Source: Gemmatimonadota bacterium (GTDB taxonomy: Bacteria; JAAXHH01). From it: DNA of 53,525 nt. Numbering within the stretch: the first letter of the stretch is position 1; each line of letters begins with the position of its first letter. The stretch lies in assembly GCA_009835325.1 (NCBI GenBank), contig VXWP01000078.1, forward strand, positions 1-53,525, read 5' to 3'. This document shows positions 1 to 53,525 of this stretch, piece by piece. Under the pieces are notes generated by a model, which saw nothing but the letters and a program-made list of their open reading frames with translations, ran no database searches and was not told the DNA's origin. The translations under genes were made by a program, and so were the position numbers.

Positions 1-749
1 CCCCCCTCGTGCCCGCTGTGCACGGCGGGCGGCATATCCACGTCCCGGTAACGGTCGGCGTATTCGGAAGGCGGATCGAAGGGGTCATGGGGCCCCACGA
101 AGCTGACGAAGAGGTGCCACGGGTAGTCGTCCGGCACTTCGTCGATCCATTCGGCGGCGCGGCGGCCGATGTAGGCGTCCTCGAAGGCCTCGGCGGGCAG
201 CACCGAATCGTGGGAAGCGCCTTCGATCCATCCCCGTGCCTGGCGGGCGGCGTAATCCGTCCGGAACGCGTCGAACAACCCCTGTTCCTCCAGCCAGAAG
301 CCGTAGGGTCCCCGTGGTTCATCCGCCATGCCCGCGTGCATCTTGCCCTCGCACTCCACGGGATGGGTGAATCCCCAGCCGAAGACCCGGGGCCGGTCGC
401 CGCGGCGGCCGTTGTAGGGGTCTGGCTTGGCCAGGTCCAGCTTGCCCACGCAACCGACCCGGTACCCCGCGTCCCGCAGCCGGGCGTAATAGGGCGTGAT
501 ATGCCGGGGCAGGTAGCAGTTGTTGTCGAGGCACCCCAGCCGCGCGGGCTGGAGTCCGCTGGCCAGGCCGATGCGCGCGGGGGCGCAGACCGGGGCGTTG
601 GTGATGCACTGCGTGAAACGGATCCCGCGGCTCGCCAGGCGGTCCAGGTTCGGCGTGTTCAGGAACGACGCGCCCGCGGCCGACAGGTAGTCATGGCGGT
701 GCTGGTCGTCCATGATGAAGAGCAGATTGGGGCGTTCGGATTCGGCCAT
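1..749 (-). CDS. Sulfatase (N-terminal 249 residues, runs off the window)
   Basis: Formylglycine-dependent sulfatase that hydrolyses sulfate esters. Reading the minus strand from the ATG at 749, the protein opens with a start of the type NLLFIMDDQHRHD, whose D14/D15 are the usual calcium ligands. At C55 it has the signature CAPAR, in which the Cys is converted to formylglycine by a maturase not seen in this window. The frame stays open to base 1, so the C-terminus lies outside. No signal peptide is visible, so a cytoplasmic enzyme is likely. It lies 21 bases downstream of the DUF6785 membrane protein, in the same direction and probably the same transcript. The substrate cannot be told from sequence; aryl, choline or sugar sulfates are all possible. 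Confidence 0.9.
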   Translation of the reverse strand, partial: MAESERPNLLFIMDDQHRHDYLSAAGASFLNTPNLDRLASRGIRFTQCITNAPVCAPARIGLASGLQPARLGCLDNNCYLPRHITPYYARLRDAGYRVGCVGKLDLAKPDPYNGRRGDRPRVFGWGFTHPVECEGKMHAGMADEPRGPYGFWLEEQGLFDAFRTDYAARQARGWIEGASHDSVLPAEAFEDAYIGRRAAEWIDEVPDDYPWHLFVSFVGPHDPFDPPSEYADRYRDVDMPPAVHSGHEG

Positions 750-770
750 GTCTGTGTCCTTGAATTCAAT

Positions 771-2735
771 CTAATTGATGAACGACTCGAACTGGTGCGG
801 CGCCGCCGGAAACCACAGGCTGTCCACGAGGAATGAGAGGGCCATGCCGAGGACATACCCCACCAGGATGCCGAGAAAGAGCGGCTGCGCCCTGCGGTAA
901 AGCGCTCCTCCGCCCAGGCGCAGCAGGATCACCTGGATAAGCCAGGCCAGGAAGAAGGGCAGGAACATGAACCGCACGGTATCCGCGGCCACGGCGACCA
1001 GCCCGATGGGATGAAGCGGCCACCACAGGAACAGGAACCGACCGAGGATCATCAGCATGTACAGGACGATGCCGTTCCCGAAGAAGATCAGTTCCAGGTC
1101 GGAAACGCTGCGCACGCTGCTGTTCCACGTCATGATCGTGTTGTAGAAGAAGGGCACGAGGTCGCCGGGCTTGGACAGGAGATTGTCGGCGCCGACGGCG
1201 TATCCCGCGCTGATGTAATAGTAGAGGGAAGTCACCACGCTGACGGCGAAGGCCAGGCAGATCCAGAGAAAGAGATGCCGGGTGGCCGGCGCCATCCATC
1301 GCTGCAGGTAAGCGGCATGGGACAGCCCGATCATCGTGAAAGTCCTCCAGTTCCGGGCGAAGGCGTTCGTCATGCCCAGGGCGGTGATCGTGGAGGGATC
1401 CAGGTTGTCGGCGCCGATGATGCCCGCGGTGAAGTTGTTGGCGTTCACCGGCAAGTCCATGGCGACCAGTCCGGCCTCCGCGACGATTCGGGCCATGCCG
1501 AGGTAGATGGTGAAGAGCACGGCCAGGAGGACCAGGCTGACCGGCAGGGACATGCCGATGCTGTACAGCCAGGCCAGCAGGTAGAGCAGGCCGAAGATCA
1601 AGCCGAAAACCGCCACCCGGTACGAGAAGAACTCCCCGCTGTCGTCCACCGACGGATCATTACGAAACGCCCGCCGGGCCACCGCCGCCAGGTGCCGGCG
1701 CGCCATCCAGAGTCCCCACACCACCAGGGAGATCAGGGCGCCGATCGACTGTGTGCCCACGAGGCCGGTAGGCGACATGGTCGTGGCCGCCGTAATACCA
1801 AGCATGTTCAACAGCCCCCGCTGCAGCATGGTGAACAGCAGGAAGAAGCACAGGCTGAAGAGAATCTCGGCGTTGATGAAGAAGGCGAAGCAAAGCACGA
1901 AGACGTTCAGCCGGATGGGAAGTTCCGGGATCGACGGATGGACCTGCAATTGCAACAAGTCCGGTCCCATGATGGGGACCGGGGTAACGATGTCCCAGTA
2001 GGAGGCGATGTTCCAGCACACGACGGCCAGCGACAGGCCGGCGCCGATCCGGAAGGCGGTCGTGCGGACCATGGGCGGACGGTCACGGTCCTTCCCCACG
2101 CCCATCAGGTTGAGCGCTACCTCCCCCAGGGGAAAGCGCAGCCGCTCGTGGCTGACCCACTGCTTCCTCAGGATGACCACGATGCACGCGCCCGTCCACA
2201 TCAGGGCGCCGAAACAGGACATCCACCACAACAGGGGCGAGATCCAGGCCATCCAGGGGATCTGGTAACCCGGCGCGGCACCCTCGTAAAAGACCCGTAC
2301 CGCGTCGGTCTTGCCGCTGATCACGAGCCACGTGGGAAGCGTGTCAAAGAACGTTTCCGCCCAGCGGTTCTCGGGGCTCGCATGGTAGAAGGGTCCGGTG
2401 ATGAGGGAGACCAGGTACCTGGTCATGCCCCAGTCGGGCACCATGGAACCGATTAGGCCCATGGCGAAGACCACGATCAGTTCGGACGTCGTCAGGGCGT
2501 ACCCGGGCGCCAGCCGCTTGAGCAGGACGTGGGGACCCAGGATCAGGATCAGGAAAGGGATCAGCAGCGCCGCGGGGAGATGGGCGTAGGTGGAATAGTT
2601 GTATCCGGCGTGATCGGCGGAGAACTGGCCCCAGAAGGCGACCACGGCGGAGAGCGCGAGCCCGATGACCCCGGATCGCAGCGTAATGGCCGAGCGGCCA
2701 CGGGACCGGGGTGGTTCAGGGGGCATGACGTTCAT
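771..2735 (-). CDS. DUF6785-type polytopic membrane protein
   Basis: A 654-residue integral membrane protein of unknown function. It has a short basic N-terminus (PPRSRGRS) and then more than ten hydrophobic segments, including one near residues 20-45 and a pair near 55-90. A long loop around residues 110-160 is rich in Trp and Pro. I place it in the DUF6785/DUF6784 group, remotely oligopeptide-transporter-like, from its overall look; that is recall, not a search. It starts 24 bases after the PhyH gene (2760-3587) and ends 21 bases before the sulfatase, so the three form a likely operon. A transport role for the molecule processed by its neighbours is possible but unproven. An alternative start lies three codons in (2726); neither has a strong ribosome site. 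Confidence 0.75.
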   Translation of the reverse strand: MNVMPPEPPRSRGRSAITLRSGVIGLALSAVVAFWGQFSADHAGYNYSTYAHLPAALLIPFLILILGPHVLLKRLAPGYALTTSELIVVFAMGLIGSMVPDWGMTRYLVSLITGPFYHASPENRWAETFFDTLPTWLVISGKTDAVRVFYEGAAPGYQIPWMAWISPLLWWMSCFGALMWTGACIVVILRKQWVSHERLRFPLGEVALNLMGVGKDRDRPPMVRTTAFRIGAGLSLAVVCWNIASYWDIVTPVPIMGPDLLQLQVHPSIPELPIRLNVFVLCFAFFINAEILFSLCFFLLFTMLQRGLLNMLGITAATTMSPTGLVGTQSIGALISLVVWGLWMARRHLAAVARRAFRNDPSVDDSGEFFSYRVAVFGLIFGLLYLLAWLYSIGMSLPVSLVLLAVLFTIYLGMARIVAEAGLVAMDLPVNANNFTAGIIGADNLDPSTITALGMTNAFARNWRTFTMIGLSHAAYLQRWMAPATRHLFLWICLAFAVSVVTSLYYYISAGYAVGADNLLSKPGDLVPFFYNTIMTWNSSVRSVSDLELIFFGNGIVLYMLMILGRFLFLWWPLHPIGLVAVAADTVRFMFLPFFLAWLIQVILLRLGGGALYRRAQPLFLGILVGYVLGMALSFLVDSLWFPAAPHQFESFIN

Positions 2736-2759
2736 CCGATCCGATTGCGGTACTTGAAG

Positions 2760-3587
2760 TTACCCGATCCAGGGATCCAGACGGAACAATTTGCGGCCCA
2801 GCGGGGTCAGCGCGGCCAGGGCGTCCGGACTCAGGGGCCGGTCGGGTCCGGGCGCCTGGCGGGCTTCTTCTTCTGACAGGGTCTGCAGCCGGGTGAACTG
2901 GGCGATCCTCGGCGAGGCGTTGTGGTTGGCACTGGCGGAATGCGGCATCAGGTGGTGCATGAGTACGAAGTCGCCGGCGTCCCCGGTGACCTCCATGGAC
3001 GACTTGAAATCGACGATTTTGCCCCAGCCGTCGTTGCGCTTGAGCCCGTCCGGCTCGCCCAACATGATCTCCCGAACGCGGTTCGGCGCGCCGGGCACCA
3101 CGTGTATGCCGCCACCGTTGTCTTCCACCTTGTTGAGGTAATAGCATCCGCCGATGCCGATGCCGGTGCGGAGGAATCCCTCGTTCAGTTCCTCGGGACC
3201 CTTCGGTACGGCGTCGAGGTGGAGGTTCTGGAGCCGCCCTTCCATGGCGCGGTTCCTCAAGGTAATCCCTGCCGAGCCGTCCCACACCTGGATGAATTCG
3301 GTCTCCAGGATGTCCACGGCTGCGCCGTACAGCCCCTCGTTCTGCAGCAGGGGCAGCATGGCAGGCTCAAAAAAACTGCCGTTTCCGTCCGGATTATGGG
3401 GCTTGAACCGGGCGTGGTTCGCGTGGTAATGGTCCGGGATGACCAGATCGCGTGGGATCAGGTCCAGCAGGAAACTGCGGGCACTGTCGACGACGTCGTC
3501 ATCCAGCGTGCCCTTCAGGACGAGGTAGCCATCGGACCAGAATTGCGCCAATTGCTCTTCAGAGAGGTAGCGGGGGGATGGGGTCAT
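2760..3587 (-). CDS. PhyH-family Fe(II)/2-oxoglutarate dioxygenase (paralog 1)
   Basis: A 275-residue member of the phytanoyl-CoA dioxygenase family. These are non-haem iron enzymes that use 2-oxoglutarate and O2, usually to hydroxylate a small molecule. The N-terminal helix pair typical of the family is present (EQLAQFWSDGYLVLKG). The metal triad is readable as H123-x-D125 in NLHLDAVPKG and a distal H216 in MPHSASA. R227 is well placed for the 2-oxoglutarate carboxylate. First gene of the minus-strand group followed by the DUF6785 protein and the sulfatase. All key residues are present, so it is probably active. Substrate unknown. Confidence 0.88.
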   Translation of the reverse strand: MTPSPRYLSEEQLAQFWSDGYLVLKGTLDDDVVDSARSFLLDLIPRDLVIPDHYHANHARFKPHNPDGNGSFFEPAMLPLLQNEGLYGAAVDILETEFIQVWDGSAGITLRNRAMEGRLQNLHLDAVPKGPEELNEGFLRTGIGIGGCYYLNKVEDNGGGIHVVPGAPNRVREIMLGEPDGLKRNDGWGKIVDFKSSMEVTGDAGDFVLMHHLMPHSASANHNASPRIAQFTRLQTLSEEEARQAPGPDRPLSPDALAALTPLGRKLFRLDPWIG

Positions 3588-3646
3588 GGAGATCCTGAAC
3601 GGGGCAAGTCCTTCACTGTTGATTAGATCGCAATAGAAACCTGCGC

Positions 3647-3680
3647 CAGGGAACCATCGGCCTCAGGGAACCGCCGCCTC
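3647..3680. repeat. 17-bp imperfect tandem repeat, two copies
   Basis: Copies at 3647-3663 and 3664-3680 share CAGGGAACC and a GC-rich tail. On the minus strand they lie just after, and touch, the stop codon of the PhyH gene that ends at 3679. This is one of several short tandem duplications at gene ends in this window. Confidence 0.6.
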
Positions 3681-4428
3681 ACACCGCCCAATACTTCCAC
3701 AGGTCTTCGGGAATCTCGTATCTGAAGTCATGCTCCAGGTATTTCTCGTGGTTCCAGCGGGCGAACAGGGCGAAGCGCGGCGAGGAGCTGGTGTTTTCCG
3801 AACCATTGTGCGTCAGGTAGGAGTGCCAGAGCACCACGTCGCCGGCCTTCGCGGTGAATTCCCGGCCGCCGGTGGCAGGGTTGTCGCAGAAAACATCCCA
3901 GGAGAAACCCTCGATCTCGAGAAAACTCCCGTCCACGTGCGAGGGATGCTCCAGGAAATACCGGTGGGCGGCGTGGTGGCTTCCCGGCCAGTAGATGAGG
4001 GCGCCCCCGCCGGGTTCCACGTCGTAGAGATAGGTCGTCGCGCCGATCATGAAGGGCAGCCAGCGTCCCCCGTAGGCGTCGATATGGCCCGTTTGAGGGA
4101 TCTCGAACGTCCGCTCCGGTTCGGGCCAGCGTATGATCGGTATGCCGTCGCCCGCGACGAAGTGTCCCCCGCTGAGCTGGTCGATAATCGACATCATGGA
4201 CGGATGGTGCACGAGGGCCGATTGGGGTGGATCGTATTCGTACCCGTCGAGACCGCTCGTCTCCCGGGGCCAGGTCTCGGGATCCTCCAGGCATCCATCG
4301 AGCGCCCGCCAGATCTGCCGCCGCCACGCCTCCAGGGTCTCCCCGTCGAACACGTTCTCCAGCACCAGGTAGCCGTTCAGCTTGAAGTGGGCGATCTGCT
4401 GGGCGTTCAGCGGTTGTGAATTGGTCAT
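3679..4428 (-). CDS. PhyH-family Fe(II)/2-oxoglutarate dioxygenase (paralog 2)
   Basis: A 249-residue PhyH-type dioxygenase. The usual N-terminal motif is present (AQQIAHFKLNGYLVLENVF). Iron ligands are H115-x-D117 in TGHIDAYGG and H207 in LTHNGS, with R218 for 2-oxoglutarate. I start it at the ATG at 4428 because the family motif begins right after it; the frame is open further upstream (to 4524), but that part reads as non-coding. There is no Shine-Dalgarno sequence before 4428. A promoter-like pair (4436-4464) places transcription start about one base from this ATG, so the message may be leaderless. It is diverged from the operon starting at 4648. Confidence 0.87.
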   Translation of the reverse strand: MTNSQPLNAQQIAHFKLNGYLVLENVFDGETLEAWRRQIWRALDGCLEDPETWPRETSGLDGYEYDPPQSALVHHPSMMSIIDQLSGGHFVAGDGIPIIRWPEPERTFEIPQTGHIDAYGGRWLPFMIGATTYLYDVEPGGGALIYWPGSHHAAHRYFLEHPSHVDGSFLEIEGFSWDVFCDNPATGGREFTAKAGDVVLWHSYLTHNGSENTSSSPRFALFARWNHEKYLEHDFRYEIPEDLWKYWAV

Positions 4429-4435
4429 GGGCTTG

Positions 4436-4464
4436 AAATTAAGCGGCGCGGCGGACGCTGTCAA
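4436..4464 (-). promoter_or_regulatory. Putative promoter for the 3679-4428 PhyH gene
   Basis: Minus-strand TTGACA (4464-4459), 17-bp spacer, then TAATTT (4441-4436). The -35 is perfect; the -10 matches TATAAT at only three positions but is A+T-rich. Predicted start is near 4429, abutting the ATG at 4428. Confidence 0.45.
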
Positions 4465-4517
4465 GACCCGTGGATTCAAGACTCGCACAACTTTGAATAC
4501 AGTCGGTTCGTTCCTGC

Positions 4518-4545
4518 TTGACACGAATCACGCAACCCGTATACC
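4518..4545 (+). promoter_or_regulatory. Putative sigma70-type promoter of the 4648-9874 operon
   Basis: Perfect TTGACA at 4518-4523, 16-bp spacer, TATACC at 4540-4545 (four of six consensus bases). It sits about 100 bases before the first gene at 4648, back to back with the promoter of the minus-strand PhyH gene. Confidence 0.55.
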
Positions 4546-4647
4546 ATTGCAGAAGCCAGGACGATTCCAGACAACGGTCACCCATGCTCCTCACTTGAAT
4601 CAACTGTGTTATCCGCGCCGACGACGCGGCAGAAGGGATCTTGCGAA

Positions 4648-5010
4648 ATGCAATCGGAAATCAGGCGATGGATCGCCGAGAGCAGGCGGAAACTGGAGGG
4701 GAAGGGACTGGATGACAGGGACCTGGATCGGCTGGAGGCGCTCCTATGCGGCAAGTCCCGCCCGAAGATCATGTACCTGACGGCCCGTTCGATCAATATG
4801 CGGTCCGGGATCGCCGGCTGGGCGGTTTTCGTACCGGGCGAGGGACCGGAGCTCAAGTTGCCGAGTGACGAGCCGCCTTACGAATCCGTACTGGATGCGG
4901 TTGCCGACGGTTGGCGCGTGGTGCAGTACCCAATCAATAAGCTCTACGAATACAAGGACCTCGAAAACGACTACGTGGGTTTCGATTTCATACTCGAGAA
5001 GTGGAACTGA
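4648..5010 (+). CDS. Small hypothetical protein, first gene of the PhyH/cupin operon
   Basis: A 120-residue soluble protein that I do not recognise. The ATG at 4648 follows an AGAAGGGA ribosome site; the frame extends 14 codons upstream without support. The N-terminal third is charged and probably helical (EIRRWIAESRRKLEGKG). The remainder is mixed, with Tyr- and Trp-rich stretches (NKLYEYKDLENDYVGFDFI), and there is no Cys-cluster, signal peptide or membrane segment. It ends 12 bases before the next PhyH gene and is surely co-transcribed with it. It could be a partner or regulator of the oxygenase, but nothing in the sequence shows that. Confidence 0.75.
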   Translation: MQSEIRRWIAESRRKLEGKGLDDRDLDRLEALLCGKSRPKIMYLTARSINMRSGIAGWAVFVPGEGPELKLPSDEPPYESVLDAVADGWRVVQYPINKLYEYKDLENDYVGFDFILEKWN

Positions 5011-5022
5011 GGAGGCGTTGCC

Positions 5023-5829
5023 ATGGCGGAGATCAGACCGACAATGACCGATGACGACGTGATGGATTTCGTGGCCAATGGATACGTGGTGCTCGACGAG
5101 ATGGTTGGTGCCGATTTCAACGAGCGGTGCCGCAACTTGAAACAAGGCCCCGCGAAGGAAACGGTCGGCTCGCCCGATTTCATCCGCGAAGTGCTGCTCC
5201 ATCCCCGGTTGGCCGGCGTGATCCGTTCGCTGCTCGGACCCAATTTCCTGATGCCCACGGGGGGCCATCACCATCTCATTGACCAGCCGGTCTCGGGGCA
5301 GGACTGGCATTCGGACGGTATATCCGGCCTCGGATACGAGATCAACGAACTGCAGTGCTACTATTATCCTCAGGACGTGAACATCGAAGACGGGCCGACC
5401 ATGATCCTGCCCGGTTCCCACTGCCGGGCGGTCAACCGCGACGCCCTGGCCCATTACGGCGATCTTGCCGGCCAGCTTTCGCTCGTCGTGAAGGCCGGCA
5501 CCGTGGCCATCACCCGGTACGGCATCTGGCACCGGGCCGGCCCCAAGCTCAATTACAAGCCCCGCAGCATGATCAAGTTCTCCTACTTCCGCAATTCGGA
5601 TCCGCGACAGCGTGACTGGCTGATCGAATCGGAAGAAATCCCCGCGTATCGGGATCGCCCGGCCGCGCCCTACACGAGCGGGGTGGAATCCTACCGGGAC
5701 CTGAGGCGCCGCATCCACACCTGGAACTGGCTGTGCGGGCTGAGCGAGGAAGAGTCCATGGCCCACGACAGGTGGCGGCCCGCCTACGAGACCGGCACGC
5801 AACCCGTCGAGGAAGTCGTCCTGCAGTGA
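5023..5829 (+). CDS. PhyH-family Fe(II)/2-oxoglutarate dioxygenase (paralog 3)
   Basis: A 268-residue PhyH-type enzyme behind a good GGAGG ribosome site. The iron triad is H96-x-D98 in DWHSDG and H170 in GIWHRAG, with R181 following. The cupin-like core contains the family PGSH turn (ILPGSH near residue 130). The region after residue 185 is longer and more charged than in its neighbours and may form the substrate lid. Second gene of the six-gene operon, so its product is probably processed by the downstream cupins or the enolase-family enzyme (inference). All catalytic residues are present. Confidence 0.9.
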   Translation: MAEIRPTMTDDDVMDFVANGYVVLDEMVGADFNERCRNLKQGPAKETVGSPDFIREVLLHPRLAGVIRSLLGPNFLMPTGGHHHLIDQPVSGQDWHSDGISGLGYEINELQCYYYPQDVNIEDGPTMILPGSHCRAVNRDALAHYGDLAGQLSLVVKAGTVAITRYGIWHRAGPKLNYKPRSMIKFSYFRNSDPRQRDWLIESEEIPAYRDRPAAPYTSGVESYRDLRRRIHTWNWLCGLSEEESMAHDRWRPAYETGTQPVEEVVLQ

Positions 5830-5916
5830 TCTGACCGGCACGAACCAGGTCACTTTCTGCTCGAACCCACACAGGCACTGTTTGACCAGGTCTCATGGCG
5901 AGCTGGAGCAATCCGC

Positions 5917-6738
5917 ATGCTGATCACCCACACCAGACGGGAAGAAATGCACCTAGGCGTCAGCCACGGCGGCGCGGCGGCGAGCTATTTCAATCCCGGT
6001 TTCGACGGGACGGCTTTCGCGTCTCCCTGGGGATTCATCCATTCCGTGATCTTCCCGCCGGGAAGCGGCATCGGTGAACACAGCCACACCTACGCGGAAG
6101 AGATCTTCGTCACCATCGACAACGCCATGCAGTTCACACACAATGGCCGCACGGCCGAAGTCGACGGCGGCGCCGCGGTGCCCCTGCGGTCGGGCGAGTC
6201 CCACGCCATCTACAACCACACGGACCGGGATACCTGGTTCTTCAATTTTCATTGTGTGGACACGGTCCGTGAACCGAAGCATGAGGACTTCGACGACCCG
6301 CGCAGAGTGGTCGAACTGGAGTCCACGGACCGCCTGCCCGTCGGCCGGTTCGACCGCGGCCTGCTCAGACCCCGAAGACACCACGGCGGACGCGGCGAAG
6401 TGCTGTACCGCCAGATCTGGGGAAGCCGGGATTTCCAGACCAATTTCGAATATCTCTGCCACGTCCTGCTGCCGCCCGGTACTTCTGTGGGGTACCACCG
6501 GCACGATCTCGTGGAAGAAGCCTACATGATCATGGACGGCCGGGGCCGGATCACCGTGAACGACGAGACCGTGGAAGTAGTCCGTGGGGATGCCGTTCCC
6601 AACCTGATCGGAAGTGCCCACGGTATCTACAACCATACGAACGAGGACCTCGAACTCTTCGTCGTCGGCGTGAGCCTGGAAAAGGGCAAGGTGGACGCGA
6701 CCGACCTGGGCGACGACCTGGCCGGACGAACACCATGA
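5917..6738 (+). CDS. Bicupin protein
   Basis: A 273-residue protein with two cupin domains in tandem. Domain 1 (about residues 45-110) carries a His-rich metal motif, GEHSHTYAEEIFV, with a later His in SHAIYNHT. Domain 2 (about 185-255) repeats this as GYHRHDLVEEAYM and SAHGIYNHT. The two halves look like an internal duplication. Bicupins include dioxygenases, isomerases and decarboxylases; the reaction here cannot be named. The start at 5917 has a GGAG nine bases upstream. The gene ends in an ATGA overlap with the next PhyH gene, so the two are translationally coupled. Confidence 0.85.
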   Translation: MLITHTRREEMHLGVSHGGAAASYFNPGFDGTAFASPWGFIHSVIFPPGSGIGEHSHTYAEEIFVTIDNAMQFTHNGRTAEVDGGAAVPLRSGESHAIYNHTDRDTWFFNFHCVDTVREPKHEDFDDPRRVVELESTDRLPVGRFDRGLLRPRRHHGGRGEVLYRQIWGSRDFQTNFEYLCHVLLPPGTSVGYHRHDLVEEAYMIMDGRGRITVNDETVEVVRGDAVPNLIGSAHGIYNHTNEDLELFVVGVSLEKGKVDATDLGDDLAGRTP

Positions 6739-7538
6739 CAAAGCAATCCTTTCAGGCGCACGTACTGGATCTGAAGGTCGAAGGATACACTATCCTGACG
6801 GACCAGCTTACGGCGGAGGAGTGCGCCGAGGCGCGAAAGGAACTTGAAACCCGGTACCCCGACCGGGACCGCGGCAGCTTCGAGTGGCTCTTCAACAAAG
6901 CGCGGGTCTTCGAACGGTTCTACCAGCTGCCCGACCATCTGCGGCTGATCCGACACTTCCTCGGTCCCGACGCGCTCCTCAGCGCCGTGTACGGTTCGGT
7001 GGTGTTGCCCGGAGAGGGCGGTCGCGGCCTGCATTCAGACAGCGGCATCACGGGGCACAACCGCGAGGCTTCCATGCCCGAAGCCGACGATGGGCGGCGG
7101 ATCACGAGCCACTCGATCGCCCTGAACACGATCTTCTGCCTGAGCCCCTTTACCGAGACCAACGGCGCCACCGAATTCGTCCCCGGCAGCCACCGGTACG
7201 AATACCTGAACGTGCCCGATTCGGCCTACGAAAACGCCCGGACCGCCGTGGCCCCGGAAGGATCGCTGGTGCTCTTCGACGTGAACACCTGGCACGGCAC
7301 GACGAAGAACCAGACCGACGAAACGCGATACGCGGTGCTCAGCCCCTGGCGCCGGCGCTGGACGAAGTGCGAATACGAAATGGCCCGCGTGGTGAAGCCC
7401 GACGTGCTCGAACGGGCGGGCGAGGACGGACCGGTCATCTTCGGATTCCAGGCCCAGTCCCCCTACACGGAACTCTGGCAGTGGGACCGGGAAGAAGGCG
7501 GGCCCAAACCGGAGTTCAGCCACCTGCGGCGGGACTGA
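6735..7538 (+). CDS. PhyH-family Fe(II)/2-oxoglutarate dioxygenase (paralog 4)
   Basis: A 267-residue PhyH-type enzyme. Metal ligands are H100-x-D102 in GLHSDSG and H187 in NTWHGTT, with R198 downstream. The EFVPGSH turn is near residue 150. Its ATG overlaps the stop of the bicupin gene (ATGA), which suggests the two products act together. It differs from the operon's first PhyH by a shorter C-terminus and a TWHG rather than IWHR distal motif, so it probably acts on a different intermediate or position. Intact by sequence. Confidence 0.9.
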   Translation: MTKQSFQAHVLDLKVEGYTILTDQLTAEECAEARKELETRYPDRDRGSFEWLFNKARVFERFYQLPDHLRLIRHFLGPDALLSAVYGSVVLPGEGGRGLHSDSGITGHNREASMPEADDGRRITSHSIALNTIFCLSPFTETNGATEFVPGSHRYEYLNVPDSAYENARTAVAPEGSLVLFDVNTWHGTTKNQTDETRYAVLSPWRRRWTKCEYEMARVVKPDVLERAGEDGPVIFGFQAQSPYTELWQWDREEGGPKPEFSHLRRD

Positions 7539-7578
7539 CGGTGACCCGGAGATACGTGCCGAAAGTTAAAGGATACCA

Positions 7579-8700
7579 TTGAAAATCACCGACGTTCAAG
7601 TGCACCTGGTGGAGTCCTGGCGTAAAACCAGGGACATCGGCTCGCCGTGGATCTTCGTCCAGGTCTATACCGACGAGGGTGTCGTGGGCCTGGGGGACGC
7701 CACCAACTGGCCGGGCGGTACGATCATCGCCCAATCCGTGGAGGAACTGGGCAAGCTCATCATCGGCGAGGATCCCTTCCACATCGAGTACCTGTACCAT
7801 CGCATGTACTACGCCCTGGAGCAGATCGGGCAGACCGGCGCGGTCATCGCGGCCGTCAGCGGCATCGAGATCGCCCTGTGGGACATCGTGGGCAAGGTCA
7901 CCGGACAGCCCATCTACAACCTCATCGGCGGACCATGCCGCGACCGCATCCGGTTCTACAGCCACGCGTCCAACCCGGAAGAATGCGCGGCGCTGGCTGA
8001 GAAGGGCGTTACCGCCATCAAGGCGTACTTTCCCGCCGACCCGCCGACCAACGGGGAGCGCATCGATTCGCCCCGCTCGGTCACGCTGCGGCAGGAGAAG
8101 CTGGCTCTGGATCACATGCGCCGTTGCCGCGAGGCCGTGGGCGACGAAGTGGACCTCTGCACTGACGTGGGGTGCCGGTACACCACGAGCGCCGCGATCC
8201 GCATCGGCAACCGGCTGGAGGAGATCGGCCTGCTGTTCTACGAGGAACCTGTCCACCCGGAGAACATCGACGCCCTCGCACGGGTGACCGCGTCGGTCAA
8301 CGTGCCCGTGTGCGTGGGGGAGCGCAGGTACACGCGCTTCGGCTTCCGGGACCTGATCGCCGCGCAGGCGGTGGACATGATCATGCCCGACGTGGTGCGC
8401 ACGGGCGGCATCATGGAGACCAAGAAGATCGCCGCCATGGCCGAGAGCTACTACATGCAGGTCTCGCCCCACAATCCGAACAGCGCATTGTCGACGACTG
8501 CGAGCCTGCACGTCATGGCCAACATCCCGAACGCCCTGGTCCTCGAGTTCGTGGACGAGAAATGGGACGCGCCCTGGCGCGACGACCTGCTGACCGATCC
8601 GCCGGTCGTGGAGAGCGGCTATTTCCGGCTCCCCGAGAAACCGGGGCTGGGGACGGAACTGAACATGGACGTCGTGGAGAAGTACCGGTTCAAAGGTTGA
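7579..8700 (+). CDS. Enolase-superfamily enzyme (mandelate racemase/muconate-lactonizing type)
   Basis: A 373-residue enolase-superfamily enzyme. The capping domain is residues 1-115 and the barrel follows. Mg ligands are D196, E222 and E248 (GERRYT). A D271/H298 pair (MPDVVRTGG and SPHNPN) is the His-Asp dyad typical of sugar-acid dehydratases in the mandelate racemase subgroup. K148 stands in the second-strand position. The usual His of DFHGR-type dehydratases is absent: the segment reads TDVGCRY, so the exact reaction is unclear. Such enzymes abstract the proton next to a carboxylate. Start is TTG at 7579 with AAAGGA just upstream. Fifth gene of the operon, 40 bases after the PhyH gene. 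Confidence 0.88.
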   Translation: MKITDVQVHLVESWRKTRDIGSPWIFVQVYTDEGVVGLGDATNWPGGTIIAQSVEELGKLIIGEDPFHIEYLYHRMYYALEQIGQTGAVIAAVSGIEIALWDIVGKVTGQPIYNLIGGPCRDRIRFYSHASNPEECAALAEKGVTAIKAYFPADPPTNGERIDSPRSVTLRQEKLALDHMRRCREAVGDEVDLCTDVGCRYTTSAAIRIGNRLEEIGLLFYEEPVHPENIDALARVTASVNVPVCVGERRYTRFGFRDLIAAQAVDMIMPDVVRTGGIMETKKIAAMAESYYMQVSPHNPNSALSTTASLHVMANIPNALVLEFVDEKWDAPWRDDLLTDPPVVESGYFRLPEKPGLGTELNMDVVEKYRFKG

Positions 8701-8713
8701 AGGAGCAGGCGAA

Positions 8714-9874
8714 ATGCAACTGCATGACGACAAACAGACGAATCGCGCGGACAACATCCAGGGCGCCGAGATCCGGCTGCCGTCCGCGGACCTGACCGCG
8801 GACCTGGCTTTCTTCATGAAGACCCTCGGTTTCCGCATGGACAAGATCTATCCCGCCGACTACCCGACGATCTCCGTGCTTTCCGGCCACGGACTCACCA
8901 TCCGGCTGGAGCAAGGCGCCTCCGAACCGCCGGGCACGCTGCGGATCCTGTGCCGCGATCCGGCGGCCCTCGCTGGCGGGCAGACTGAACTCACCGCGCC
9001 GAACGGCACCCGAATCGAGATCGTACAGGCCGATCCGCCGCTGGAGATTCCACCGACGCAACACGCCTTCCTCGTGCGGAGGCTGAAGGACAACACCCCC
9101 TGGGTGATCGGCCGCGCGGGCATGCACTACCGCGACCTGGTGCCCGGCCGCCTGGGCGGGAGCATCATCGCCTCTCACATCCGGATCCCCGACGCCGGGC
9201 CCGTTCCCGACGTCGTGCACTACCACACCGTGGGATTCCAGCTGATCTTCGCCTACAGGGGCGAGGTGAAGCTCGTCTACGAGGACCAGGGGCCGCCCTT
9301 CATGCTCAAGGCCGGGGACTGCGTGATCCAGCCCCCGGAGATCCGGCACCGCGTGCTCGAATCGTCCGAGAACCTGCAGGTGATCGAGATCGGCGTCCCG
9401 GCCGACCACGTGACCACCATCGACCACGAGGTCGAACTGCCCACGGGGGTACTGAATCCCAATCGCGTCTTCGGCGGTCAGACGTTCTGCCGCCACCAGC
9501 TCAAGGACGCGGTGTGGGAACCGTGGAGGCTGGCGGGGTTCGAAGCGAGGGAAACGGGCATCGGCGAGGCGACGGGCGGCGTGGCCTCGGTGCAGGTCGC
9601 CCGTGTGACGGATGGCAAGAACGACAGTTCAACGGACGGCCGCTCCTCTTCCGGCAGCGAACAGGTCACGAGCCACACGGGCGATATCCTCTTCACCTTC
9701 GTGATGGAAGGGGAAGTCGCGCTGAACGGCGAAAACCAGGAAACGCACAGGCTGGAGGCTGGGGACGCCTACGTCATACCGCCCCACACGAAGACTTCGC
9801 TCACGGACCGCTCGGCCGACCTCGAACTCCTCGAGGTGGCACTGCCCGCGCGGTTCGAGACCATCGTACACTGA
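8714..9874 (+). CDS. VOC (glyoxalase-like) domain fused to two cupin domains
   Basis: A 386-residue three-domain protein. Residues 15-105 resemble a vicinal-oxygen-chelate fold half, with IRLPSADLTADLAFFMKTLG at the start and a strand pattern ending near IEIVQAD. Residues 165-240 form one cupin (VVHYHTVGFQLIFAY ... IQPPEIRHRV) and residues 300-375 a second (TSHTGDILFTFVMEGEV ... VIPPHTKTS). The first cupin keeps the HxH and later His; the second keeps fewer metal His residues. Last gene of the operon, 13 bases after the enolase-family gene. It may be a dioxygenase or isomerase acting on the same compound. I know of no common family with this exact architecture, but this is from memory. Confidence 0.8.
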   Translation: MQLHDDKQTNRADNIQGAEIRLPSADLTADLAFFMKTLGFRMDKIYPADYPTISVLSGHGLTIRLEQGASEPPGTLRILCRDPAALAGGQTELTAPNGTRIEIVQADPPLEIPPTQHAFLVRRLKDNTPWVIGRAGMHYRDLVPGRLGGSIIASHIRIPDAGPVPDVVHYHTVGFQLIFAYRGEVKLVYEDQGPPFMLKAGDCVIQPPEIRHRVLESSENLQVIEIGVPADHVTTIDHEVELPTGVLNPNRVFGGQTFCRHQLKDAVWEPWRLAGFEARETGIGEATGGVASVQVARVTDGKNDSSTDGRSSSGSEQVTSHTGDILFTFVMEGEVALNGENQETHRLEAGDAYVIPPHTKTSLTDRSADLELLEVALPARFETIVH

Positions 9875-9923
9875 TCCACTAAGCATACCTGGTCGATGTC
9901 GGGCTGGACCGATATCCGCTTCG

Positions 9924-10736
9924 TCAGACCCCCAGCACCCCGCGCAACCGTTCAGAAGCCCGGCTCAGCACCGTGGGTGGCACGGGTACGTGGTTGTACG
10001 TGCTGAACCGCCGGTAGGCCCAGAAGGCGGCGTACTGGGATTGAAAAACGTAGCGCATACGGTCGGAGGTGACCGGTGCTCCGCGATGCCAGCACTGGTT
10101 GTTCTGCAGGTAGACATCTCCCGCCTTGCAGAAGGCCGAAACGGGTCCCCGTCCATCGAACTCCGGATTTTCCTGGTTGTTGGGGTCTCTGCCGGAGTAC
10201 TGGCTGCCCGGGACGAACTGCGTCGGACCGTCCTCGATCGTGTCGATGTCGGTGAGCGCCATCTGGATGGTGAACCACTGCACCGGCATGCGGATTCGGG
10301 AATCATGGCGGGGCACGTCGTCCGGCAGCGGAAACTCCACCCGGTCGTCCACGTGCCACAGATCGATCGCCTGTCCCCGCGCGTTTCGGATCACGTTCTG
10401 GCCGCAGAACTTGCAGTCCTCCCCCACGACCGCCTCGGCCAGGCTCAGGATCGGTTCGCGGATCAGCATGTCCACAAACACCGCGTCCAGCTCCAGCGTA
10501 TGCCGCAATACGAATCCGTCCCCTCGTCCGCTCACGTAGTCGGTACCGGCGAGCACGGGATCGTTGAAACAGCGGTCCGTGGCCTCGCGGAGCGCGTCGA
10601 TTTCATCCCGGGTGAGCACCCCGGGGATGAGGGCGAAGCCGTCCCGGTGGAACTTTTCCAGCGTATCCTCCATCACGTTGTCAGCAAGGCGCTCCCCGGG
10701 AAGTATCCGTTTGGAAATCAAAACGCAATCCTCCAT
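9924..10736 (-). CDS. PhyH-family Fe(II)/2-oxoglutarate dioxygenase (paralog 5)
   Basis: A PhyH-type enzyme of 270 residues if started at 10736. Iron ligands are H128-x-D130 in LWHVDDRVEF and H217 in QCWHRGAP. The PGSQY turn replaces the usual PGSH. Start choice is uncertain: 10736 has GGAGTGGGG upstream, 10673 begins right at the family motif (MEDTLEKFHRDGFALIPGV) but lacks a ribosome site, and the frame is open to 10799. It converges on the six-gene operon and diverges from dapD, with a 22-bp palindrome between. Probably transcribed alone. Confidence 0.86.
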   Translation of the reverse strand: MEDCVLISKRILPGERLADNVMEDTLEKFHRDGFALIPGVLTRDEIDALREATDRCFNDPVLAGTDYVSGRGDGFVLRHTLELDAVFVDMLIREPILSLAEAVVGEDCKFCGQNVIRNARGQAIDLWHVDDRVEFPLPDDVPRHDSRIRMPVQWFTIQMALTDIDTIEDGPTQFVPGSQYSGRDPNNQENPEFDGRGPVSAFCKAGDVYLQNNQCWHRGAPVTSDRMRYVFQSQYAAFWAYRRFSTYNHVPVPPTVLSRASERLRGVLGV

Positions 10737-10794
10737 TAAAACCCCACTCCATAAATCATGTCGTACAGAGAAACATCTACTATGAAAATATGAA

Positions 10795-10816
10795 GTCAAG
10801 CGTTTGAGCGCTTGAC
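10795..10816. promoter_or_regulatory. 22-bp palindrome, candidate operator between PhyH gene and dapD
   Basis: Perfect 8-bp arms GTCAAGCG and CGCTTGAC separated by six bases. The right arm overlaps the -35 box of the predicted dapD promoter (10812-10817), so a bound repressor would block it. It also lies about 60 bases upstream of the divergent PhyH start. Confidence 0.5.
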
Positions 10817-10840
10817 AGTTTGCTGTACATCGTCTATTTC
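10812..10840 (+). promoter_or_regulatory. Putative dapD promoter
   Basis: TTGACA at 10812-10817, 17-bp spacer, TATTTC at 10835-10840 (weak -10). It would give a leader of about 45 bases to the ATG at 10891, which has AGGAG upstream. Confidence 0.45.
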
Positions 10841-10890
10841 CTTGAAATCGTCGTGCCGATCCAACAATTCTCGAGGAGCTGAAGTCCGCA

Positions 10891-11733
10891 ATGAATCTCG
10901 CCGAACAGATACAGCGTCTCTACACGCAGGCAGAGGCCGCCGACCGGGATGAGGCCCGCGCCGCGTTCGCGTCACTTCGAACCGAACTCGCGGAGGGCAG
11001 GGTGCGCGCGGCCGATCCGGACCCGTCGTCCCAGACCGGCTGGCGCGTCAACGCCTGGGTCAAGCAGGGCATCCTCGTCGGGTTCCGCTTTGGCGACGTG
11101 GTAACCTTCGACTCGCCGAGTACGGATTCGCCCTGGCTAGACAAGGATACGCTGCATCTTCGCCCGCTCTCCACCGCGTCGGACGTCCGTATCGTACCCG
11201 GCGGATCGTCGGTGCGTGACGGTGCGTATCTTGGCCGCGGTGTTATCTGCATGCCGCCGATGTACGTCAACATCGGTGCGTACATCGGCGACGGGAGTAT
11301 GGTTGACTCACACGCGCTTATCGGTTCCTGTGCACAGGTCGGAAGCGGCGTCCATGTCAGCGCGGGGGCGCAGATCGGCGGCGTGCTGGAACCGGTGGGC
11401 GCCCTTCCCGTGATCGTCGAGGACGACGCCCTTATCGGCGGCAACACCGGTCTGTACGAAGGCGCGATGGTCAAGCGCAGGGCGGTCATCGGCGCCGGCA
11501 CCGTGCTGACGGGATCCACCCCGATTTACGATCTGCCCAGGGAACGTATCATCCGGCCCGTGGAGGGCGAGCCGACCGTCGTGCCTGAAGATGCGGTCGT
11601 CGTACCCGGCGCGCGTGAAGTCACGGGCGGCGCCGGACCGGCCTGGGGCCTCTCCCTCGCTACACCGGTCATCGTCAAGTACCGCGACGATCGCACAGAC
11701 GCGCGTGTTGAGCTTGAAACATGGCTCCGGTAG
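10891..11733 (+). CDS. dapD: 2,3,4,5-Tetrahydropyridine-2,6-dicarboxylate N-succinyltransferase
   Basis: A 280-residue acyltransferase of the succinylase branch of lysine and diaminopimelate synthesis. It transfers succinyl from succinyl-CoA to tetrahydrodipicolinate in the cytoplasm. The N-terminal helical domain (residues 1-100) is followed by a left-handed beta-helix of hexapeptide repeats (about 105-230: VNIGAYIGDGSMVDSHA, IGSCAQVGSGVHVSAGAQIG). The stretch GGVLEPVGALPVIVEDDALI is characteristic of DapD. Length matches the family. No other dap gene is adjacent; it stands alone between accessory genes. Confidence 0.93.
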   Translation: MNLAEQIQRLYTQAEAADRDEARAAFASLRTELAEGRVRAADPDPSSQTGWRVNAWVKQGILVGFRFGDVVTFDSPSTDSPWLDKDTLHLRPLSTASDVRIVPGGSSVRDGAYLGRGVICMPPMYVNIGAYIGDGSMVDSHALIGSCAQVGSGVHVSAGAQIGGVLEPVGALPVIVEDDALIGGNTGLYEGAMVKRRAVIGAGTVLTGSTPIYDLPRERIIRPVEGEPTVVPEDAVVVPGAREVTGGAGPAWGLSLATPVIVKYRDDRTDARVELETWLR

Positions 11734-11743
11734 TTCTAAACCC

Positions 11744-12730
11744 CTACCCCTCGTCCATCACCGCCTGAATCATCGCCTGGATGTAGCCGAACTCGTAGGC
11801 GAAGGCCTGGCGGTAGCTGTCCGGGTCCTTGTGTCCCGGGGCGTGGTCGGGCACGCACATGTGCGGATAGCCGACCTCCTTGAGCGCCCGCATGTTGCGG
11901 TGCATGTTCATCACGCCCTCGTCGGGCCAGACCTCCTGGAACTTGTTGCGCCCGCCCACGATGTTGCGGAAATGGCAGAGGAAGATCTTCTTGCGCGAGC
12001 CGAGGTAGCGGATGATGTTCGGCACCTCGTTAAGGGGATCGAGGGAACTCTCCGCCATGCAGCCCAGGCAGAGGTTGACCCCGTGATAGGGACTGGGACA
12101 GATCTCGATGAACTGCTTGAAACCATCGAAGCCGCCGAGCACGCGGTCCACGCAGCGGTACCCGGGGGGAAGCCAGGGGTCGCAGGGATGGCAGGCCATG
12201 CGCACCTTGCATTCCGTGGCCACGGGGATCACCCGTTCCAGGAAGTAGGTGATGCGGGCCCAGTTCATCTCGGCCGTCACGGGTTCGTCGTACCTTGCCG
12301 GCCGGTCCTTGGCCTTCTCCAGGTCCCATGTGCTGTAGATCGATCCCCCACGTCCGGGCGGATCGCTCTCGGTCCGCTGGTTCTCCATTTCGCACAGGTA
12401 GTACTTGATCGCGGGGATGCCCGCTTCCGAGGCCTGGCGCACCATGTTGCAGACCAGCTCGATTTCCTTGTCGCCTTCCTCATACTTGCCCAGCATGTAG
12501 TTGGGTACCTGGCCACCGTCCACGTTCAGGTCGGCGATGGGGAGGGCCACCATTTCCATGTTGATGCCGAAACCGGCGCACTTCTCCTTCTTGGCCGCCA
12601 GTTCGTCCACGTCCCAGCCGTACTCCCTGTGAAAGGTGATGTTGAGCTCGCTCTTGTTGAAGACGCCGTGACGGGCGAGATATTCGAGGTCTTCGTCCGC
12701 CGTGCTGAACTGCTGGGTACCGACGTGCAT
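11744..12730 (-). CDS. Mannonate dehydratase family protein (UxuA-like)
   Basis: A 328-residue TIM-barrel protein of the UxuA type, which dehydrates D-mannonate to 2-keto-3-deoxygluconate in hexuronate breakdown. Expected features are present: ACHPCDPWLPP (about residue 180), CLGCMAESS (about 225) and FLCHFRNIVGG (about 250), which provide the His/Cys metal ligands, and a C-terminal PDHAPG. It is shorter than the roughly 390-residue E. coli enzyme, so the substrate may be a related sugar acid. It lies 13 bases downstream of an amidohydrolase gene in the same direction. Confidence 0.82.
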   Translation of the reverse strand: MHVGTQQFSTADEDLEYLARHGVFNKSELNITFHREYGWDVDELAAKKEKCAGFGINMEMVALPIADLNVDGGQVPNYMLGKYEEGDKEIELVCNMVRQASEAGIPAIKYYLCEMENQRTESDPPGRGGSIYSTWDLEKAKDRPARYDEPVTAEMNWARITYFLERVIPVATECKVRMACHPCDPWLPPGYRCVDRVLGGFDGFKQFIEICPSPYHGVNLCLGCMAESSLDPLNEVPNIIRYLGSRKKIFLCHFRNIVGGRNKFQEVWPDEGVMNMHRNMRALKEVGYPHMCVPDHAPGHKDPDSYRQAFAYEFGYIQAMIQAVMDEG

Positions 12731-12743
12731 GGTATCCTCCGTG

Positions 12744-13874
12744 TTATGTAAACTTGCGGGTGCTGGCGATGCCCAGGATTCGTGCGGCGGTGCCGCCCAT
12801 GATCGCGGCCAGGTCCGCCTCGGTTAGAAAATCCGCGTACTTCTCGATCCAGTCCCGGGACTGGCGGTAGGTGCAGAACCGGTTCTGGAAAGGCATGTCC
12901 GTGCCCCACAGCAACCTGTCTGCTCCAATTCGGTCAACCATCTCTTCCAGTGCGGTCCAGACCTCGCGGTAGGGATAGTCGAACAGATCGCCGATCCGCA
13001 CGGGAAAGCACACTTCCAGGCTGAGGTGGGGGTTTTCGAAGGGTCTCCACAGGCCTTCCGGCAACACGAGACGGTCACCGTCGATAAACATGCGCCAGGG
13101 GAAACCGTGGGTGATGCTGCAGACCGTGTCCGGGTAACGGTCCATCCAGTCCATGAACACGCCGAGTTCGCCTAAGTACCCCTGCGTGAGGTCGGCGTGG
13201 TACCCGAGGACGGGTCCGGCACCCAGGGTGAAGAAGACCGGGACGTTCAGGGCGGCCACGGCGTCCCAGAAGGGGTGGTAAGCGCCGCCGCTCCACGGCT
13301 GCCCGCTCCCGCGATAGGCCAGCGTGGCATTGAACTTGACGGCGTGCAGTCCGTGATCCCGCACGGCCCGCTCGATCTCCTTGATCACAGCGTCCGGCTC
13401 ATCGGCGATACGCCACTCGTCCACGGGCGCCATGGAATACAGGCGGCCGGGAAAGGCAGAGACACACGCAGCCTGGAACGCGCTGTCCCGGCCCAGCATG
13501 GGATTGGTATGGAGCAGGGCGGCGTCCACGCCCGCGTAGTCCATCTCGGCGACCAGGTCGCCGGAGGTGTATTCAAGATTGCGAAGGTGGGGCGGGTAGA
13601 ACTGCTTGGTGTAGTCTTCGCCGTCGATCGTCCACACCACGCGGCCGTGGGTTCGATCGACACGGAAATCCACGTCGGGGAGCGTGGACCAGTCGCCGGG
13701 GGCCTCCGGCGCGATCGCCTCCGACGAGGCGGGGGCCCGGTCCCGGACCCGCCAGGCCGGCTGGTGATGGACCGCGTGCTCGGCCTGCATCCACCTGAGG
13801 TGGTCCCGGGCATGGGCGTACCCGGCCTTCGCGTCACCCGGTGGAAAGCAGTACGCGTGGGAATCGATGATCAT
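12744..13874 (-). CDS. Amidohydrolase-family (amidohydrolase_2) protein
   Basis: A 376-residue TIM-barrel hydrolase or decarboxylase of the amidohydrolase_2 group. The N-terminal metal motif reads IDSHAYCF: H6 is kept but the second His of HxH is Tyr8. Other elements are present: HAVKFNATLAYRG (about residue 195), ITHGFPW (about 265) and WGTDMPF (about 335, with the catalytic Asp). Members with altered metal sites exist, so loss of activity is not certain. Just upstream of the mannonate dehydratase gene, consistent with a small sugar-acid or lactone operon. Confidence 0.8.
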   Translation of the reverse strand: MIIDSHAYCFPPGDAKAGYAHARDHLRWMQAEHAVHHQPAWRVRDRAPASSEAIAPEAPGDWSTLPDVDFRVDRTHGRVVWTIDGEDYTKQFYPPHLRNLEYTSGDLVAEMDYAGVDAALLHTNPMLGRDSAFQAACVSAFPGRLYSMAPVDEWRIADEPDAVIKEIERAVRDHGLHAVKFNATLAYRGSGQPWSGGAYHPFWDAVAALNVPVFFTLGAGPVLGYHADLTQGYLGELGVFMDWMDRYPDTVCSITHGFPWRMFIDGDRLVLPEGLWRPFENPHLSLEVCFPVRIGDLFDYPYREVWTALEEMVDRIGADRLLWGTDMPFQNRFCTYRQSRDWIEKYADFLTEADLAAIMGGTAARILGIASTRKFT

Positions 13875-13890
13875 GGATCGGGAAACGGTT

Positions 13891-13935
13891 CCCTGGCTTT
13901 CGAAGCCCTGGCTTTCGAAGCCCTAGCTTTCGAAG
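13891..13935. repeat. 15-bp tandem repeat, three copies, spanning a stop codon
   Basis: Copies at 13891-13905, 13906-13920 and 13921-13935 (CCCTGGCTTTCGAAG; the third has A for G). The third copy contains the stop codon of the sulfite-oxidase-like gene. On the minus strand the two following copies continue in frame, so readthrough would add a repeated FESQG peptide. Confidence 0.85.
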
Positions 13936-15104
13936 GTACGTATCGTGCGGGTTACCTGGCCGTTGCTCTCCCAGTAGGTCTTCTTGCCTGCCAGGTAGGG
14001 GTCGTCCGGCGCCGGCTGCATCGTCCCGGCCGCCGTTATGCCCCGCGATGTGATCGTATGCTCGCCGGGGGACGGGCGGTCCCAGTCCAGGCGCCAGAAC
14101 TTCCAGGCGTACTCGGCGTCCGCGCCCTCGATGATCTCCGCCGTCTGCCAGGGACCGTCGTCGATGCGCACCTGCACCTCCCTGAGCGGCTCGCCCCAGA
14201 CCGCGCCGTAGATCCGGTGCAGGGGTCCGACCCGGGTGACCCGCGCCGTAACGGAGTTGATGCGGCCTTTGCCCACCGACTCCTGGCGCCACACGGTCTC
14301 TCCGTTGTGGGTCTCCTCGCGGATCGTGACGTAATCCCGCGAGATGAACCGCCCCATGTACCGGGTCGTGCGTACTTCGATGCGCTTCAGCCACTTCACC
14401 TGGGTAATCCCGTACCAGCCGGGTACGATGAGGCGCAGCGGATATCCGTGCTTCGGCGGCAGCGTCTGGCCGTTCACCTCGTAGCACAGCAGGATGTCCG
14501 GGTCCATAGCCTGCGCCATGGTGAGCGAACGGGCGAAGTTCTGCTTCATAGTCAGCGGCTCGCTGCGGCGGGGGGTGATGACCTCCTCCCCCTCGTCGTG
14601 ACCGAAGAAAACCACCTCCATGCCGTTGTCCCACATGCCCGCCCGCTCCAGAATCGGTGCCAGCGGCGTGCCGGTCCACCGGGCGTTGAACACGCCTCCG
14701 CGGAAGACGGGAACGCCCCGGTTGCCGGAGCATTCGAGGGTGAAGTCCAGTTCTCTGCGCGGCATGGATTTGATCTCGTCCAGGCTCAGGTTGAGCCTCT
14801 GCCTCACCGCACCCGTTATTTCGAGGCTGTAGGTATCGCCGTCGACAGTCGGTTCGGGATAGTGGCTGGCCGAGAAGAACTGGTCCACGGGCGTAATCCA
14901 CGATTCCAGGCCGTTCCAGTCCAGCAGCACGAAATCGGGGCTTCGGGGCGGCCCGAATTCGTCGATCCAGTTCACGGGCGTTTCGTCCCGCGCCAGCCGG
15001 TCCAACTGGGCCAGCACGTACGATGGCAGCAGCGTCGTGCCGGCCGTCGCGATCCCTCCCTTGATCAGCACGTCTCTGCGGGACAGGTTGGTTTTACCGG
15101 CCAT
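13923..15104 (-). CDS. Tat-exported sulfite-oxidase-like molybdopterin oxidoreductase
   Basis: A 393-residue molybdenum-cofactor enzyme. The N-terminus has a twin-arginine signal (LSRRDVLIKGG) followed by a hydrophobic stretch to about residue 32, so it is predicted to be folded with cofactor and exported. The Mo-binding domain has the Cys ligand C125 in LECSGNRG. The second part (from about residue 290) is the dimerisation domain (GPLHRIYGAVWGEP, IDDGPW). It resembles SoxC and plant-type sulfite oxidases. No haem domain or cytochrome partner is seen nearby. A GGGAGG ribosome site precedes the ATG. The gene ends in a 15-bp tandem repeat. Confidence 0.87.
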   Translation of the reverse strand: MAGKTNLSRRDVLIKGGIATAGTTLLPSYVLAQLDRLARDETPVNWIDEFGPPRSPDFVLLDWNGLESWITPVDQFFSASHYPEPTVDGDTYSLEITGAVRQRLNLSLDEIKSMPRRELDFTLECSGNRGVPVFRGGVFNARWTGTPLAPILERAGMWDNGMEVVFFGHDEGEEVITPRRSEPLTMKQNFARSLTMAQAMDPDILLCYEVNGQTLPPKHGYPLRLIVPGWYGITQVKWLKRIEVRTTRYMGRFISRDYVTIREETHNGETVWRQESVGKGRINSVTARVTRVGPLHRIYGAVWGEPLREVQVRIDDGPWQTAEIIEGADAEYAWKFWRLDWDRPSPGEHTITSRGITAAGTMQPAPDDPYLAGKKTYWESNGQVTRTIRTFES

Positions 15105-15193
15105 GTACGTATCCTCCCGGCTTTACCCGGTTCAGTTGTTTCGATTCGGTCTCTTCAGTTCGAATGTAAATGGGGATTTCGGTGATCGGTTCT

Positions 15194-15223
15194 ATGATAC
15201 ATCGGGTCGGCAGAACAGATCAA
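15194..15223 (-). promoter_or_regulatory. Possible promoter of the sulfite-oxidase-like gene
   Basis: Minus-strand TTGATC (15223-15218), 18-bp spacer, TATCAT (15199-15194), about 90 bases before the start at 15104. Both boxes are near consensus but the spacer is at the long end. Confidence 0.35.
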
Positions 15224-15249
15224 GGGCTATGTTCAAATCAAGGGCAATG

Positions 15250-15278
15250 TTGACAGGTCCTTCCTAACCCGGTAAAAT
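15250..15278 (+). promoter_or_regulatory. Strong sigma70-type promoter of the BNR/sialidase-like gene
   Basis: TTGACA at 15250-15255, 17-bp spacer, TAAAAT at 15273-15278 (five of six). Predicted start near 15285, giving a leader of about 50 bases. Two near-copies of ATCAAGGGCTATGTT lie just upstream (about 15219-15252). Confidence 0.65.
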
Positions 15279-15334
15279 CGATTGTCCATCTCTAACACCG
15301 TTGGTCCATCTCACCATCCCGGAGCACTTGATAA

Positions 15335-16489
15335 ATGAACCGCTTGCTCGCCGAAGATTACCTCGTCCTGGCCTCATCGCCCGATCCGGAGAATGTGTAC
15401 GCCGGTTCGCCATCGATTACCCGCACGCGCTCGGGACGCCTGCTGGCAAGTTACGAGTGGTTTCGTCCGTCGCCGCTCAAGGAAGCCGTACCGGACCAGA
15501 CCGAGGTGCTGGTCAGCGACGACGACGGCGCCACGTGGAGCCTGGCGGCCCGCCAGGATTTCATCTGGGCGACCATCTGGTCTCACGAGGACGACGCCTA
15601 CCTCATCGGCAACCGGCGTAGAAGCCGGGACATCGTCATCGGACGATCCCGCGACGGCGGCTTCACCTGGGAAGGCCCCGTCACGCTCTTCTTGGGCAGG
15701 CACCACTGCGCGCCTACGCCGGTGCTGATCCACAACGGCCACGCCTACCGCGCGTTCGAGACCTGCGACGCGCCCAGCCGCTTCGACTGGAAGTCCCTGG
15801 TGGTGGCCGGCGACCTTACGCGTGACTTGCTGGACCCGGACGCCTGGCGCATGTCTAATCATGTGCGGTTCCCGGGCGTCCCGGACGTACTCTCACAACG
15901 CCGGTACCCGGAGAGCGCGACGGACAAGGTGCCGGCCGACAGCTTCCTGGAAGGCAACATCGTGCTGGTGGACGGCGAGATCCGGATGATCATGCGCACG
16001 ATCGTCGACGGCCACACGACGTCGAGCCTGGCCTCCATCGGCCGGGTCGAGGACGACGGTGAGACCCTGGACTACCGGTTCGTCCAGTTCCACCCCATGC
16101 CGGGCGCCCAGTGCAAGTTCCAGATCGTCCACGACGAGAAAAACAGCCTGTACTGGACCACGGTGACCCTGTCCACCAACCCGTGGCAGGACCGGGAACC
16201 CCTCCGTCGCATCGGATTCAGCGGTCCGCCGGGGAACGAACGGCGCATCCTGATGCTCATGTACAGCGTGGACGCCCTGAACTGGTTCCAGGCCGGCTGC
16301 GTGGCCATGAGCAGGAGTATGATGGAATCCTACAGCTACGCCTCGCAGGTCATCTCCGGAGACGACCTCCTGGTCGTCGTCCGCACCGCCCGCGGCGGCA
16401 AGAACCAGCACGACACCAACTTGGTCACCCTCCACCGGGTAAAGGACTTCCGCGATCTGGCCCTGGATCTGCGGCCCGAGGACGTGTAG
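15335..16489 (+). CDS. BNR/Asp-box sialidase-like protein
   Basis: A 384-residue protein of the six-bladed propeller sialidase/neuraminidase superfamily. Asp-box motifs are visible as SDDDGATW (about residue 72) and SRDGGFTW (about 104). A conserved Arg-rich blade start is in SPSITRTRSGRLLASYEW. No signal peptide is seen, so it is probably cytoplasmic. Many such proteins in these lineages are annotated as exo-alpha-sialidases but may act on other glycosides; the catalytic Tyr/Glu pair could not be assigned with confidence. Single gene with its own promoter. Confidence 0.75.
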   Translation: MNRLLAEDYLVLASSPDPENVYAGSPSITRTRSGRLLASYEWFRPSPLKEAVPDQTEVLVSDDDGATWSLAARQDFIWATIWSHEDDAYLIGNRRRSRDIVIGRSRDGGFTWEGPVTLFLGRHHCAPTPVLIHNGHAYRAFETCDAPSRFDWKSLVVAGDLTRDLLDPDAWRMSNHVRFPGVPDVLSQRRYPESATDKVPADSFLEGNIVLVDGEIRMIMRTIVDGHTTSSLASIGRVEDDGETLDYRFVQFHPMPGAQCKFQIVHDEKNSLYWTTVTLSTNPWQDREPLRRIGFSGPPGNERRILMLMYSVDALNWFQAGCVAMSRSMMESYSYASQVISGDDLLVVVRTARGGKNQHDTNLVTLHRVKDFRDLALDLRPEDV

Positions 16490-16514
16490 TCCGGGCATTT
16501 TCCTTGAATCTTGG

Positions 16515-16543
16515 TTGACAAATACTGAAATGGACGCTATTAT
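16515..16543 (+). promoter_or_regulatory. Strong promoter of the Phd/VapC module
   Basis: TTGACA at 16515-16520, 17-bp spacer, TATTAT at 16538-16543 (five of six). It sits directly upstream of a perfect palindrome, as expected for an autoregulated toxin-antitoxin operon. Confidence 0.7.
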
Positions 16544-16555
16544 ATGACTATAGAC

Positions 16556-16569
16556 ATGACCATGGTCAT
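16556..16569. promoter_or_regulatory. 14-bp perfect palindrome, probable antitoxin operator
   Basis: ATGACCATGGTCAT lies just after the predicted transcription start of the Phd/VapC operon and 22 bases before the antitoxin ATG. A further ATGAC half-site starts at 16544. Phd/YefM antitoxins bind such palindromes in their own promoters. Confidence 0.6.
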
Positions 16570-16590
16570 TTGATACCAACCGGGGACTAC

Positions 16591-16821
16591 ATGCCGACCA
16601 TCTCAAAGAGCAGGCTCAAGGCCAACATGCTCCAGGTTTTCAGGGAGATCGAGGAATCGGGCGAAGAGCTGATCGTGACGCACAACCGGCGTCCCGTGCT
16701 GCGCATCCGACCGATTGGAACAAAACAACCGGTTGACAAGATATTCGAGAAACTACGTGGGAAAGTCGTCTACCACGAGGACATCAACACGCCCACCACC
16801 GACGAATGGGATGGAGTGTAA
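16591..16821 (+). CDS. Phd/YefM-family antitoxin
   Basis: A 76-residue type II antitoxin. The N-terminal DNA-binding half (PTISKSRLKANMLQVFREIE, then EELIVTHNRRPVLRIRPI) is the classic Phd/YefM fold. The acidic C-terminal tail (EDINTPTTDEWDGV) is the likely toxin-binding part. I start at the ATG 16591, which has GGGGAC nine bases upstream; an in-frame TTG at 16570 is less likely. It overlaps the PIN-domain toxin gene by one base (TAATG). Regulation is probably by binding of the antitoxin-toxin complex to the palindrome at 16556-16569. Confidence 0.9.
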   Translation: MPTISKSRLKANMLQVFREIEESGEELIVTHNRRPVLRIRPIGTKQPVDKIFEKLRGKVVYHEDINTPTTDEWDGV

Positions 16822-17201
16822 TGGTCGTACTGGATACGTCCTCACTGGTATTCTGGACGCTGGATCCCGGCCGCCTGTCCAGGACCGCCGAACGGACCAT
16901 CGCACTGGCCGACCGCGTAGGCGTCAGTTCGATATCGATCTGGGAGATCGGCATCAAAGTAGAACGGGGCAGGCTTGTACTGCCGCTTTCCGGCGCGGAA
17001 TACCTGGAGAACCTGGAGCAAACCAATCGGGTGGAAATACTGCCTGTGGATCTCAGTACCTGGATCAGGAACCTGCAACTGGATTGGAATCACCAGGACC
17101 CTGTCGACCGGACCATCGTAGCAACGGCTTCTCTACACAACTGTCCGCTGGTGACTTCGGACAACGTGCTCCGCAGTTTCTACGAGAAGGCGGTCTGGTA
17201 G
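16821..17201 (+). CDS. PIN-domain ribonuclease toxin (VapC family)
   Basis: A 126-residue PIN-domain toxin. The four acidic metal-binding residues are all present: D5 (VLDTSSLVFW), E42 (SIWEIGIKVERG), D96 (DPVDRTIVATA) and D114 (TSDNVL). It should be an Mg-dependent RNase held inactive by the antitoxin encoded just upstream. The pairing of a Phd-type antitoxin with a PIN toxin is common. Length is usual for the family. Part of the lower-G+C patch 16.5-18.1 kb, which suggests transfer. Confidence 0.92.
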   Translation: MVVLDTSSLVFWTLDPGRLSRTAERTIALADRVGVSSISIWEIGIKVERGRLVLPLSGAEYLENLEQTNRVEILPVDLSTWIRNLQLDWNHQDPVDRTIVATASLHNCPLVTSDNVLRSFYEKAVW

Positions 17202-17203
17202 GG

Positions 17204-17560
17204 TTACTTCAGAGGTGGATCTGTTTCAGGTAGGACTAATAATGAAATTAGAGAAATCAGTCCAGGTAAGTCCTACTGTACAGTTCGCCATAGAATATCA
17301 AGGTTTATGTCGTAATAAGCATGGACTAGTCGATTTCACATTCCAATGATTCGCTGCCACGGTATTTGGTCATTATAACGACGAGTCGGTTCCGTTATCT
17401 GGTTCGCGGCCTCACCCACAATCTCGATATCCTTAACCAATGCAAGGACGAGTTTGCGATCGGTGTCCAAGTCACTACGCTCGCATCCTTGAACGAACGA
17501 AACCGCTTCCCGTGCGGCATCCAACATGTGCCTGAATCGGATCTCGTCATCCTTGCACAT
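17204..17560 (-). pseudogene. HepT-type HEPN toxin gene with two in-frame stops
   Basis: The intact N-terminal 74 residues (from MCKDDEIRFRHMLDAAREAV to IPWQRIIGM) match HepT/DUF86 toxins. Codon 75 (17338-17336) is TGA exactly where the conserved Arg of the HEPN RNase motif R-x4-H-x-Y belongs. The frame goes on as NRLVHAYYDINLDILWRTVQ, then a TAG at 17275-17273 where family members have Glu, then DLPGLISLI, ending at TAA 17206-17204. CGA to TGA and GAG to TAG are single-base changes. The start has GGAGG six bases upstream and overlaps the end of the MNT gene by 14 bases. Other genes here use TGA as a stop, so recoding is unlikely. Confidence 0.88.
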
Positions 17561-17852
17561 ACTGATCCTCCGCCGTATCAAGGACCTCCTGACGGAAGTA
17601 CCGACTCAAGTCCTCCGGTGTTCTCAGATCCACCTTTCGCCCGCCAAGTAGCTTAGATAGCTCAATCTCCATTCCTGCCATACCCAGGAGACCGGGAGAG
17701 TATCCGGGGGTAAACTCGACCAATACGTCGATGTCGCTTTCGGAATCGAAATCGGTCCGCAGCGCAGAGCCGAAAATCGCGAACCGACGTATTTTGTGCG
17801 CTTGGCAGAAATCTGCGAGTACTATCTCAGGGATAGATATCTGTGCGTTCAC
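17547..17852 (-). CDS. MNT-type nucleotidyltransferase antitoxin (MntA-like)
   Basis: A 101-residue minimal nucleotidyltransferase, the antitoxin half of MNT/HepT pairs. MntA antitoxins add AMP to the HepT Tyr in R-x4-H-x-Y. The catalytic signature is complete: G28-S29 in FAIFGSALRTDF, then D40/D42 in ESDIDVLVEF, and a third Asp D75 in KVDLRTPE. I start it at GTG 17852, which has AAAGG upstream and gives the usual family length; a second GTG at 17918 is in frame but adds atypical sequence. Its toxin partner just downstream is interrupted by stop codons, so this antitoxin may now have nothing to neutralise. Confidence 0.85.
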   Translation of the reverse strand: MNAQISIPEIVLADFCQAHKIRRFAIFGSALRTDFDSESDIDVLVEFTPGYSPGLLGMAGMEIELSKLLGGRKVDLRTPEDLSRYFRQEVLDTAEDQYVQG

Positions 17853-18030
17853 AGTAATACCTTTTAAGTCGAAATCAAAGCAGACAGGTTTAAGTGCCAA
17901 TGTGCATCGAATCTTCACGCACTAAAATCGTGGAGATCAACCCAATTAAATCCATTAGACCGAAGTGTTGGATGTAACGACACAACCAATCACCTCAGTT
18001 CCTGGTTTTGTACATGCCAGATAGGTTAGT

Positions 18031-18059
18031 AAGATAAGCAGATAGCGGTTTACTGACAA
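18031..18059 (-). promoter_or_regulatory. Putative promoter of the MNT/HepT module
   Basis: Minus-strand TTGTCA (18059-18054), 17-bp spacer, TATCTT (18036-18031). The leader to the GTG at 17852 would be about 170 bases and is A+T-rich without another gene. Confidence 0.45.
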
Positions 18060-18100
18060 GTTGACTGATGACAGGAAACTAAGGAAACACCATACTAGCA

Positions 18101-18634
18101 TCACCCCGGCGCTGGCGCCACGTGTTCCAGCCCGAACTCATCCCGTAGGCGGGCCATCTCCTTTTCCAACTCTTCAGGATCGGCCGTTTCCGGGGGCATG
18201 CGCCGCAGCAACCGGTCGGACGCCTCGAAGAAGCGGTCCAGTCCCGCGGGGGTGCAGATCAGCACAATGTGCGCCGGATCGTCCCCTTCGTTCCAGAAGG
18301 AATGGGGTTTCCATCCCGGCACCGTAACCATCTGGCCGGCCTCAAGCACAAATGCGTTTTCGTGGAGAAACTTGAAAGTCAGCGCGCCTTTGACGACCAG
18401 GAACATCTCGATGAAAGCGTGCCGGGTGAATATGGGCGGCGGGCTGTGGGGCGGTTCGACGGCCTCGATGACCGTCACCCGACCCTTTGTGGCGGAACCC
18501 GGGGTCATGACCCGTACGTTCTGGCCCATGAGCGTATTGAGCCAGGGGCCGCCGTTGCCTCCGTTGCCGCCGTTACCCCCGGGGCCGCCGTTGCCTCCAA
18601 GACCTCCGGGACCTACGTTGCCGTCGCCTTTCAT
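18101..18634 (-). CDS. Cupin protein with Gly/Asn-rich collagen-like N-terminus
   Basis: A 177-residue protein. Residues 7-30 form a low-complexity Gly/Asn/Pro tract (GPGGLGGNGGPGGNGGNGG). A single cupin domain follows (about 45-130), with the metal-type motif FTRHAFIEMFLVVKG, a second part VPGWKPHSFWN, and a charged helical C-terminus (EELEKEMARLRDEFGLE). The start overlaps the stop of the large M28/FtsX gene as ATGA, so the two are translationally coupled. An internal Met (about residue 36) could give a protein without the Gly tract. Function unknown; a sensor or accessory role for the upstream membrane protein is possible. Confidence 0.78.
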   Translation of the reverse strand: MKGDGNVGPGGLGGNGGPGGNGGNGGNGGPWLNTLMGQNVRVMTPGSATKGRVTVIEAVEPPHSPPPIFTRHAFIEMFLVVKGALTFKFLHENAFVLEAGQMVTVPGWKPHSFWNEGDDPAHIVLICTPAGLDRFFEASDRLLRRMPPETADPEELEKEMARLRDEFGLEHVAPAPG

Positions 18635-21600
18635 GAGACCTGCCCCGCGTCTCTAGCGGCTCCCGCGACCTCTACTCCCGCACTTCCCGAAATCATCTCC
18701 CGCCCTTCGTCCGCGTAGACCGTCTTGACCTCCTGGTCCACGGTGCGCCATACCAGGAACTGCTTGCGCAGCACGTTCAGGAAGCGCCGGTTGAGGCGCT
18801 GCCATGAATCCACGTCGCCGCTCAGACGGTAGATGTGCACCCACACCGCGTACAGGTCGTGTTCTTCTTCGGCGGGGGCCGCGTGGAGGGACACGCGTTG
18901 GCTGACCCCCGTGTCGTAGGGCGCCAGCCAGGTCTTCATGCTGATTTCGTAGGTGGATGCTTCCGGACCGGCATCGGATGCCCGCTCCTCACCCGGAACG
19001 GCCGTGGCCACCCGGCCGCCCGATCGCCCGGCCGCCGGAGCAGATCCATTCGTCCCGGTAAGCGCCACCTCGTCCGTCATGAAGTTTCCCAGCGTGCTTT
19101 CGCCGTGGGATTCGAAGAACCGTGTCAGGTAGGCGCAGAGTCCCAGCGTCTCCGTGCGGCTGATGGTGAAGGGGAACTCGAAACGCCAGTCGTCGCCCTC
19201 GGGCTCGGGGAAGGACCACTGCCGGTTGACGTCCGGCACGGCCATCTGGGAGGCTTTTCGCGCAGGATAGATCGTCGACAGCATGACCACCGCCATGACC
19301 ATGAACGTGGAGGCCACGGCGGAAAGGGACGAGTAGTTCAGGTTCAGCCCCGCGAGCAACTGGTACTCCGTGATCCCCCGGACCAGGGTCTGTCCGATCA
19401 GGTAGCCTGACATGCCGCCGATGACGGCGTACATGGCCGCCTCCGCCATGAATAGCGCGCCGATGTGGGCCGGCGCCAGGCCCACGGCGCTGTACACCCC
19501 GATCTCGCTGAAGCGTTCGTAGACGGCGTTCATCATGGTGTTCAGGATGATGAGGGCGGCCACGACCATGGGAATGAACAGATTGCCGAGCCCCGACAGT
19601 GAACTCAGCGCCATGGCGCTGTATACCGCGACCTCTCCGTCCACGGACGCCACCACCGGGATCCCGAGACGCTGCATGAAGCGTTCGATCCGGTTGGCGG
19701 CCGCTTCGTCCGTGGGAAACCGGACCGCGACGGAGCGGAGGGTCCCGCCGAGATCGTTCACATAGGCCTGCGGGGTCAGCAGGATGTTCGCGGCCGGCAG
19801 GTGCTCGAACGCGGCCATATCCACGGGCTCTTCGTCGTAGTCCATCAGGGCGAGTTCGGTCAGCAGATCCTGGCCCGTCGCCGTGTAGTCCACGGGTGTG
19901 AGCGGCTCGCCGTCCAGATCGGTGATCTTTTCGAGGTCGGCCGCGTCGAATACGCCGATCACCTCGAAGGGCTGTCCGAACACGAGGACTTCGGATCCCA
20001 CGATTTCATCCCCGGTCAAGCCGAGCAGCTCCGCCATTTCGGCCGGGACGATGCATACTTCGCGCTCCCCGGGCTCGAACCACCGGCCCGATCTCAGCGT
20101 GCGGTCCAGTCCGCTCACCTCCCCTTCTTCCGGCAGCAGGCCGAGGATGGCCGAGGCATAGGTGGAATGGTTCGTGCCGTCCGGTCCCTCCCGGTCCATC
20201 CTGATGAAGGTCGTCTCGCCGGGGAACGTGCCGGAGTACCACGACCGGGATACGATGGTGATGCCCCGGTCTTCGGCCTCCGACGAACCGAACTCGGATT
20301 CCACGTACTGGAAGGTCTGTTTCTGGAGCGGTCCCCAGTTGGGGTTGCGGACGAGGAAGCCCGTATAGGTGGCGTCCGTGTCCCGGCTCAGCGTCTGCAG
20401 CCGGAGGAAGGTCTGCACGGAGGTGAAGGAGAGCACGGTGAACACCAGGAGCACCAGGGTGACGCACGTCAGCAGGGTCCGGGCCTTGCGCTTTCGCATG
20501 TTGCCGATGCCCAGGGAGAAGGCCGTGGCCAGGGCGCTCGACCGCCGCACGTCGGCGGACTGCACGGTACGGTTGTCCTGCCGGACCTCCCGCATGGTCT
20601 GGCTGAACCGCTGGGATATGATCCAGATGACGACGGCGGCGAGGACGAAGGTCATGAAGGCGAGGAGCACGATGTCGGGCGCCGTGGTGATCTGGAAGGC
20701 CGGGTGGGTGAACCTCAGCAACCCGTATGCGGCCAGGAAGATGGCGACGGTAGTGGCGATCCGCTTGTACACGTTGGCGAATCCGAAGACCAACCGCTCC
20801 AGGGCGTACGCGAACGGGATGACGAGCACCATGTAGAACAGGACGCCCTTCACGACATCGTTGGCCGTCCCGGTCGCGTCCGGATAGGCGCGGGACTCGT
20901 ATCCCCACGCGGCCCGGGCGTGCTTGATGAACCGGTCCCACTGCAGGTTTTGCCGGGCGGTCTCGGCCAGGTCCAGCAGGCGGCCCGCCTCCCGGTGGAA
21001 GTCGTCCAGCCGGGTGTTGCTCACGCCGACGGACTTGAGCGCGCCGATCCGCGCCTCGTCCAGGTGCCACATGTCTTTCGCCACCTGGTAGGAGGTCAGG
21101 GGGATGGCGTCGATACCCGCCTCGAACCCGATTCCCTCGGGGTTGTTCTCGTCCGCGTTGGTCAGGATGAGGCGGCGGCCGAACAGGCCGGTGGACATGG
21201 TGACCTTGAACCGGCTTTCCGGCGGCATGAAGAGGACGGCCGTGTCCTCCTCATACGAAAAACCCGTGGTCCACGCGCCTTCCTGGAAGGTCATGCCCCA
21301 TTCAAGGGGCGGATTGCCCGATTCGTCGAGTACCACGGCCTCGTTCAGCCGGGTCAGGAAACGCGGGTCCACCAGGTCGTAGATGTTGGTCGCCTCGGAC
21401 CGGAAGACCACCGTGGGTTTCTCCTTGTCCACCCAGTCCATCTTGATCTCGAGGGGATAGGCGCCTTCCCCGTAGGGACCGCGGTCCGGCGCGTAGATGA
21501 TTTCCCCCGTTTCCGGGTTCATCACGTAACCTTCCGTGGGGTAGGTGCGCCCCGCCTCCAGTTCGGTACTTTCGGCTACCCCGGTGCTGTCCGCCACCAC

Positions 21601-23262
21601 GAAAATCTCGTTCTTGACGCCGCTGATGGTCTTGTTGTAGCGGCGGAAACGGACCACGGCGCCCGGTTTGGGCTTGCTCGGGATGTAGTCCTCCCGGGGA
21701 TCGAACTCCACGACCCGGATCCGGCCGTTCACGAAGCGGTCCTCAAGCTGCATCTTGAAGTCCGGGAACAGGCGGGGATCGTTGACGCCGCGACCGAAGA
21801 GCTCGGTCAGCAGCAGCGTCTGCGTGTACACGTTGCGGAAGTTGACCCGGTCGAGGTCGTCGATGGGCGTGTCCACGAACTCGCGGACGTCGAACACCGT
21901 GGCGAAGGACAGGGCCGGGATTCCCATCCAGAACATGAGTTCGGCCTCGAGGCCGATCTGGCCCGCGGGAAAGAAACCGGCGGTCCGGTGCCCCTGCGAA
22001 GGCGAAATCACGTTCACCAGGGCGTCGGCCGGAATGGCGCCCCGCCGGATCACTTCTTCGGCGTAGCCCATGAAGGTACGGCCGAATGGCGTGAAGAACC
22101 GCTGTTTTTCGAAGGAATCCCCCCCGAAGAAGACGCCGGAGTAGATGACGCCGACCTGGTCGCGCGCGCTGGACAGGTCGATACCGGCGAAGAGCTTGAT
22201 GTTGATGGGGTCCTCGAGTTCGTCCGCGAAGTGACTGGAGATGCGTGCGTGGCGGTAGGCGAAGTCGTTGATCCCGCTGAGCGACATGAAGTGACCCGAC
22301 GTCGCGAGTATCAACACGGTGCGCGCGGGAGGATGGGCCGCGAAGTAACGGGCCATTTCAAGGAGCGCGGCCACGCCCGACGCCTGGTTCGCGCCGGGGG
22401 ATACGGCCGGCACGGCGGAGATGGAGTCGTAGTAGGCGTTGAGGACGATGACCTCATCCTTCAGCACCGGATGCGTCCCCGGGATCTTACCGAAGACATT
22501 GTAGGCCGGTCGCCGTTTCCAGGTCATGCGTCCTTTTGCCCGGACGTTGATCGAGCCGTTGGATTCGAGGTATTCGACCAGGGGCCGGGCCGCTGCCTTT
22601 TTCATCCAGAAACGGGGGAAGTCGAGGGGGACCTGGAGGTGCTTCTCCTCTCCGTCGACCCGCGTGGTGTGGTCGGGTTCCGCGAAGATCACGGCACGGG
22701 CGCCGAGCTGGGCGGCCCGCTGCCAGTTTACGCCGGAATTGAAGTCCATCAGGATGACGGCGCCGGCGGGATCGATGCCGTTGAAGTCCGCCCACTCGCC
22801 GTTGCCGACGTAGTGAAGCTTCCCCGTGATGCCCCCCGGCGGCGTCGTGGAGGTGCGCACCAGGTTGGGCCACAGGGCATAAAGGGGGATCGTCCGGGCC
22901 TCCAGGGTCGTGACATCCAGGAGGGTCAGTTCGCCGCCTTCGTCCAGGGGGATGGACGAGACGAATTCCTCCATCTCGACGTCCTCGAGACCGATTTCCC
23001 GCATGCGATCGGCCAGGTAGTACGCCGCTTCGGTGGCGCCCGGGTAACCGGCTACCCTCGAGCCGAAGGACACCAGGTCGGTAATGGTCTGCCGGATCCG
23101 CGCCGAGTCGACCACGGCGGCCACCTGGCCGTCGCCGATGGGTTCGGCCAGGACCTCCACCCGGTCGCGGACACCTGTCGTCTGGCAGGCGGAGACCGCG
23201 AGCAGTGCGAGCGGCAGGACCAGGCCGACAAGATGGCCGATAAGGGTTCGTTTAAGGTGCAA
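18631..23262 (-). CDS. M28-peptidase-like domain fused to FtsX/MacB-type permease (large lipoprotein)
   Basis: A 1543-residue fusion. Residues 1-26 are a lipoprotein signal (LLAVSAC, C26). Residues 50-250 resemble an M28 N-terminal part with a PA-type insert. The M28-like core (about 250-490) has lost key residues: GAHYDS is NAYYDS (H to Tyr277), the ADDNASG-type metal Asp is missing in PGANQASG, and the SGEE pair is SGHF (324-325). A beta-rich region follows, then four hydrophobic segments near 800-900. From about residue 905 it is an FtsX/MacB-like permease with TM near 930, a soluble loop, and three TM at about 1225-1340. The last 200 residues are soluble. TTG start with GGAAAG upstream. 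No matching ATPase is adjacent. Confidence 0.83.
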   Translation of the reverse strand: MHLKRTLIGHLVGLVLPLALLAVSACQTTGVRDRVEVLAEPIGDGQVAAVVDSARIRQTITDLVSFGSRVAGYPGATEAAYYLADRMREIGLEDVEMEEFVSSIPLDEGGELTLLDVTTLEARTIPLYALWPNLVRTSTTPPGGITGKLHYVGNGEWADFNGIDPAGAVILMDFNSGVNWQRAAQLGARAVIFAEPDHTTRVDGEEKHLQVPLDFPRFWMKKAAARPLVEYLESNGSINVRAKGRMTWKRRPAYNVFGKIPGTHPVLKDEVIVLNAYYDSISAVPAVSPGANQASGVAALLEMARYFAAHPPARTVLILATSGHFMSLSGINDFAYRHARISSHFADELEDPINIKLFAGIDLSSARDQVGVIYSGVFFGGDSFEKQRFFTPFGRTFMGYAEEVIRRGAIPADALVNVISPSQGHRTAGFFPAGQIGLEAELMFWMGIPALSFATVFDVREFVDTPIDDLDRVNFRNVYTQTLLLTELFGRGVNDPRLFPDFKMQLEDRFVNGRIRVVEFDPREDYIPSKPKPGAVVRFRRYNKTISGVKNEIFVVADSTGVAESTELEAGRTYPTEGYVMNPETGEIIYAPDRGPYGEGAYPLEIKMDWVDKEKPTVVFRSEATNIYDLVDPRFLTRLNEAVVLDESGNPPLEWGMTFQEGAWTTGFSYEEDTAVLFMPPESRFKVTMSTGLFGRRLILTNADENNPEGIGFEAGIDAIPLTSYQVAKDMWHLDEARIGALKSVGVSNTRLDDFHREAGRLLDLAETARQNLQWDRFIKHARAAWGYESRAYPDATGTANDVVKGVLFYMVLVIPFAYALERLVFGFANVYKRIATTVAIFLAAYGLLRFTHPAFQITTAPDIVLLAFMTFVLAAVVIWIISQRFSQTMREVRQDNRTVQSADVRRSSALATAFSLGIGNMRKRKARTLLTCVTLVLLVFTVLSFTSVQTFLRLQTLSRDTDATYTGFLVRNPNWGPLQKQTFQYVESEFGSSEAEDRGITIVSRSWYSGTFPGETTFIRMDREGPDGTNHSTYASAILGLLPEEGEVSGLDRTLRSGRWFEPGEREVCIVPAEMAELLGLTGDEIVGSEVLVFGQPFEVIGVFDAADLEKITDLDGEPLTPVDYTATGQDLLTELALMDYDEEPVDMAAFEHLPAANILLTPQAYVNDLGGTLRSVAVRFPTDEAAANRIERFMQRLGIPVVASVDGEVAVYSAMALSSLSGLGNLFIPMVVAALIILNTMMNAVYERFSEIGVYSAVGLAPAHIGALFMAEAAMYAVIGGMSGYLIGQTLVRGITEYQLLAGLNLNYSSLSAVASTFMVMAVVMLSTIYPARKASQMAVPDVNRQWSFPEPEGDDWRFEFPFTISRTETLGLCAYLTRFFESHGESTLGNFMTDEVALTGTNGSAPAAGRSGGRVATAVPGEERASDAGPEASTYEISMKTWLAPYDTGVSQRVSLHAAPAEEEHDLYAVWVHIYRLSGDVDSWQRLNRRFLNVLRKQFLVWRTVDQEVKTVYADEGREMISGSAGVEVAGAARDAGQVS

Positions 23263-23310
23263 GGCGTCTTTCCGCTGATTGGGTGGGACGGAACATCCGC
23301 TCGATCCGCG

Positions 23311-24216
23311 CTAGACCTTCCACTTCCGCCGCATCTCCTCCATGGAAACGGTCTTTCCCTCGGTCCACGCGTAATGGGCGACGGGGTTTTCGCCGACCCA
23401 CCGGTGGTCGACGGGTTCGCTGGCCAGCTGGTACCGGGTATCGGTGCTGATGCGGAACCGGTTCGACGTGTTGTTGATGGAGCCGTGCATGGTGTACATG
23501 CCGAGGACGATCACATCGCCCATGCTGAATTCGCTCGTCTGCCACTGGCCCCCGTACTGGTCGACCATCACGATGGGCTCGTTGGTGAAGTGGCCCGTCA
23601 CGTGGTCACGGTCCACGTCCATCTGGCCGTAGGTCTCCTTGACCGCCTCGAACTGGTGGGATCCGGCCAGGATGACCAGGGGGCCCATGTCGAAGGACAC
23701 GTCGTCCAGGGGCGTCCACACGGTATACAGGTTCGGCGTGCCCCGGCCCATGTAGACCATGTCGTAATGCGCCCCGGTGTTGTCGCCCGGCCCTACGGCC
23801 CGGAGCCACTTGTAGTCGAAGGTGAGGACGGGGCCGCCAAGGAACCGCTCGAAGAACCCCATGATTTCGGGGGAATTGACCACGGCGAGAAATTCTTCCG
23901 TGTGCGTCACCCGCTTGGCGCCGCCGAAGAAGGCGCCCCGCTTGCCCGGCGCGGCCACCCCCAGGTCGAGGGGATAGTCCGGATCGATCTGGTCGTTTGC
24001 CTGGAGATTCTCCAGCACGACCCTGCGGGCTTCCCGGACCTTGTCGGGATCGTGGAGACCGCGTATGAGCAGGTAGCCGTCTTCGGCCATGCGTTCCCGC
24101 AAGGCTTCCGCGTCGTCCAGCAGTTCGTTCGCTTCCCGGAGCGTGGACAGGTACTTCCCGTCCATCAGCAATTCGTCCTTGCCCATGACCAGGCTTGAGG
24201 GTTCCCGGGTGGTCAT
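23311..24216 (-). CDS. PhyH-family Fe(II)/2-oxoglutarate dioxygenase (paralog 6)
   Basis: A 301-residue PhyH-type enzyme. Ligands are H150-x-D152 in TGAHYDMVYMG and H244 in YTMHGSINN, with Arg at 253/255. The LAGSHQFE turn is present. The start at 24216 is fixed by a GGAGG six bases upstream; the longer open frame to 24276 lacks support. It is larger than the other paralogs because of an extended N-terminal helix region (residues 1-45). It lies 22 bases after the transporter ATPase gene and 48 before the M28/FtsX gene, so it is probably part of a long minus-strand transcript. Confidence 0.88.
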   Translation of the reverse strand: MTTREPSSLVMGKDELLMDGKYLSTLREANELLDDAEALRERMAEDGYLLIRGLHDPDKVREARRVVLENLQANDQIDPDYPLDLGVAAPGKRGAFFGGAKRVTHTEEFLAVVNSPEIMGFFERFLGGPVLTFDYKWLRAVGPGDNTGAHYDMVYMGRGTPNLYTVWTPLDDVSFDMGPLVILAGSHQFEAVKETYGQMDVDRDHVTGHFTNEPIVMVDQYGGQWQTSEFSMGDVIVLGMYTMHGSINNTSNRFRISTDTRYQLASEPVDHRWVGENPVAHYAWTEGKTVSMEEMRRKWKV

Positions 24217-24238
24217 TGGTTCCTCCGTGGTTGGTCGT

Positions 24239-25312
24239 TCATGAAGCCCGGACGGCCAAGGCGTCGATGGCGGCATACACCGTATCCCCGACGGTGATGC
24301 CCATGTCCGAAAAAGACGCCCGCGCCACGTGGACGGTCAGGCGAAGTCCGGCGTCCACGTCCAGGCGTATGCGGTCTCCGTCCACCGCCGCCGCGGTCAC
24401 GACGCCCTTAAGCGTATTCGCGGCGACCGGCGTGCGCGTCGGCTTCGCCGGCGGCCTCGCCAGCCGGATTTCCTGCGAAGAGATAACGATGTGGGCCGGT
24501 CCGCGCGCGGTCGTGTCCGAACGCAGGGTTACACCGCCGTCCAGTCTTACGACCGGGCCGTCGGCAGAATCCTCGATGCGGCCCTTGAAGACGTTCTCCG
24601 GTCCCCGCTCGAGCATCCGCCCGTCGCGCATGATCAGCACTTCGTCGGCGATGCGATAGGCCTGGTCGTACTGGTGCGTCGAGAGCACGACCGTCATGCG
24701 CCGCTGGCGGCACGTCTCCGCGAGAATCGCCTCGATCTGCTTCCCGTGCGCCGCGTCCACGCTGGCCGTGGGCTCGTCGAGCAACAGGACGTCGGGATCC
24801 GTAACCAGGGCCCGGGCGAGTCCCGCCCGCTGCGCTTCTCCGCCCGACAGGCTGTGTGCGGGCCGGTGGGCGAATTGCCGAAGACCCACCTTGTCCAGCA
24901 TGCCGGTCACGCGTGCTTCGATGGCCTCCTTCGCCATGCCGCGGAACCGCAGGCCGGACGCCACGTTCTCGAATACGGAGGACCGGAACAGGTACACGTG
25001 CTGCATGAGCAGCGTGACGCGGCGGCGGTACTGACGGCTGCGGCCCGGATCGGCCCCGTTCACGGGCCGGCCTTCGAAGAGGATCCGGCCCTCCTGCGGC
25101 AGGGTCAGCAAGGCGAGTATGTTCAGTAGCGTGGTCTTGCCCGATCCGTTCGCCCCGTAGACGGCATAGGTCTTTCCGGCGTACAGGGCGAGGTTTTCGA
25201 CATGCAGATGAAACCCGGAACCGTACCGGTGCGCCAGGTGCTCGCCCACGATAATCGGACCGGTCGTCATCGGACCGGCCGCGACCGGATCGGCCGTGAT
25301 CGGATCGGCCAT
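24239..25312 (-). CDS. ABC transporter ATPase, tungstate/molybdate type (TupC/WtpC-like)
   Basis: A 357-residue ATPase. Walker A is YGANGSGKTT (about residue 55), the signature is LSGGEAQRAGLARAL (about 160), Walker B is VLLLDEPTASVD (about 180), and the switch His lies in VVLSTHQYD (about 213). The C-terminal 60 residues are a Mop/TOBE-like oxyanion-binding domain (ANTLKGVVTAAAVDGDRIRL), which points to molybdate or tungstate. The start overlaps the permease stop (TGATG). The first 20 residues are a Pro/Ala/Gly repeat encoded by tandem GGATCGGCC-like units; an internal Met start near residue 15 is also possible. Confidence 0.88.
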   Translation of the reverse strand: MADPITADPVAAGPMTTGPIIVGEHLAHRYGSGFHLHVENLALYAGKTYAVYGANGSGKTTLLNILALLTLPQEGRILFEGRPVNGADPGRSRQYRRRVTLLMQHVYLFRSSVFENVASGLRFRGMAKEAIEARVTGMLDKVGLRQFAHRPAHSLSGGEAQRAGLARALVTDPDVLLLDEPTASVDAAHGKQIEAILAETCRQRRMTVVLSTHQYDQAYRIADEVLIMRDGRMLERGPENVFKGRIEDSADGPVVRLDGGVTLRSDTTARGPAHIVISSQEIRLARPPAKPTRTPVAANTLKGVVTAAAVDGDRIRLDVDAGLRLTVHVARASFSDMGITVGDTVYAAIDALAVRAS

Positions 25313-26004
25313 CAGTCGTCGAACCCCTGCAGCCAGTGAAAGAGAATGTTCGCGCCGAATGCCGTGAGCAGCAGGATGATCCCGAGGGCGATGGCGAGGC
25401 CGAACTCCCCCTTGTTGCTCTCCAGGGCGATGGCCGTCGTCATGGTCCGCGTGCTTCCCTTGATGTTGCCGCCCAGCATCATGGCCGCGCCCACCTCGGC
25501 GATGACCCGCCCGAATGCGGCTACCACCGCCGCCATGATGCCGAACCGGGCCTCCGAAATGAGGGTGCGCGCCGTCTGGGCTGTCGTCGCGCCCAGCGTA
25601 AGGGCCGTCTCCGTGATCCGGGAATCCACGGCTCGGAACGCCGAGAGGGTAAAGGCGGCCACGATGGGCAGAGCGAGGAGCGTCTCGCCGATGATCATGG
25701 CACTCGGTGTATACAGCAGTTCCATGAAACCGAGCGGGCCGCGCCGGGAGATCAGGGAGTAGACGAAGAGGCCGATCACGACGGTCGGCATGGCCAGCAT
25801 CGTATTGAGCACCGTGGTCACCAGCCGCTGGCCCCTGAACCGGCGGGTGGCGAGCAGGTAGCCCGCGGGCAGTCCCATCACGGAAGCCAGCAGGATCGCG
25901 GACACCGCGACGAACACGGAAACGCCGACGATGGTATACACGCCGGATTCGCCGGTGACCAGCAGGCGGACCGCTTCCTGAAATCCACTGTACAGGTATT
26001 CCAT
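25312..26004 (-). CDS. ABC transporter permease, tungstate type (TupB-like)
   Basis: A 230-residue permease with about five or six membrane segments. It carries the typical TupB region EVGAAMMLGGNIKGSTRTMT followed by TTAIALE, and the permease EAA-like loop around ETALTLGATTAQTARTLI. It pairs with the ATPase that starts at its stop codon. No TupA/ModA binding protein is encoded beside it: the next gene upstream is on the other strand. Supplying Mo or W would suit the molybdoenzyme encoded at 13923-15104, though that link is inference. Confidence 0.87.
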   Translation of the reverse strand: MEYLYSGFQEAVRLLVTGESGVYTIVGVSVFVAVSAILLASVMGLPAGYLLATRRFRGQRLVTTVLNTMLAMPTVVIGLFVYSLISRRGPLGFMELLYTPSAMIIGETLLALPIVAAFTLSAFRAVDSRITETALTLGATTAQTARTLISEARFGIMAAVVAAFGRVIAEVGAAMMLGGNIKGSTRTMTTAIALESNKGEFGLAIALGIILLLTAFGANILFHWLQGFDD

Positions 26005-26075
26005 AACCCCTATGAAACAACAAAACGGCCCGGCGAATCAACAGGTTTTTGCCCCGTGACAGCGACCGAAATACG

Positions 26076-26104
26076 TTGACAGAACCACCGTTGGACCTTA
26101 GGTT
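26076..26104 (+). promoter_or_regulatory. Possible promoter of the oligopeptide-type permease pair
   Basis: TTGACA at 26076-26081, 17-bp spacer, TAGGTT at 26099-26104 (weak -10), about 140 bases before the ATG at 26243. Confidence 0.38.
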
Positions 26105-26242
26105 GTCTGGCATCCAGCGGAGCCGGACTCCGTTGGCGCCGCGGCCAGTCGGACGGGCTCGCCCCACCAGGCAGTTTCCTCATCCCTCGAATCGCGGTTT
26201 CGCAAGTGATTCTCCTGCACAAGCAAAGGATCAGACGATCGG

Positions 26243-27553
26243 ATGCCCGTTATAGGGATCATTGGCGTCCTGTGGCTGCTGCTCGTCCTGGCCGCGGGAT
26301 ACTGGGGTAACCGGCGTAAACTGGACGCGACGTTCGTCAAGGGCGTCCAGACGCTGATTACCATCGTCGCCCTGGCCGTCGCGGCGCCGCAGCTCGGCGT
26401 ATTCAATACCGCCCTCGCGACGCTCTGGCTCCTCCTGTTCGTCGCCGCTTCCACCCTCTTGCGGCGGTTTCGCGTGCCGAACCTGGCCGCGCGGGCCATC
26501 GCCCTGGCGGCCGTAAGCCTGGCGCTGTGGGGCACCGACTCCCAGAACGTCATGCTGATCCGCACGCTGATCATGCTCGCGGTCACCAGCATTTTCCTCC
26601 TCGGACTGAACCTGGGCTTCAGGTACCTGGTCCGCCGCATACTCTGGATCTTCCCCGTACTCTTCGCCGTCTCGGTCATCACCTTCTCCATCATGCACGC
26701 CGTACCCGGCGGTCCCTTCGACGCGGGCGGCGAAACCGGCGGCATTCCGCTGACGCCCGAGGTCCGCGCCAACCTGATGCGGAAGTACAACCTCGACCAG
26801 CCGCTGCACATCCAGTACATCTCCTGGGTGAGCAACGTCGTGCGGGGCGACTTCGGCTATTCCTTCCAGCACCAGAGCAAGACCTGCCAGGAGCTCATCG
26901 CCCAGGCCTGGCCCGTCTCCGTCCACCTGGGAAGCATGGCCCTGATCGTGGCCCTCACTGGCGGGTTGCTGCTCGGCATTCTCGCGGCGGTATACCAGAA
27001 CACCTGGATCGATTACGTCGCCTCGCTCACGGCGGTATTCAGCATCGTCACGCCCAGTTTCGTCGTGGCCGTCGGGTTGACCGTCGTCTTTTCCCTGTGG
27101 CTGCACCTCTTCGAAACGGGGGGCTGGAATTCGCCCAAGGACTGGGTCATGCCGGTGATCGCCCTGTCGCTCGGAGACATGGCCGTGGTGGCGAGGTATA
27201 CCCGGTCGAACATGATCGAGGCCATCCGGGCCGACTACGTGCGCACCGCCCGGGCCAAGGGCCTCACCGAGTTCTCGGTCGTGGTGGTGCACGTGTTCAA
27301 GAACGCCCTGATCCCCCTGCTGACCATCGCGGGACCGATGATGGCCAACCTGATCACGGGATCCTTCTTCATCGAGACGATCTTCCGGATCCCGGGCCTT
27401 GGGCGGTACTTCACCACGAGCGTGTTCGCCCGGGACTACCCCATGATCATGTCCACGGCCCTGCTCTGGTCGTCGCTCATCGTCGTGATCTACGTCATCA
27501 CGGACCTCATGTACGCGCTGGTGGACCCCCGCATCCGGTATAGGAAGGATTGA
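26243..27553 (+). CDS. DppB/OppB-type ABC permease with extra N-terminal membrane region
   Basis: A 436-residue permease of the peptide/nickel/opine uptake family. The canonical DppB part begins near residue 130 (RYLVRRILWIFPVLFAVSVI) and contains PGGPFDAG, the typical LMRKYNLDQPLHIQYISWV, and the EAA loop (DYVRTARAKGL). Ahead of it lie about 125 extra residues with three or four hydrophobic segments, absent from ordinary DppB proteins of about 310-340 residues. It ends three bases before the start of the second permease, with a GGAAGGA ribosome site in its last codons. No binding protein or ATPase is nearby. Confidence 0.88.
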   Translation: MPVIGIIGVLWLLLVLAAGYWGNRRKLDATFVKGVQTLITIVALAVAAPQLGVFNTALATLWLLLFVAASTLLRRFRVPNLAARAIALAAVSLALWGTDSQNVMLIRTLIMLAVTSIFLLGLNLGFRYLVRRILWIFPVLFAVSVITFSIMHAVPGGPFDAGGETGGIPLTPEVRANLMRKYNLDQPLHIQYISWVSNVVRGDFGYSFQHQSKTCQELIAQAWPVSVHLGSMALIVALTGGLLLGILAAVYQNTWIDYVASLTAVFSIVTPSFVVAVGLTVVFSLWLHLFETGGWNSPKDWVMPVIALSLGDMAVVARYTRSNMIEAIRADYVRTARAKGLTEFSVVVVHVFKNALIPLLTIAGPMMANLITGSFFIETIFRIPGLGRYFTTSVFARDYPMIMSTALLWSSLIVVIYVITDLMYALVDPRIRYRKD

Positions 27554-27555
27554 GC

Positions 27556-28842
27556 ATGGATCCGATCGGCACAACGGGCGAAGTCGGCATCGTATGGGTC
27601 CTCGGCGCGATCCTGGGTTGGAGCTGGGACACCATGATCCTCGAGGTGGGGCGGATCGCCCTGGCGATCCAGCTGGTGCTCTACCTGCCCCGCATGTACC
27701 GCCTGGGACACCGGGACGAGACCGGAAGATGGGCGTCCTTCTGCCACACGGTGGTCCAGCGCAAATCCTACTTCGCGGCCGCGGGCGCCGTCGCCCTGCT
27801 CGCGGCGTGGTGGCTGCTCGGGCCCTGGATGAACCAGTACCCCTACGGCACGGAGGACATCCCCGAAAGCCTGTCGGAGTCCATGAGCTGGGACGGCCTC
27901 GAGCCCTTCTTCTCCTGGGCGGGACAGATCTTCCGCGTCGCGCTGGCCACGGAGTTCACCCTGCTCTGGCCGCGGGCCTACCGGTATTTTAAGAAACACG
28001 ACAGCGGGCTCTGGGCGGACGCCACGCGGCGATTCTCGCGCAACAAGCTCTCCCTGGTCGGTCTTTTCCTGGTGCTGCTGCTGAGCAACACGGCCCTGCT
28101 CGCGCCCTGGATCGCGCCGCTGCACTACACCAAGCAGAACTTCCTGGTCGCCTGGCAGGAACCGTCGTGGATGTTCCCCTTCGGCACGGACGGTCTGGGC
28201 CGCGACCTCTTCAGCCGGGTCATCTACGGCGCGGAGATCTCCATGACAGTGGGCGTCCTCGTGCAGGCCATCATCTTCGCCATCGGCGTGCCCCTGGGCT
28301 CCCTGGCGGGGTACGCCGGGGGCCGCGTGGACAGCGTCATCATGCGGGGCGTCGACATCATGTCGGCCTTCCCGGGGCTGCTCTTCATCATCCTGATCAT
28401 GTCGTGGCTGGGCGCGGGGCTCTTCAACATCTTCGTCGCCATCGGGGTAACCGGCTGGGTAGGGGTATGCCGTCTCCTGCGGGGGCAGATCCTGTCTTTG
28501 AAGGAAAAGGAGTTCGTCCGGGCGGCCAAGGCCATGGGCGGCAGCCACCTGCGCATCGTCGTGACCCACATCCTGCCGAACAGCCTGACGCCGCTGATCG
28601 TGGCCCTCGCCCTGGGCATCCCGTCGGCCATCTTCGCGGAGGCCGGTCTGAGCTTCATCGGCATCGGCATCAGCCCGCCCACGCCGAGCTGGGGGCAGAT
28701 GGTCGGCGAGAACGCCAACTACATCCGGTCCTACTGGCACCTGGCGACCTTTCCCGCCATCATGATCGCCCTCACCATGCTCGGATTCCAGCTGATGGGC
28801 GACGGACTCCGGGACGCCCTCGACCCGAAGATGAACGAGTAG
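27556..28842 (+). CDS. DppC/OppC-type ABC permease with extra N-terminal membrane region
   Basis: A 428-residue partner permease. The usual DppC start is found only near residue 160 (RRFSRNKLSLVGLFLVLLL), followed by FGTDGLGRDLFSRVIYG and the EAA loop (FVRAAKAMGGSHLRIV). The first 155 residues contain three hydrophobic segments and a charged loop not found in standard family members of about 290 residues. Both permeases of the pair carry such an extension, which suggests a specific variant rather than a mis-called start. AGGAAGGA precedes the ATG at good spacing. Confidence 0.88.
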   Translation: MDPIGTTGEVGIVWVLGAILGWSWDTMILEVGRIALAIQLVLYLPRMYRLGHRDETGRWASFCHTVVQRKSYFAAAGAVALLAAWWLLGPWMNQYPYGTEDIPESLSESMSWDGLEPFFSWAGQIFRVALATEFTLLWPRAYRYFKKHDSGLWADATRRFSRNKLSLVGLFLVLLLSNTALLAPWIAPLHYTKQNFLVAWQEPSWMFPFGTDGLGRDLFSRVIYGAEISMTVGVLVQAIIFAIGVPLGSLAGYAGGRVDSVIMRGVDIMSAFPGLLFIILIMSWLGAGLFNIFVAIGVTGWVGVCRLLRGQILSLKEKEFVRAAKAMGGSHLRIVVTHILPNSLTPLIVALALGIPSAIFAEAGLSFIGIGISPPTPSWGQMVGENANYIRSYWHLATFPAIMIALTMLGFQLMGDGLRDALDPKMNE

Positions 28843-28856
28843 GCCGTGCTGCAGAA

Positions 28857-28903
28857 GGGCCCGGCGGCGACCGCGTTCACGGGCCCGGCGGCGACCGGGT
28901 TCA
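28857..28903. repeat. Direct repeat, 23 bp, two copies with a 24-bp period
   Basis: Copies at 28857-28879 and 28881-28903 differ at one base (GGGCCCGGCGGCGACCG core). They start 15 bases after the stop of the DppC-like gene. Confidence 0.75.
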
Positions 28904-28925
28904 TGAAAAAAAGTGACCAAGGGAC

Positions 28926-28953
28926 TTGACAGCGCGACTTTAACCCTTATATT
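28926..28953 (+). promoter_or_regulatory. Near-consensus promoter upstream of rho
   Basis: TTGACA at 28926-28931, 16-bp spacer, TATATT at 28948-28953 (five of six). Transcription would begin near 28960, giving rho an mRNA leader of about 430 bases. Confidence 0.62.
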
Positions 28954-29344
28954 TACCCGTGTCGCCGACTCGGCGGCAGCCCGAACCTTGCACGTTCCCC
29001 TGATTGATTCCTCATTGGAAAGCCGTTTCTTCCTTAGATCAAGTTTCATGACGGCCGGTACCGCATTCTACGGGATTACTCCATCACCAAGGCAAGTTGC
29101 GTTTGCCCATACCCTGATGGCATAACCTAAAACCAGCACATCCGCGCGTCTCCAGACGCTGCACGCCAGGCCCGATACGCACAGGCCCGACTACCGGAAA
29201 CGAACCGATCGCAAGCCGACGTTTCCGCCGCACACCATGTTCACAACCCAGTCTGACTTCAAATACTCTCCCCCCGACGCGTCGCGGGAATCGGCGCCTT
29301 AAGGAACTAAGGAACGCCCGTTCAGCGGGGGTTCAAGGGAGTTC

Positions 29345-29378
29345 ACCGAACGTTTTTACAACCGAACGTTTTTTACAA
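29345..29378. repeat. Direct repeat next to the rho ribosome site
   Basis: ACCGAACGTTTTTACAA (29345-29361) is repeated with one extra T and a one-base overlap at 29361-29378. The GGAAGG of the rho ribosome site follows within a few bases, so the repeat could bear on rho translation. Confidence 0.65.
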
Positions 29379-29390
29379 AGGGAAGGAAGC

Positions 29391-30641
29391 ATGCACATCC
29401 TGGAACTCAAGACAAAGACCCTGCCGGACCTGTACTCCATCGCCCAGGAACTCGACCTGCAGAGCTACACGGGCCTGCGGAAACAGGAACTGATCTTCAG
29501 CATTCTCCAGGCACAGACGGAGAAGGAAGGCGTGATCTTCGGGGAGGGTGTACTCGAGGTGCTGCCGGACAACCGCTGCGGGTTTCTCCGGTCGCCGGAC
29601 TACAGCTACCTGCACGGCCCCGACGACATCTACGTCGCGCCGTCCCAGGTCAAGCGCTTCGACCTGCGTACCGGGGACACCATCTCGGGGCAGATCCGGC
29701 CGCCCAAGGACGGGGAGCGCTTCTTCGCGCTGCTCAGGGTGGACACGGTCAACTTCGACAATCCCGAGGCGAGCAAGGAACGGACGCTTTTCGACAACCT
29801 GACGCCCATCTACCCGCTGGAGCGCTTCCAGCTCGAATACTTGAAGGACAAGCTGCCGACGCGGGTCATGGACCTGCTGACGCCGATCGGCAAGGGGCAG
29901 CGCGGACTGATCGTCTCGCCGCCGAAGGCCGGAAAGACCATGCTGCTGCAGGAGATCGCCAACGCCATCACGGACAATCACCCCGAGGTGGTGCTCATGG
30001 TCCTGCTCATCGACGAACGGCCGGAAGAGGTGACCGACATGGAACGGTCGGTCCAGGGCGAGGTGATCAGCTCCACCTTCGACGAACCGCCGGAGCGCCA
30101 CGTGGCGGTCTCGGACATGGTCCTGGAGAAGGCCAAGCGGCTGGTGGAGCACGGCCGGGACGTAGTCATCCTGCTCGACAGCATCACGCGCCTGGCGCGG
30201 GCCCACAACGCGGTGACGCCCCACAGCGGCAAGATCCTGTCCGGAGGTATCGACGCCAACGCGCTGCAGAAGCCGCGGCGTTTCTTCGGCGCGGCGCGGA
30301 ACATCGAGGAAGGCGGGAGCCTGACCATCGTGGCCACGGCGCTGATCGAGACCGGCAGCCGGATGGACGAGGGCATCTTCGAGGAATTCAAGGGCACGGG
30401 CAACATGGAACTGGAGCTCAGCCGCAAGCTGGCGAACCGGTGGATCTTCCCGGCCATCGACCTGAGCGCGTCGTCCACCCGCAAGGCCGAACTCCTCCTG
30501 GAACCGGATATCCTGGGCAAGGTGAAGATCCTGCGGAAGTTCCTGGACGGCCTGGGACCCGTGGAAGCCATGGAACTGATGACCGAGCGCCTCTCGCGGA
30601 CACCGACGAACGTGGATTTCCTCAAGTCCATGAACGAGTAG
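29391..30641 (+). CDS. rho: Transcription termination factor Rho
   Basis: A 416-residue RNA-dependent ATPase and helicase that ends transcription at untranslated RNA. The N-terminal domain (residues 1-45) is followed by the cold-shock-like RNA-binding fold ([20 protein letters not shown]). The ATPase core has Walker [13 protein letters not shown] (about residue 178), Walker [16 protein letters not shown] (about 262), and the Q/R-loop region [16 protein letters not shown]. Length is typical and there is no large insert as in some high-G+C phyla. GGAAGGAAGC precedes the ATG. The long upstream leader may serve autoregulation. Confidence 0.96.
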
Positions 30642-30659
30642 CGGCGCGCGCGCTTCGAC

Positions 30660-30938
30660 TCACTTGAGCCGCTTGTAGAATTCCCTGAACTTGCGTTCCG
30701 ACTCCGCCTTCTGCACAGGCGTCATGGCCTGGTAGAATCCGCAGTCGTTCGCGAAGGAGGGCGAGAGGGAGCTTCGCCTCGGAACCTTGTAGGCCTCGAA
30801 CTTGAAGGTATAGATCTCGCAGGTCACATCGTCCCCGTGCATGCCGGGCATGACGTGGACGCAGTCGGTGCAGTCGCGCCGCGTTTCCCCCAGGTGGCCG
30901 TGTGTCCGGTTGTGCATGATCGACTTCAGCTTGCTCAT
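30660..30938 (-). CDS. Small Cys-containing hypothetical protein
   Basis: A 92-residue basic protein that I do not recognise. Cys residues occur as CTDC, CEIY and NDCGFY, and with the His residues (HNRTHGHLG, HVMPGMHGDD) could form a metal site. The C-terminus is helical and charged (QKAESERKFREFYKRL). The ATG at 30938 is chosen because AGGAGG lies seven bases upstream; the frame extends upstream without support. It converges on rho with only 18 bases between stop codons and diverges from the MFS gene. Confidence 0.7.
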   Translation of the reverse strand: MSKLKSIMHNRTHGHLGETRRDCTDCVHVMPGMHGDDVTCEIYTFKFEAYKVPRRSSLSPSFANDCGFYQAMTPVQKAESERKFREFYKRLK

Positions 30939-31039
30939 CAGCATGCCTCCTGAAACATCTCCAACCGCAATCGTACCATCAATGTGATTAACCGAAGGGT
31001 AAACGGACCACCCGCCCTTGTCAACCGCAGGTCTGGCCC

Positions 31040-32317
31040 GTGACGACAAAAACAGGTTCGGCCCTCTCTTACACCCGGCTGCTCAGGGAGAACCGGACCT
31101 ACCGGTTCGTCTGGCTGTCGCAGGTCGTATCCAATGCGGGGGACTGGTTCAATACGATCGCCGTGCTGGGCCTGACCCTCGCCCTGACCGGTTCCGGTCT
31201 CGCCCTGGGCATCGTCACGATCTGCCAGATGCTGCCCCCCTTCCTGATGACCCCGCTGGCCGGCGTCGTCGCCGAACGGTACGACCGCAAGCGGGTGATG
31301 ATTACCGCCGATATCCTCCGGGCCGGCGTCGCCCTGGGATTCCTGCTGGTCGAAACGGCGGACGACGTCTGGATGCTGTACCTCTTCATGGCGCTGCTGT
31401 CCGGCCTGCAGCCCTTCTTCGACGTGACGCGGACGGCCGCGCTGCCGAGCATTGCCCGGGGCAAGGCGCTGCTGGCGGCCAATGCCCTGTCCAGCACGAC
31501 CTGGGCCGCCATGCTGACCATCGGCTCCGCCGTCGGCGGCCTGGTCGCGGATCACCTGGGCCGGTCCGCCGCCTTTCAGCTGAACGCCTTCAGTTTCCTC
31601 GTATCGGCGGTTTTCGTGGCCCGGATCGCCATTCCCGCCGCGTCCGGCGCGGGACAGCCGGTACGGTTCCTCTCGGATTTCGTCGAGGGCATGAAGTACA
31701 TCGGCCGCGACCGGCCCACGCGGGTCTACTTGCCGGGCAAGGCCACCTGGGGACTGGCCGGCGGCGGCGCCGTGCTCCTCTACGCCGTGTTCGGGGGACA
31801 GGTCTACCGCGCAGGCGACTCGGGCATCGCCATCCTGTACACGGCCCGGGGTATCGGGACGCTGTTGGGCGCCGTGCTCATCAAGTTCTTCGACACGATC
31901 CGGCTGGGCAAACTGAGGACGGGCATCCTCATCGGGCTGATCGGCTACGGCGCCTTCTTCATCCTGTTCTCGCAGGCCCCGTCCATCTGGCTGGCGGCGG
32001 TCTGCATCATCCTCGCCGCCGCGGGCAGCATGGTGATGTGGGTCTATTCTTCCCTGGGGCTTCAACTCGTGGTGGACGAAGACTACCGCGGAAGGGTGTT
32101 TGCCGCGGACCACGGCCTGTTCACGCTGGCCTTTTCCATTTCGACCCTGGGGACGGGCCTGCTGCTGGACGCCCTGGCGGCGCGCCTGGTGGCCTTCATG
32201 GCGGGGGCGGCCGGCATCCTGATCGTTGTCGCCTGGTACCTGCTCGCCCGACGCATTCCCTTAGACGGAATCCATCCCGACCGGGAAGACGGCCTGGACG
32301 GCGACCAGGATGACTAA
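31040..32317 (+). CDS. MFS exporter (MFS_3 / enterobactin-exporter-like)
   Basis: A 425-residue transporter with about 12 membrane segments. The opening FVWLSQVVSNAGDWFNTIAV and the loop VVAERYDRKRVMITADILRAG (a motif-A-type loop, about residue 80) are typical of the MFS_3 drug and siderophore exporter group. It starts at GTG 31040 with a weak GCAGG upstream. The substrate is unknown. The stop codon lies in a 36-bp-period duplication shared with the 3' end of the convergent gene. Confidence 0.85.
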   Translation: MTTKTGSALSYTRLLRENRTYRFVWLSQVVSNAGDWFNTIAVLGLTLALTGSGLALGIVTICQMLPPFLMTPLAGVVAERYDRKRVMITADILRAGVALGFLLVETADDVWMLYLFMALLSGLQPFFDVTRTAALPSIARGKALLAANALSSTTWAAMLTIGSAVGGLVADHLGRSAAFQLNAFSFLVSAVFVARIAIPAASGAGQPVRFLSDFVEGMKYIGRDRPTRVYLPGKATWGLAGGGAVLLYAVFGGQVYRAGDSGIAILYTARGIGTLLGAVLIKFFDTIRLGKLRTGILIGLIGYGAFFILFSQAPSIWLAAVCIILAAAGSMVMWVYSSLGLQLVVDEDYRGRVFAADHGLFTLAFSISTLGTGLLLDALAARLVAFMAGAAGILIVVAWYLLARRIPLDGIHPDREDGLDGDQDD

Positions 32318-32378
32318 CGCCTCAAGTGGTAGCGTTCGAGCCAGGACGGCTAGCGTCTCACGTGGTAGCGCTCGAGCC
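32308..32378. repeat. 35-bp imperfect direct repeat, 36-bp period, spanning two stop codons
   Basis: Copies at 32308-32342 and 32344-32378. On the minus strand the second encodes the C-terminus LERYHVRR and stop of the secreted protein; beyond the stop the first copy reads, in the same frame, PSW LERYHLRR and a second stop. The plus-strand MFS gene ends inside the first copy. Confidence 0.85.
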
Positions 32379-33198
32379 GTTCGAAGTCTTCGATGTTCTG
32401 ATCTATAAAGGCCTTGATCTTGAGGTGCCCGTCCCGGAGTTCCAGGCCGTCCAGGGTCTTGGGAATGAAGAAGAAAACCCGCTGGAAGAATCCCGCTACG
32501 CCCCGCTTCCGGCCCGAAAGACCCTCGAAGTCGGTGTACCGCGCCCATTCCAGTTCGTCGTGCAGTGCCAGCGTCACCAGGTAGCTCGTCCGGGGACCGC
32601 CGTCATCGGTGTACGCGGTCTCGGCGCCGTGGACGATCACGTCGGCATTCAGGATGTCCCGGTCGAAACGGAACGTGTAGTTCATGTCGTAGAGCGCGCG
32701 GATGTGGACCAGGAAATCGCCTGAACGGGCGGCATCGGGGCTGAAAAAGAGGTATGAAACGTGGTGGAGCGGAAAGGTGAGGCCCAGGGAAAACCCCTGC
32801 TTGAGGGCTTCGTCGACCGCTTCCCCGTCGGCGTAGAGGGGTATGTTGCGTTCGGCGATCCACCGGGCCAGGACCACGTTGACCCGCAATAGCGTGAGCG
32901 TATCCTGTTCCGCGGCGGTAAACATGTCGATGACGTCCGCCGCGTTCAGCCGGAGGGCTGTGGAATCGCCGGTGAAGGCGCGCAGGCCCGGAGGAACGGG
33001 CTGCGGCTCGCGTTGGTCCAGTCCGGCCAGAAAGGCGTCCAGGTGGGGCGTAGCCGGTTCGAAGGCTCTCAGCTCGCCCGGCGAAGCAAGGACCAGCCAG
33101 GCGGCGCTTAACCACGCCAGCGGGAGCGCCCTGGCGCTTAACCTCGCCAGCGGGAGCGCCCTGCCGAAACCAGCATATCCTCGGAATGCGCTCCGCAT
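32350..33198 (-). CDS. Secreted protein of unknown function
   Basis: A 282-residue protein with an N-terminal hydrophobic signal (about residues 10-45, ending ASPGELRAFE). The signal contains a direct 10-residue repeat (RALPLARLSA / RALPLAWLSA) from a 30-bp tandem duplication, so it is unusually long. The mature part is mixed, with acidic and aromatic residues (YLFFSPDAARSGDFLVHI, HDELEWARYTDFEG) and no motif that I recognise. The last codons are duplicated beyond the stop. It follows two cyclophilin genes in the same direction and may share their transcript, suggesting an envelope role. Confidence 0.72.
   Translation of the reverse strand: MRSAFRGYAGFGRALPLARLSARALPLAWLSAAWLVLASPGELRAFEPATPHLDAFLAGLDQREPQPVPPGLRAFTGDSTALRLNAADVIDMFTAAEQDTLTLLRVNVVLARWIAERNIPLYADGEAVDEALKQGFSLGLTFPLHHVSYLFFSPDAARSGDFLVHIRALYDMNYTFRFDRDILNADVIVHGAETAYTDDGGPRTSYLVTLALHDELEWARYTDFEGLSGRKRGVAGFFQRVFFFIPKTLDGLELRDGHLKIKAFIDQNIEDFERLERYHVRR
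33104..33163. repeat. 30-bp tandem repeat, two copies, in a signal peptide
   Basis: Copies at 33104-33133 and 33134-33163 differ at one base. They encode the repeated RALPLA(R/W)LSA unit near the N-terminus of the secreted protein at 32350-33198. Confidence 0.9.
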
Positions 33199-33266
33199 GC
33201 CGTTTCCCCTGTTTTCCGTGGTTCGGCCTGGTCCGGCCGGTCTGGCCGGTCTGGCCTGGTCCGGCC

Positions 33267-33923
33267 TTACTGAACCCGCTCTATGGTCAGCTTCTCCAGC
33301 ACAATATCGAAAAGGGGACGGTCGCTCCGCGTCTGCACCCGGCCGATGGCGTTGACCACTTCCTGACCCTTCATGACTTGACCGAAGATGGTATAGCCTC
33401 CGTCCAGGTACGACTTGGGACCGTGGGTGATGAAGAACTGGCTGCCCGCGGTATCCGGCGATCCCGCGTTGGCCATGGCCAGCCGGCCGGGACGGTCGAA
33501 GCGCAGCGAGCCCCGGATTTCGCCCTTGATTTCATAGCCCGGGCCGCCCTGGCCCGTTCCCGTAGGGTCGCCGCCCTGGATCATGAAGTTGGGAATGACC
33601 CGGTGAAAGAGCGTCCCGTCGTAGTACGGACGTTTAACCTCGCGCCCGGTTTTAGGGTCCTTGAAGGCCCGGGTGCCCTCGGCAAGCCCGATGAAGTTAT
33701 CCACGGTGGCGGGCGCCAGCTTGTCGAACAACTTGCAGATGATGACCCCCATGTTGGTCTGGAACACGGCGTAGGTCCCCGCCCCCAGAGCCTGTGAGGC
33801 CAGTTCGCCGGACGACTGCGCCGCGTCGTTCGACTGGACCGGCGGATGCGCCACGGCCCATGCGGACCAGGCGACGAGCCCCGCCAGCGCGGCGGTTATC
33901 GCGGTGATACGTATCCTTCTCAT
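33267..33923 (-). CDS. Cyclophilin-type peptidyl-prolyl isomerase (exported)
   Basis: A 218-residue PPIase that catalyses cis-trans isomerisation of Xaa-Pro bonds. The N-terminus is a signal peptide (ITAITAALAGLVAWSAWAVA). The cyclophilin core is complete: FHRVIPNFMIQGGDPTGTG (catalytic Arg and Phe), a Gln-containing SQFFIT strand, and YTIFGQVMKGQEVV. It begins three bases after the stop of a second cyclophilin gene, so the pair forms an operon and probably acts in the periplasm as folding helpers. Confidence 0.92.
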   Translation of the reverse strand: MRRIRITAITAALAGLVAWSAWAVAHPPVQSNDAAQSSGELASQALGAGTYAVFQTNMGVIICKLFDKLAPATVDNFIGLAEGTRAFKDPKTGREVKRPYYDGTLFHRVIPNFMIQGGDPTGTGQGGPGYEIKGEIRGSLRFDRPGRLAMANAGSPDTAGSQFFITHGPKSYLDGGYTIFGQVMKGQEVVNAIGRVQTRSDRPLFDIVLEKLTIERVQ

Positions 33924-33926
33924 CGG

Positions 33927-34544
33927 TTACTCGCCCTCCCCTCTGACCACGGTCACTTTGACGATGCTAACCTCTTCAATAGGCCGCGACTGGTTCGTGG
34001 GCACCTCCGAAATGGCGTCAGCCACTTCCTGTCCCTCCACGACCTGGCCGAAGATGGTGTGCACCATGTCGAGATGGGGCGTAGGCGCTACCGTGATGAA
34101 GATCTGACCGCCGTTGGTGTTGGGGCCGCGATGCGCCATGGCCAGACGGCCGGGCTGGTCGAAACGCAGTTCCTCGCGCAACTCGTCATCGAACACGAAT
34201 CCCGGGCTGCCATTGCCGGTGCCGGCCGGATCGCCGGTCTGGATCATGAAGTTCGGAATGACCCGGTGAAAGATCACGCCGTCATAGTAAGGCGTGCCGG
34301 ACATGGTCTCGCCGGTTACCGGGTGGATCCACTCCCGCGTGCCTTCGGCCAGGCTCGAGATAATCTCCACGGTGGTGGGCGTCATGTCGGGGTACAATTC
34401 GCATTTGATGGTGCCCAGGGTGGTTTCGATGATCAACATGTTCGCGGGTTCTCCGCTGGTTTCGGGTTGGTCGGACGATTCGCCACAGGAAGCCATGAAA
34501 AACATGAGCGATACAACAGTCACAAAAAGGCCAGGTTTGCGCAT
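33927..34544 (-). CDS. Cyclophilin-type peptidyl-prolyl isomerase (lipoprotein)
   Basis: A 205-residue PPIase. The signal ends in a lipobox MASC with C20, so it is predicted to be anchored in the envelope. Core motifs are FHRVIPNFMIQTGDPAGTG, GGQIFITVAPTPHLD and HTIFGQVVEGQEV. Start at 34544 is supported by a GGAGG site seven bases upstream; the frame is open far upstream but without coding character. First gene of the pair with 33267-33923; the two proteins are clear paralogs from an old tandem duplication. Confidence 0.92.
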   Translation of the reverse strand: MRKPGLFVTVVSLMFFMASCGESSDQPETSGEPANMLIIETTLGTIKCELYPDMTPTTVEIISSLAEGTREWIHPVTGETMSGTPYYDGVIFHRVIPNFMIQTGDPAGTGNGSPGFVFDDELREELRFDQPGRLAMAHRGPNTNGGQIFITVAPTPHLDMVHTIFGQVVEGQEVADAISEVPTNQSRPIEEVSIVKVTVVRGEGE

Positions 34545-34571
34545 CTTTCGCCTCCACTGACTTGGAATGAT

Positions 34572-34607
34572 GGTCTGACCCCGGCTTCTCCGTCCGGGGT
34601 TCAGACC
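34572..34607 (-). terminator. Hairpin at the end of the radical SAM gene
   Basis: GGTCTGACCCCGG (34572-34584) pairs with CCGGGGTTCAGACC (34594-34607) with one bulged base and a nine-base loop. It overlaps the stop codon at 34601-34603. No T-run follows, so it may act as a processing or stabilising element, or a Rho-assisted end, rather than an intrinsic terminator. Confidence 0.4.
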
Positions 34608-36406
34608 GCGGTATGCCCCGCATCCGGCCGGCCGGCGCTGGGCGCGGACTGCCGTTTGCGGTATGGCAGTCGGTGACTCTTCCGGTACTCCCACTGGAGC
34701 CGGTGGTTTTCCTTCTCCGTCGAAATGAAATCCCAGGGAAGCGACTGCAGATCCGCCATGTCCCCGAGATACTGCGAGGTATCCATCCCCAGTTCCGCCG
34801 CGGCGCGTTTCCAGTCTCCGTCCAGCCGCGCGGTTTCCATCACGAATCCGCTCAGTTCCCGGCCGCCTCGAGACAGGATGGCCTCGAAATAGGCGGACTT
34901 CAGGCTCTCGTGCTTGACGTCCACCCCTGCCGTGCCGCGCAGGGCCTTCTGAATGCGATTCAACTTGCGCCTGACCTCCTTGGGAGACGCCATGGGACTC
35001 CACTGGAAGGGCGTCAACGCTTTCGGCACGAAGGGATTTATGCTCAGCCGCAGCCGTCCGCCCGGTTCCCCGCACTCCCGCTGCAGTTCGGCAAGCCGGC
35101 GCGTCATCTCGATGAGTTCCTCGATGTCTGCGTCGGTCTCCGTCGGCAAACCGACCATGTAGTACACCTTGAGGTGCTTGATGCCCTTATCAAGTATCCT
35201 CCGGGCGCCGGTCAGGATTTCCTCCGAGGATATGGGCTTGTTGATCGTCTTGCGAAGCCTTTCCGACCCGGCCTCCGGCGCGATGGTCATGGTGCGCAGC
35301 CCCGTCTTCAGCATCAGCCTCAGCAGGCTGTCCGGGACCAGGTCGACCCGAACCGAAGAAACGCCCACGCGGAGACCGGTTTCTTCCAGGCCCGCACAGA
35401 GTTCGTCGAGGTGGGGATAGTCGCACATGGCCGAGCTGACCAGGCCCACGGCTTTCAGCCCCTCCTTGCCGTCGCGCGCCAGGGACGCGTTCTTCGACCG
35501 GATGACATCGAGTATGGTATCCGGCTTCAGGGCGCGGAACTTCGGATAGACGTAACTCACGGCGCAGAAACGGCACCGGCGGGGACACCCCCGGGAGATC
35601 TCGATGAGCAGCATGTCGCCGAACTCGGTGTCGGGCGTGAGGACGGCGGAATGGGCGGGATAGTCCTCGAAGTCGCGCACCTGCTGCTTGGCGATCCGTC
35701 CTACGGGCGCGCTTTCCGCTTCGGCCGCCGGGGCATCGCATCCGGCATCCGAGTCATCGCATCCGGCATCCGAGGCCATCCCGGCCTCCATCCTCTCCCG
35801 TTCACCCGGGGAAGCGGTCTGCAGGGACGGCACATACATGCCCGCCAGCGACATGGTATGGGCGAGATGGCGTTCCCGGTCCAGTCCCTGGTCCGCGAGG
35901 TAGCGGTCGATGTAGGCGTAAGCCGCCTCTTCGCCGTCGCCTATGACCATCACGTCGGCGAAATCCGCCACGGGCTCCGGGTTGATGTAGGTGATCGCGC
36001 CTCCGATCAGCACGATCGGATCGAAGCGCGTCCGGCTTGCCGCGAGCACCGGCACGCGGGCGAGTTCCAGGATGCGGACCAGGTTGGGATAGTCGTTTTC
36101 GAAGGATACGGAGAAGGCCACGATGTCGCACGAACCGAGCGGCAGCCCGGATTCGAGCGTAACCAGCGGCTTGCGGGACCTGGACAGGGCTTCAAGGCCG
36201 GAAGGTTCCGGGAGAAAGGCCCGTTCGCAGACGACATCGTCGCGTTCGTTGAGGTGACGGTAGATGGTCTGGAAACCCAGGTTCGACATGCCCAGGTAGT
36301 AGGTATTGGGATACACCAGGGCGATTCGAACGGCCTTACCGCCCGGTTTCTTGTATATGGTCCCCCGTTCGCGGGCGAGGGTCTCCGCCTGGGATTGTCC
36401 GAACAT
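34601..36406 (-). CDS. Radical SAM protein with B12-binding-type N-terminus (TIGR03960-like)
   Basis: A 601-residue radical SAM protein. Residues 20-200 look like a cobalamin-binding-type domain (IALVYPNTYYLGMSNLGFQ). The 4Fe-4S motif is CPRRCRFC at about residue 272. Further on come APEAGSERLR and VYYMVGLPTE, typical of this family. Between the two parts is a low-complexity linker with a 7-residue repeat (SDAGCD...) from a 21-bp tandem duplication. Members are often linked to a DUF2344 gene; none is seen here. Function unproven, possibly tRNA or ribosomal modification. Confidence 0.83.
   Translation of the reverse strand: MFGQSQAETLARERGTIYKKPGGKAVRIALVYPNTYYLGMSNLGFQTIYRHLNERDDVVCERAFLPEPSGLEALSRSRKPLVTLESGLPLGSCDIVAFSVSFENDYPNLVRILELARVPVLAASRTRFDPIVLIGGAITYINPEPVADFADVMVIGDGEEAAYAYIDRYLADQGLDRERHLAHTMSLAGMYVPSLQTASPGERERMEAGMASDAGCDDSDAGCDAPAAEAESAPVGRIAKQQVRDFEDYPAHSAVLTPDTEFGDMLLIEISRGCPRRCRFCAVSYVYPKFRALKPDTILDVIRSKNASLARDGKEGLKAVGLVSSAMCDYPHLDELCAGLEETGLRVGVSSVRVDLVPDSLLRLMLKTGLRTMTIAPEAGSERLRKTINKPISSEEILTGARRILDKGIKHLKVYYMVGLPTETDADIEELIEMTRRLAELQRECGEPGGRLRLSINPFVPKALTPFQWSPMASPKEVRRKLNRIQKALRGTAGVDVKHESLKSAYFEAILSRGGRELSGFVMETARLDGDWKRAAAELGMDTSQYLGDMADLQSLPWDFISTEKENHRLQWEYRKSHRLPYRKRQSAPSAGRPDAGHTAV
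35734..35774. repeat. 21-bp tandem repeat in the radical SAM linker
   Basis: CATCGCATCCGGCATCCGAG occurs at 35734-35753 and again at 35755-35774, one base between. It keeps frame and encodes a repeated DAGCD unit between domains. Confidence 0.85.
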
Positions 36407-36571
36407 GCACCCTTCCGAAACGCTGATCGGCCGTGGCCGCGCTTGCCGGGCCGCACCGGACCGATCGTCCGTGTCACCATTCGCTATGGACCGCCAAAAT
36501 ACAGTCCCGAGACCCGGGTGTCAAGGCTCGCACCAGGGCAGCCACCGCGGCTGTGGCGGTGCGGGATAGGC

Positions 36572-36600
36572 TTGACACGCCGCGTTCCCGCGGTTAGTTT
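36572..36600 (+). promoter_or_regulatory. Putative promoter of the PorD-like gene
   Basis: TTGACA at 36572-36577, 17-bp spacer, TAGTTT at 36595-36600 (weak -10). It would start about 45 bases before the ATG at 36650. Confidence 0.45.
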
Positions 36601-36649
36601 TCCGACAAACGACGGCTGTTGCGGTACCCCGTATACCGGGAGCCTGCGC

Positions 36650-37573
36650 ATGGATGTGATGAACCACCGAAAGACCCGGAAAAGACTGTGGATACCGGCC
36701 GGCGTTCTGGCGCTCTGCCTGCTGGCGATACCACCGCAGGACGCCCGCGGGCAACAGGTGAGAGCCGACGTCATGGCGCACCTGGAAGCCCTGCCCGTCC
36801 TGCACCGCGAGCAGATGGCGGACTTCGGCCTAACGCTCGCCGACTACATCGAAGAATGGGACTGGCTGGAAGAGGACCTGCCCGAGCCGGTACACGTGGG
36901 TATCGAAGCCATTCTGGCCTTCATGGGCAGCGCGGTAAAGACCCAGTACGGCTCGCGCCTGACCGTGTACAGCGGAACGGACCTGAAGTACCTGGACCGG
37001 TGGTGGTTTTTTGAGTACGAACGGGAAGACTATCTGCAACATGACGACCAGCAGTTCAACGCCTTGACGTGGCTGATCGACTACTACGTGCACATCATGA
37101 TCGGACACGCGCTGGACAAGTACACGGAGTTCGGCGGACAGCGCCATTTCCAGCGGGCTAATGCCATCGCGCTGGACGGCCGGTTCAGCCGCGAATTCCA
37201 GCGGGGGTGGGACGAACGGCTGGACCTGATCGACGGGATCCTGGCCGAAGACTACAAGCCCTGCCGCCTGATCCGGAACCGGTACTACCGGGGGCTGGCG
37301 GCACAAAAGGACAACAAGCTGGTGGAGGCCCGCACCCTCTGCCGCGAGGCCGTGGATTTAATGGCGGAAATCCACGAGAAGAACCCGAGAGACAAGTGGC
37401 TGAGTGAGTTCCTGAACGCCCACTACCTGCAGCTGGCGGATGTTTTCAGCGCGGAATCACCCACCGAAGTGCCCGATGCGGAATCTTCCAGGGAAGCCTA
37501 CGACATGCTCATCAAGATCGATCCCGAGCACCGGGCGACCTACGAAGAGCATGCGGAGCAGGTGGGCAGATGA
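36650..37573 (+). CDS. PorD/DUF4835-like exported protein
   Basis: A 307-residue protein with a signal peptide (LWIPAGVLALCLLAIPPQDARG). The middle segment WLIDYYVHIMIGHALDKYT, then GGQRHFQRANAIA, GWDERL, and a C-terminal FLNAHYLQLADVFS match the order of conserved blocks that I recall for DUF4835 (PorD of the type IX secretion system). There is no other T9SS gene in the window, so this assignment rests on pattern memory. Start at 36650 has GGGAG seven bases upstream; a second ATG lies at 36659. The long open frame to the left is non-coding. Confidence 0.68.
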   Translation: MDVMNHRKTRKRLWIPAGVLALCLLAIPPQDARGQQVRADVMAHLEALPVLHREQMADFGLTLADYIEEWDWLEEDLPEPVHVGIEAILAFMGSAVKTQYGSRLTVYSGTDLKYLDRWWFFEYEREDYLQHDDQQFNALTWLIDYYVHIMIGHALDKYTEFGGQRHFQRANAIALDGRFSREFQRGWDERLDLIDGILAEDYKPCRLIRNRYYRGLAAQKDNKLVEARTLCREAVDLMAEIHEKNPRDKWLSEFLNAHYLQLADVFSAESPTEVPDAESSREAYDMLIKIDPEHRATYEEHAEQVGR

Positions 37574-37583
37574 AGCGGACCGT

Positions 37584-37742
37584 TCAGTCCCCACGGCGGT
37601 ACTTCGTGGACCGGGAGGACCATCTCCGTGACCTGTTCCGCTGAAACCGGCTGCGGCCGCAGGTAGGACACCGCCACTTGCGCTGCTTGTGAAAGCTGCG
37701 CTTTTCCTCGATCATCTTTCGGTCGCAACGATTGCAGCGCAT
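37584..37742 (-). CDS. Possible small zinc-ribbon protein
   Basis: A 52-residue basic peptide with two CxxC pairs, MRCNRCDRK and RWRCPTCGRS spaced by 16 residues, as in small zinc ribbons. The C-terminal tail is Arg/Ser-rich. No ribosome site is visible at 37742, and the frame continues upstream through sequence antisense to the next gene, so the start is a guess. It lies tail-to-tail with the PorD-like gene and head-to-head with the 37768 gene. Confidence 0.45.
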   Translation of the reverse strand: MRCNRCDRKMIEEKRSFHKQRKWRCPTCGRSRFQRNRSRRWSSRSTKYRRGD

Positions 37743-37767
37743 GGGTATCGAAATGGGAAGACAGTCA

Positions 37768-38613
37768 ATGACCAATGAATTCGGCAGGACAGGCAGGACC
37801 GACAGAACCGGCAGCACCGGCAGCACCGGCACACTCACAAACCTGATCCCGGGCGTCCTGATGGTACTGGCGGCACTCCTCGGCGCCCCCACGGCCCACG
37901 GATCCGAAGGCGAACCGGCGATCTGGCGCAAAATGGTGCGCGCATCGACCACCGTGCACGATGTTTTCCTTTCGCGTACGCCGCAGATCGTGATCTACGG
38001 CAACGGCCTCGTCGTGTTCCGGGACGACGATGCCCAGGCGCTGCACCGCTACATCCGACTGGTAGATGAGGAAGTGCCCGGACTGTACCTGGTCATGCAG
38101 ACCACCTTCGGCCTGTCGAGCCTGACCAATGAGTGGCTCGATAACGAATTGACCTATGCCAGAAGCATACAGGAGCCCTATCGGGATAACAACGACAAGG
38201 TGACCATCTGGATCGGCATGCACTCCCCGCCGAGCCTGCACACCTACTCGCCCGCGCTGCTCAAGGCCCGATCCGTCAACGACGTGATCGCGCCGGCGTG
38301 GAACGCCATGTACAAGTTCAACCTCTTCCTCGCCGGGTTTACCCATCCCAGGGCCGCACCCTACGTCCCCGACCGCGTCGAGATCGCCGTGCAGCATCTG
38401 CCCCGGTACATGGCGGACCAGTCCGGCGAGGCCGTGGACTGGCCGCTGGATTCGACCGACCTGGCCGAGGTGAAGGGGAAGCGCCCGCGGGGATACCGCA
38501 CGCTCACCGGATCATCGGCTCGCGAAGCCTATGGGCTGCTGACCGTCAACCAGGTGATCCGCTCCGGCGATCAGCTGTACCTCGTCTGGGTGCGCCCGGT
38601 CCTGCTTCCTTGA
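37768..38613 (+). CDS. Secreted protein of unknown function
   Basis: A 281-residue protein. The first 20 residues are a Gly/Thr/Arg low-complexity stretch encoded by a 9-bp-period repeat (GST units), followed by a signal-like hydrophobic segment (LIPGVLMVLAALLGAPTAHG). The mature part has no motif that I recognise; it is rich in Tyr, Arg and Pro (YRTLTGSSAREAYGLLTVNQ). The start at 37768 has GGGAAG upstream; an earlier ATG at 37732 is in frame. No clear operon partner: the next gene converges. Confidence 0.65.
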   Translation: MTNEFGRTGRTDRTGSTGSTGTLTNLIPGVLMVLAALLGAPTAHGSEGEPAIWRKMVRASTTVHDVFLSRTPQIVIYGNGLVVFRDDDAQALHRYIRLVDEEVPGLYLVMQTTFGLSSLTNEWLDNELTYARSIQEPYRDNNDKVTIWIGMHSPPSLHTYSPALLKARSVNDVIAPAWNAMYKFNLFLAGFTHPRAAPYVPDRVEIAVQHLPRYMADQSGEAVDWPLDSTDLAEVKGKRPRGYRTLTGSSAREAYGLLTVNQVIRSGDQLYLVWVRPVLLP

Positions 38614-38631
38614 TTTGACGCCTTCCTTCCC

Positions 38632-39465
38632 TTATCCCTTCACCGCCCCCAGGGCCAATCCCCTGACCATGTACCGCTGCACGAAGGCGAACACGGCCAG
38701 CGCCGGAAGCAGCGCCAGCGTGGCGCCGGCCATCATGCGGCCCCAGTGAACGTCGTACTTGCTGATGAAGTTGTACAGGCCCACGGGCAGGGTGAAGGTG
38801 GATTCCGAGTTCAGGAACATCACCGCAAAGAGCAGTTCGTTCCAGGCGCCGATGAAGGCGAAGAGAAAGGTGGCGATCAGCCCGGGACGGGCCAGCGGCA
38901 CGGCCACGCGCAGGATCGCCCCCATGCGGTTGCACCCGTCCACCATAGCGGCCTCTTCGAGTTCCGACGGGACGCCCGCGAAGAAGCCCTGCATCATGAG
39001 CGTGCAGAAGGGGATGTTCAGCACGGTATATACGATCATCAGGCTGTAGAGCGTGTCGAGCAGGCCGAGTACCCGTAAGATAATGAAGAGCGGGACGATG
39101 AGCACCACCACGGGCATCATCTGGGTTGCCAGGAAGACCAGGAGGGTGACCTGGCGTCCCCGGAACCGGTAGCGCGCCAGGGCGTAACCCCCCAGCACGG
39201 ACACGGTCAGCGTGCAGGCCGAAGCCAGACTGGCGACCGTGAGGCTGTTGGTGAAGAACCGGGGGATGTCGGTGCGCAGGAAGACCGAGGCGTAGTGTTC
39301 CAGCGTCGGCGCCGCCGGGAAATACCGCAGGGGCCATACAAAGAGGTCCTGCGCCGGCGTAAGGGAAGTAACCACCATCCAGTACACGGGAAAAACGGCG
39401 AAGACGAAGAACGCGCACATTCCGGTGAATTGAACCCCTCGGCGCAATGGATGCATACGGATCAT
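38632..39465 (-). CDS. Sugar ABC transporter permease (MalG/AraQ type)
   Basis: A 277-residue carbohydrate permease with six membrane segments. The EAA motif is EEAAMVDGCNRMGAILRVAVP and FLFAFIGAWNELLFAVMFL follows, both typical of the MalG-like subunit. I start it at ATG 39465 (MIRMHPLRRGV); the frame is open far upstream but that is antisense sequence. It lies 23 bases after the MalF-like permease gene and is the last gene of the uptake cluster. No ATPase is present in the cluster. Confidence 0.9.
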   Translation of the reverse strand: MIRMHPLRRGVQFTGMCAFFVFAVFPVYWMVVTSLTPAQDLFVWPLRYFPAAPTLEHYASVFLRTDIPRFFTNSLTVASLASACTLTVSVLGGYALARYRFRGRQVTLLVFLATQMMPVVVLIVPLFIILRVLGLLDTLYSLMIVYTVLNIPFCTLMMQGFFAGVPSELEEAAMVDGCNRMGAILRVAVPLARPGLIATFLFAFIGAWNELLFAVMFLNSESTFTLPVGLYNFISKYDVHWGRMMAGATLALLPALAVFAFVQRYMVRGLALGAVKG

Positions 39466-39488
39466 CGTTCCTGCCTCAAAAAGCGGCC

Positions 39489-40370
39489 TCAAATGGCGGC
39501 CTCGTCGCCGTAGAACCGGGTGACGCGGAGGAACACGGCGGTGAACACCAGGGAGATCACGGTCAGCGCCACGCCCAGGGCGGCCGAATACCCGAAATCC
39601 AGGCCCAGGAAGGCCTTCTGGAACACGTAGAGCGCCAGGGTGCGGGAAGCCCCGGCCGGACCGCCCCCGGTCATGACCCAGATCAGGTCCGCCCAGTTGA
39701 AGACCCAGATCGCCCGGAGCAGAATGGTGATGACGATGGCCGGTTTCACCATGGGCGCGGTGACGCGCCAGAAGGACTGCCAGGCCGTGGCGCCGTCCAT
39801 GTCGGCCGCTTCGTACAGGCTCGGAGGGATGGCCTGGAGCGCGGCGAAGAGCATGACGGCGAAGAAGGTGACCCCGAACCAGATGTTGGCCAGTACGCAG
39901 GAGAGGAGCGCCGTCTCCTCGCGGGACAGGAACCCCACCTTCTGATCCAGCAGGCCGACCCGGATGAGCAGGTCGTTGACCAGCCCGAATTCCCCGTTCA
40001 GGAGCCAGGCCCAGATGATGGCGATCAGGAAGCCCGATACCGCCCACGGCGCGAAGACGACGGCCTGGAAGATCCCCCGGGCCCTGAACCGCGCGCTGTT
40101 GAGCAGCAGCGCCAGGCAGAAGCCGAGCAGGAACTGGAAGAACAGCGAAACGACCACCCATACCACGGAGTTCCACAGGCTCCGCCAGAAATACTCGTCC
40201 CCGAGCATGAAGGCGTACTGGTCCAGTCCGACGAAGGGCGTATTGAGGGGATCCATGAGCTGGTATTCCTGCAAAGACAACAGGAACACCGTGGCCATGG
40301 GGTAGAACAGGAATCCCGCGATGAGCAGGTAAGCCGGCGCCAGGAGCAGGTAGGGATCGGCCTTTTTCAT
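39489..40370 (-). CDS. Sugar ABC transporter permease (MalF/UgpA type)
   Basis: A 293-residue carbohydrate permease with six membrane segments. The N-terminus (YLLLAPAYLLIAGFLFYPMA) and the EAA loop (LYEAADMDGATAWQSFWRVT) are typical of the MalF/UgpA group. Its start overlaps the stop of the solute-binding protein gene (ATGA), and it precedes the MalG-like permease, giving binding protein, MalF-like, MalG-like gene order. Confidence 0.91.
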   Translation of the reverse strand: MKKADPYLLLAPAYLLIAGFLFYPMATVFLLSLQEYQLMDPLNTPFVGLDQYAFMLGDEYFWRSLWNSVVWVVVSLFFQFLLGFCLALLLNSARFRARGIFQAVVFAPWAVSGFLIAIIWAWLLNGEFGLVNDLLIRVGLLDQKVGFLSREETALLSCVLANIWFGVTFFAVMLFAALQAIPPSLYEAADMDGATAWQSFWRVTAPMVKPAIVITILLRAIWVFNWADLIWVMTGGGPAGASRTLALYVFQKAFLGLDFGYSAALGVALTVISLVFTAVFLRVTRFYGDEAAI

Positions 40371-41755
40371 GGCGAAAGGGGTTGCTCAGACGGCTCGGAC
40401 AGCCGGGGCGGCCGCGGCGTATCCGGACCGTGGCGTTCCACGTAACGCCGCTGGGCCCGGTCCAGGAAGTCGGCCAGCCGGTCGAGCGTATCCCGCGGCG
40501 ACTGCCGGCCGAGGAGCATCTTCTGCTGTTCCTCGGTGACCAGCACCTCGATGAATTCACCCATTTCGGGCAGGTAGCTCGGGTACCAGTTCTGCAGGAG
40601 CGTAGTATCGGTGGCCATGTCCATGAACGGCCGCAGGAACCCCTGGCCGAAGTAGGGGTCGTCCATGCCCTGATTTACCGTCGGCAGCACGCTCGCGTCC
40701 TTGCTGTAGGCGATGAGCTGCTCCGGCGCCATCATCCACTCGTAGAACGCCAGGGCGCCGCCGGGGTTCTTCGCCTCCCTGGATATGGAGAGGATCCAGA
40801 TGTCGTTGGAGGCCACGTGGGCCCGGGGTCCGGCGGGCATGGGCGCCGTGACCAGGGTCGATTCGTCCATGCCGTGATCCAGGCAGGTGCGCACCACTTC
40901 CGGGTCCTGCTCGATACACCCGCAGATCCCGGACCAGAACCCCTGCACCAGTTCGTTGTATCCCCAGTTCACCGCGTCCGCCGGCGCCAGCCCGTCCCGG
41001 TAGATATCGTACCAGTAGGTCAGTCCTTCCACGTGCTCCGGGCTGTTGATGATGCAGCGCTGGTCCCCGTCGAACCATTCGTTCGTGCCGGAGAACTCCT
41101 CCAGGATGGGCCACCAGGTCCAGAAACCGCCGCGGGCCCCGCGCAGGGCGTATCCGTAACGGCCCCGGTCCCGGTCAGTGATCCGTTCCAGCAACGCGCG
41201 CCAGCCGGTCCGGGTCGCAGCAGGATCCAGTCCCTGCTCATCCAGCCACCGCCTGCGGTAGAACATGGCCCGCGTCGTCAGCTCCAACGGCAGCCCGTAG
41301 ACCCGGCCGTCCTCGATGGCCGTGCTGCTCTCGCACCGGAGCAGGGCCGTCCGCGTGAAGGCGTCGCGATGAGGCCACGTCGCGTACCAGGACGTCAGGT
41401 CCTCGATAGCGCCCATGGCCCGGAACTCGGCAATCCACTGGCCCGTCGCCGTAATCACGTCGGGCGGGTTGCCGCCGGCGATCATGGTGAGCAGCTTGGC
41501 GTGGCCCTGGTCCCACGGCACGGGCATCACTTCCACGCGCAGGTCATCCCGCGAGGCCATGAAGCGGTCGACCTGGCGGGCCAGGGCCTGGTTCTTCACT
41601 TCGCCCATCGGGCTGAAGACGGAGACGGCCCGGCGGTCGTCCCCGCCTCCGCAGCCCAGCACGGCCACGCCCGCGGCGGCGGTTCCGCCGAGCCGCAGCA
41701 TGTCGCGGCGGGTGAGGTGACGGATTCTCCTGAGGGGTCCGGCGTGATGAGGCAT
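40367..41755 (-). CDS. Extracellular sugar-binding lipoprotein (copy 1)
   Basis: A 462-residue family 1-type solute-binding protein. The N-terminus combines a Tat-like TRRDMLRLGG with a lipobox ending at C35 (VAVLGC), so it is probably exported and membrane-anchored. The body is typical (VEVMPVPWDQGHAKLLTMIAGG, FYEWMMAPEQLIAYSKDASV). The ATG lies 122 bases after the stop of a paralog of nearly the same length (41878-43275). Overlaps the permease start by four bases. Substrate probably an arabinoside, given the GH51 gene upstream in the cluster (inference). Confidence 0.9.
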   Translation of the reverse strand: MPHHAGPLRRIRHLTRRDMLRLGGTAAAGVAVLGCGGGDDRRAVSVFSPMGEVKNQALARQVDRFMASRDDLRVEVMPVPWDQGHAKLLTMIAGGNPPDVITATGQWIAEFRAMGAIEDLTSWYATWPHRDAFTRTALLRCESSTAIEDGRVYGLPLELTTRAMFYRRRWLDEQGLDPAATRTGWRALLERITDRDRGRYGYALRGARGGFWTWWPILEEFSGTNEWFDGDQRCIINSPEHVEGLTYWYDIYRDGLAPADAVNWGYNELVQGFWSGICGCIEQDPEVVRTCLDHGMDESTLVTAPMPAGPRAHVASNDIWILSISREAKNPGGALAFYEWMMAPEQLIAYSKDASVLPTVNQGMDDPYFGQGFLRPFMDMATDTTLLQNWYPSYLPEMGEFIEVLVTEEQQKMLLGRQSPRDTLDRLADFLDRAQRRYVERHGPDTPRPPRLSEPSEQPLSP

Positions 41756-41877
41756 CGTGTGGGTTTCGTAGCAGCGAATCGGCCACCTGCGCGGACCAAC
41801 GCGCTGTCCGCACAGTCGTACGGCGTGGTCTATTGACGAAATATGCCCGGGACCGCGGGTCGTCCGGGACCGCCGCG

Positions 41878-43275
41878 CTAGGCCGGCGGCCTCGGCGTTT
41901 CCGGGCCGTACCGATCCACGTACTTCTGCTGCGCCCGGGTCATGAAGTCGGCCAGCCGGTCGAGCGTCTCCCGGGGAGACTGCCGCTGCAGCAGCATCTT
42001 CTGGTGCTCCTCGGTCACCCGCACCTCCAGAAACTCCCCCATCTCCGGCAGGTAGTTGGGATACCAGTTCTGCAGGATGGCCGGGTCCGTGACCATTTCC
42101 ACGAAGGACCGGTAGAGACCCTGTCCGAAGGCGGGGTCCTCCATCGCACTGGCGAAGGGCGGGATCATGTTGACGTCCCTGCAGTACCGGAGCCGTTGTT
42201 CGGGCGCCATCAGCCAGCCGAGAAACGTCCAGGCTTCATCCTTGTGCGGGGAAGCCGACGACATGGCTGTATACCCCCCGTCGGACAGGGCCACGCGGGC
42301 CCTGGGGCCGGCGGGCATGACCGTGATGGCGAGGCTGTCTTCGTCCAGGCCGTGCTCCAGGCAGGTCCGGACGACCTCGGGGTCCTGCTCCATCGTGCCG
42401 CAGAGCCCCGACCAGAATCCCTGGACCAGTTCGTTGAAACCCCAGTTCAGCGAGTCGGGCGGCGCGAGTCCGTCCTGGTAGAGGTCGTTCCAGTAGGACA
42501 GGCCTGCCACGTGGTCCGGACTGTTGATAATGCACCGGTGGTCTTCGTCGAACCAGGCGTTCGACCCGGCGTATTCCTGGGCGATGGCCCACCACGACCA
42601 GAAACCGCCCCGGGCGCCCCGGAGCGCGTATCCGTAACGCTGGCGGGAAGGGTCCGTGATCTTTTCAAGCAGTACACGCCACTCCTCGCGCGTCTCCGCA
42701 GGCGCCAGGCCGTATTCGTCGAGCCACTCGGTGCGGTAGAACATGGAACGGACGGCCACCTCCGTGGGCAGGCCGAAGACCTGGTCGCCGTCGAAGGCCA
42801 TCGTCGCCCGGGTCAGCCTCTTCACCTGTTCCGAGTAGCCCTGGAGATGGGGCCAGTCCCGCACCCATGGTCCGAGGTCCTCGAGGGCGCCCATGGCCCG
42901 GAACTCGGTCACCCACCAGCTGGGAATGGTCATGACGTCGGGCGGCGCACCGCCCAGGATGGCGGTGAGATACTTCGAATGGGCCTGGTCCCAGGGCACC
43001 TTGATGTGCTCGATCCGGATGCCTGGATGGATCTCCATGAACTCCGCGATGAGCGGTTCAAGAGACCGGTGCTTCTCCCGCGTCTGGGCCGTCATGAAAC
43101 GCACGGTCTTCCGGTCAGCCTGGCCGGCCCGGCCGGTCCGGCCCGCCCCGTCGTCACCGCCGCCGCAAGCTGACACGGCCGCGCCGAGCAGGGCGCCGCC
43201 GCCGAGCAGGGCGCCGCCGCCGACCTTCAGGGCTTCGCGCCGGGACATTTTCCCGGGTTTATCAGGTGCGGTCAT
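41878..43275 (-). CDS. Extracellular sugar-binding lipoprotein (copy 2, tandem paralog)
   Basis: A 465-residue solute-binding protein clearly homologous to copy 1: both have INSP(E/D)HV, a GFNELVQGFWSG-type block, EQDPEVVRTCL and PAGPRA in the same order. The signal has a Tat-type MSRREALKVGG and a lipobox at C37 (AVSAC), and contains a six-residue repeat GGGALL from an 18-bp tandem duplication. One permease pair serves both binding proteins, so they may widen substrate range. It follows the GH51 gene by 48 bases. Confidence 0.9.
   Translation of the reverse strand: MTAPDKPGKMSRREALKVGGGALLGGGALLGAAVSACGGGDDGAGRTGRAGQADRKTVRFMTAQTREKHRSLEPLIAEFMEIHPGIRIEHIKVPWDQAHSKYLTAILGGAPPDVMTIPSWWVTEFRAMGALEDLGPWVRDWPHLQGYSEQVKRLTRATMAFDGDQVFGLPTEVAVRSMFYRTEWLDEYGLAPAETREEWRVLLEKITDPSRQRYGYALRGARGGFWSWWAIAQEYAGSNAWFDEDHRCIINSPDHVAGLSYWNDLYQDGLAPPDSLNWGFNELVQGFWSGLCGTMEQDPEVVRTCLEHGLDEDSLAITVMPAGPRARVALSDGGYTAMSSASPHKDEAWTFLGWLMAPEQRLRYCRDVNMIPPFASAMEDPAFGQGLYRSFVEMVTDPAILQNWYPNYLPEMGEFLEVRVTEEHQKMLLQRQSPRETLDRLADFMTRAQQKYVDRYGPETPRPPA
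43183..43218. repeat. 18-bp perfect tandem repeat, two copies, in a signal peptide
   Basis: GCCGAGCAGGGCGCCGCC at 43183-43200 and 43201-43218. It encodes a repeated GGGALL unit in the signal of the solute-binding protein at 41878-43275. Confidence 0.9.
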
Positions 43276-43323
43276 GGGATGGATGGGACGTAGCCGCGGC
43301 GGTCGTGGAAGACGCGGCGCGGC

Positions 43324-44823
43324 CTACCACTTCTCGAGCTCGAAGGTCATCGCCGCGAAGGACAGCGGGGGTAGAAAACACTGGCACCTGCCCCCGGCGA
43401 CCTTGATTTCCCGGTAGGGCTGCTTACCGACCAGGTCGGGCTGCTCGAACGAATTGGCCGCCTTCGGGTCCTGGCCTCCGGAGAGTATCTCGGCGCTGAC
43501 CAGCGATTCGATCGGCCGGTCTTCGAGCACGATACGCAGGGGCACGTCGGTGTCCGTGCTGCGGTTCGTGACGAAGACATGCAGTTTACGGTCGTTCTGT
43601 ATCATGGCGGCGTCGATGTAGTTCACCCGCCCATAGCTCTCGCTCATGTATCCCGCGCCGTCCACGAAGGTCCGGAGCGACGTGCCTTCCTGCCGACCCG
43701 CGTACATGGTGAAGGGGTGGTAGATGGACTGAATGAGGAGGTCGTCTCCCCGGGTAATCAGCGGGGCGATGACGTTGACGATCTGGGCGATGTTCGCGAT
43801 GCGGACCGAGTCGGCGTGGCGCACGAAGCTGTTGAGGAAACCGGACACGACGAGGGCGTCTTCGAGGTTGTACACCTCCTCCACCAGGTGCGGCGCAAAC
43901 TGCCCTTCACCGTCCATTTCGCGGTTCTTGTACCAGACATTCCATTCGTCGAAGCACAGGTAAGTGCGTTTGTTGCTCCGGCGCTTGGCCTGGACGAAAC
44001 GGCATACCGCGTCCATCTCCTCGATCTGTTGGTCGATGGAGTTCGTTACCGCCAGGTAGTCCGGCGTATCGTCCTTCGGGTTGCCCACGTAACGATGCAG
44101 GCTGATGTAGTCGGCGTAATCGCCCAGGTAGTCGAGGACCTGCCGGTCCCATTCCATGTAGGTGTCGAACATGTCCACGGAGCAGGATCCGCAGGCGACC
44201 AGTTCGATCCGCCGGTCCGCGTCCTTCATCATCTTCGCGGCCTGCTGGGCCCGGATCGCGTACTGGTCGGCCGGCACATGACCGAGCTGCCAGTGGCCGT
44301 CCATCTCGTTGCCCAGGCACCACAGGCCGACGTCGTAGGGCATCTCCTCCCCGTTGCCCACCCGGATGTCGGCGAAGTTCGTGCCCGCGGGACAGTTGCA
44401 GTACTCGACCCAATTTCGGGCTTCCTCGGGCGAGCCCGTGCCGAGGTTGACCGTGAGCATGGGCTGCCAGTCCATTTTACGGCACAGCCGGATGAACTCG
44501 TCGGTGCCGAATGCGTTCGGCTCGATGCTCTGCCAGGCTAGCTCGCGCACGGTGGGACGCAGCTTCTGCGGGCCCACCCCGTCCATCCAGTGGTAGCCGG
44601 ACACGAAGTTGCCGCCGGGATACCGCATGACGGTCATGGACTGATGTTTCATGGCATCCATCACGTCCGTGCGGAACCCGTCCTCGTCCGCGTGCTTGCA
44701 GTCCGGGTCGAACACGCCCTCGTAGACGGCCCTGCCGATATGCTCCAGGAACCCTCCGAAGATCCTCGGATCGACCGGCGCGATCTGGAATTTAGTGTGC
44801 GCGTACAGTGTCGTCTGTCGCAT
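43324..44823 (-). CDS. Alpha-L-arabinofuranosidase, GH51 family
   Basis: A 499-residue GH51 enzyme, which releases terminal arabinofuranose from arabino-oligosaccharides. The acid/base Glu is E173 in CLGNEMDGHW and the nucleophile is E293 in CFDEWNVWY. The N-terminus has FGGFLEHIGRAVYEGVFDP and MRYPGGNFVSGYHW, typical of this family. No signal peptide, so it acts in the cytoplasm on imported oligosaccharides. Upstream of and collinear with the two binding proteins and permeases, forming an uptake-and-use unit. Confidence 0.94.
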   Translation of the reverse strand: MRQTTLYAHTKFQIAPVDPRIFGGFLEHIGRAVYEGVFDPDCKHADEDGFRTDVMDAMKHQSMTVMRYPGGNFVSGYHWMDGVGPQKLRPTVRELAWQSIEPNAFGTDEFIRLCRKMDWQPMLTVNLGTGSPEEARNWVEYCNCPAGTNFADIRVGNGEEMPYDVGLWCLGNEMDGHWQLGHVPADQYAIRAQQAAKMMKDADRRIELVACGSCSVDMFDTYMEWDRQVLDYLGDYADYISLHRYVGNPKDDTPDYLAVTNSIDQQIEEMDAVCRFVQAKRRSNKRTYLCFDEWNVWYKNREMDGEGQFAPHLVEEVYNLEDALVVSGFLNSFVRHADSVRIANIAQIVNVIAPLITRGDDLLIQSIYHPFTMYAGRQEGTSLRTFVDGAGYMSESYGRVNYIDAAMIQNDRKLHVFVTNRSTDTDVPLRIVLEDRPIESLVSAEILSGGQDPKAANSFEQPDLVGKQPYREIKVAGGRCQCFLPPLSFAAMTFELEKW

Positions 44824-44842
44824 GCGGGTCGCGTTCCTACGG

Positions 44843-44887
44843 GTTTACATCACCTGGGTGTACACCACCTGGATCTACATTACCTGG
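44843..44887. repeat. 15-bp tandem repeat, three imperfect copies, spanning a stop codon
   Basis: Copies at 44843-44857, 44858-44872 and 44873-44887 (T-ACA--ACCTGG core). The last contains the stop codon of the RNase HIII gene; the other two continue in frame on the minus strand as IQVVYTQVM and a second stop. Confidence 0.8.
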
Positions 44888-45870
44888 GCCGTAGTCTTGT
44901 AGTGCATCTTGGCCACGGAAGACAGCTTGTCCACACCATGCCGTTCGACGTATTTCCTGCCTGCGGCGACGACCGGCGCGCCGGCGCCCTTGGGCAAAGT
45001 AAGGCCGGCCTCGCCCGACAGCCTTTCCAGGTACTCCAGGAACCGGTCCCGGGCGAGAATGGACGCCGCGGCCACGGCCAGGTACCGCTCTCCCCTGTGT
45101 TCCTGGATCAGTTCGATCTCACGGCCCTTTTTCATGAGCCGGGACCGGATGTAGCTTTCGTTGCCGAACTGGTCCGTCACGGCCAGTTTGCACGGGGTAC
45201 CTTCCAGCAGGCTCTCGATGGTGCGGGCGTGTCCCCAGGCCAGGAGATGGTTGAGATTCCTGCCTTCACGCCGGAATTCCTCGTACAGCGTGTTGTATCG
45301 TTCCGGCGGTATGATCACCTCGCGGTATTTTCCGATGCAGATCCGCCTGATCTCGGCCGCTAGCTTGCGGCACGTGGCGTCGCCCAGCTTCTTGGAATCC
45401 CGGATGCCCAGGGTCACCAACCGCTCCCGGGTCCCGTTTTCGACCAGGACGCCACCCACCACCAGCGGACCGAAATAATCGCCCTTGCCGGACTCGTCCG
45501 TCCCGATGTGGGGAAGGGGAAGCTTCCGGGTCCCGGCGCCGCCGGAACCGTTGCCGCCGCCGGAACCGTTGCCGCCGCCGGAATCGTTGGCAGCCGTTTC
45601 AGCGTGCTCATCCAGAAAGGGCGAAAGCACGTGCAGGATCACCTGGAGCAGATGACCCGCCCTGCCCTGGATCATCAGGGTGCCTTTCCGGTACTGCTTG
45701 AGGACCAGTCTTTCCCCTTCGTCCTCGAACGCCAGCACCCAGTCGCACCAGTCTTCGGTCCTGCGCTCTGTCGGACCGAGGTTTTCCAGGGCCTCAAGGA
45801 TCCCGCGCCGCGTGCCGGCGTCGGCGATATCGTATCTGCGGGATACGGGTTCCGGTCTGCGCCGGTTCAT
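44875..45870 (-). CDS. rnhC: Ribonuclease HIII
   Basis: A 331-residue RNase H that cuts RNA in RNA-DNA hybrids. The catalytic opening GTDESGKGDYFGPLVVGGV begins near residue 120. Further conserved parts are IRDSKKLGD and the C-terminal ILARDRFLEYLERLS. The N-terminal substrate-binding domain (about residues 1-90) distinguishes HIII from HII. Between the domains is a Gly/Ser/Asn linker with 6-residue repeats (NGSGGG) from 18-bp tandem units, unusual for the family. No other RNase H is seen in the window. Confidence 0.92.
   Translation of the reverse strand: MNRRRPEPVSRRYDIADAGTRRGILEALENLGPTERRTEDWCDWVLAFEDEGERLVLKQYRKGTLMIQGRAGHLLQVILHVLSPFLDEHAETAANDSGGGNGSGGGNGSGGAGTRKLPLPHIGTDESGKGDYFGPLVVGGVLVENGTRERLVTLGIRDSKKLGDATCRKLAAEIRRICIGKYREVIIPPERYNTLYEEFRREGRNLNHLLAWGHARTIESLLEGTPCKLAVTDQFGNESYIRSRLMKKGREIELIQEHRGERYLAVAAASILARDRFLEYLERLSGEAGLTLPKGAGAPVVAAGRKYVERHGVDKLSSVAKMHYKTTAQVM
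45538..45588. repeat. 18-bp-period tandem repeat in the RNase HIII linker
   Basis: Three imperfect units of GCCGCCGCCGGAACCGTT, the first partial, at 45538-45552, 45553-45570 and 45571-45588. They encode a flexible NGSGGG linker between the N-terminal and catalytic domains. Confidence 0.85.
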
Positions 45871-45900
45871 CGGTCACCGCTTTCCGGTCGTGCCCGGCCG

Positions 45901-46863
45901 CTAGACGGGGTCGTCACCGGACCGCCACGGAACCGGCATGTTCAGCTTTCGCAGCTTGGCTTCGAGTTCGTCCCGCTCCCGGCTGCGGCGCAGCTTGCCC
46001 GACTTTGAAATGTACCGGTACTCCACCAGTAGTTCGTTGACTTTTCCGTTATCGCCCGCCTGGATCGCCCGGATGATTTCCCAGTCGAGGTGGGTCAGCT
46101 GCATCGCGTTCACGCTGTAGTCCATAAAGGCCTGCCAGGCGATGGGACACCAGGCCGACACGATGCGGTGTCCGATCAGGTGGGCGTACTGGCGGATCTC
46201 CCACTGGGCGTGATCATCCATGCGCAGCAGGAGGAACCGGAGCAGGTTCAGGAGGTTCACCTTCCAGTAGGCTTCCGTGTAGGTGGACAGGGGCAAGTCC
46301 TTGCGGGCTTGTTCCCGGGCGATGCCGGCCTCGATACGTTCTTCGTAACGGGTCCGGGCGGCCTCCTGGAGTTCCCGTTCCTTCTCGGAGAAATAGGCGC
46401 CCCGCTCCGTGTCGACGAAGCCTCCGCTGCCCTGGCGGTTGCCCTCCGCCTGAAACCTCCACGCATCGGGCGACGTCGTCTGTGTCGCGTCGATCGCCAG
46501 CGAATAGCGGGTGCTGTACTCGTTGACCGAAGCCGTCCGGTGCCGGATCCACTGCCGCCAGCAATCCATGGGCACCCGGAGGTGGAACTTGATGTCGCAC
46601 ATCTCGAAGGGCGTGGTGTGCTGATGCCGCATGAGATAGCGGATCAGCCCCCGGTCCTGGTGCACCTGGCGGGTACCGGCGCCGTAGGACACGCGCGCGG
46701 CCTGCACGATGGAGTGATCGCTGCCCATATAGTCCACGACGCGGACGAACCCGTCGTCGAGCACCTTGAAGGGAACGCCCAGGATCTCGTCCAGATCGGG
46801 CACCACAGGTCGGTCGAGATGTTGCGCTTCGATCTGTTCGGGTACTTCGGGTTCTTCGGACAC
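45901..46863 (-). CDS. thyX: Flavin-dependent thymidylate synthase
   Basis: A 320-residue ThyX, which makes dTMP from dUMP with FAD and methylenetetrahydrofolate. The family signature RHRTASVNEYSTRYS is present (about residue 120). HQHTTPFEMCDIKFHLRVP precedes it and the C-terminal part has VSAWCPIAWQAFMDYS. It is longer than the usual 220-250 residues because of an acidic N-terminus and extra helices. No ThyA is seen in the window. It diverges from the PhyH gene at 47139. Confidence 0.95.
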   Translation of the reverse strand: MSEEPEVPEQIEAQHLDRPVVPDLDEILGVPFKVLDDGFVRVVDYMGSDHSIVQAARVSYGAGTRQVHQDRGLIRYLMRHQHTTPFEMCDIKFHLRVPMDCWRQWIRHRTASVNEYSTRYSLAIDATQTTSPDAWRFQAEGNRQGSGGFVDTERGAYFSEKERELQEAARTRYEERIEAGIAREQARKDLPLSTYTEAYWKVNLLNLLRFLLLRMDDHAQWEIRQYAHLIGHRIVSAWCPIAWQAFMDYSVNAMQLTHLDWEIIRAIQAGDNGKVNELLVEYRYISKSGKLRRSRERDELEAKLRKLNMPVPWRSGDDPV

Positions 46864-47050
46864 GGCATCCCGCAGTTTTCGAGCGTGGTTTTCCGGGGGA
46901 GATTTCAGTGTCCGTTCCGGGTTGCAAAACGGTGTTCACCACAACGGCGTTCACCACGGAAACGGACTTGGGGACGTTAACCGGGGCGGGCAGGGCTGTC
47001 AAGGCATTTTGTGACCTCCGGCCCGGGGATTCAGATCGATGTTTTTATCG

Positions 47051-47078
47051 TTGCGCCGCGCATCTGCCGGGCTATCTT
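47051..47078 (+). promoter_or_regulatory. Possible promoter of the 47139 PhyH gene
   Basis: TTGCGC at 47051-47056, 16-bp spacer, TATCTT at 47073-47078. About 55 bases before the ATG, which has an AGGAGG site. Confidence 0.38.
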
Positions 47079-47138
47079 CTGTTGCTTAAGCACCCGATAT
47101 CAAAATCAAAATTGCTACTCCGTCAGGAGGGTTTCTCC

Positions 47139-48026
47139 ATGCCCGAATCGCCGGCCTTTTCCACCATGAGCGAAGAGGAACAGTACCTGTACGACCTGCA
47201 GGGCTTTCTTCACGTGCGCGGTTTCCTGGACGGGGACGAAGTACAGGCAATGAACGCGGCCCTCGACGCCAATCCCGACCGGCTCGGTTCGTACGACGGG
47301 CCCAACGAACTCAGCGGCGACTGGCGGGGCAGGCCCTTCGAAGGCAAGTACGCCCCCTTTCGCCACTACGAGGGGATGCTCACCTGGCCGCAGCCCTGGT
47401 GCCAGCCCTTTCGCGACCTCCTGGTCCATCCGAAGATCATTCCCTATCTCAACACCCTCTTCGGCCGCGGCTGGAAGCTCGACCACGGCGTCGACGTGCT
47501 GATCGCCGAAGCCGGTTGCGAGGGGCTCAAGATCCATGGCTCCGGAAACGCGACCTTCAACGGTTCCCGCTACTACCACTATCACAACGGCCGCATGCGC
47601 TCGGGCCTGATCGTTTGCCAGTTCGCCCTGGCGGACGTGGACCCCGGCGCGGGCGGGCTCTGCGTCATCCCGGGCAGCCACAAGGCCAACTTTGCGTGTC
47701 CCGAGGACATCCTGACCTGGGAGGCCAACCAGGACCTGGTCCATCACATCGTACAGAAGGCGGGCGACCTGGTGATCTTCAACGAGGCCACCGCCCACGG
47801 CACCCTGCCCTGGCACGGCAAGCACGATCGGCGGGTCGCCCTGTATCGGTACACGCCCAAGTACCTGCACTACGCCGGCGGCATCTACGAAACCAACCTC
47901 CCCGAATGGACCTCGGAGCTCACCGAGGCCCAGCGCGCCGTGCTGGAACCGCCCTACATCTATCACCACCCCATCGTGGAAGACGACGGCGAAACTGTCG
48001 TGCGGCCACGGAGAGAGGGCGAGTAA
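47139..48026 (+). CDS. PhyH-family protein with altered iron-binding motif (paralog 7)
   Basis: A 295-residue PhyH-family protein. The family frame is clear: a helix pair (EEEQYLYDLQGFLHVRGFL), CVIPGSHKANF at about residue 175, and a distal H220 in EATAHGTL with Arg at 231/232. At the place of the HxD triad it reads YYHYHNGRMRSG: H147-Y-H149-N150, so the Asp ligand is replaced. Loss of the carboxylate is known in iron halogenases of the same fold (Asp to Ala/Gly), where a halide fills the site; His or Asn here is a different change. AGGAGG eight bases upstream fixes the ATG at 47139. Confidence 0.85.
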   Translation: MPESPAFSTMSEEEQYLYDLQGFLHVRGFLDGDEVQAMNAALDANPDRLGSYDGPNELSGDWRGRPFEGKYAPFRHYEGMLTWPQPWCQPFRDLLVHPKIIPYLNTLFGRGWKLDHGVDVLIAEAGCEGLKIHGSGNATFNGSRYYHYHNGRMRSGLIVCQFALADVDPGAGGLCVIPGSHKANFACPEDILTWEANQDLVHHIVQKAGDLVIFNEATAHGTLPWHGKHDRRVALYRYTPKYLHYAGGIYETNLPEWTSELTEAQRAVLEPPYIYHHPIVEDDGETVVRPRREGE

Positions 48027-48064
48027 GGATTGCGGGGCAGACTGGCGAGGGAATGGAGGTAGAA

Positions 48065-48352
48065 ATGAGTATTTCATTTTCAAAATGGAAAGTGACGGAG
48101 CACCTGCGCACCTTGGAAGACGCTCGTCTCTACCTGGAAGCATGCGCGAAAGAAGATCCGGGAGATGGCAGCCAGATTCGTGCCGCCCTGAACGATATCG
48201 CCCGATCGGGGAACATGAGCTGGCTGGCCCGTGAGATTGGAATGAGTCGGGAAGGGTTGTACAAAGCACTGTCGGAGGACGGCAATCCCGCATTCTCCAC
48301 GGTAGTTCGTATCGTACGTGCCCTGGGTCTCCAGGTGCGGTTTACGGCGTGA
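48065..48352 (+). CDS. HigA-like HTH antitoxin/regulator without a toxin partner
   Basis: A 95-residue helix-turn-helix protein of the putative addiction-module antidote group. The HTH is WLAREIGMSREGLYKAL (about residues 53-69), followed by the usual FSTVVRIVRALGLQVRF. Start at 48065 has GGAGG five bases upstream; a second ATG four codons earlier is also possible. In this family the toxin gene normally lies directly upstream; here a PhyH gene does. It may be an orphan regulator of the flanking PhyH and SDR genes. Distance to each neighbour is under 40 bases. Confidence 0.82.
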   Translation: MSISFSKWKVTEHLRTLEDARLYLEACAKEDPGDGSQIRAALNDIARSGNMSWLAREIGMSREGLYKALSEDGNPAFSTVVRIVRALGLQVRFTA

Positions 48353-48371
48353 TCCGTTCAGAAGGTATTTA

Positions 48372-49223
48372 ATGTACAACTTACAAGGCAAAACCGCCCT
48401 GGTCACCGGAGCGGGCGGAGAACGGGGCATCGGCCGGGCCGTCGCCATACGACTCGCGAAGGAAGGCGCGGACCTCATTGTCAGCGACCGGGTCGCAAAT
48501 CCCTATCCCGGCGACTCTTCGGAATGGCAGGGACTGCCCTCCGTGGTCCGGGAGATCGAGGCGGCGGGACGCAGCGCGGAGGCCATCCTGGCCGACGTCT
48601 CGCAGGCCGACCGGGTGGAACGACTCGTATCCGGGAGTATCGACCGGTTCGGCCGCATCGACATCCTCGTGAACGGCGCCGGCTCACTGCCAGGCAAGGA
48701 CCGCGTGCTCGTCGTCGACATGGAAGAGGAAGCCTGGGACAAGGAGATGAACGTCAACGCCAAGGGCGTGTTCCTCATGTGCCGGGCCGCGGCGCGCCAC
48801 ATGATCGAACGGGGAGAGGGCGGCAAGATCATCAACATCGCCTCCACGTCGGGCAAAATCGGGCGGAAGCGATTCTCGGCCTACTGCGCGTCCAAGGCGG
48901 CGATCATCCGGTTCACCCAGGCCCTGGCACAGGAAGTCGGTCCCCACGGGATCAACGTCAACTCGGTGTCGCCCACCGCGGTCGATACGGAACGCCTGGG
49001 ATTCATCGAAGAGGCCGTATCCGACGGCGCCGTCCAGGGCAGATCGTGGAAAAACAGCGAGGCCCACCGGACTTTTATCCAGGAGAAATCCGCCATCTCT
49101 CCTCTTGGCCGAGTGGCCCGGGGCGACGACGTGGCACAAACGGTCGCTTTCCTGGCCTCATCGGAATCGGACTACCTCACGGCCGTGGACCTGGTGGTGG
49201 CGGGCGGCGCGGAGATCTTCTGA
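48372..49223 (+). CDS. Short-chain dehydrogenase/reductase (SDR) 1
   Basis: A 283-residue NAD(P)-dependent SDR. The cofactor motif is TGAGGERGIG (about residue 12), then NGAG near residue 96 and the active-site YCASK with Tyr at about 176 after a Ser in INIASTSG. It ends with VDLVVAGGAEIF. An ATG at 48372 with AGAAGG upstream is chosen; the frame is open further up. It overlaps the second SDR gene by one base (TGATG). The pair may oxidise or reduce successive hydroxyls of one substrate. Confidence 0.92.
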   Translation: MYNLQGKTALVTGAGGERGIGRAVAIRLAKEGADLIVSDRVANPYPGDSSEWQGLPSVVREIEAAGRSAEAILADVSQADRVERLVSGSIDRFGRIDILVNGAGSLPGKDRVLVVDMEEEAWDKEMNVNAKGVFLMCRAAARHMIERGEGGKIINIASTSGKIGRKRFSAYCASKAAIIRFTQALAQEVGPHGINVNSVSPTAVDTERLGFIEEAVSDGAVQGRSWKNSEAHRTFIQEKSAISPLGRVARGDDVAQTVAFLASSESDYLTAVDLVVAGGAEIF

Positions 49224-50065
49224 TGAACCCTCGTAAACCCCGCCTGGACGGCAAGGTGGCCGTCGTGACAGGCGCGGGCACGCAAAGCGACGTGGCAGGT
49301 ACCGGACAGGCGACCGCCGTGCTCCTGGCCCAGGAAGGCGCGAAGGTGCTGCTGACGGACCGAAGCGCGGAGAACGCCGGAAAGACGCTGGCCGTCATCG
49401 AGGAAGAAGGGGGTACGGCGTCGGTCTTCGCCGGGGACGTGACCCGGTCGGCAGACTGCCGGGCCATGACCGAAACCGCGGTGGAACGGTACGGCGGGCT
49501 GCACATCCTCTTCAACAACGTGGGGCTCAGCTATCCGGGTACGGTGGTGGACGTGCAAGAGGAGCATTGGGACGAAATCATGGCGGTGAACCTCAAGGCC
49601 ATGATGCTCGCGAGCCGGTTCGCCATACCGGCGATGATGGATGCCGGGGGCGGATCCATCATCAACATGGCGTCCGTCGACGGATTCCGGAGCGGATGGT
49701 CGTACAACGTCGCCTACGAGACTTCCAAGGGCGGGGTCATCGCCCTGACGATCAACATGGCGGTACAGCACGGCAGGGACGGGATCCGTGTGAACTGCAT
49801 CGCCCCGGGGCACCTGCACGGGTCCTTCACCGCCGGGCTGTCGGATGCGCACCGGGAACTCCGGCGGCGCTCCACGCCGCTGGGCACCGAGGGCACGGCC
49901 TGGGACGTAGCCCACGCGGCCGTCTTCCTGGCCGGCGACGAATCCCGCTGGATCACGGGGATCACGCTCCCGGTCGACGCGGGTTCCTCCATCGCCCTGC
50001 CCCTTTCGGTCCTGCCCCGGGACGAGGGCGGCATCCTCCCTGACGCGGAAAGTGCCCGTTTCTGA
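49223..50065 (+). CDS. Short-chain dehydrogenase/reductase (SDR) 2
   Basis: A 280-residue SDR. The cofactor loop is TGAGTQSDVAGTG, longer than usual by a few residues between the Gly positions, and the following NNVG lies near residue 95. The catalytic Tyr is in VAYETSKGG, with Ser in INMASVDG. The C-terminal GITLPVDAGSSIA is typical. Start overlaps the first SDR gene stop, so they are coupled. The region after residue 260 extends past the usual fold end. Confidence 0.92.
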   Translation: MNPRKPRLDGKVAVVTGAGTQSDVAGTGQATAVLLAQEGAKVLLTDRSAENAGKTLAVIEEEGGTASVFAGDVTRSADCRAMTETAVERYGGLHILFNNVGLSYPGTVVDVQEEHWDEIMAVNLKAMMLASRFAIPAMMDAGGGSIINMASVDGFRSGWSYNVAYETSKGGVIALTINMAVQHGRDGIRVNCIAPGHLHGSFTAGLSDAHRELRRRSTPLGTEGTAWDVAHAAVFLAGDESRWITGITLPVDAGSSIALPLSVLPRDEGGILPDAESARF

Positions 50066-50115
50066 CCTTAAACCGTCCTTTAACCGTCTCCCGGTTGGAA
50101 ACACCGGACAACACA

Positions 50116-50160
50116 AAGCCGTTTCTCCCCGTCCAATCATTGAACGGGGAGAAACGGCTT
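50116..50160. terminator. Strong hairpin between convergent genes
   Basis: Perfect 17-bp arms AAGCCGTTTCTCCCCGT (50116-50132) and its complement (50144-50160) with an 11-base loop. It lies 50 bases after the SDR 2 stop and 73 bases beyond the end of the convergent lipoprotein gene. No long T-run follows on either strand, so intrinsic termination is likely but not textbook. Confidence 0.65.
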
Positions 50161-50202
50161 CGGTGTGTTATTGCGACCGGCGGTCCGGTCGTCGGGCCGC
50201 AC

Positions 50203-50255
50203 TAGGGTCGCTGGGTCTTCATGTGAGCCCACGTCAAGGTCGATGGGTCTTCATG
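50203..50255. repeat. 21-bp imperfect direct repeat at a gene end, 32-bp period
   Basis: 50203-50223 and 50235-50255 share GGTCG-TGGGTCTTCATG. The second overlaps the stop codon of the lipoprotein gene at 50234. Unlike the similar cases at 13.9, 32.3 and 44.8 kb, the period is not a multiple of three. Confidence 0.75.
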
Positions 50256-51091
50256 CGGGGCTGCTTCTTGGACGACCGGTCTTCCTCCGGAGGCGGTGGA
50301 GGTGGAGGCGGTGAAGGGGGTTCGTCTCTCGGTGGCGGTGGAGGCGTCCTGTCCGGTGGCCGGTCATCCCTCGGAGGCGGCGCCTCGATCGGCGGTTCAT
50401 CTTTTGGAATCGGCGGATTGACCGGTCGCCGGTCATCCCGTCGTGGCGGCTTCGCCGTCGGCCGATAGTCCCGTCGAGGCGGTCGATAGATGGTCGGCCG
50501 GTCATAGGACCTGCGGGGCCGGCGGGGCCGGTACACGGTCGGCCGATCATAGGACGAACGGGGTCGATAGACGGTTGGCCAGTCCTGCCCTTGACGGGGT
50601 GTTATAACATCGGACAGGTCATCCGACTGCCTGATCGCGATGGCGTCGATCCGGAGCGTGTAGGCTTCGTTACTCCGGTCCGCGTCTGTTTTCTCGCCGG
50701 AGAAAAACCGAGCCACGTTCTCAAGTTCCGAATACAGGGAGACTTCCTCTCTGGTCTCCTCCACTTTGACGATGAGCAGCCTGTTCGCCCCGATCTGCGA
50801 TGCTCTGAGCCGCAACTTATTGACGAGGGCCTCCCGCGCCGTCCCCGTGATGTGGATGGCCGCGACGCGGATGTAGGAACCGGGCCCCAGTTCAGACACG
50901 GTGAAAACGGTCTTTACATCGAAGTACCCGACCGATGGCAACGCGCCCTGGGTGTCCAGCCAGACTAACGACGTTTCCGAACCGTCCGACGTGCCTGCTC
51001 CGCGCGAGTCGCCGGACCCGCCTGAACCAAGCTGGGTGTACGACGAGCATCCGGCGAAAATCATGGCAAATGCGAATACCAGACAGCGCAT
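50234..51091 (-). CDS. Proline/arginine-rich lipoprotein
   Basis: A 285-residue lipoprotein with a lipobox at C15 (AMIFAGCSS). Residues 20-160 form a soluble domain (YIRVAAIHITGTAREALVNK, LRASQIGANRLLIVKVEE) that I do not recognise. Residues 165-285 are a Pro/Arg/Asp-rich tail with repeats such as YDRPTVYRPR and long Pro runs near 245-270. Such tails can cross the cell wall or bind other surface parts. The gene converges on SDR 2. Confidence 0.78.
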   Translation of the reverse strand: MRCLVFAFAMIFAGCSSYTQLGSGGSGDSRGAGTSDGSETSLVWLDTQGALPSVGYFDVKTVFTVSELGPGSYIRVAAIHITGTAREALVNKLRLRASQIGANRLLIVKVEETREEVSLYSELENVARFFSGEKTDADRSNEAYTLRIDAIAIRQSDDLSDVITPRQGQDWPTVYRPRSSYDRPTVYRPRRPRRSYDRPTIYRPPRRDYRPTAKPPRRDDRRPVNPPIPKDEPPIEAPPPRDDRPPDRTPPPPPRDEPPSPPPPPPPPEEDRSSKKQPRMKTHRP

Positions 51092-51317
51092 GGTAGACCT
51101 CCTGCCTTCGGAATCGCGGAATAGCCAGTATTGAATTCTGGAAATGCTGAGAAAGCGTCGCTGTTTGATTGTAATGTACTAACTATTTGTCGAACAGGAA
51201 ACAAATTCTGTTGAAGGTCGGGTATTTGGAGGGAGGGCGTCCGCGGACAGGGCGTCCACAGGACCATCACGGACGATGCGTGATTGGACCACGATTCGGT
51301 AAAGACAATCGCCCGTT

Positions 51318-52991
51318 CTATTCCGGTACGTAGGCTTTCGGCGCCATGGCGTCGATATCGGTGACCACGTCGACGACAACCGGTCCATCCGCGGCAAGCG
51401 CTTCTTCGAGCGCCGGCCGGATCCGCTCCGGGTCTTCCACGCGTATCCCCTTGCATCCCATGGACTTGGCCACTCCGGAGAAATCGATGTCCTCGAAGAC
51501 CCACAGGTCGTCCGACCCCTGGCCCCGCCGGCCGCTCGCATCTTCGAAAGCATCCCGGCACTGGTTGAAGGACCGGTTGTTGTTGATCACCGTGACGGTG
51601 TTGATCCCGAACCTGGCGGCCGTCTCGAGTTCCCCGAGGTGGTACCAGAATCCGCCGTCGCCGGTGAAGCAGATGACGGGACGGTCCGGCGCCGCGCACT
51701 TGGCGCCCATGGCCGCGGGGAAGGCCCAGCCCAGGGACCCGGCACAGCGGAGGTAGGTCTGACCCGGGTTCGTGATCTCGATCATGGCGCCCGTCCACAT
51801 GCCGGCGTGGCCCGTGTCCGACAGGAGGATGGCGTCAGATGGGAGGAATTCGGTGATTTCTTGGCAAAGCCGCTCGGGGCGGATGGGCACGGCGCCCGAT
51901 CGAAGCAGATCGTCGAATTCAGCCCGCCACCGGTCGACGAGCACGCGCACGCGCTCCGTCCAGGCCGCCCGGTCCGGGACCGGGGCCGCGGCCTCGATGA
52001 GGCGTTCCAGTGTCGCTTTCGCGTCGCCCTGGATAGCGACTTCGGCGGGATAGTTGCGGCCGATCTGGGCAGGGTCCACGTCGATCTGTATGACAGGCGT
52101 TCCCTGCCGGGGAATCTGCCAGAAGTGGCTGACCTGCCCGCCCGTATGGCTGCCCACGAAGATCACGAGATCCGCCTCCGAGACGATCTCGTTGGCGCAA
52201 TTGCGGGAGTAGGTGCCCACCACGCCTGCGGACAGCGGGTGGTTCTCGAGTATCGTGCCCTTGGCGTTGAGAGAGGTCGCCACCGGGACGGAGAGCTTCT
52301 CGGCCAACCGGACCACCTCGGCCTGCGCGGCCGATGCAGTAACCCCGCCTCCCGCGACCAAAACCGGCCGCTCCGACCGGGCAATGCGTTGCGCCGCATC
52401 CGCGACACGACCGGGCTCCGGTTCGGGACGAAAGGCCGGATACCGTGCGAAGGACGCCTCCACGGTCACCTCGGCGTCGAGTTTAGAACCTGCCGCGAGA
52501 TCGCCGGACAGGCCCAGGAAGTCCAGGTGGACCGGACGGGGCGCGCCCGTGGTGGCTTCGCGGAAGGCCTGGCGCAGCAGGAAAGGGATCTGTTCCACGC
52601 CATCCACGTAGGCATTGAACTTGGTGACCGGATCGTAGAGGGGGCGGTGGTCGATCTCCTGGTAGGCCTGCTGATAGAGATAGTGGGGCATCCAGCGGCC
52701 CGTGACGGCGATGACCGGCGAGCACGCGAGCCAGGCGTCCTGGAGCCCGGCGGCGAGATTGGCCGCGCCCACGGACTGCGCCATGGCGATGCCGGGGCCG
52801 TGGGCGACCCGCGCGTATCCGTCGGCCATGTACGCAGCGGCCTTTTCGGAATGGCACCGGATCCGCCGGATACCCAGTTTCTCCATCTCCACGAGGGCGC
52901 CGTCCAGGACGTATGGAACGTGGAAGACGGCCCGGATCCCGTAGCCGCGCAGCATCTCCGCGATGTACCGGTAGCCGGTCATTTCAGGCAT
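51318..52991 (-). CDS. Thiamine-diphosphate-dependent enzyme (acetolactate-synthase-like)
   Basis: A 557-residue three-domain ThDP enzyme. The catalytic Glu is in IRCHSEKAAAYMADGYAR (about residue 49). The middle domain carries VLVAGGGVTASAAQ (about 205). The ThDP-Mg motif is CFTGDGGFWYHLGELETA with INNN about 20 residues later. Similar enzymes decarboxylate or ligate 2-oxo acids. Specificity cannot be read from sequence, and no small regulatory subunit is nearby. Either ATG at 52991 or 52982 could be the start; AGGA lies upstream of the first. Confidence 0.9.
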   Translation of the reverse strand: MPEMTGYRYIAEMLRGYGIRAVFHVPYVLDGALVEMEKLGIRRIRCHSEKAAAYMADGYARVAHGPGIAMAQSVGAANLAAGLQDAWLACSPVIAVTGRWMPHYLYQQAYQEIDHRPLYDPVTKFNAYVDGVEQIPFLLRQAFREATTGAPRPVHLDFLGLSGDLAAGSKLDAEVTVEASFARYPAFRPEPEPGRVADAAQRIARSERPVLVAGGGVTASAAQAEVVRLAEKLSVPVATSLNAKGTILENHPLSAGVVGTYSRNCANEIVSEADLVIFVGSHTGGQVSHFWQIPRQGTPVIQIDVDPAQIGRNYPAEVAIQGDAKATLERLIEAAAPVPDRAAWTERVRVLVDRWRAEFDDLLRSGAVPIRPERLCQEITEFLPSDAILLSDTGHAGMWTGAMIEITNPGQTYLRCAGSLGWAFPAAMGAKCAAPDRPVICFTGDGGFWYHLGELETAARFGINTVTVINNNRSFNQCRDAFEDASGRRGQGSDDLWVFEDIDFSGVAKSMGCKGIRVEDPERIRPALEEALAADGPVVVDVVTDIDAMAPKAYVPE

Positions 52992-53525
52992 CGGGGTTCC
53001 TGTTCTACCCTTTCAGGATATCAGACCACCGGAGGATCCGGGTGGTGGCAAGGTCAGAAAATGTACTCTAATTAAGGGCAAGGAACTCGATTTGGGTAGG
53101 GCTAATACATCCGCGAAGCGGCCGACGAGTTCTCATACCGACATGACGCAAAACCAGAATGCTCTCATTCCGCATTTCCTGAATTCGGCGAGTAGTACTT
53201 TAATTGTCCTATATCGAGTTTAAAGATCAAAAGGTGGACCAGCGATTAGTGGCGTGCACGTACTTTTTAGGCACGATATTGACATAGTTTTTGTCGGCGA
53301 TGCATTTGCTACTACAAGCTATCGCCTACCAAAGGCGGACCGAGATGTGTTCTATCGCAGCCTCATCATTTTCATGACATCCGCGAATCCGTTCGCCGTC
53401 ATCCGGCAGAACTACACACCGATCGGTATGGATCTGCCGGGCGCGGTATCCAGCGCTTTAGCGGCTGGATGTATTCTGATTGTTATTGTATAATTCCCCA
53501 TATGAAAATTTAAAAAGTACACATA
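52992..53525. other. A+T-rich segment with no clear gene at the window end
   Basis: From about 53050 the composition shifts to A+T-rich and all long frames are broken by stops. A 79-codon open frame at 53254-53493 on the plus strand (GTG start) reads smoothly (GDAFATTSYRLPKADRDVF ...) but has no ribosome site and no family that I know. The minus strand shows several stop-broken stretches. An inverted repeat, ACCACC (53025-53030) with GGTGGT (53041-53046), lies near its left edge. It may be the edge of a decayed element or the 5' flank of a gene beyond the window. Confidence 0.35.

Follow-up and report, generated by a model that had tools for sequence, protein, structure and literature searches.

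What does a protein do that is built like a peptidase, lacks the residues of a peptidase and ends in a permease? The question is raised by one gene in the stretch of DNA analysed here (the window, 53,525 nucleotides), which comes from a genome of the phylum Latescibacterota. A first-pass annotation made from the sequence had described the gene product as a pseudo-peptidase joined to a MacB/FtsX-type permease, and not a classical M28 protease. We followed this description through the altered residues, the predicted fold, the homologues and the genes that accompany them.

Fold and altered M28 site of the giant protein

The open reading frame starts with TTG, runs for 1543 codons and ends with TGA; we refer to its product as the giant (Table 1). 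Three Pfam families score above their gathering thresholds: Peptidase_M28 at residues 255-335 (42 bits), MacB_PCD at residues 929-1108 (31 bits) and FtsX at residues 1230-1340 (53 bits). AF2 modelled residues 28-830 with a pLDDT of 88.9 and a pTM of 0.87. When the head was compared with the PDB by Foldseek, M28 aminopeptidases with a PA domain came first (best 2ek8, E 4.9e-26), with BSAP and PaAP also found, followed by transferrin receptor and glutamate carboxypeptidase II (GCPII), and hmmsearch with a head profile matched 2ek8 (1.1e-20) and nicalin (1.6e-8). In the predicted structure the head is an M28 aminopeptidase fold with a PA domain, in agreement with the earlier statement that the fold around the altered residues is well kept.

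Residues 800-1530 were modelled with a pLDDT of 77.8 and a pTM of 0.47, so that in this part of the model the domains alone are reliable. The permease half as modelled has the MacB/LolC fold (Foldseek: MacB 5gko, 1e-13; LolC 7mdx, 4.6e-9), and the MacB periplasmic domain by itself matched 5c59 and 9qgy. Pfam and Foldseek together place this periplasmic core between TM1 and TM2 of an FtsX transmembrane domain. Hydropathy and the AF2 helices give one N-terminal segment, three linking helices and four FtsX helices, a layout that would put the head outside the cytoplasm and the C-terminal domain inside it. The hydropathy pattern of the linking helices recurs in homologues, and comparison of homologues also shows WLAPxD and RKxFLVWRT to be conserved in the C-terminal domain. 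The N-terminal segment ends in a lipobox-like VSAC and may be a signal peptide or an anchor.

Table 1. Positions in the window of the giant gene, its parts and its neighbours
Feature	Positions	Strand	Basis
Giant pseudo-M28/FtsX protein (probable half-permease), 1543 aa	18631..23262	-	Open frame, Pfam, homologues in 29/384 genomes
N-terminal hydrophobic segment, residues 7-25	23188..23244	-	Hydropathy
Predicted extracytoplasmic head, ~residues 44-490, M28 fold with PA-domain insert	21793..23133	-	AF2, Foldseek, hmmsearch
Beta-rich middle domain, ~residues 505-700	21163..21750	-	DSSP on AF2 model
Three extra transmembrane helices linking head to permease, ~residues 803-882	20617..20856	-	AF2 helices, hydropathy
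FtsX TM1 and MacB-like periplasmic core domain, residues 929-1108	19939..20478	-	Pfam MacB_PCD; Foldseek 5c59, 9qgy
FtsX TM2-TM4 and conserved ER-x2-EIG coupling segment, residues 1230-1340	19243..19575	-	Pfam, conserved positions, Foldseek
Conserved C-terminal alpha/beta domain, residues 1350-1530, predicted cytoplasmic	18673..19215	-	AF2
Tyr277-Tyr278-Asp279 replacing His-x-Asp	22426..22434	-	Alignment of 54 homologues
PGANQASG, residues 289-296, replacing PGANDDASG; bridging Asp lost	22375..22398	-	Alignments
His324-Phe325 replacing catalytic Glu and metal Glu	22288..22293	-	Alignment of 54 homologues
Asp362, kept metal-ligand position	22177..22179	-	Alignment of 54 homologues
Asp464-Thr-Pro-x-Asp468 replacing His-Thr-Pro-x-Asp	21859..21873	-	Alignment of 54 homologues
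Cupin ORF, ATGA overlap with giant	18101..18634	-	Pfam, neighbourhood comparison
PhyH-type dioxygenase upstream of giant	23311..24276	-	Pfam, neighbourhood comparison

The positions through which M28 enzymes bind metal and perform catalysis are well established, and a profile of 30 homologues of the giant was aligned to solved members of the family. Tyr277 falls at the metal-His position of HxD, PGAN-QASG has a gap where one Asp of NDD would stand, and His324-Phe325 occupies the Glu-Glu pair; the changes originally reported at the His of GAHYDS, the Asp of PGANQASG and the SGEE motif are thus borne out. That all key residues are substituted was an overstatement in one respect and incomplete in another. 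Asp279 (the D of HxD) and Asp362 (at a metal-ligand position) are retained, and a fourth substitution had been missed, Asp464 at the metal-His position of HTPxD (aligned to HTPxD of 2ek8 and BSAP). Asp362 is the sole survivor in the window protein from the two-metal ligand set His, Asp, Glu, Asp, His.

The same states recur across 54 aligned homologues. Position 277 is Y in 27, F in 23, H in 3 and P in 1, and Asp279 is found in all 54. The catalytic Glu of M28 is absent, with His324 in its place in 53/54; Asp362 and Asp464 are each present in 53/54, and Phe325 in 48/54, with Phe or Tyr at this metal-Glu position in 50/54. Position 292 is N, E or D in the family (E or D in 36/54; Asn in the window protein). 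A further 17 motif windows agree with these substitutions. None of the approximately 71 members examined has an intact M28 site (they come from Latescibacterota and unrelated lineages, the unrelated genomes being represented in part by some of their paralogues only). As a control, another M28 protein encoded in this genome retains the intact motif (GGHLDSWDVSEGAHDDGAG ... NEENG), so the method is able to detect an intact site.

Four of the seven catalytic positions are conserved at 93% or more in the family, compared with 27 of 216 positions across the region; at least four of seven would be conserved by chance with p ~0.006, a rough value that ignores phylogeny. Conservation of the altered pocket suggests that it has a job, and argues against a relic. 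The giant is homologous to M28 peptidases, though by these residue tests it does not look like an active one.

Alternatively, the rebuilt site (His324, Asp362, Asp464 and an acidic residue at 292) may bind metal, and the head may have kept or gained hydrolase or amide-transfer activity. The three near-invariant residues do stand at old active-site positions, position 292 is acidic in two thirds of the family, and an aminopeptidase whose catalytic Glu is exchanged for His (2anp, E151H) reportedly retains some activity. There is also a precedent in the M28-like GPAA1 subunit, for which a modelling paper proposes a zinc-binding mode (PMC7522609). Yet other residues stand at both metal-His positions and at that of the metal Glu, NDD has lost its bridging Asp, the window protein itself has Asn at 292, and an aromatic residue takes the metal-Glu position in nearly all homologues. 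We consider this alternative unlikely.

Distribution and partner genes

Two more full-length giants are encoded in the same genome (44% and 41% identity), with the same substitutions, and the gene is present in 16/16 genomes of the phylum. Of 384 genomes sampled across the domain, 29 have it, 13 of these lying outside Latescibacterota; G089 and G202 were left out of this count, as their weak matches span the FtsX-like stretch only. The phylum of G331 has strong matches (E 6e-90 or better) in 82/85 genomes, two others giving weak M28-level matches and one no match, and the phylum of G361 has the giant in 5/5 genomes, once as a fragment. In a tree of the permease half, the window protein groups with copies from its genus and family, and the three giants of its genome form separate supported clades that reach past the genus. 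We interpret this to indicate an old duplication and a dead site that most likely dates back to the common ancestor. Within the 85-species phylum, the giants of L083 and L081 (genomes G054 and G199) carry LysM motifs toward the N terminus, which were absent in giants of other lineages scanned with Pfam. The L083 giant also has an insertion of ~720 aa within its M28-like domain, without a Pfam match, and large giants occur in L084 as well.

Directly downstream of the giant, in 14/14 unrelated loci read, lies a gene for a multi-TM, OPT-like protein of ~663 aa. This protein was found in 29/29 genomes with a giant and in 0/355 without, and there are three copies per genome in Latescibacterota. A naive Fisher test gives p 3e-44, with shared ancestry or joint transfer not modelled; the genomes in these counts are phylogenetically non-independent, and counting each lineage about once (rounded counts of 14 and 300) gives p near 1e-24. 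Like the OPT oligopeptide transporters (PF03169), the partner has many transmembrane segments; the OPT profile matches 4/16 members (best E 4.9e-6), whereas OPT models find none of the other 12/16, which leaves the assignment weak at sequence level. A search for solved relatives found none. The most divergent giant (L085:5240-11086, on G296:C54) has Gln, Ser and Ser in place of His324, Asp362 and Asp464; Pfam finds no M28 domain in it, yet the OPT-like gene still lies downstream. DUF6785/DUF6784 or DUF6785-like membrane proteins adjoin some giants (L088:14090-16081, L080:2572-4590). Profile comparison of DUF6785/DUF6784 with the OPT-like partner aligned 528 columns at 6% probability, and DUF6785 is unmentioned in the open-licence literature searched.

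As a check, the first-pass annotation had proposed a search for a conserved neighbouring MacB-type ATPase. Such a gene is not next door here: none of the MacB/LolD type was found next to the window copy, nor within ~8 kb of either paralogue. The unrelated genomes differ: a LolD-type ATPase gene lies near the giant there, on the same contig and within ~5 kb in 9/13. The corresponding ATPase of the window's genome (G000:C32:14932-15645) is 81% identical to that of G361, the next best match in the genome reaching 45%, and by sequence comparison this dedicated LolD-type ATPase is a distinct clade there. The clade was detected in 28/29 genomes with a giant and in 0/355 without (naive Fisher p 1e-41, shared ancestry or joint transfer not modelled); the sole exception is G015, an 83% complete genome of the same phylum. 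In Latescibacterota the ATPase is unlinked to the giants, so that their physical partnership is putative.

The ATPase rarely stands alone. In the window's genome it ends a cluster (L109, G000:C32:12693-15657) that begins with a protein of ~349 aa that Pfam does not match convincingly and continues with a PqqD-like protein and a mini-FtsX. PqqD is a peptide-binding fold. The mini-FtsX is a half-permease of 220 aa here (~215 aa generally), has no periplasmic domain and, like the giant, keeps the ER-x2-EIG coupling segment. The three genes also adjoin in other genomes, the ATPase being almost always beside mini-FtsX and usually also beside the PqqD-like protein. In three genomes of the 85-species phylum no mini-FtsX was detected beside the giant-linked ATPase, so pairing of giant and mini-FtsX as a heterodimer may not be a universal rule; two of the three have a mini-FtsX beside a second ATPase copy. 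The L109 cluster lies amid housekeeping-looking genes and occurs once in this genome, which has three giant permeases.

The immediate neighbours of the window copy are more local. The ATGA overlap from which co-translation with a cupin had been proposed is real; it is found in 4/9 genomes measured (the remaining five have gaps of 35-150 nt) and is a genus-level trait rather than a core feature. Adjacency of the cupin is restricted to the genus and absent from the other paralogue loci, and we rejected the cupin as a conserved partner. The PhyH-type gene neighbours the giant in genus and family; the wider system lacks this arrangement. The Gly-rich N terminus of the cupin (18550-18634; sister loci such as L007, L010 and L012) varies in length between sister genomes, which makes the cupin ATG plausible, and the remainder is ~78-87% identical among them. 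An importer-type ABC pair in the window (24239-26004, minus strand; ATPase with TOBE domain and BPD_transp_1 permease) was considered as the motor and rejected, since its ATPase matches the dedicated one at 33% only; it possibly serves oxyanion uptake and appears unrelated to the giant. A PIN-like ORF (16806-17201, plus strand; a sequence reading) lies near an ORF with a Pfam nucleotidyltransferase domain (17547-17918, minus strand), and the two are possible toxin-antitoxin pieces.

Relation to known systems and competing explanations

M28 aminopeptidases with a PA domain (2ek8; BSAP/YwaD, 6hc6; PaAP, 8ac7) share with the giant the head fold, the domain order, the Asp of HxD and one metal Asp. 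The giant differs from them in the replacement of each metal His, the bridging Asp and both Glu of the pair, and in its fusion to a permease. A dead M28 fold that serves as a membrane-anchored receptor or scaffold is known from transferrin receptor (3kas) and nicalin (7tm3). The likeness of the giant's head to these is one of fold, not membership, as both are eukaryotic and have no ABC permease. GPAA1 of GPI transamidase likewise has an M28-like luminal domain on a membrane protein, although it is eukaryotic and part of a different complex.

By its predicted fold, the giant belongs to the type VII ABC permease (MacB/FtsX/LolCE) superfamily, whose known members include homodimers, heterodimers and fusions, some with an ATPase fused to them and some without (PMC5985334). 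By profile scores it is not MacB proper (NCBIfam, 26.8 bits against a cut-off of 966, and no fused ATPase domain) and not LolC/LolE, and it also falls below the NCBIfam cut-off for ADOP. MacB, LolCDE, FtsEX and YbbAP share with it the four-helix FtsX permease, an extracytoplasmic core domain and the conserved coupling segment, and their separate LolD-type ATPase has a putative counterpart in the dedicated one. No MacA adaptor or TolC partner, as in MacAB-TolC pumps, was noticed in the neighbourhoods read. In contrast to these systems, the giant has an additional extracytoplasmic region of ~800 residues with a pseudo-peptidase head, three extra TM helices, a probable pairing with a mini half-permease, and OPT-like and PqqD-like companions. 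The words M28 and peptidase are absent from the main text of the type VII review (PMC5985334), and the open-licence literature searched holds no description of M28 combined with an FtsX-like permease, or of PqqD with LolD and FtsX. Residues, Pfam matches and folds all uphold the description with which we began.

The resemblance of the permease half to LolC and MacB, and of the ATPase sequence to the LolD/MacB type, would also fit a machine that handles lipids or lipoproteins like LolCDE or YbbAP-TesA, with the head as an envelope scaffold and not a peptide receptor. For YbbAP-TesA, pairing of a type VII system with a lipid hydrolase is reported (PMC12646458). We regard this as improbable, as membership in NCBIfam lolCE fails (22.2 bits against a cut-off of 362.45) and the constant partner is OPT-like, neither a chaperone nor a hydrolase. 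FtsEX offers another precedent, also with the FtsX fold: ATP-driven movement might toggle a periplasmic partner, such as a wall enzyme or a receptor, without any transport. LysM is a wall-binding motif, and its occurrence in two of the Pfam-scanned giants favours such signalling, whereas its lack in the giants scanned from other lineages and the multi-TM, transporter-like nature of the constant partner leave it with a low probability. Finally, a frameshift, mis-assembly or gene decay is extremely improbable: the genome is a draft of 119 contigs, but nothing was found in support, the frame is open, the changes recur in paralogues and unrelated genomes, and a search for homologues with intact zinc residues, which the first-pass annotation had named as the refuting case, found none.

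A proposed envelope machine and its significance

The co-occurrence of the ATPase and the transporter-like partner with the giant points, at the level of sequence, to an undescribed envelope machine. We think it likely that the giant serves a type VII ABC machine as its large half-permease, with the dead M28/PA head as the binding module. There is also a good chance that giant, ATPase and OPT-like protein work as one machine, with mini-FtsX as the second half-permease. Giant and mini-FtsX would form a heterodimer on the shared dedicated ATPase, probably working with the OPT-like protein, and in Latescibacterota one motor would serve several giant paralogues. When ATP drives the FtsX helices, their movement would pass through the periplasmic core to the head. 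We guess that the head binds a peptide, a peptide conjugate or a protein ligand, which it might pass to or from the OPT-like partner, or whose presence it might signal; the direction is likewise a guess.

A peptide or peptide conjugate as ligand is a possibility that we hold tentatively, because a pocket derived from an aminopeptidase co-occurs with OPT-like and PqqD-like proteins. More doubtful is the idea that the type VII ABC motor drives the OPT-like partner through the dead aminopeptidase head. Such a hybrid machine, for uptake or for export, would be near-universal in at least two bacterial phyla, one shared ATPase and mini-permease serving several exchangeable giant heads.

If the likely reading of the giant and its partners is correct, they constitute an undescribed multi-gene envelope system that is near-universal in two bacterial phyla and scattered in others. 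A peptidase fold would here have become the receptor-like head of an ATP-driven permease that transmits force, and bacteria would have a counterpart of transferrin receptor and nicalin. The system also hints that an ABC motor and an OPT-like transporter work together. The conserved, rebuilt pocket would offer a direct and testable handle on what this machine binds.
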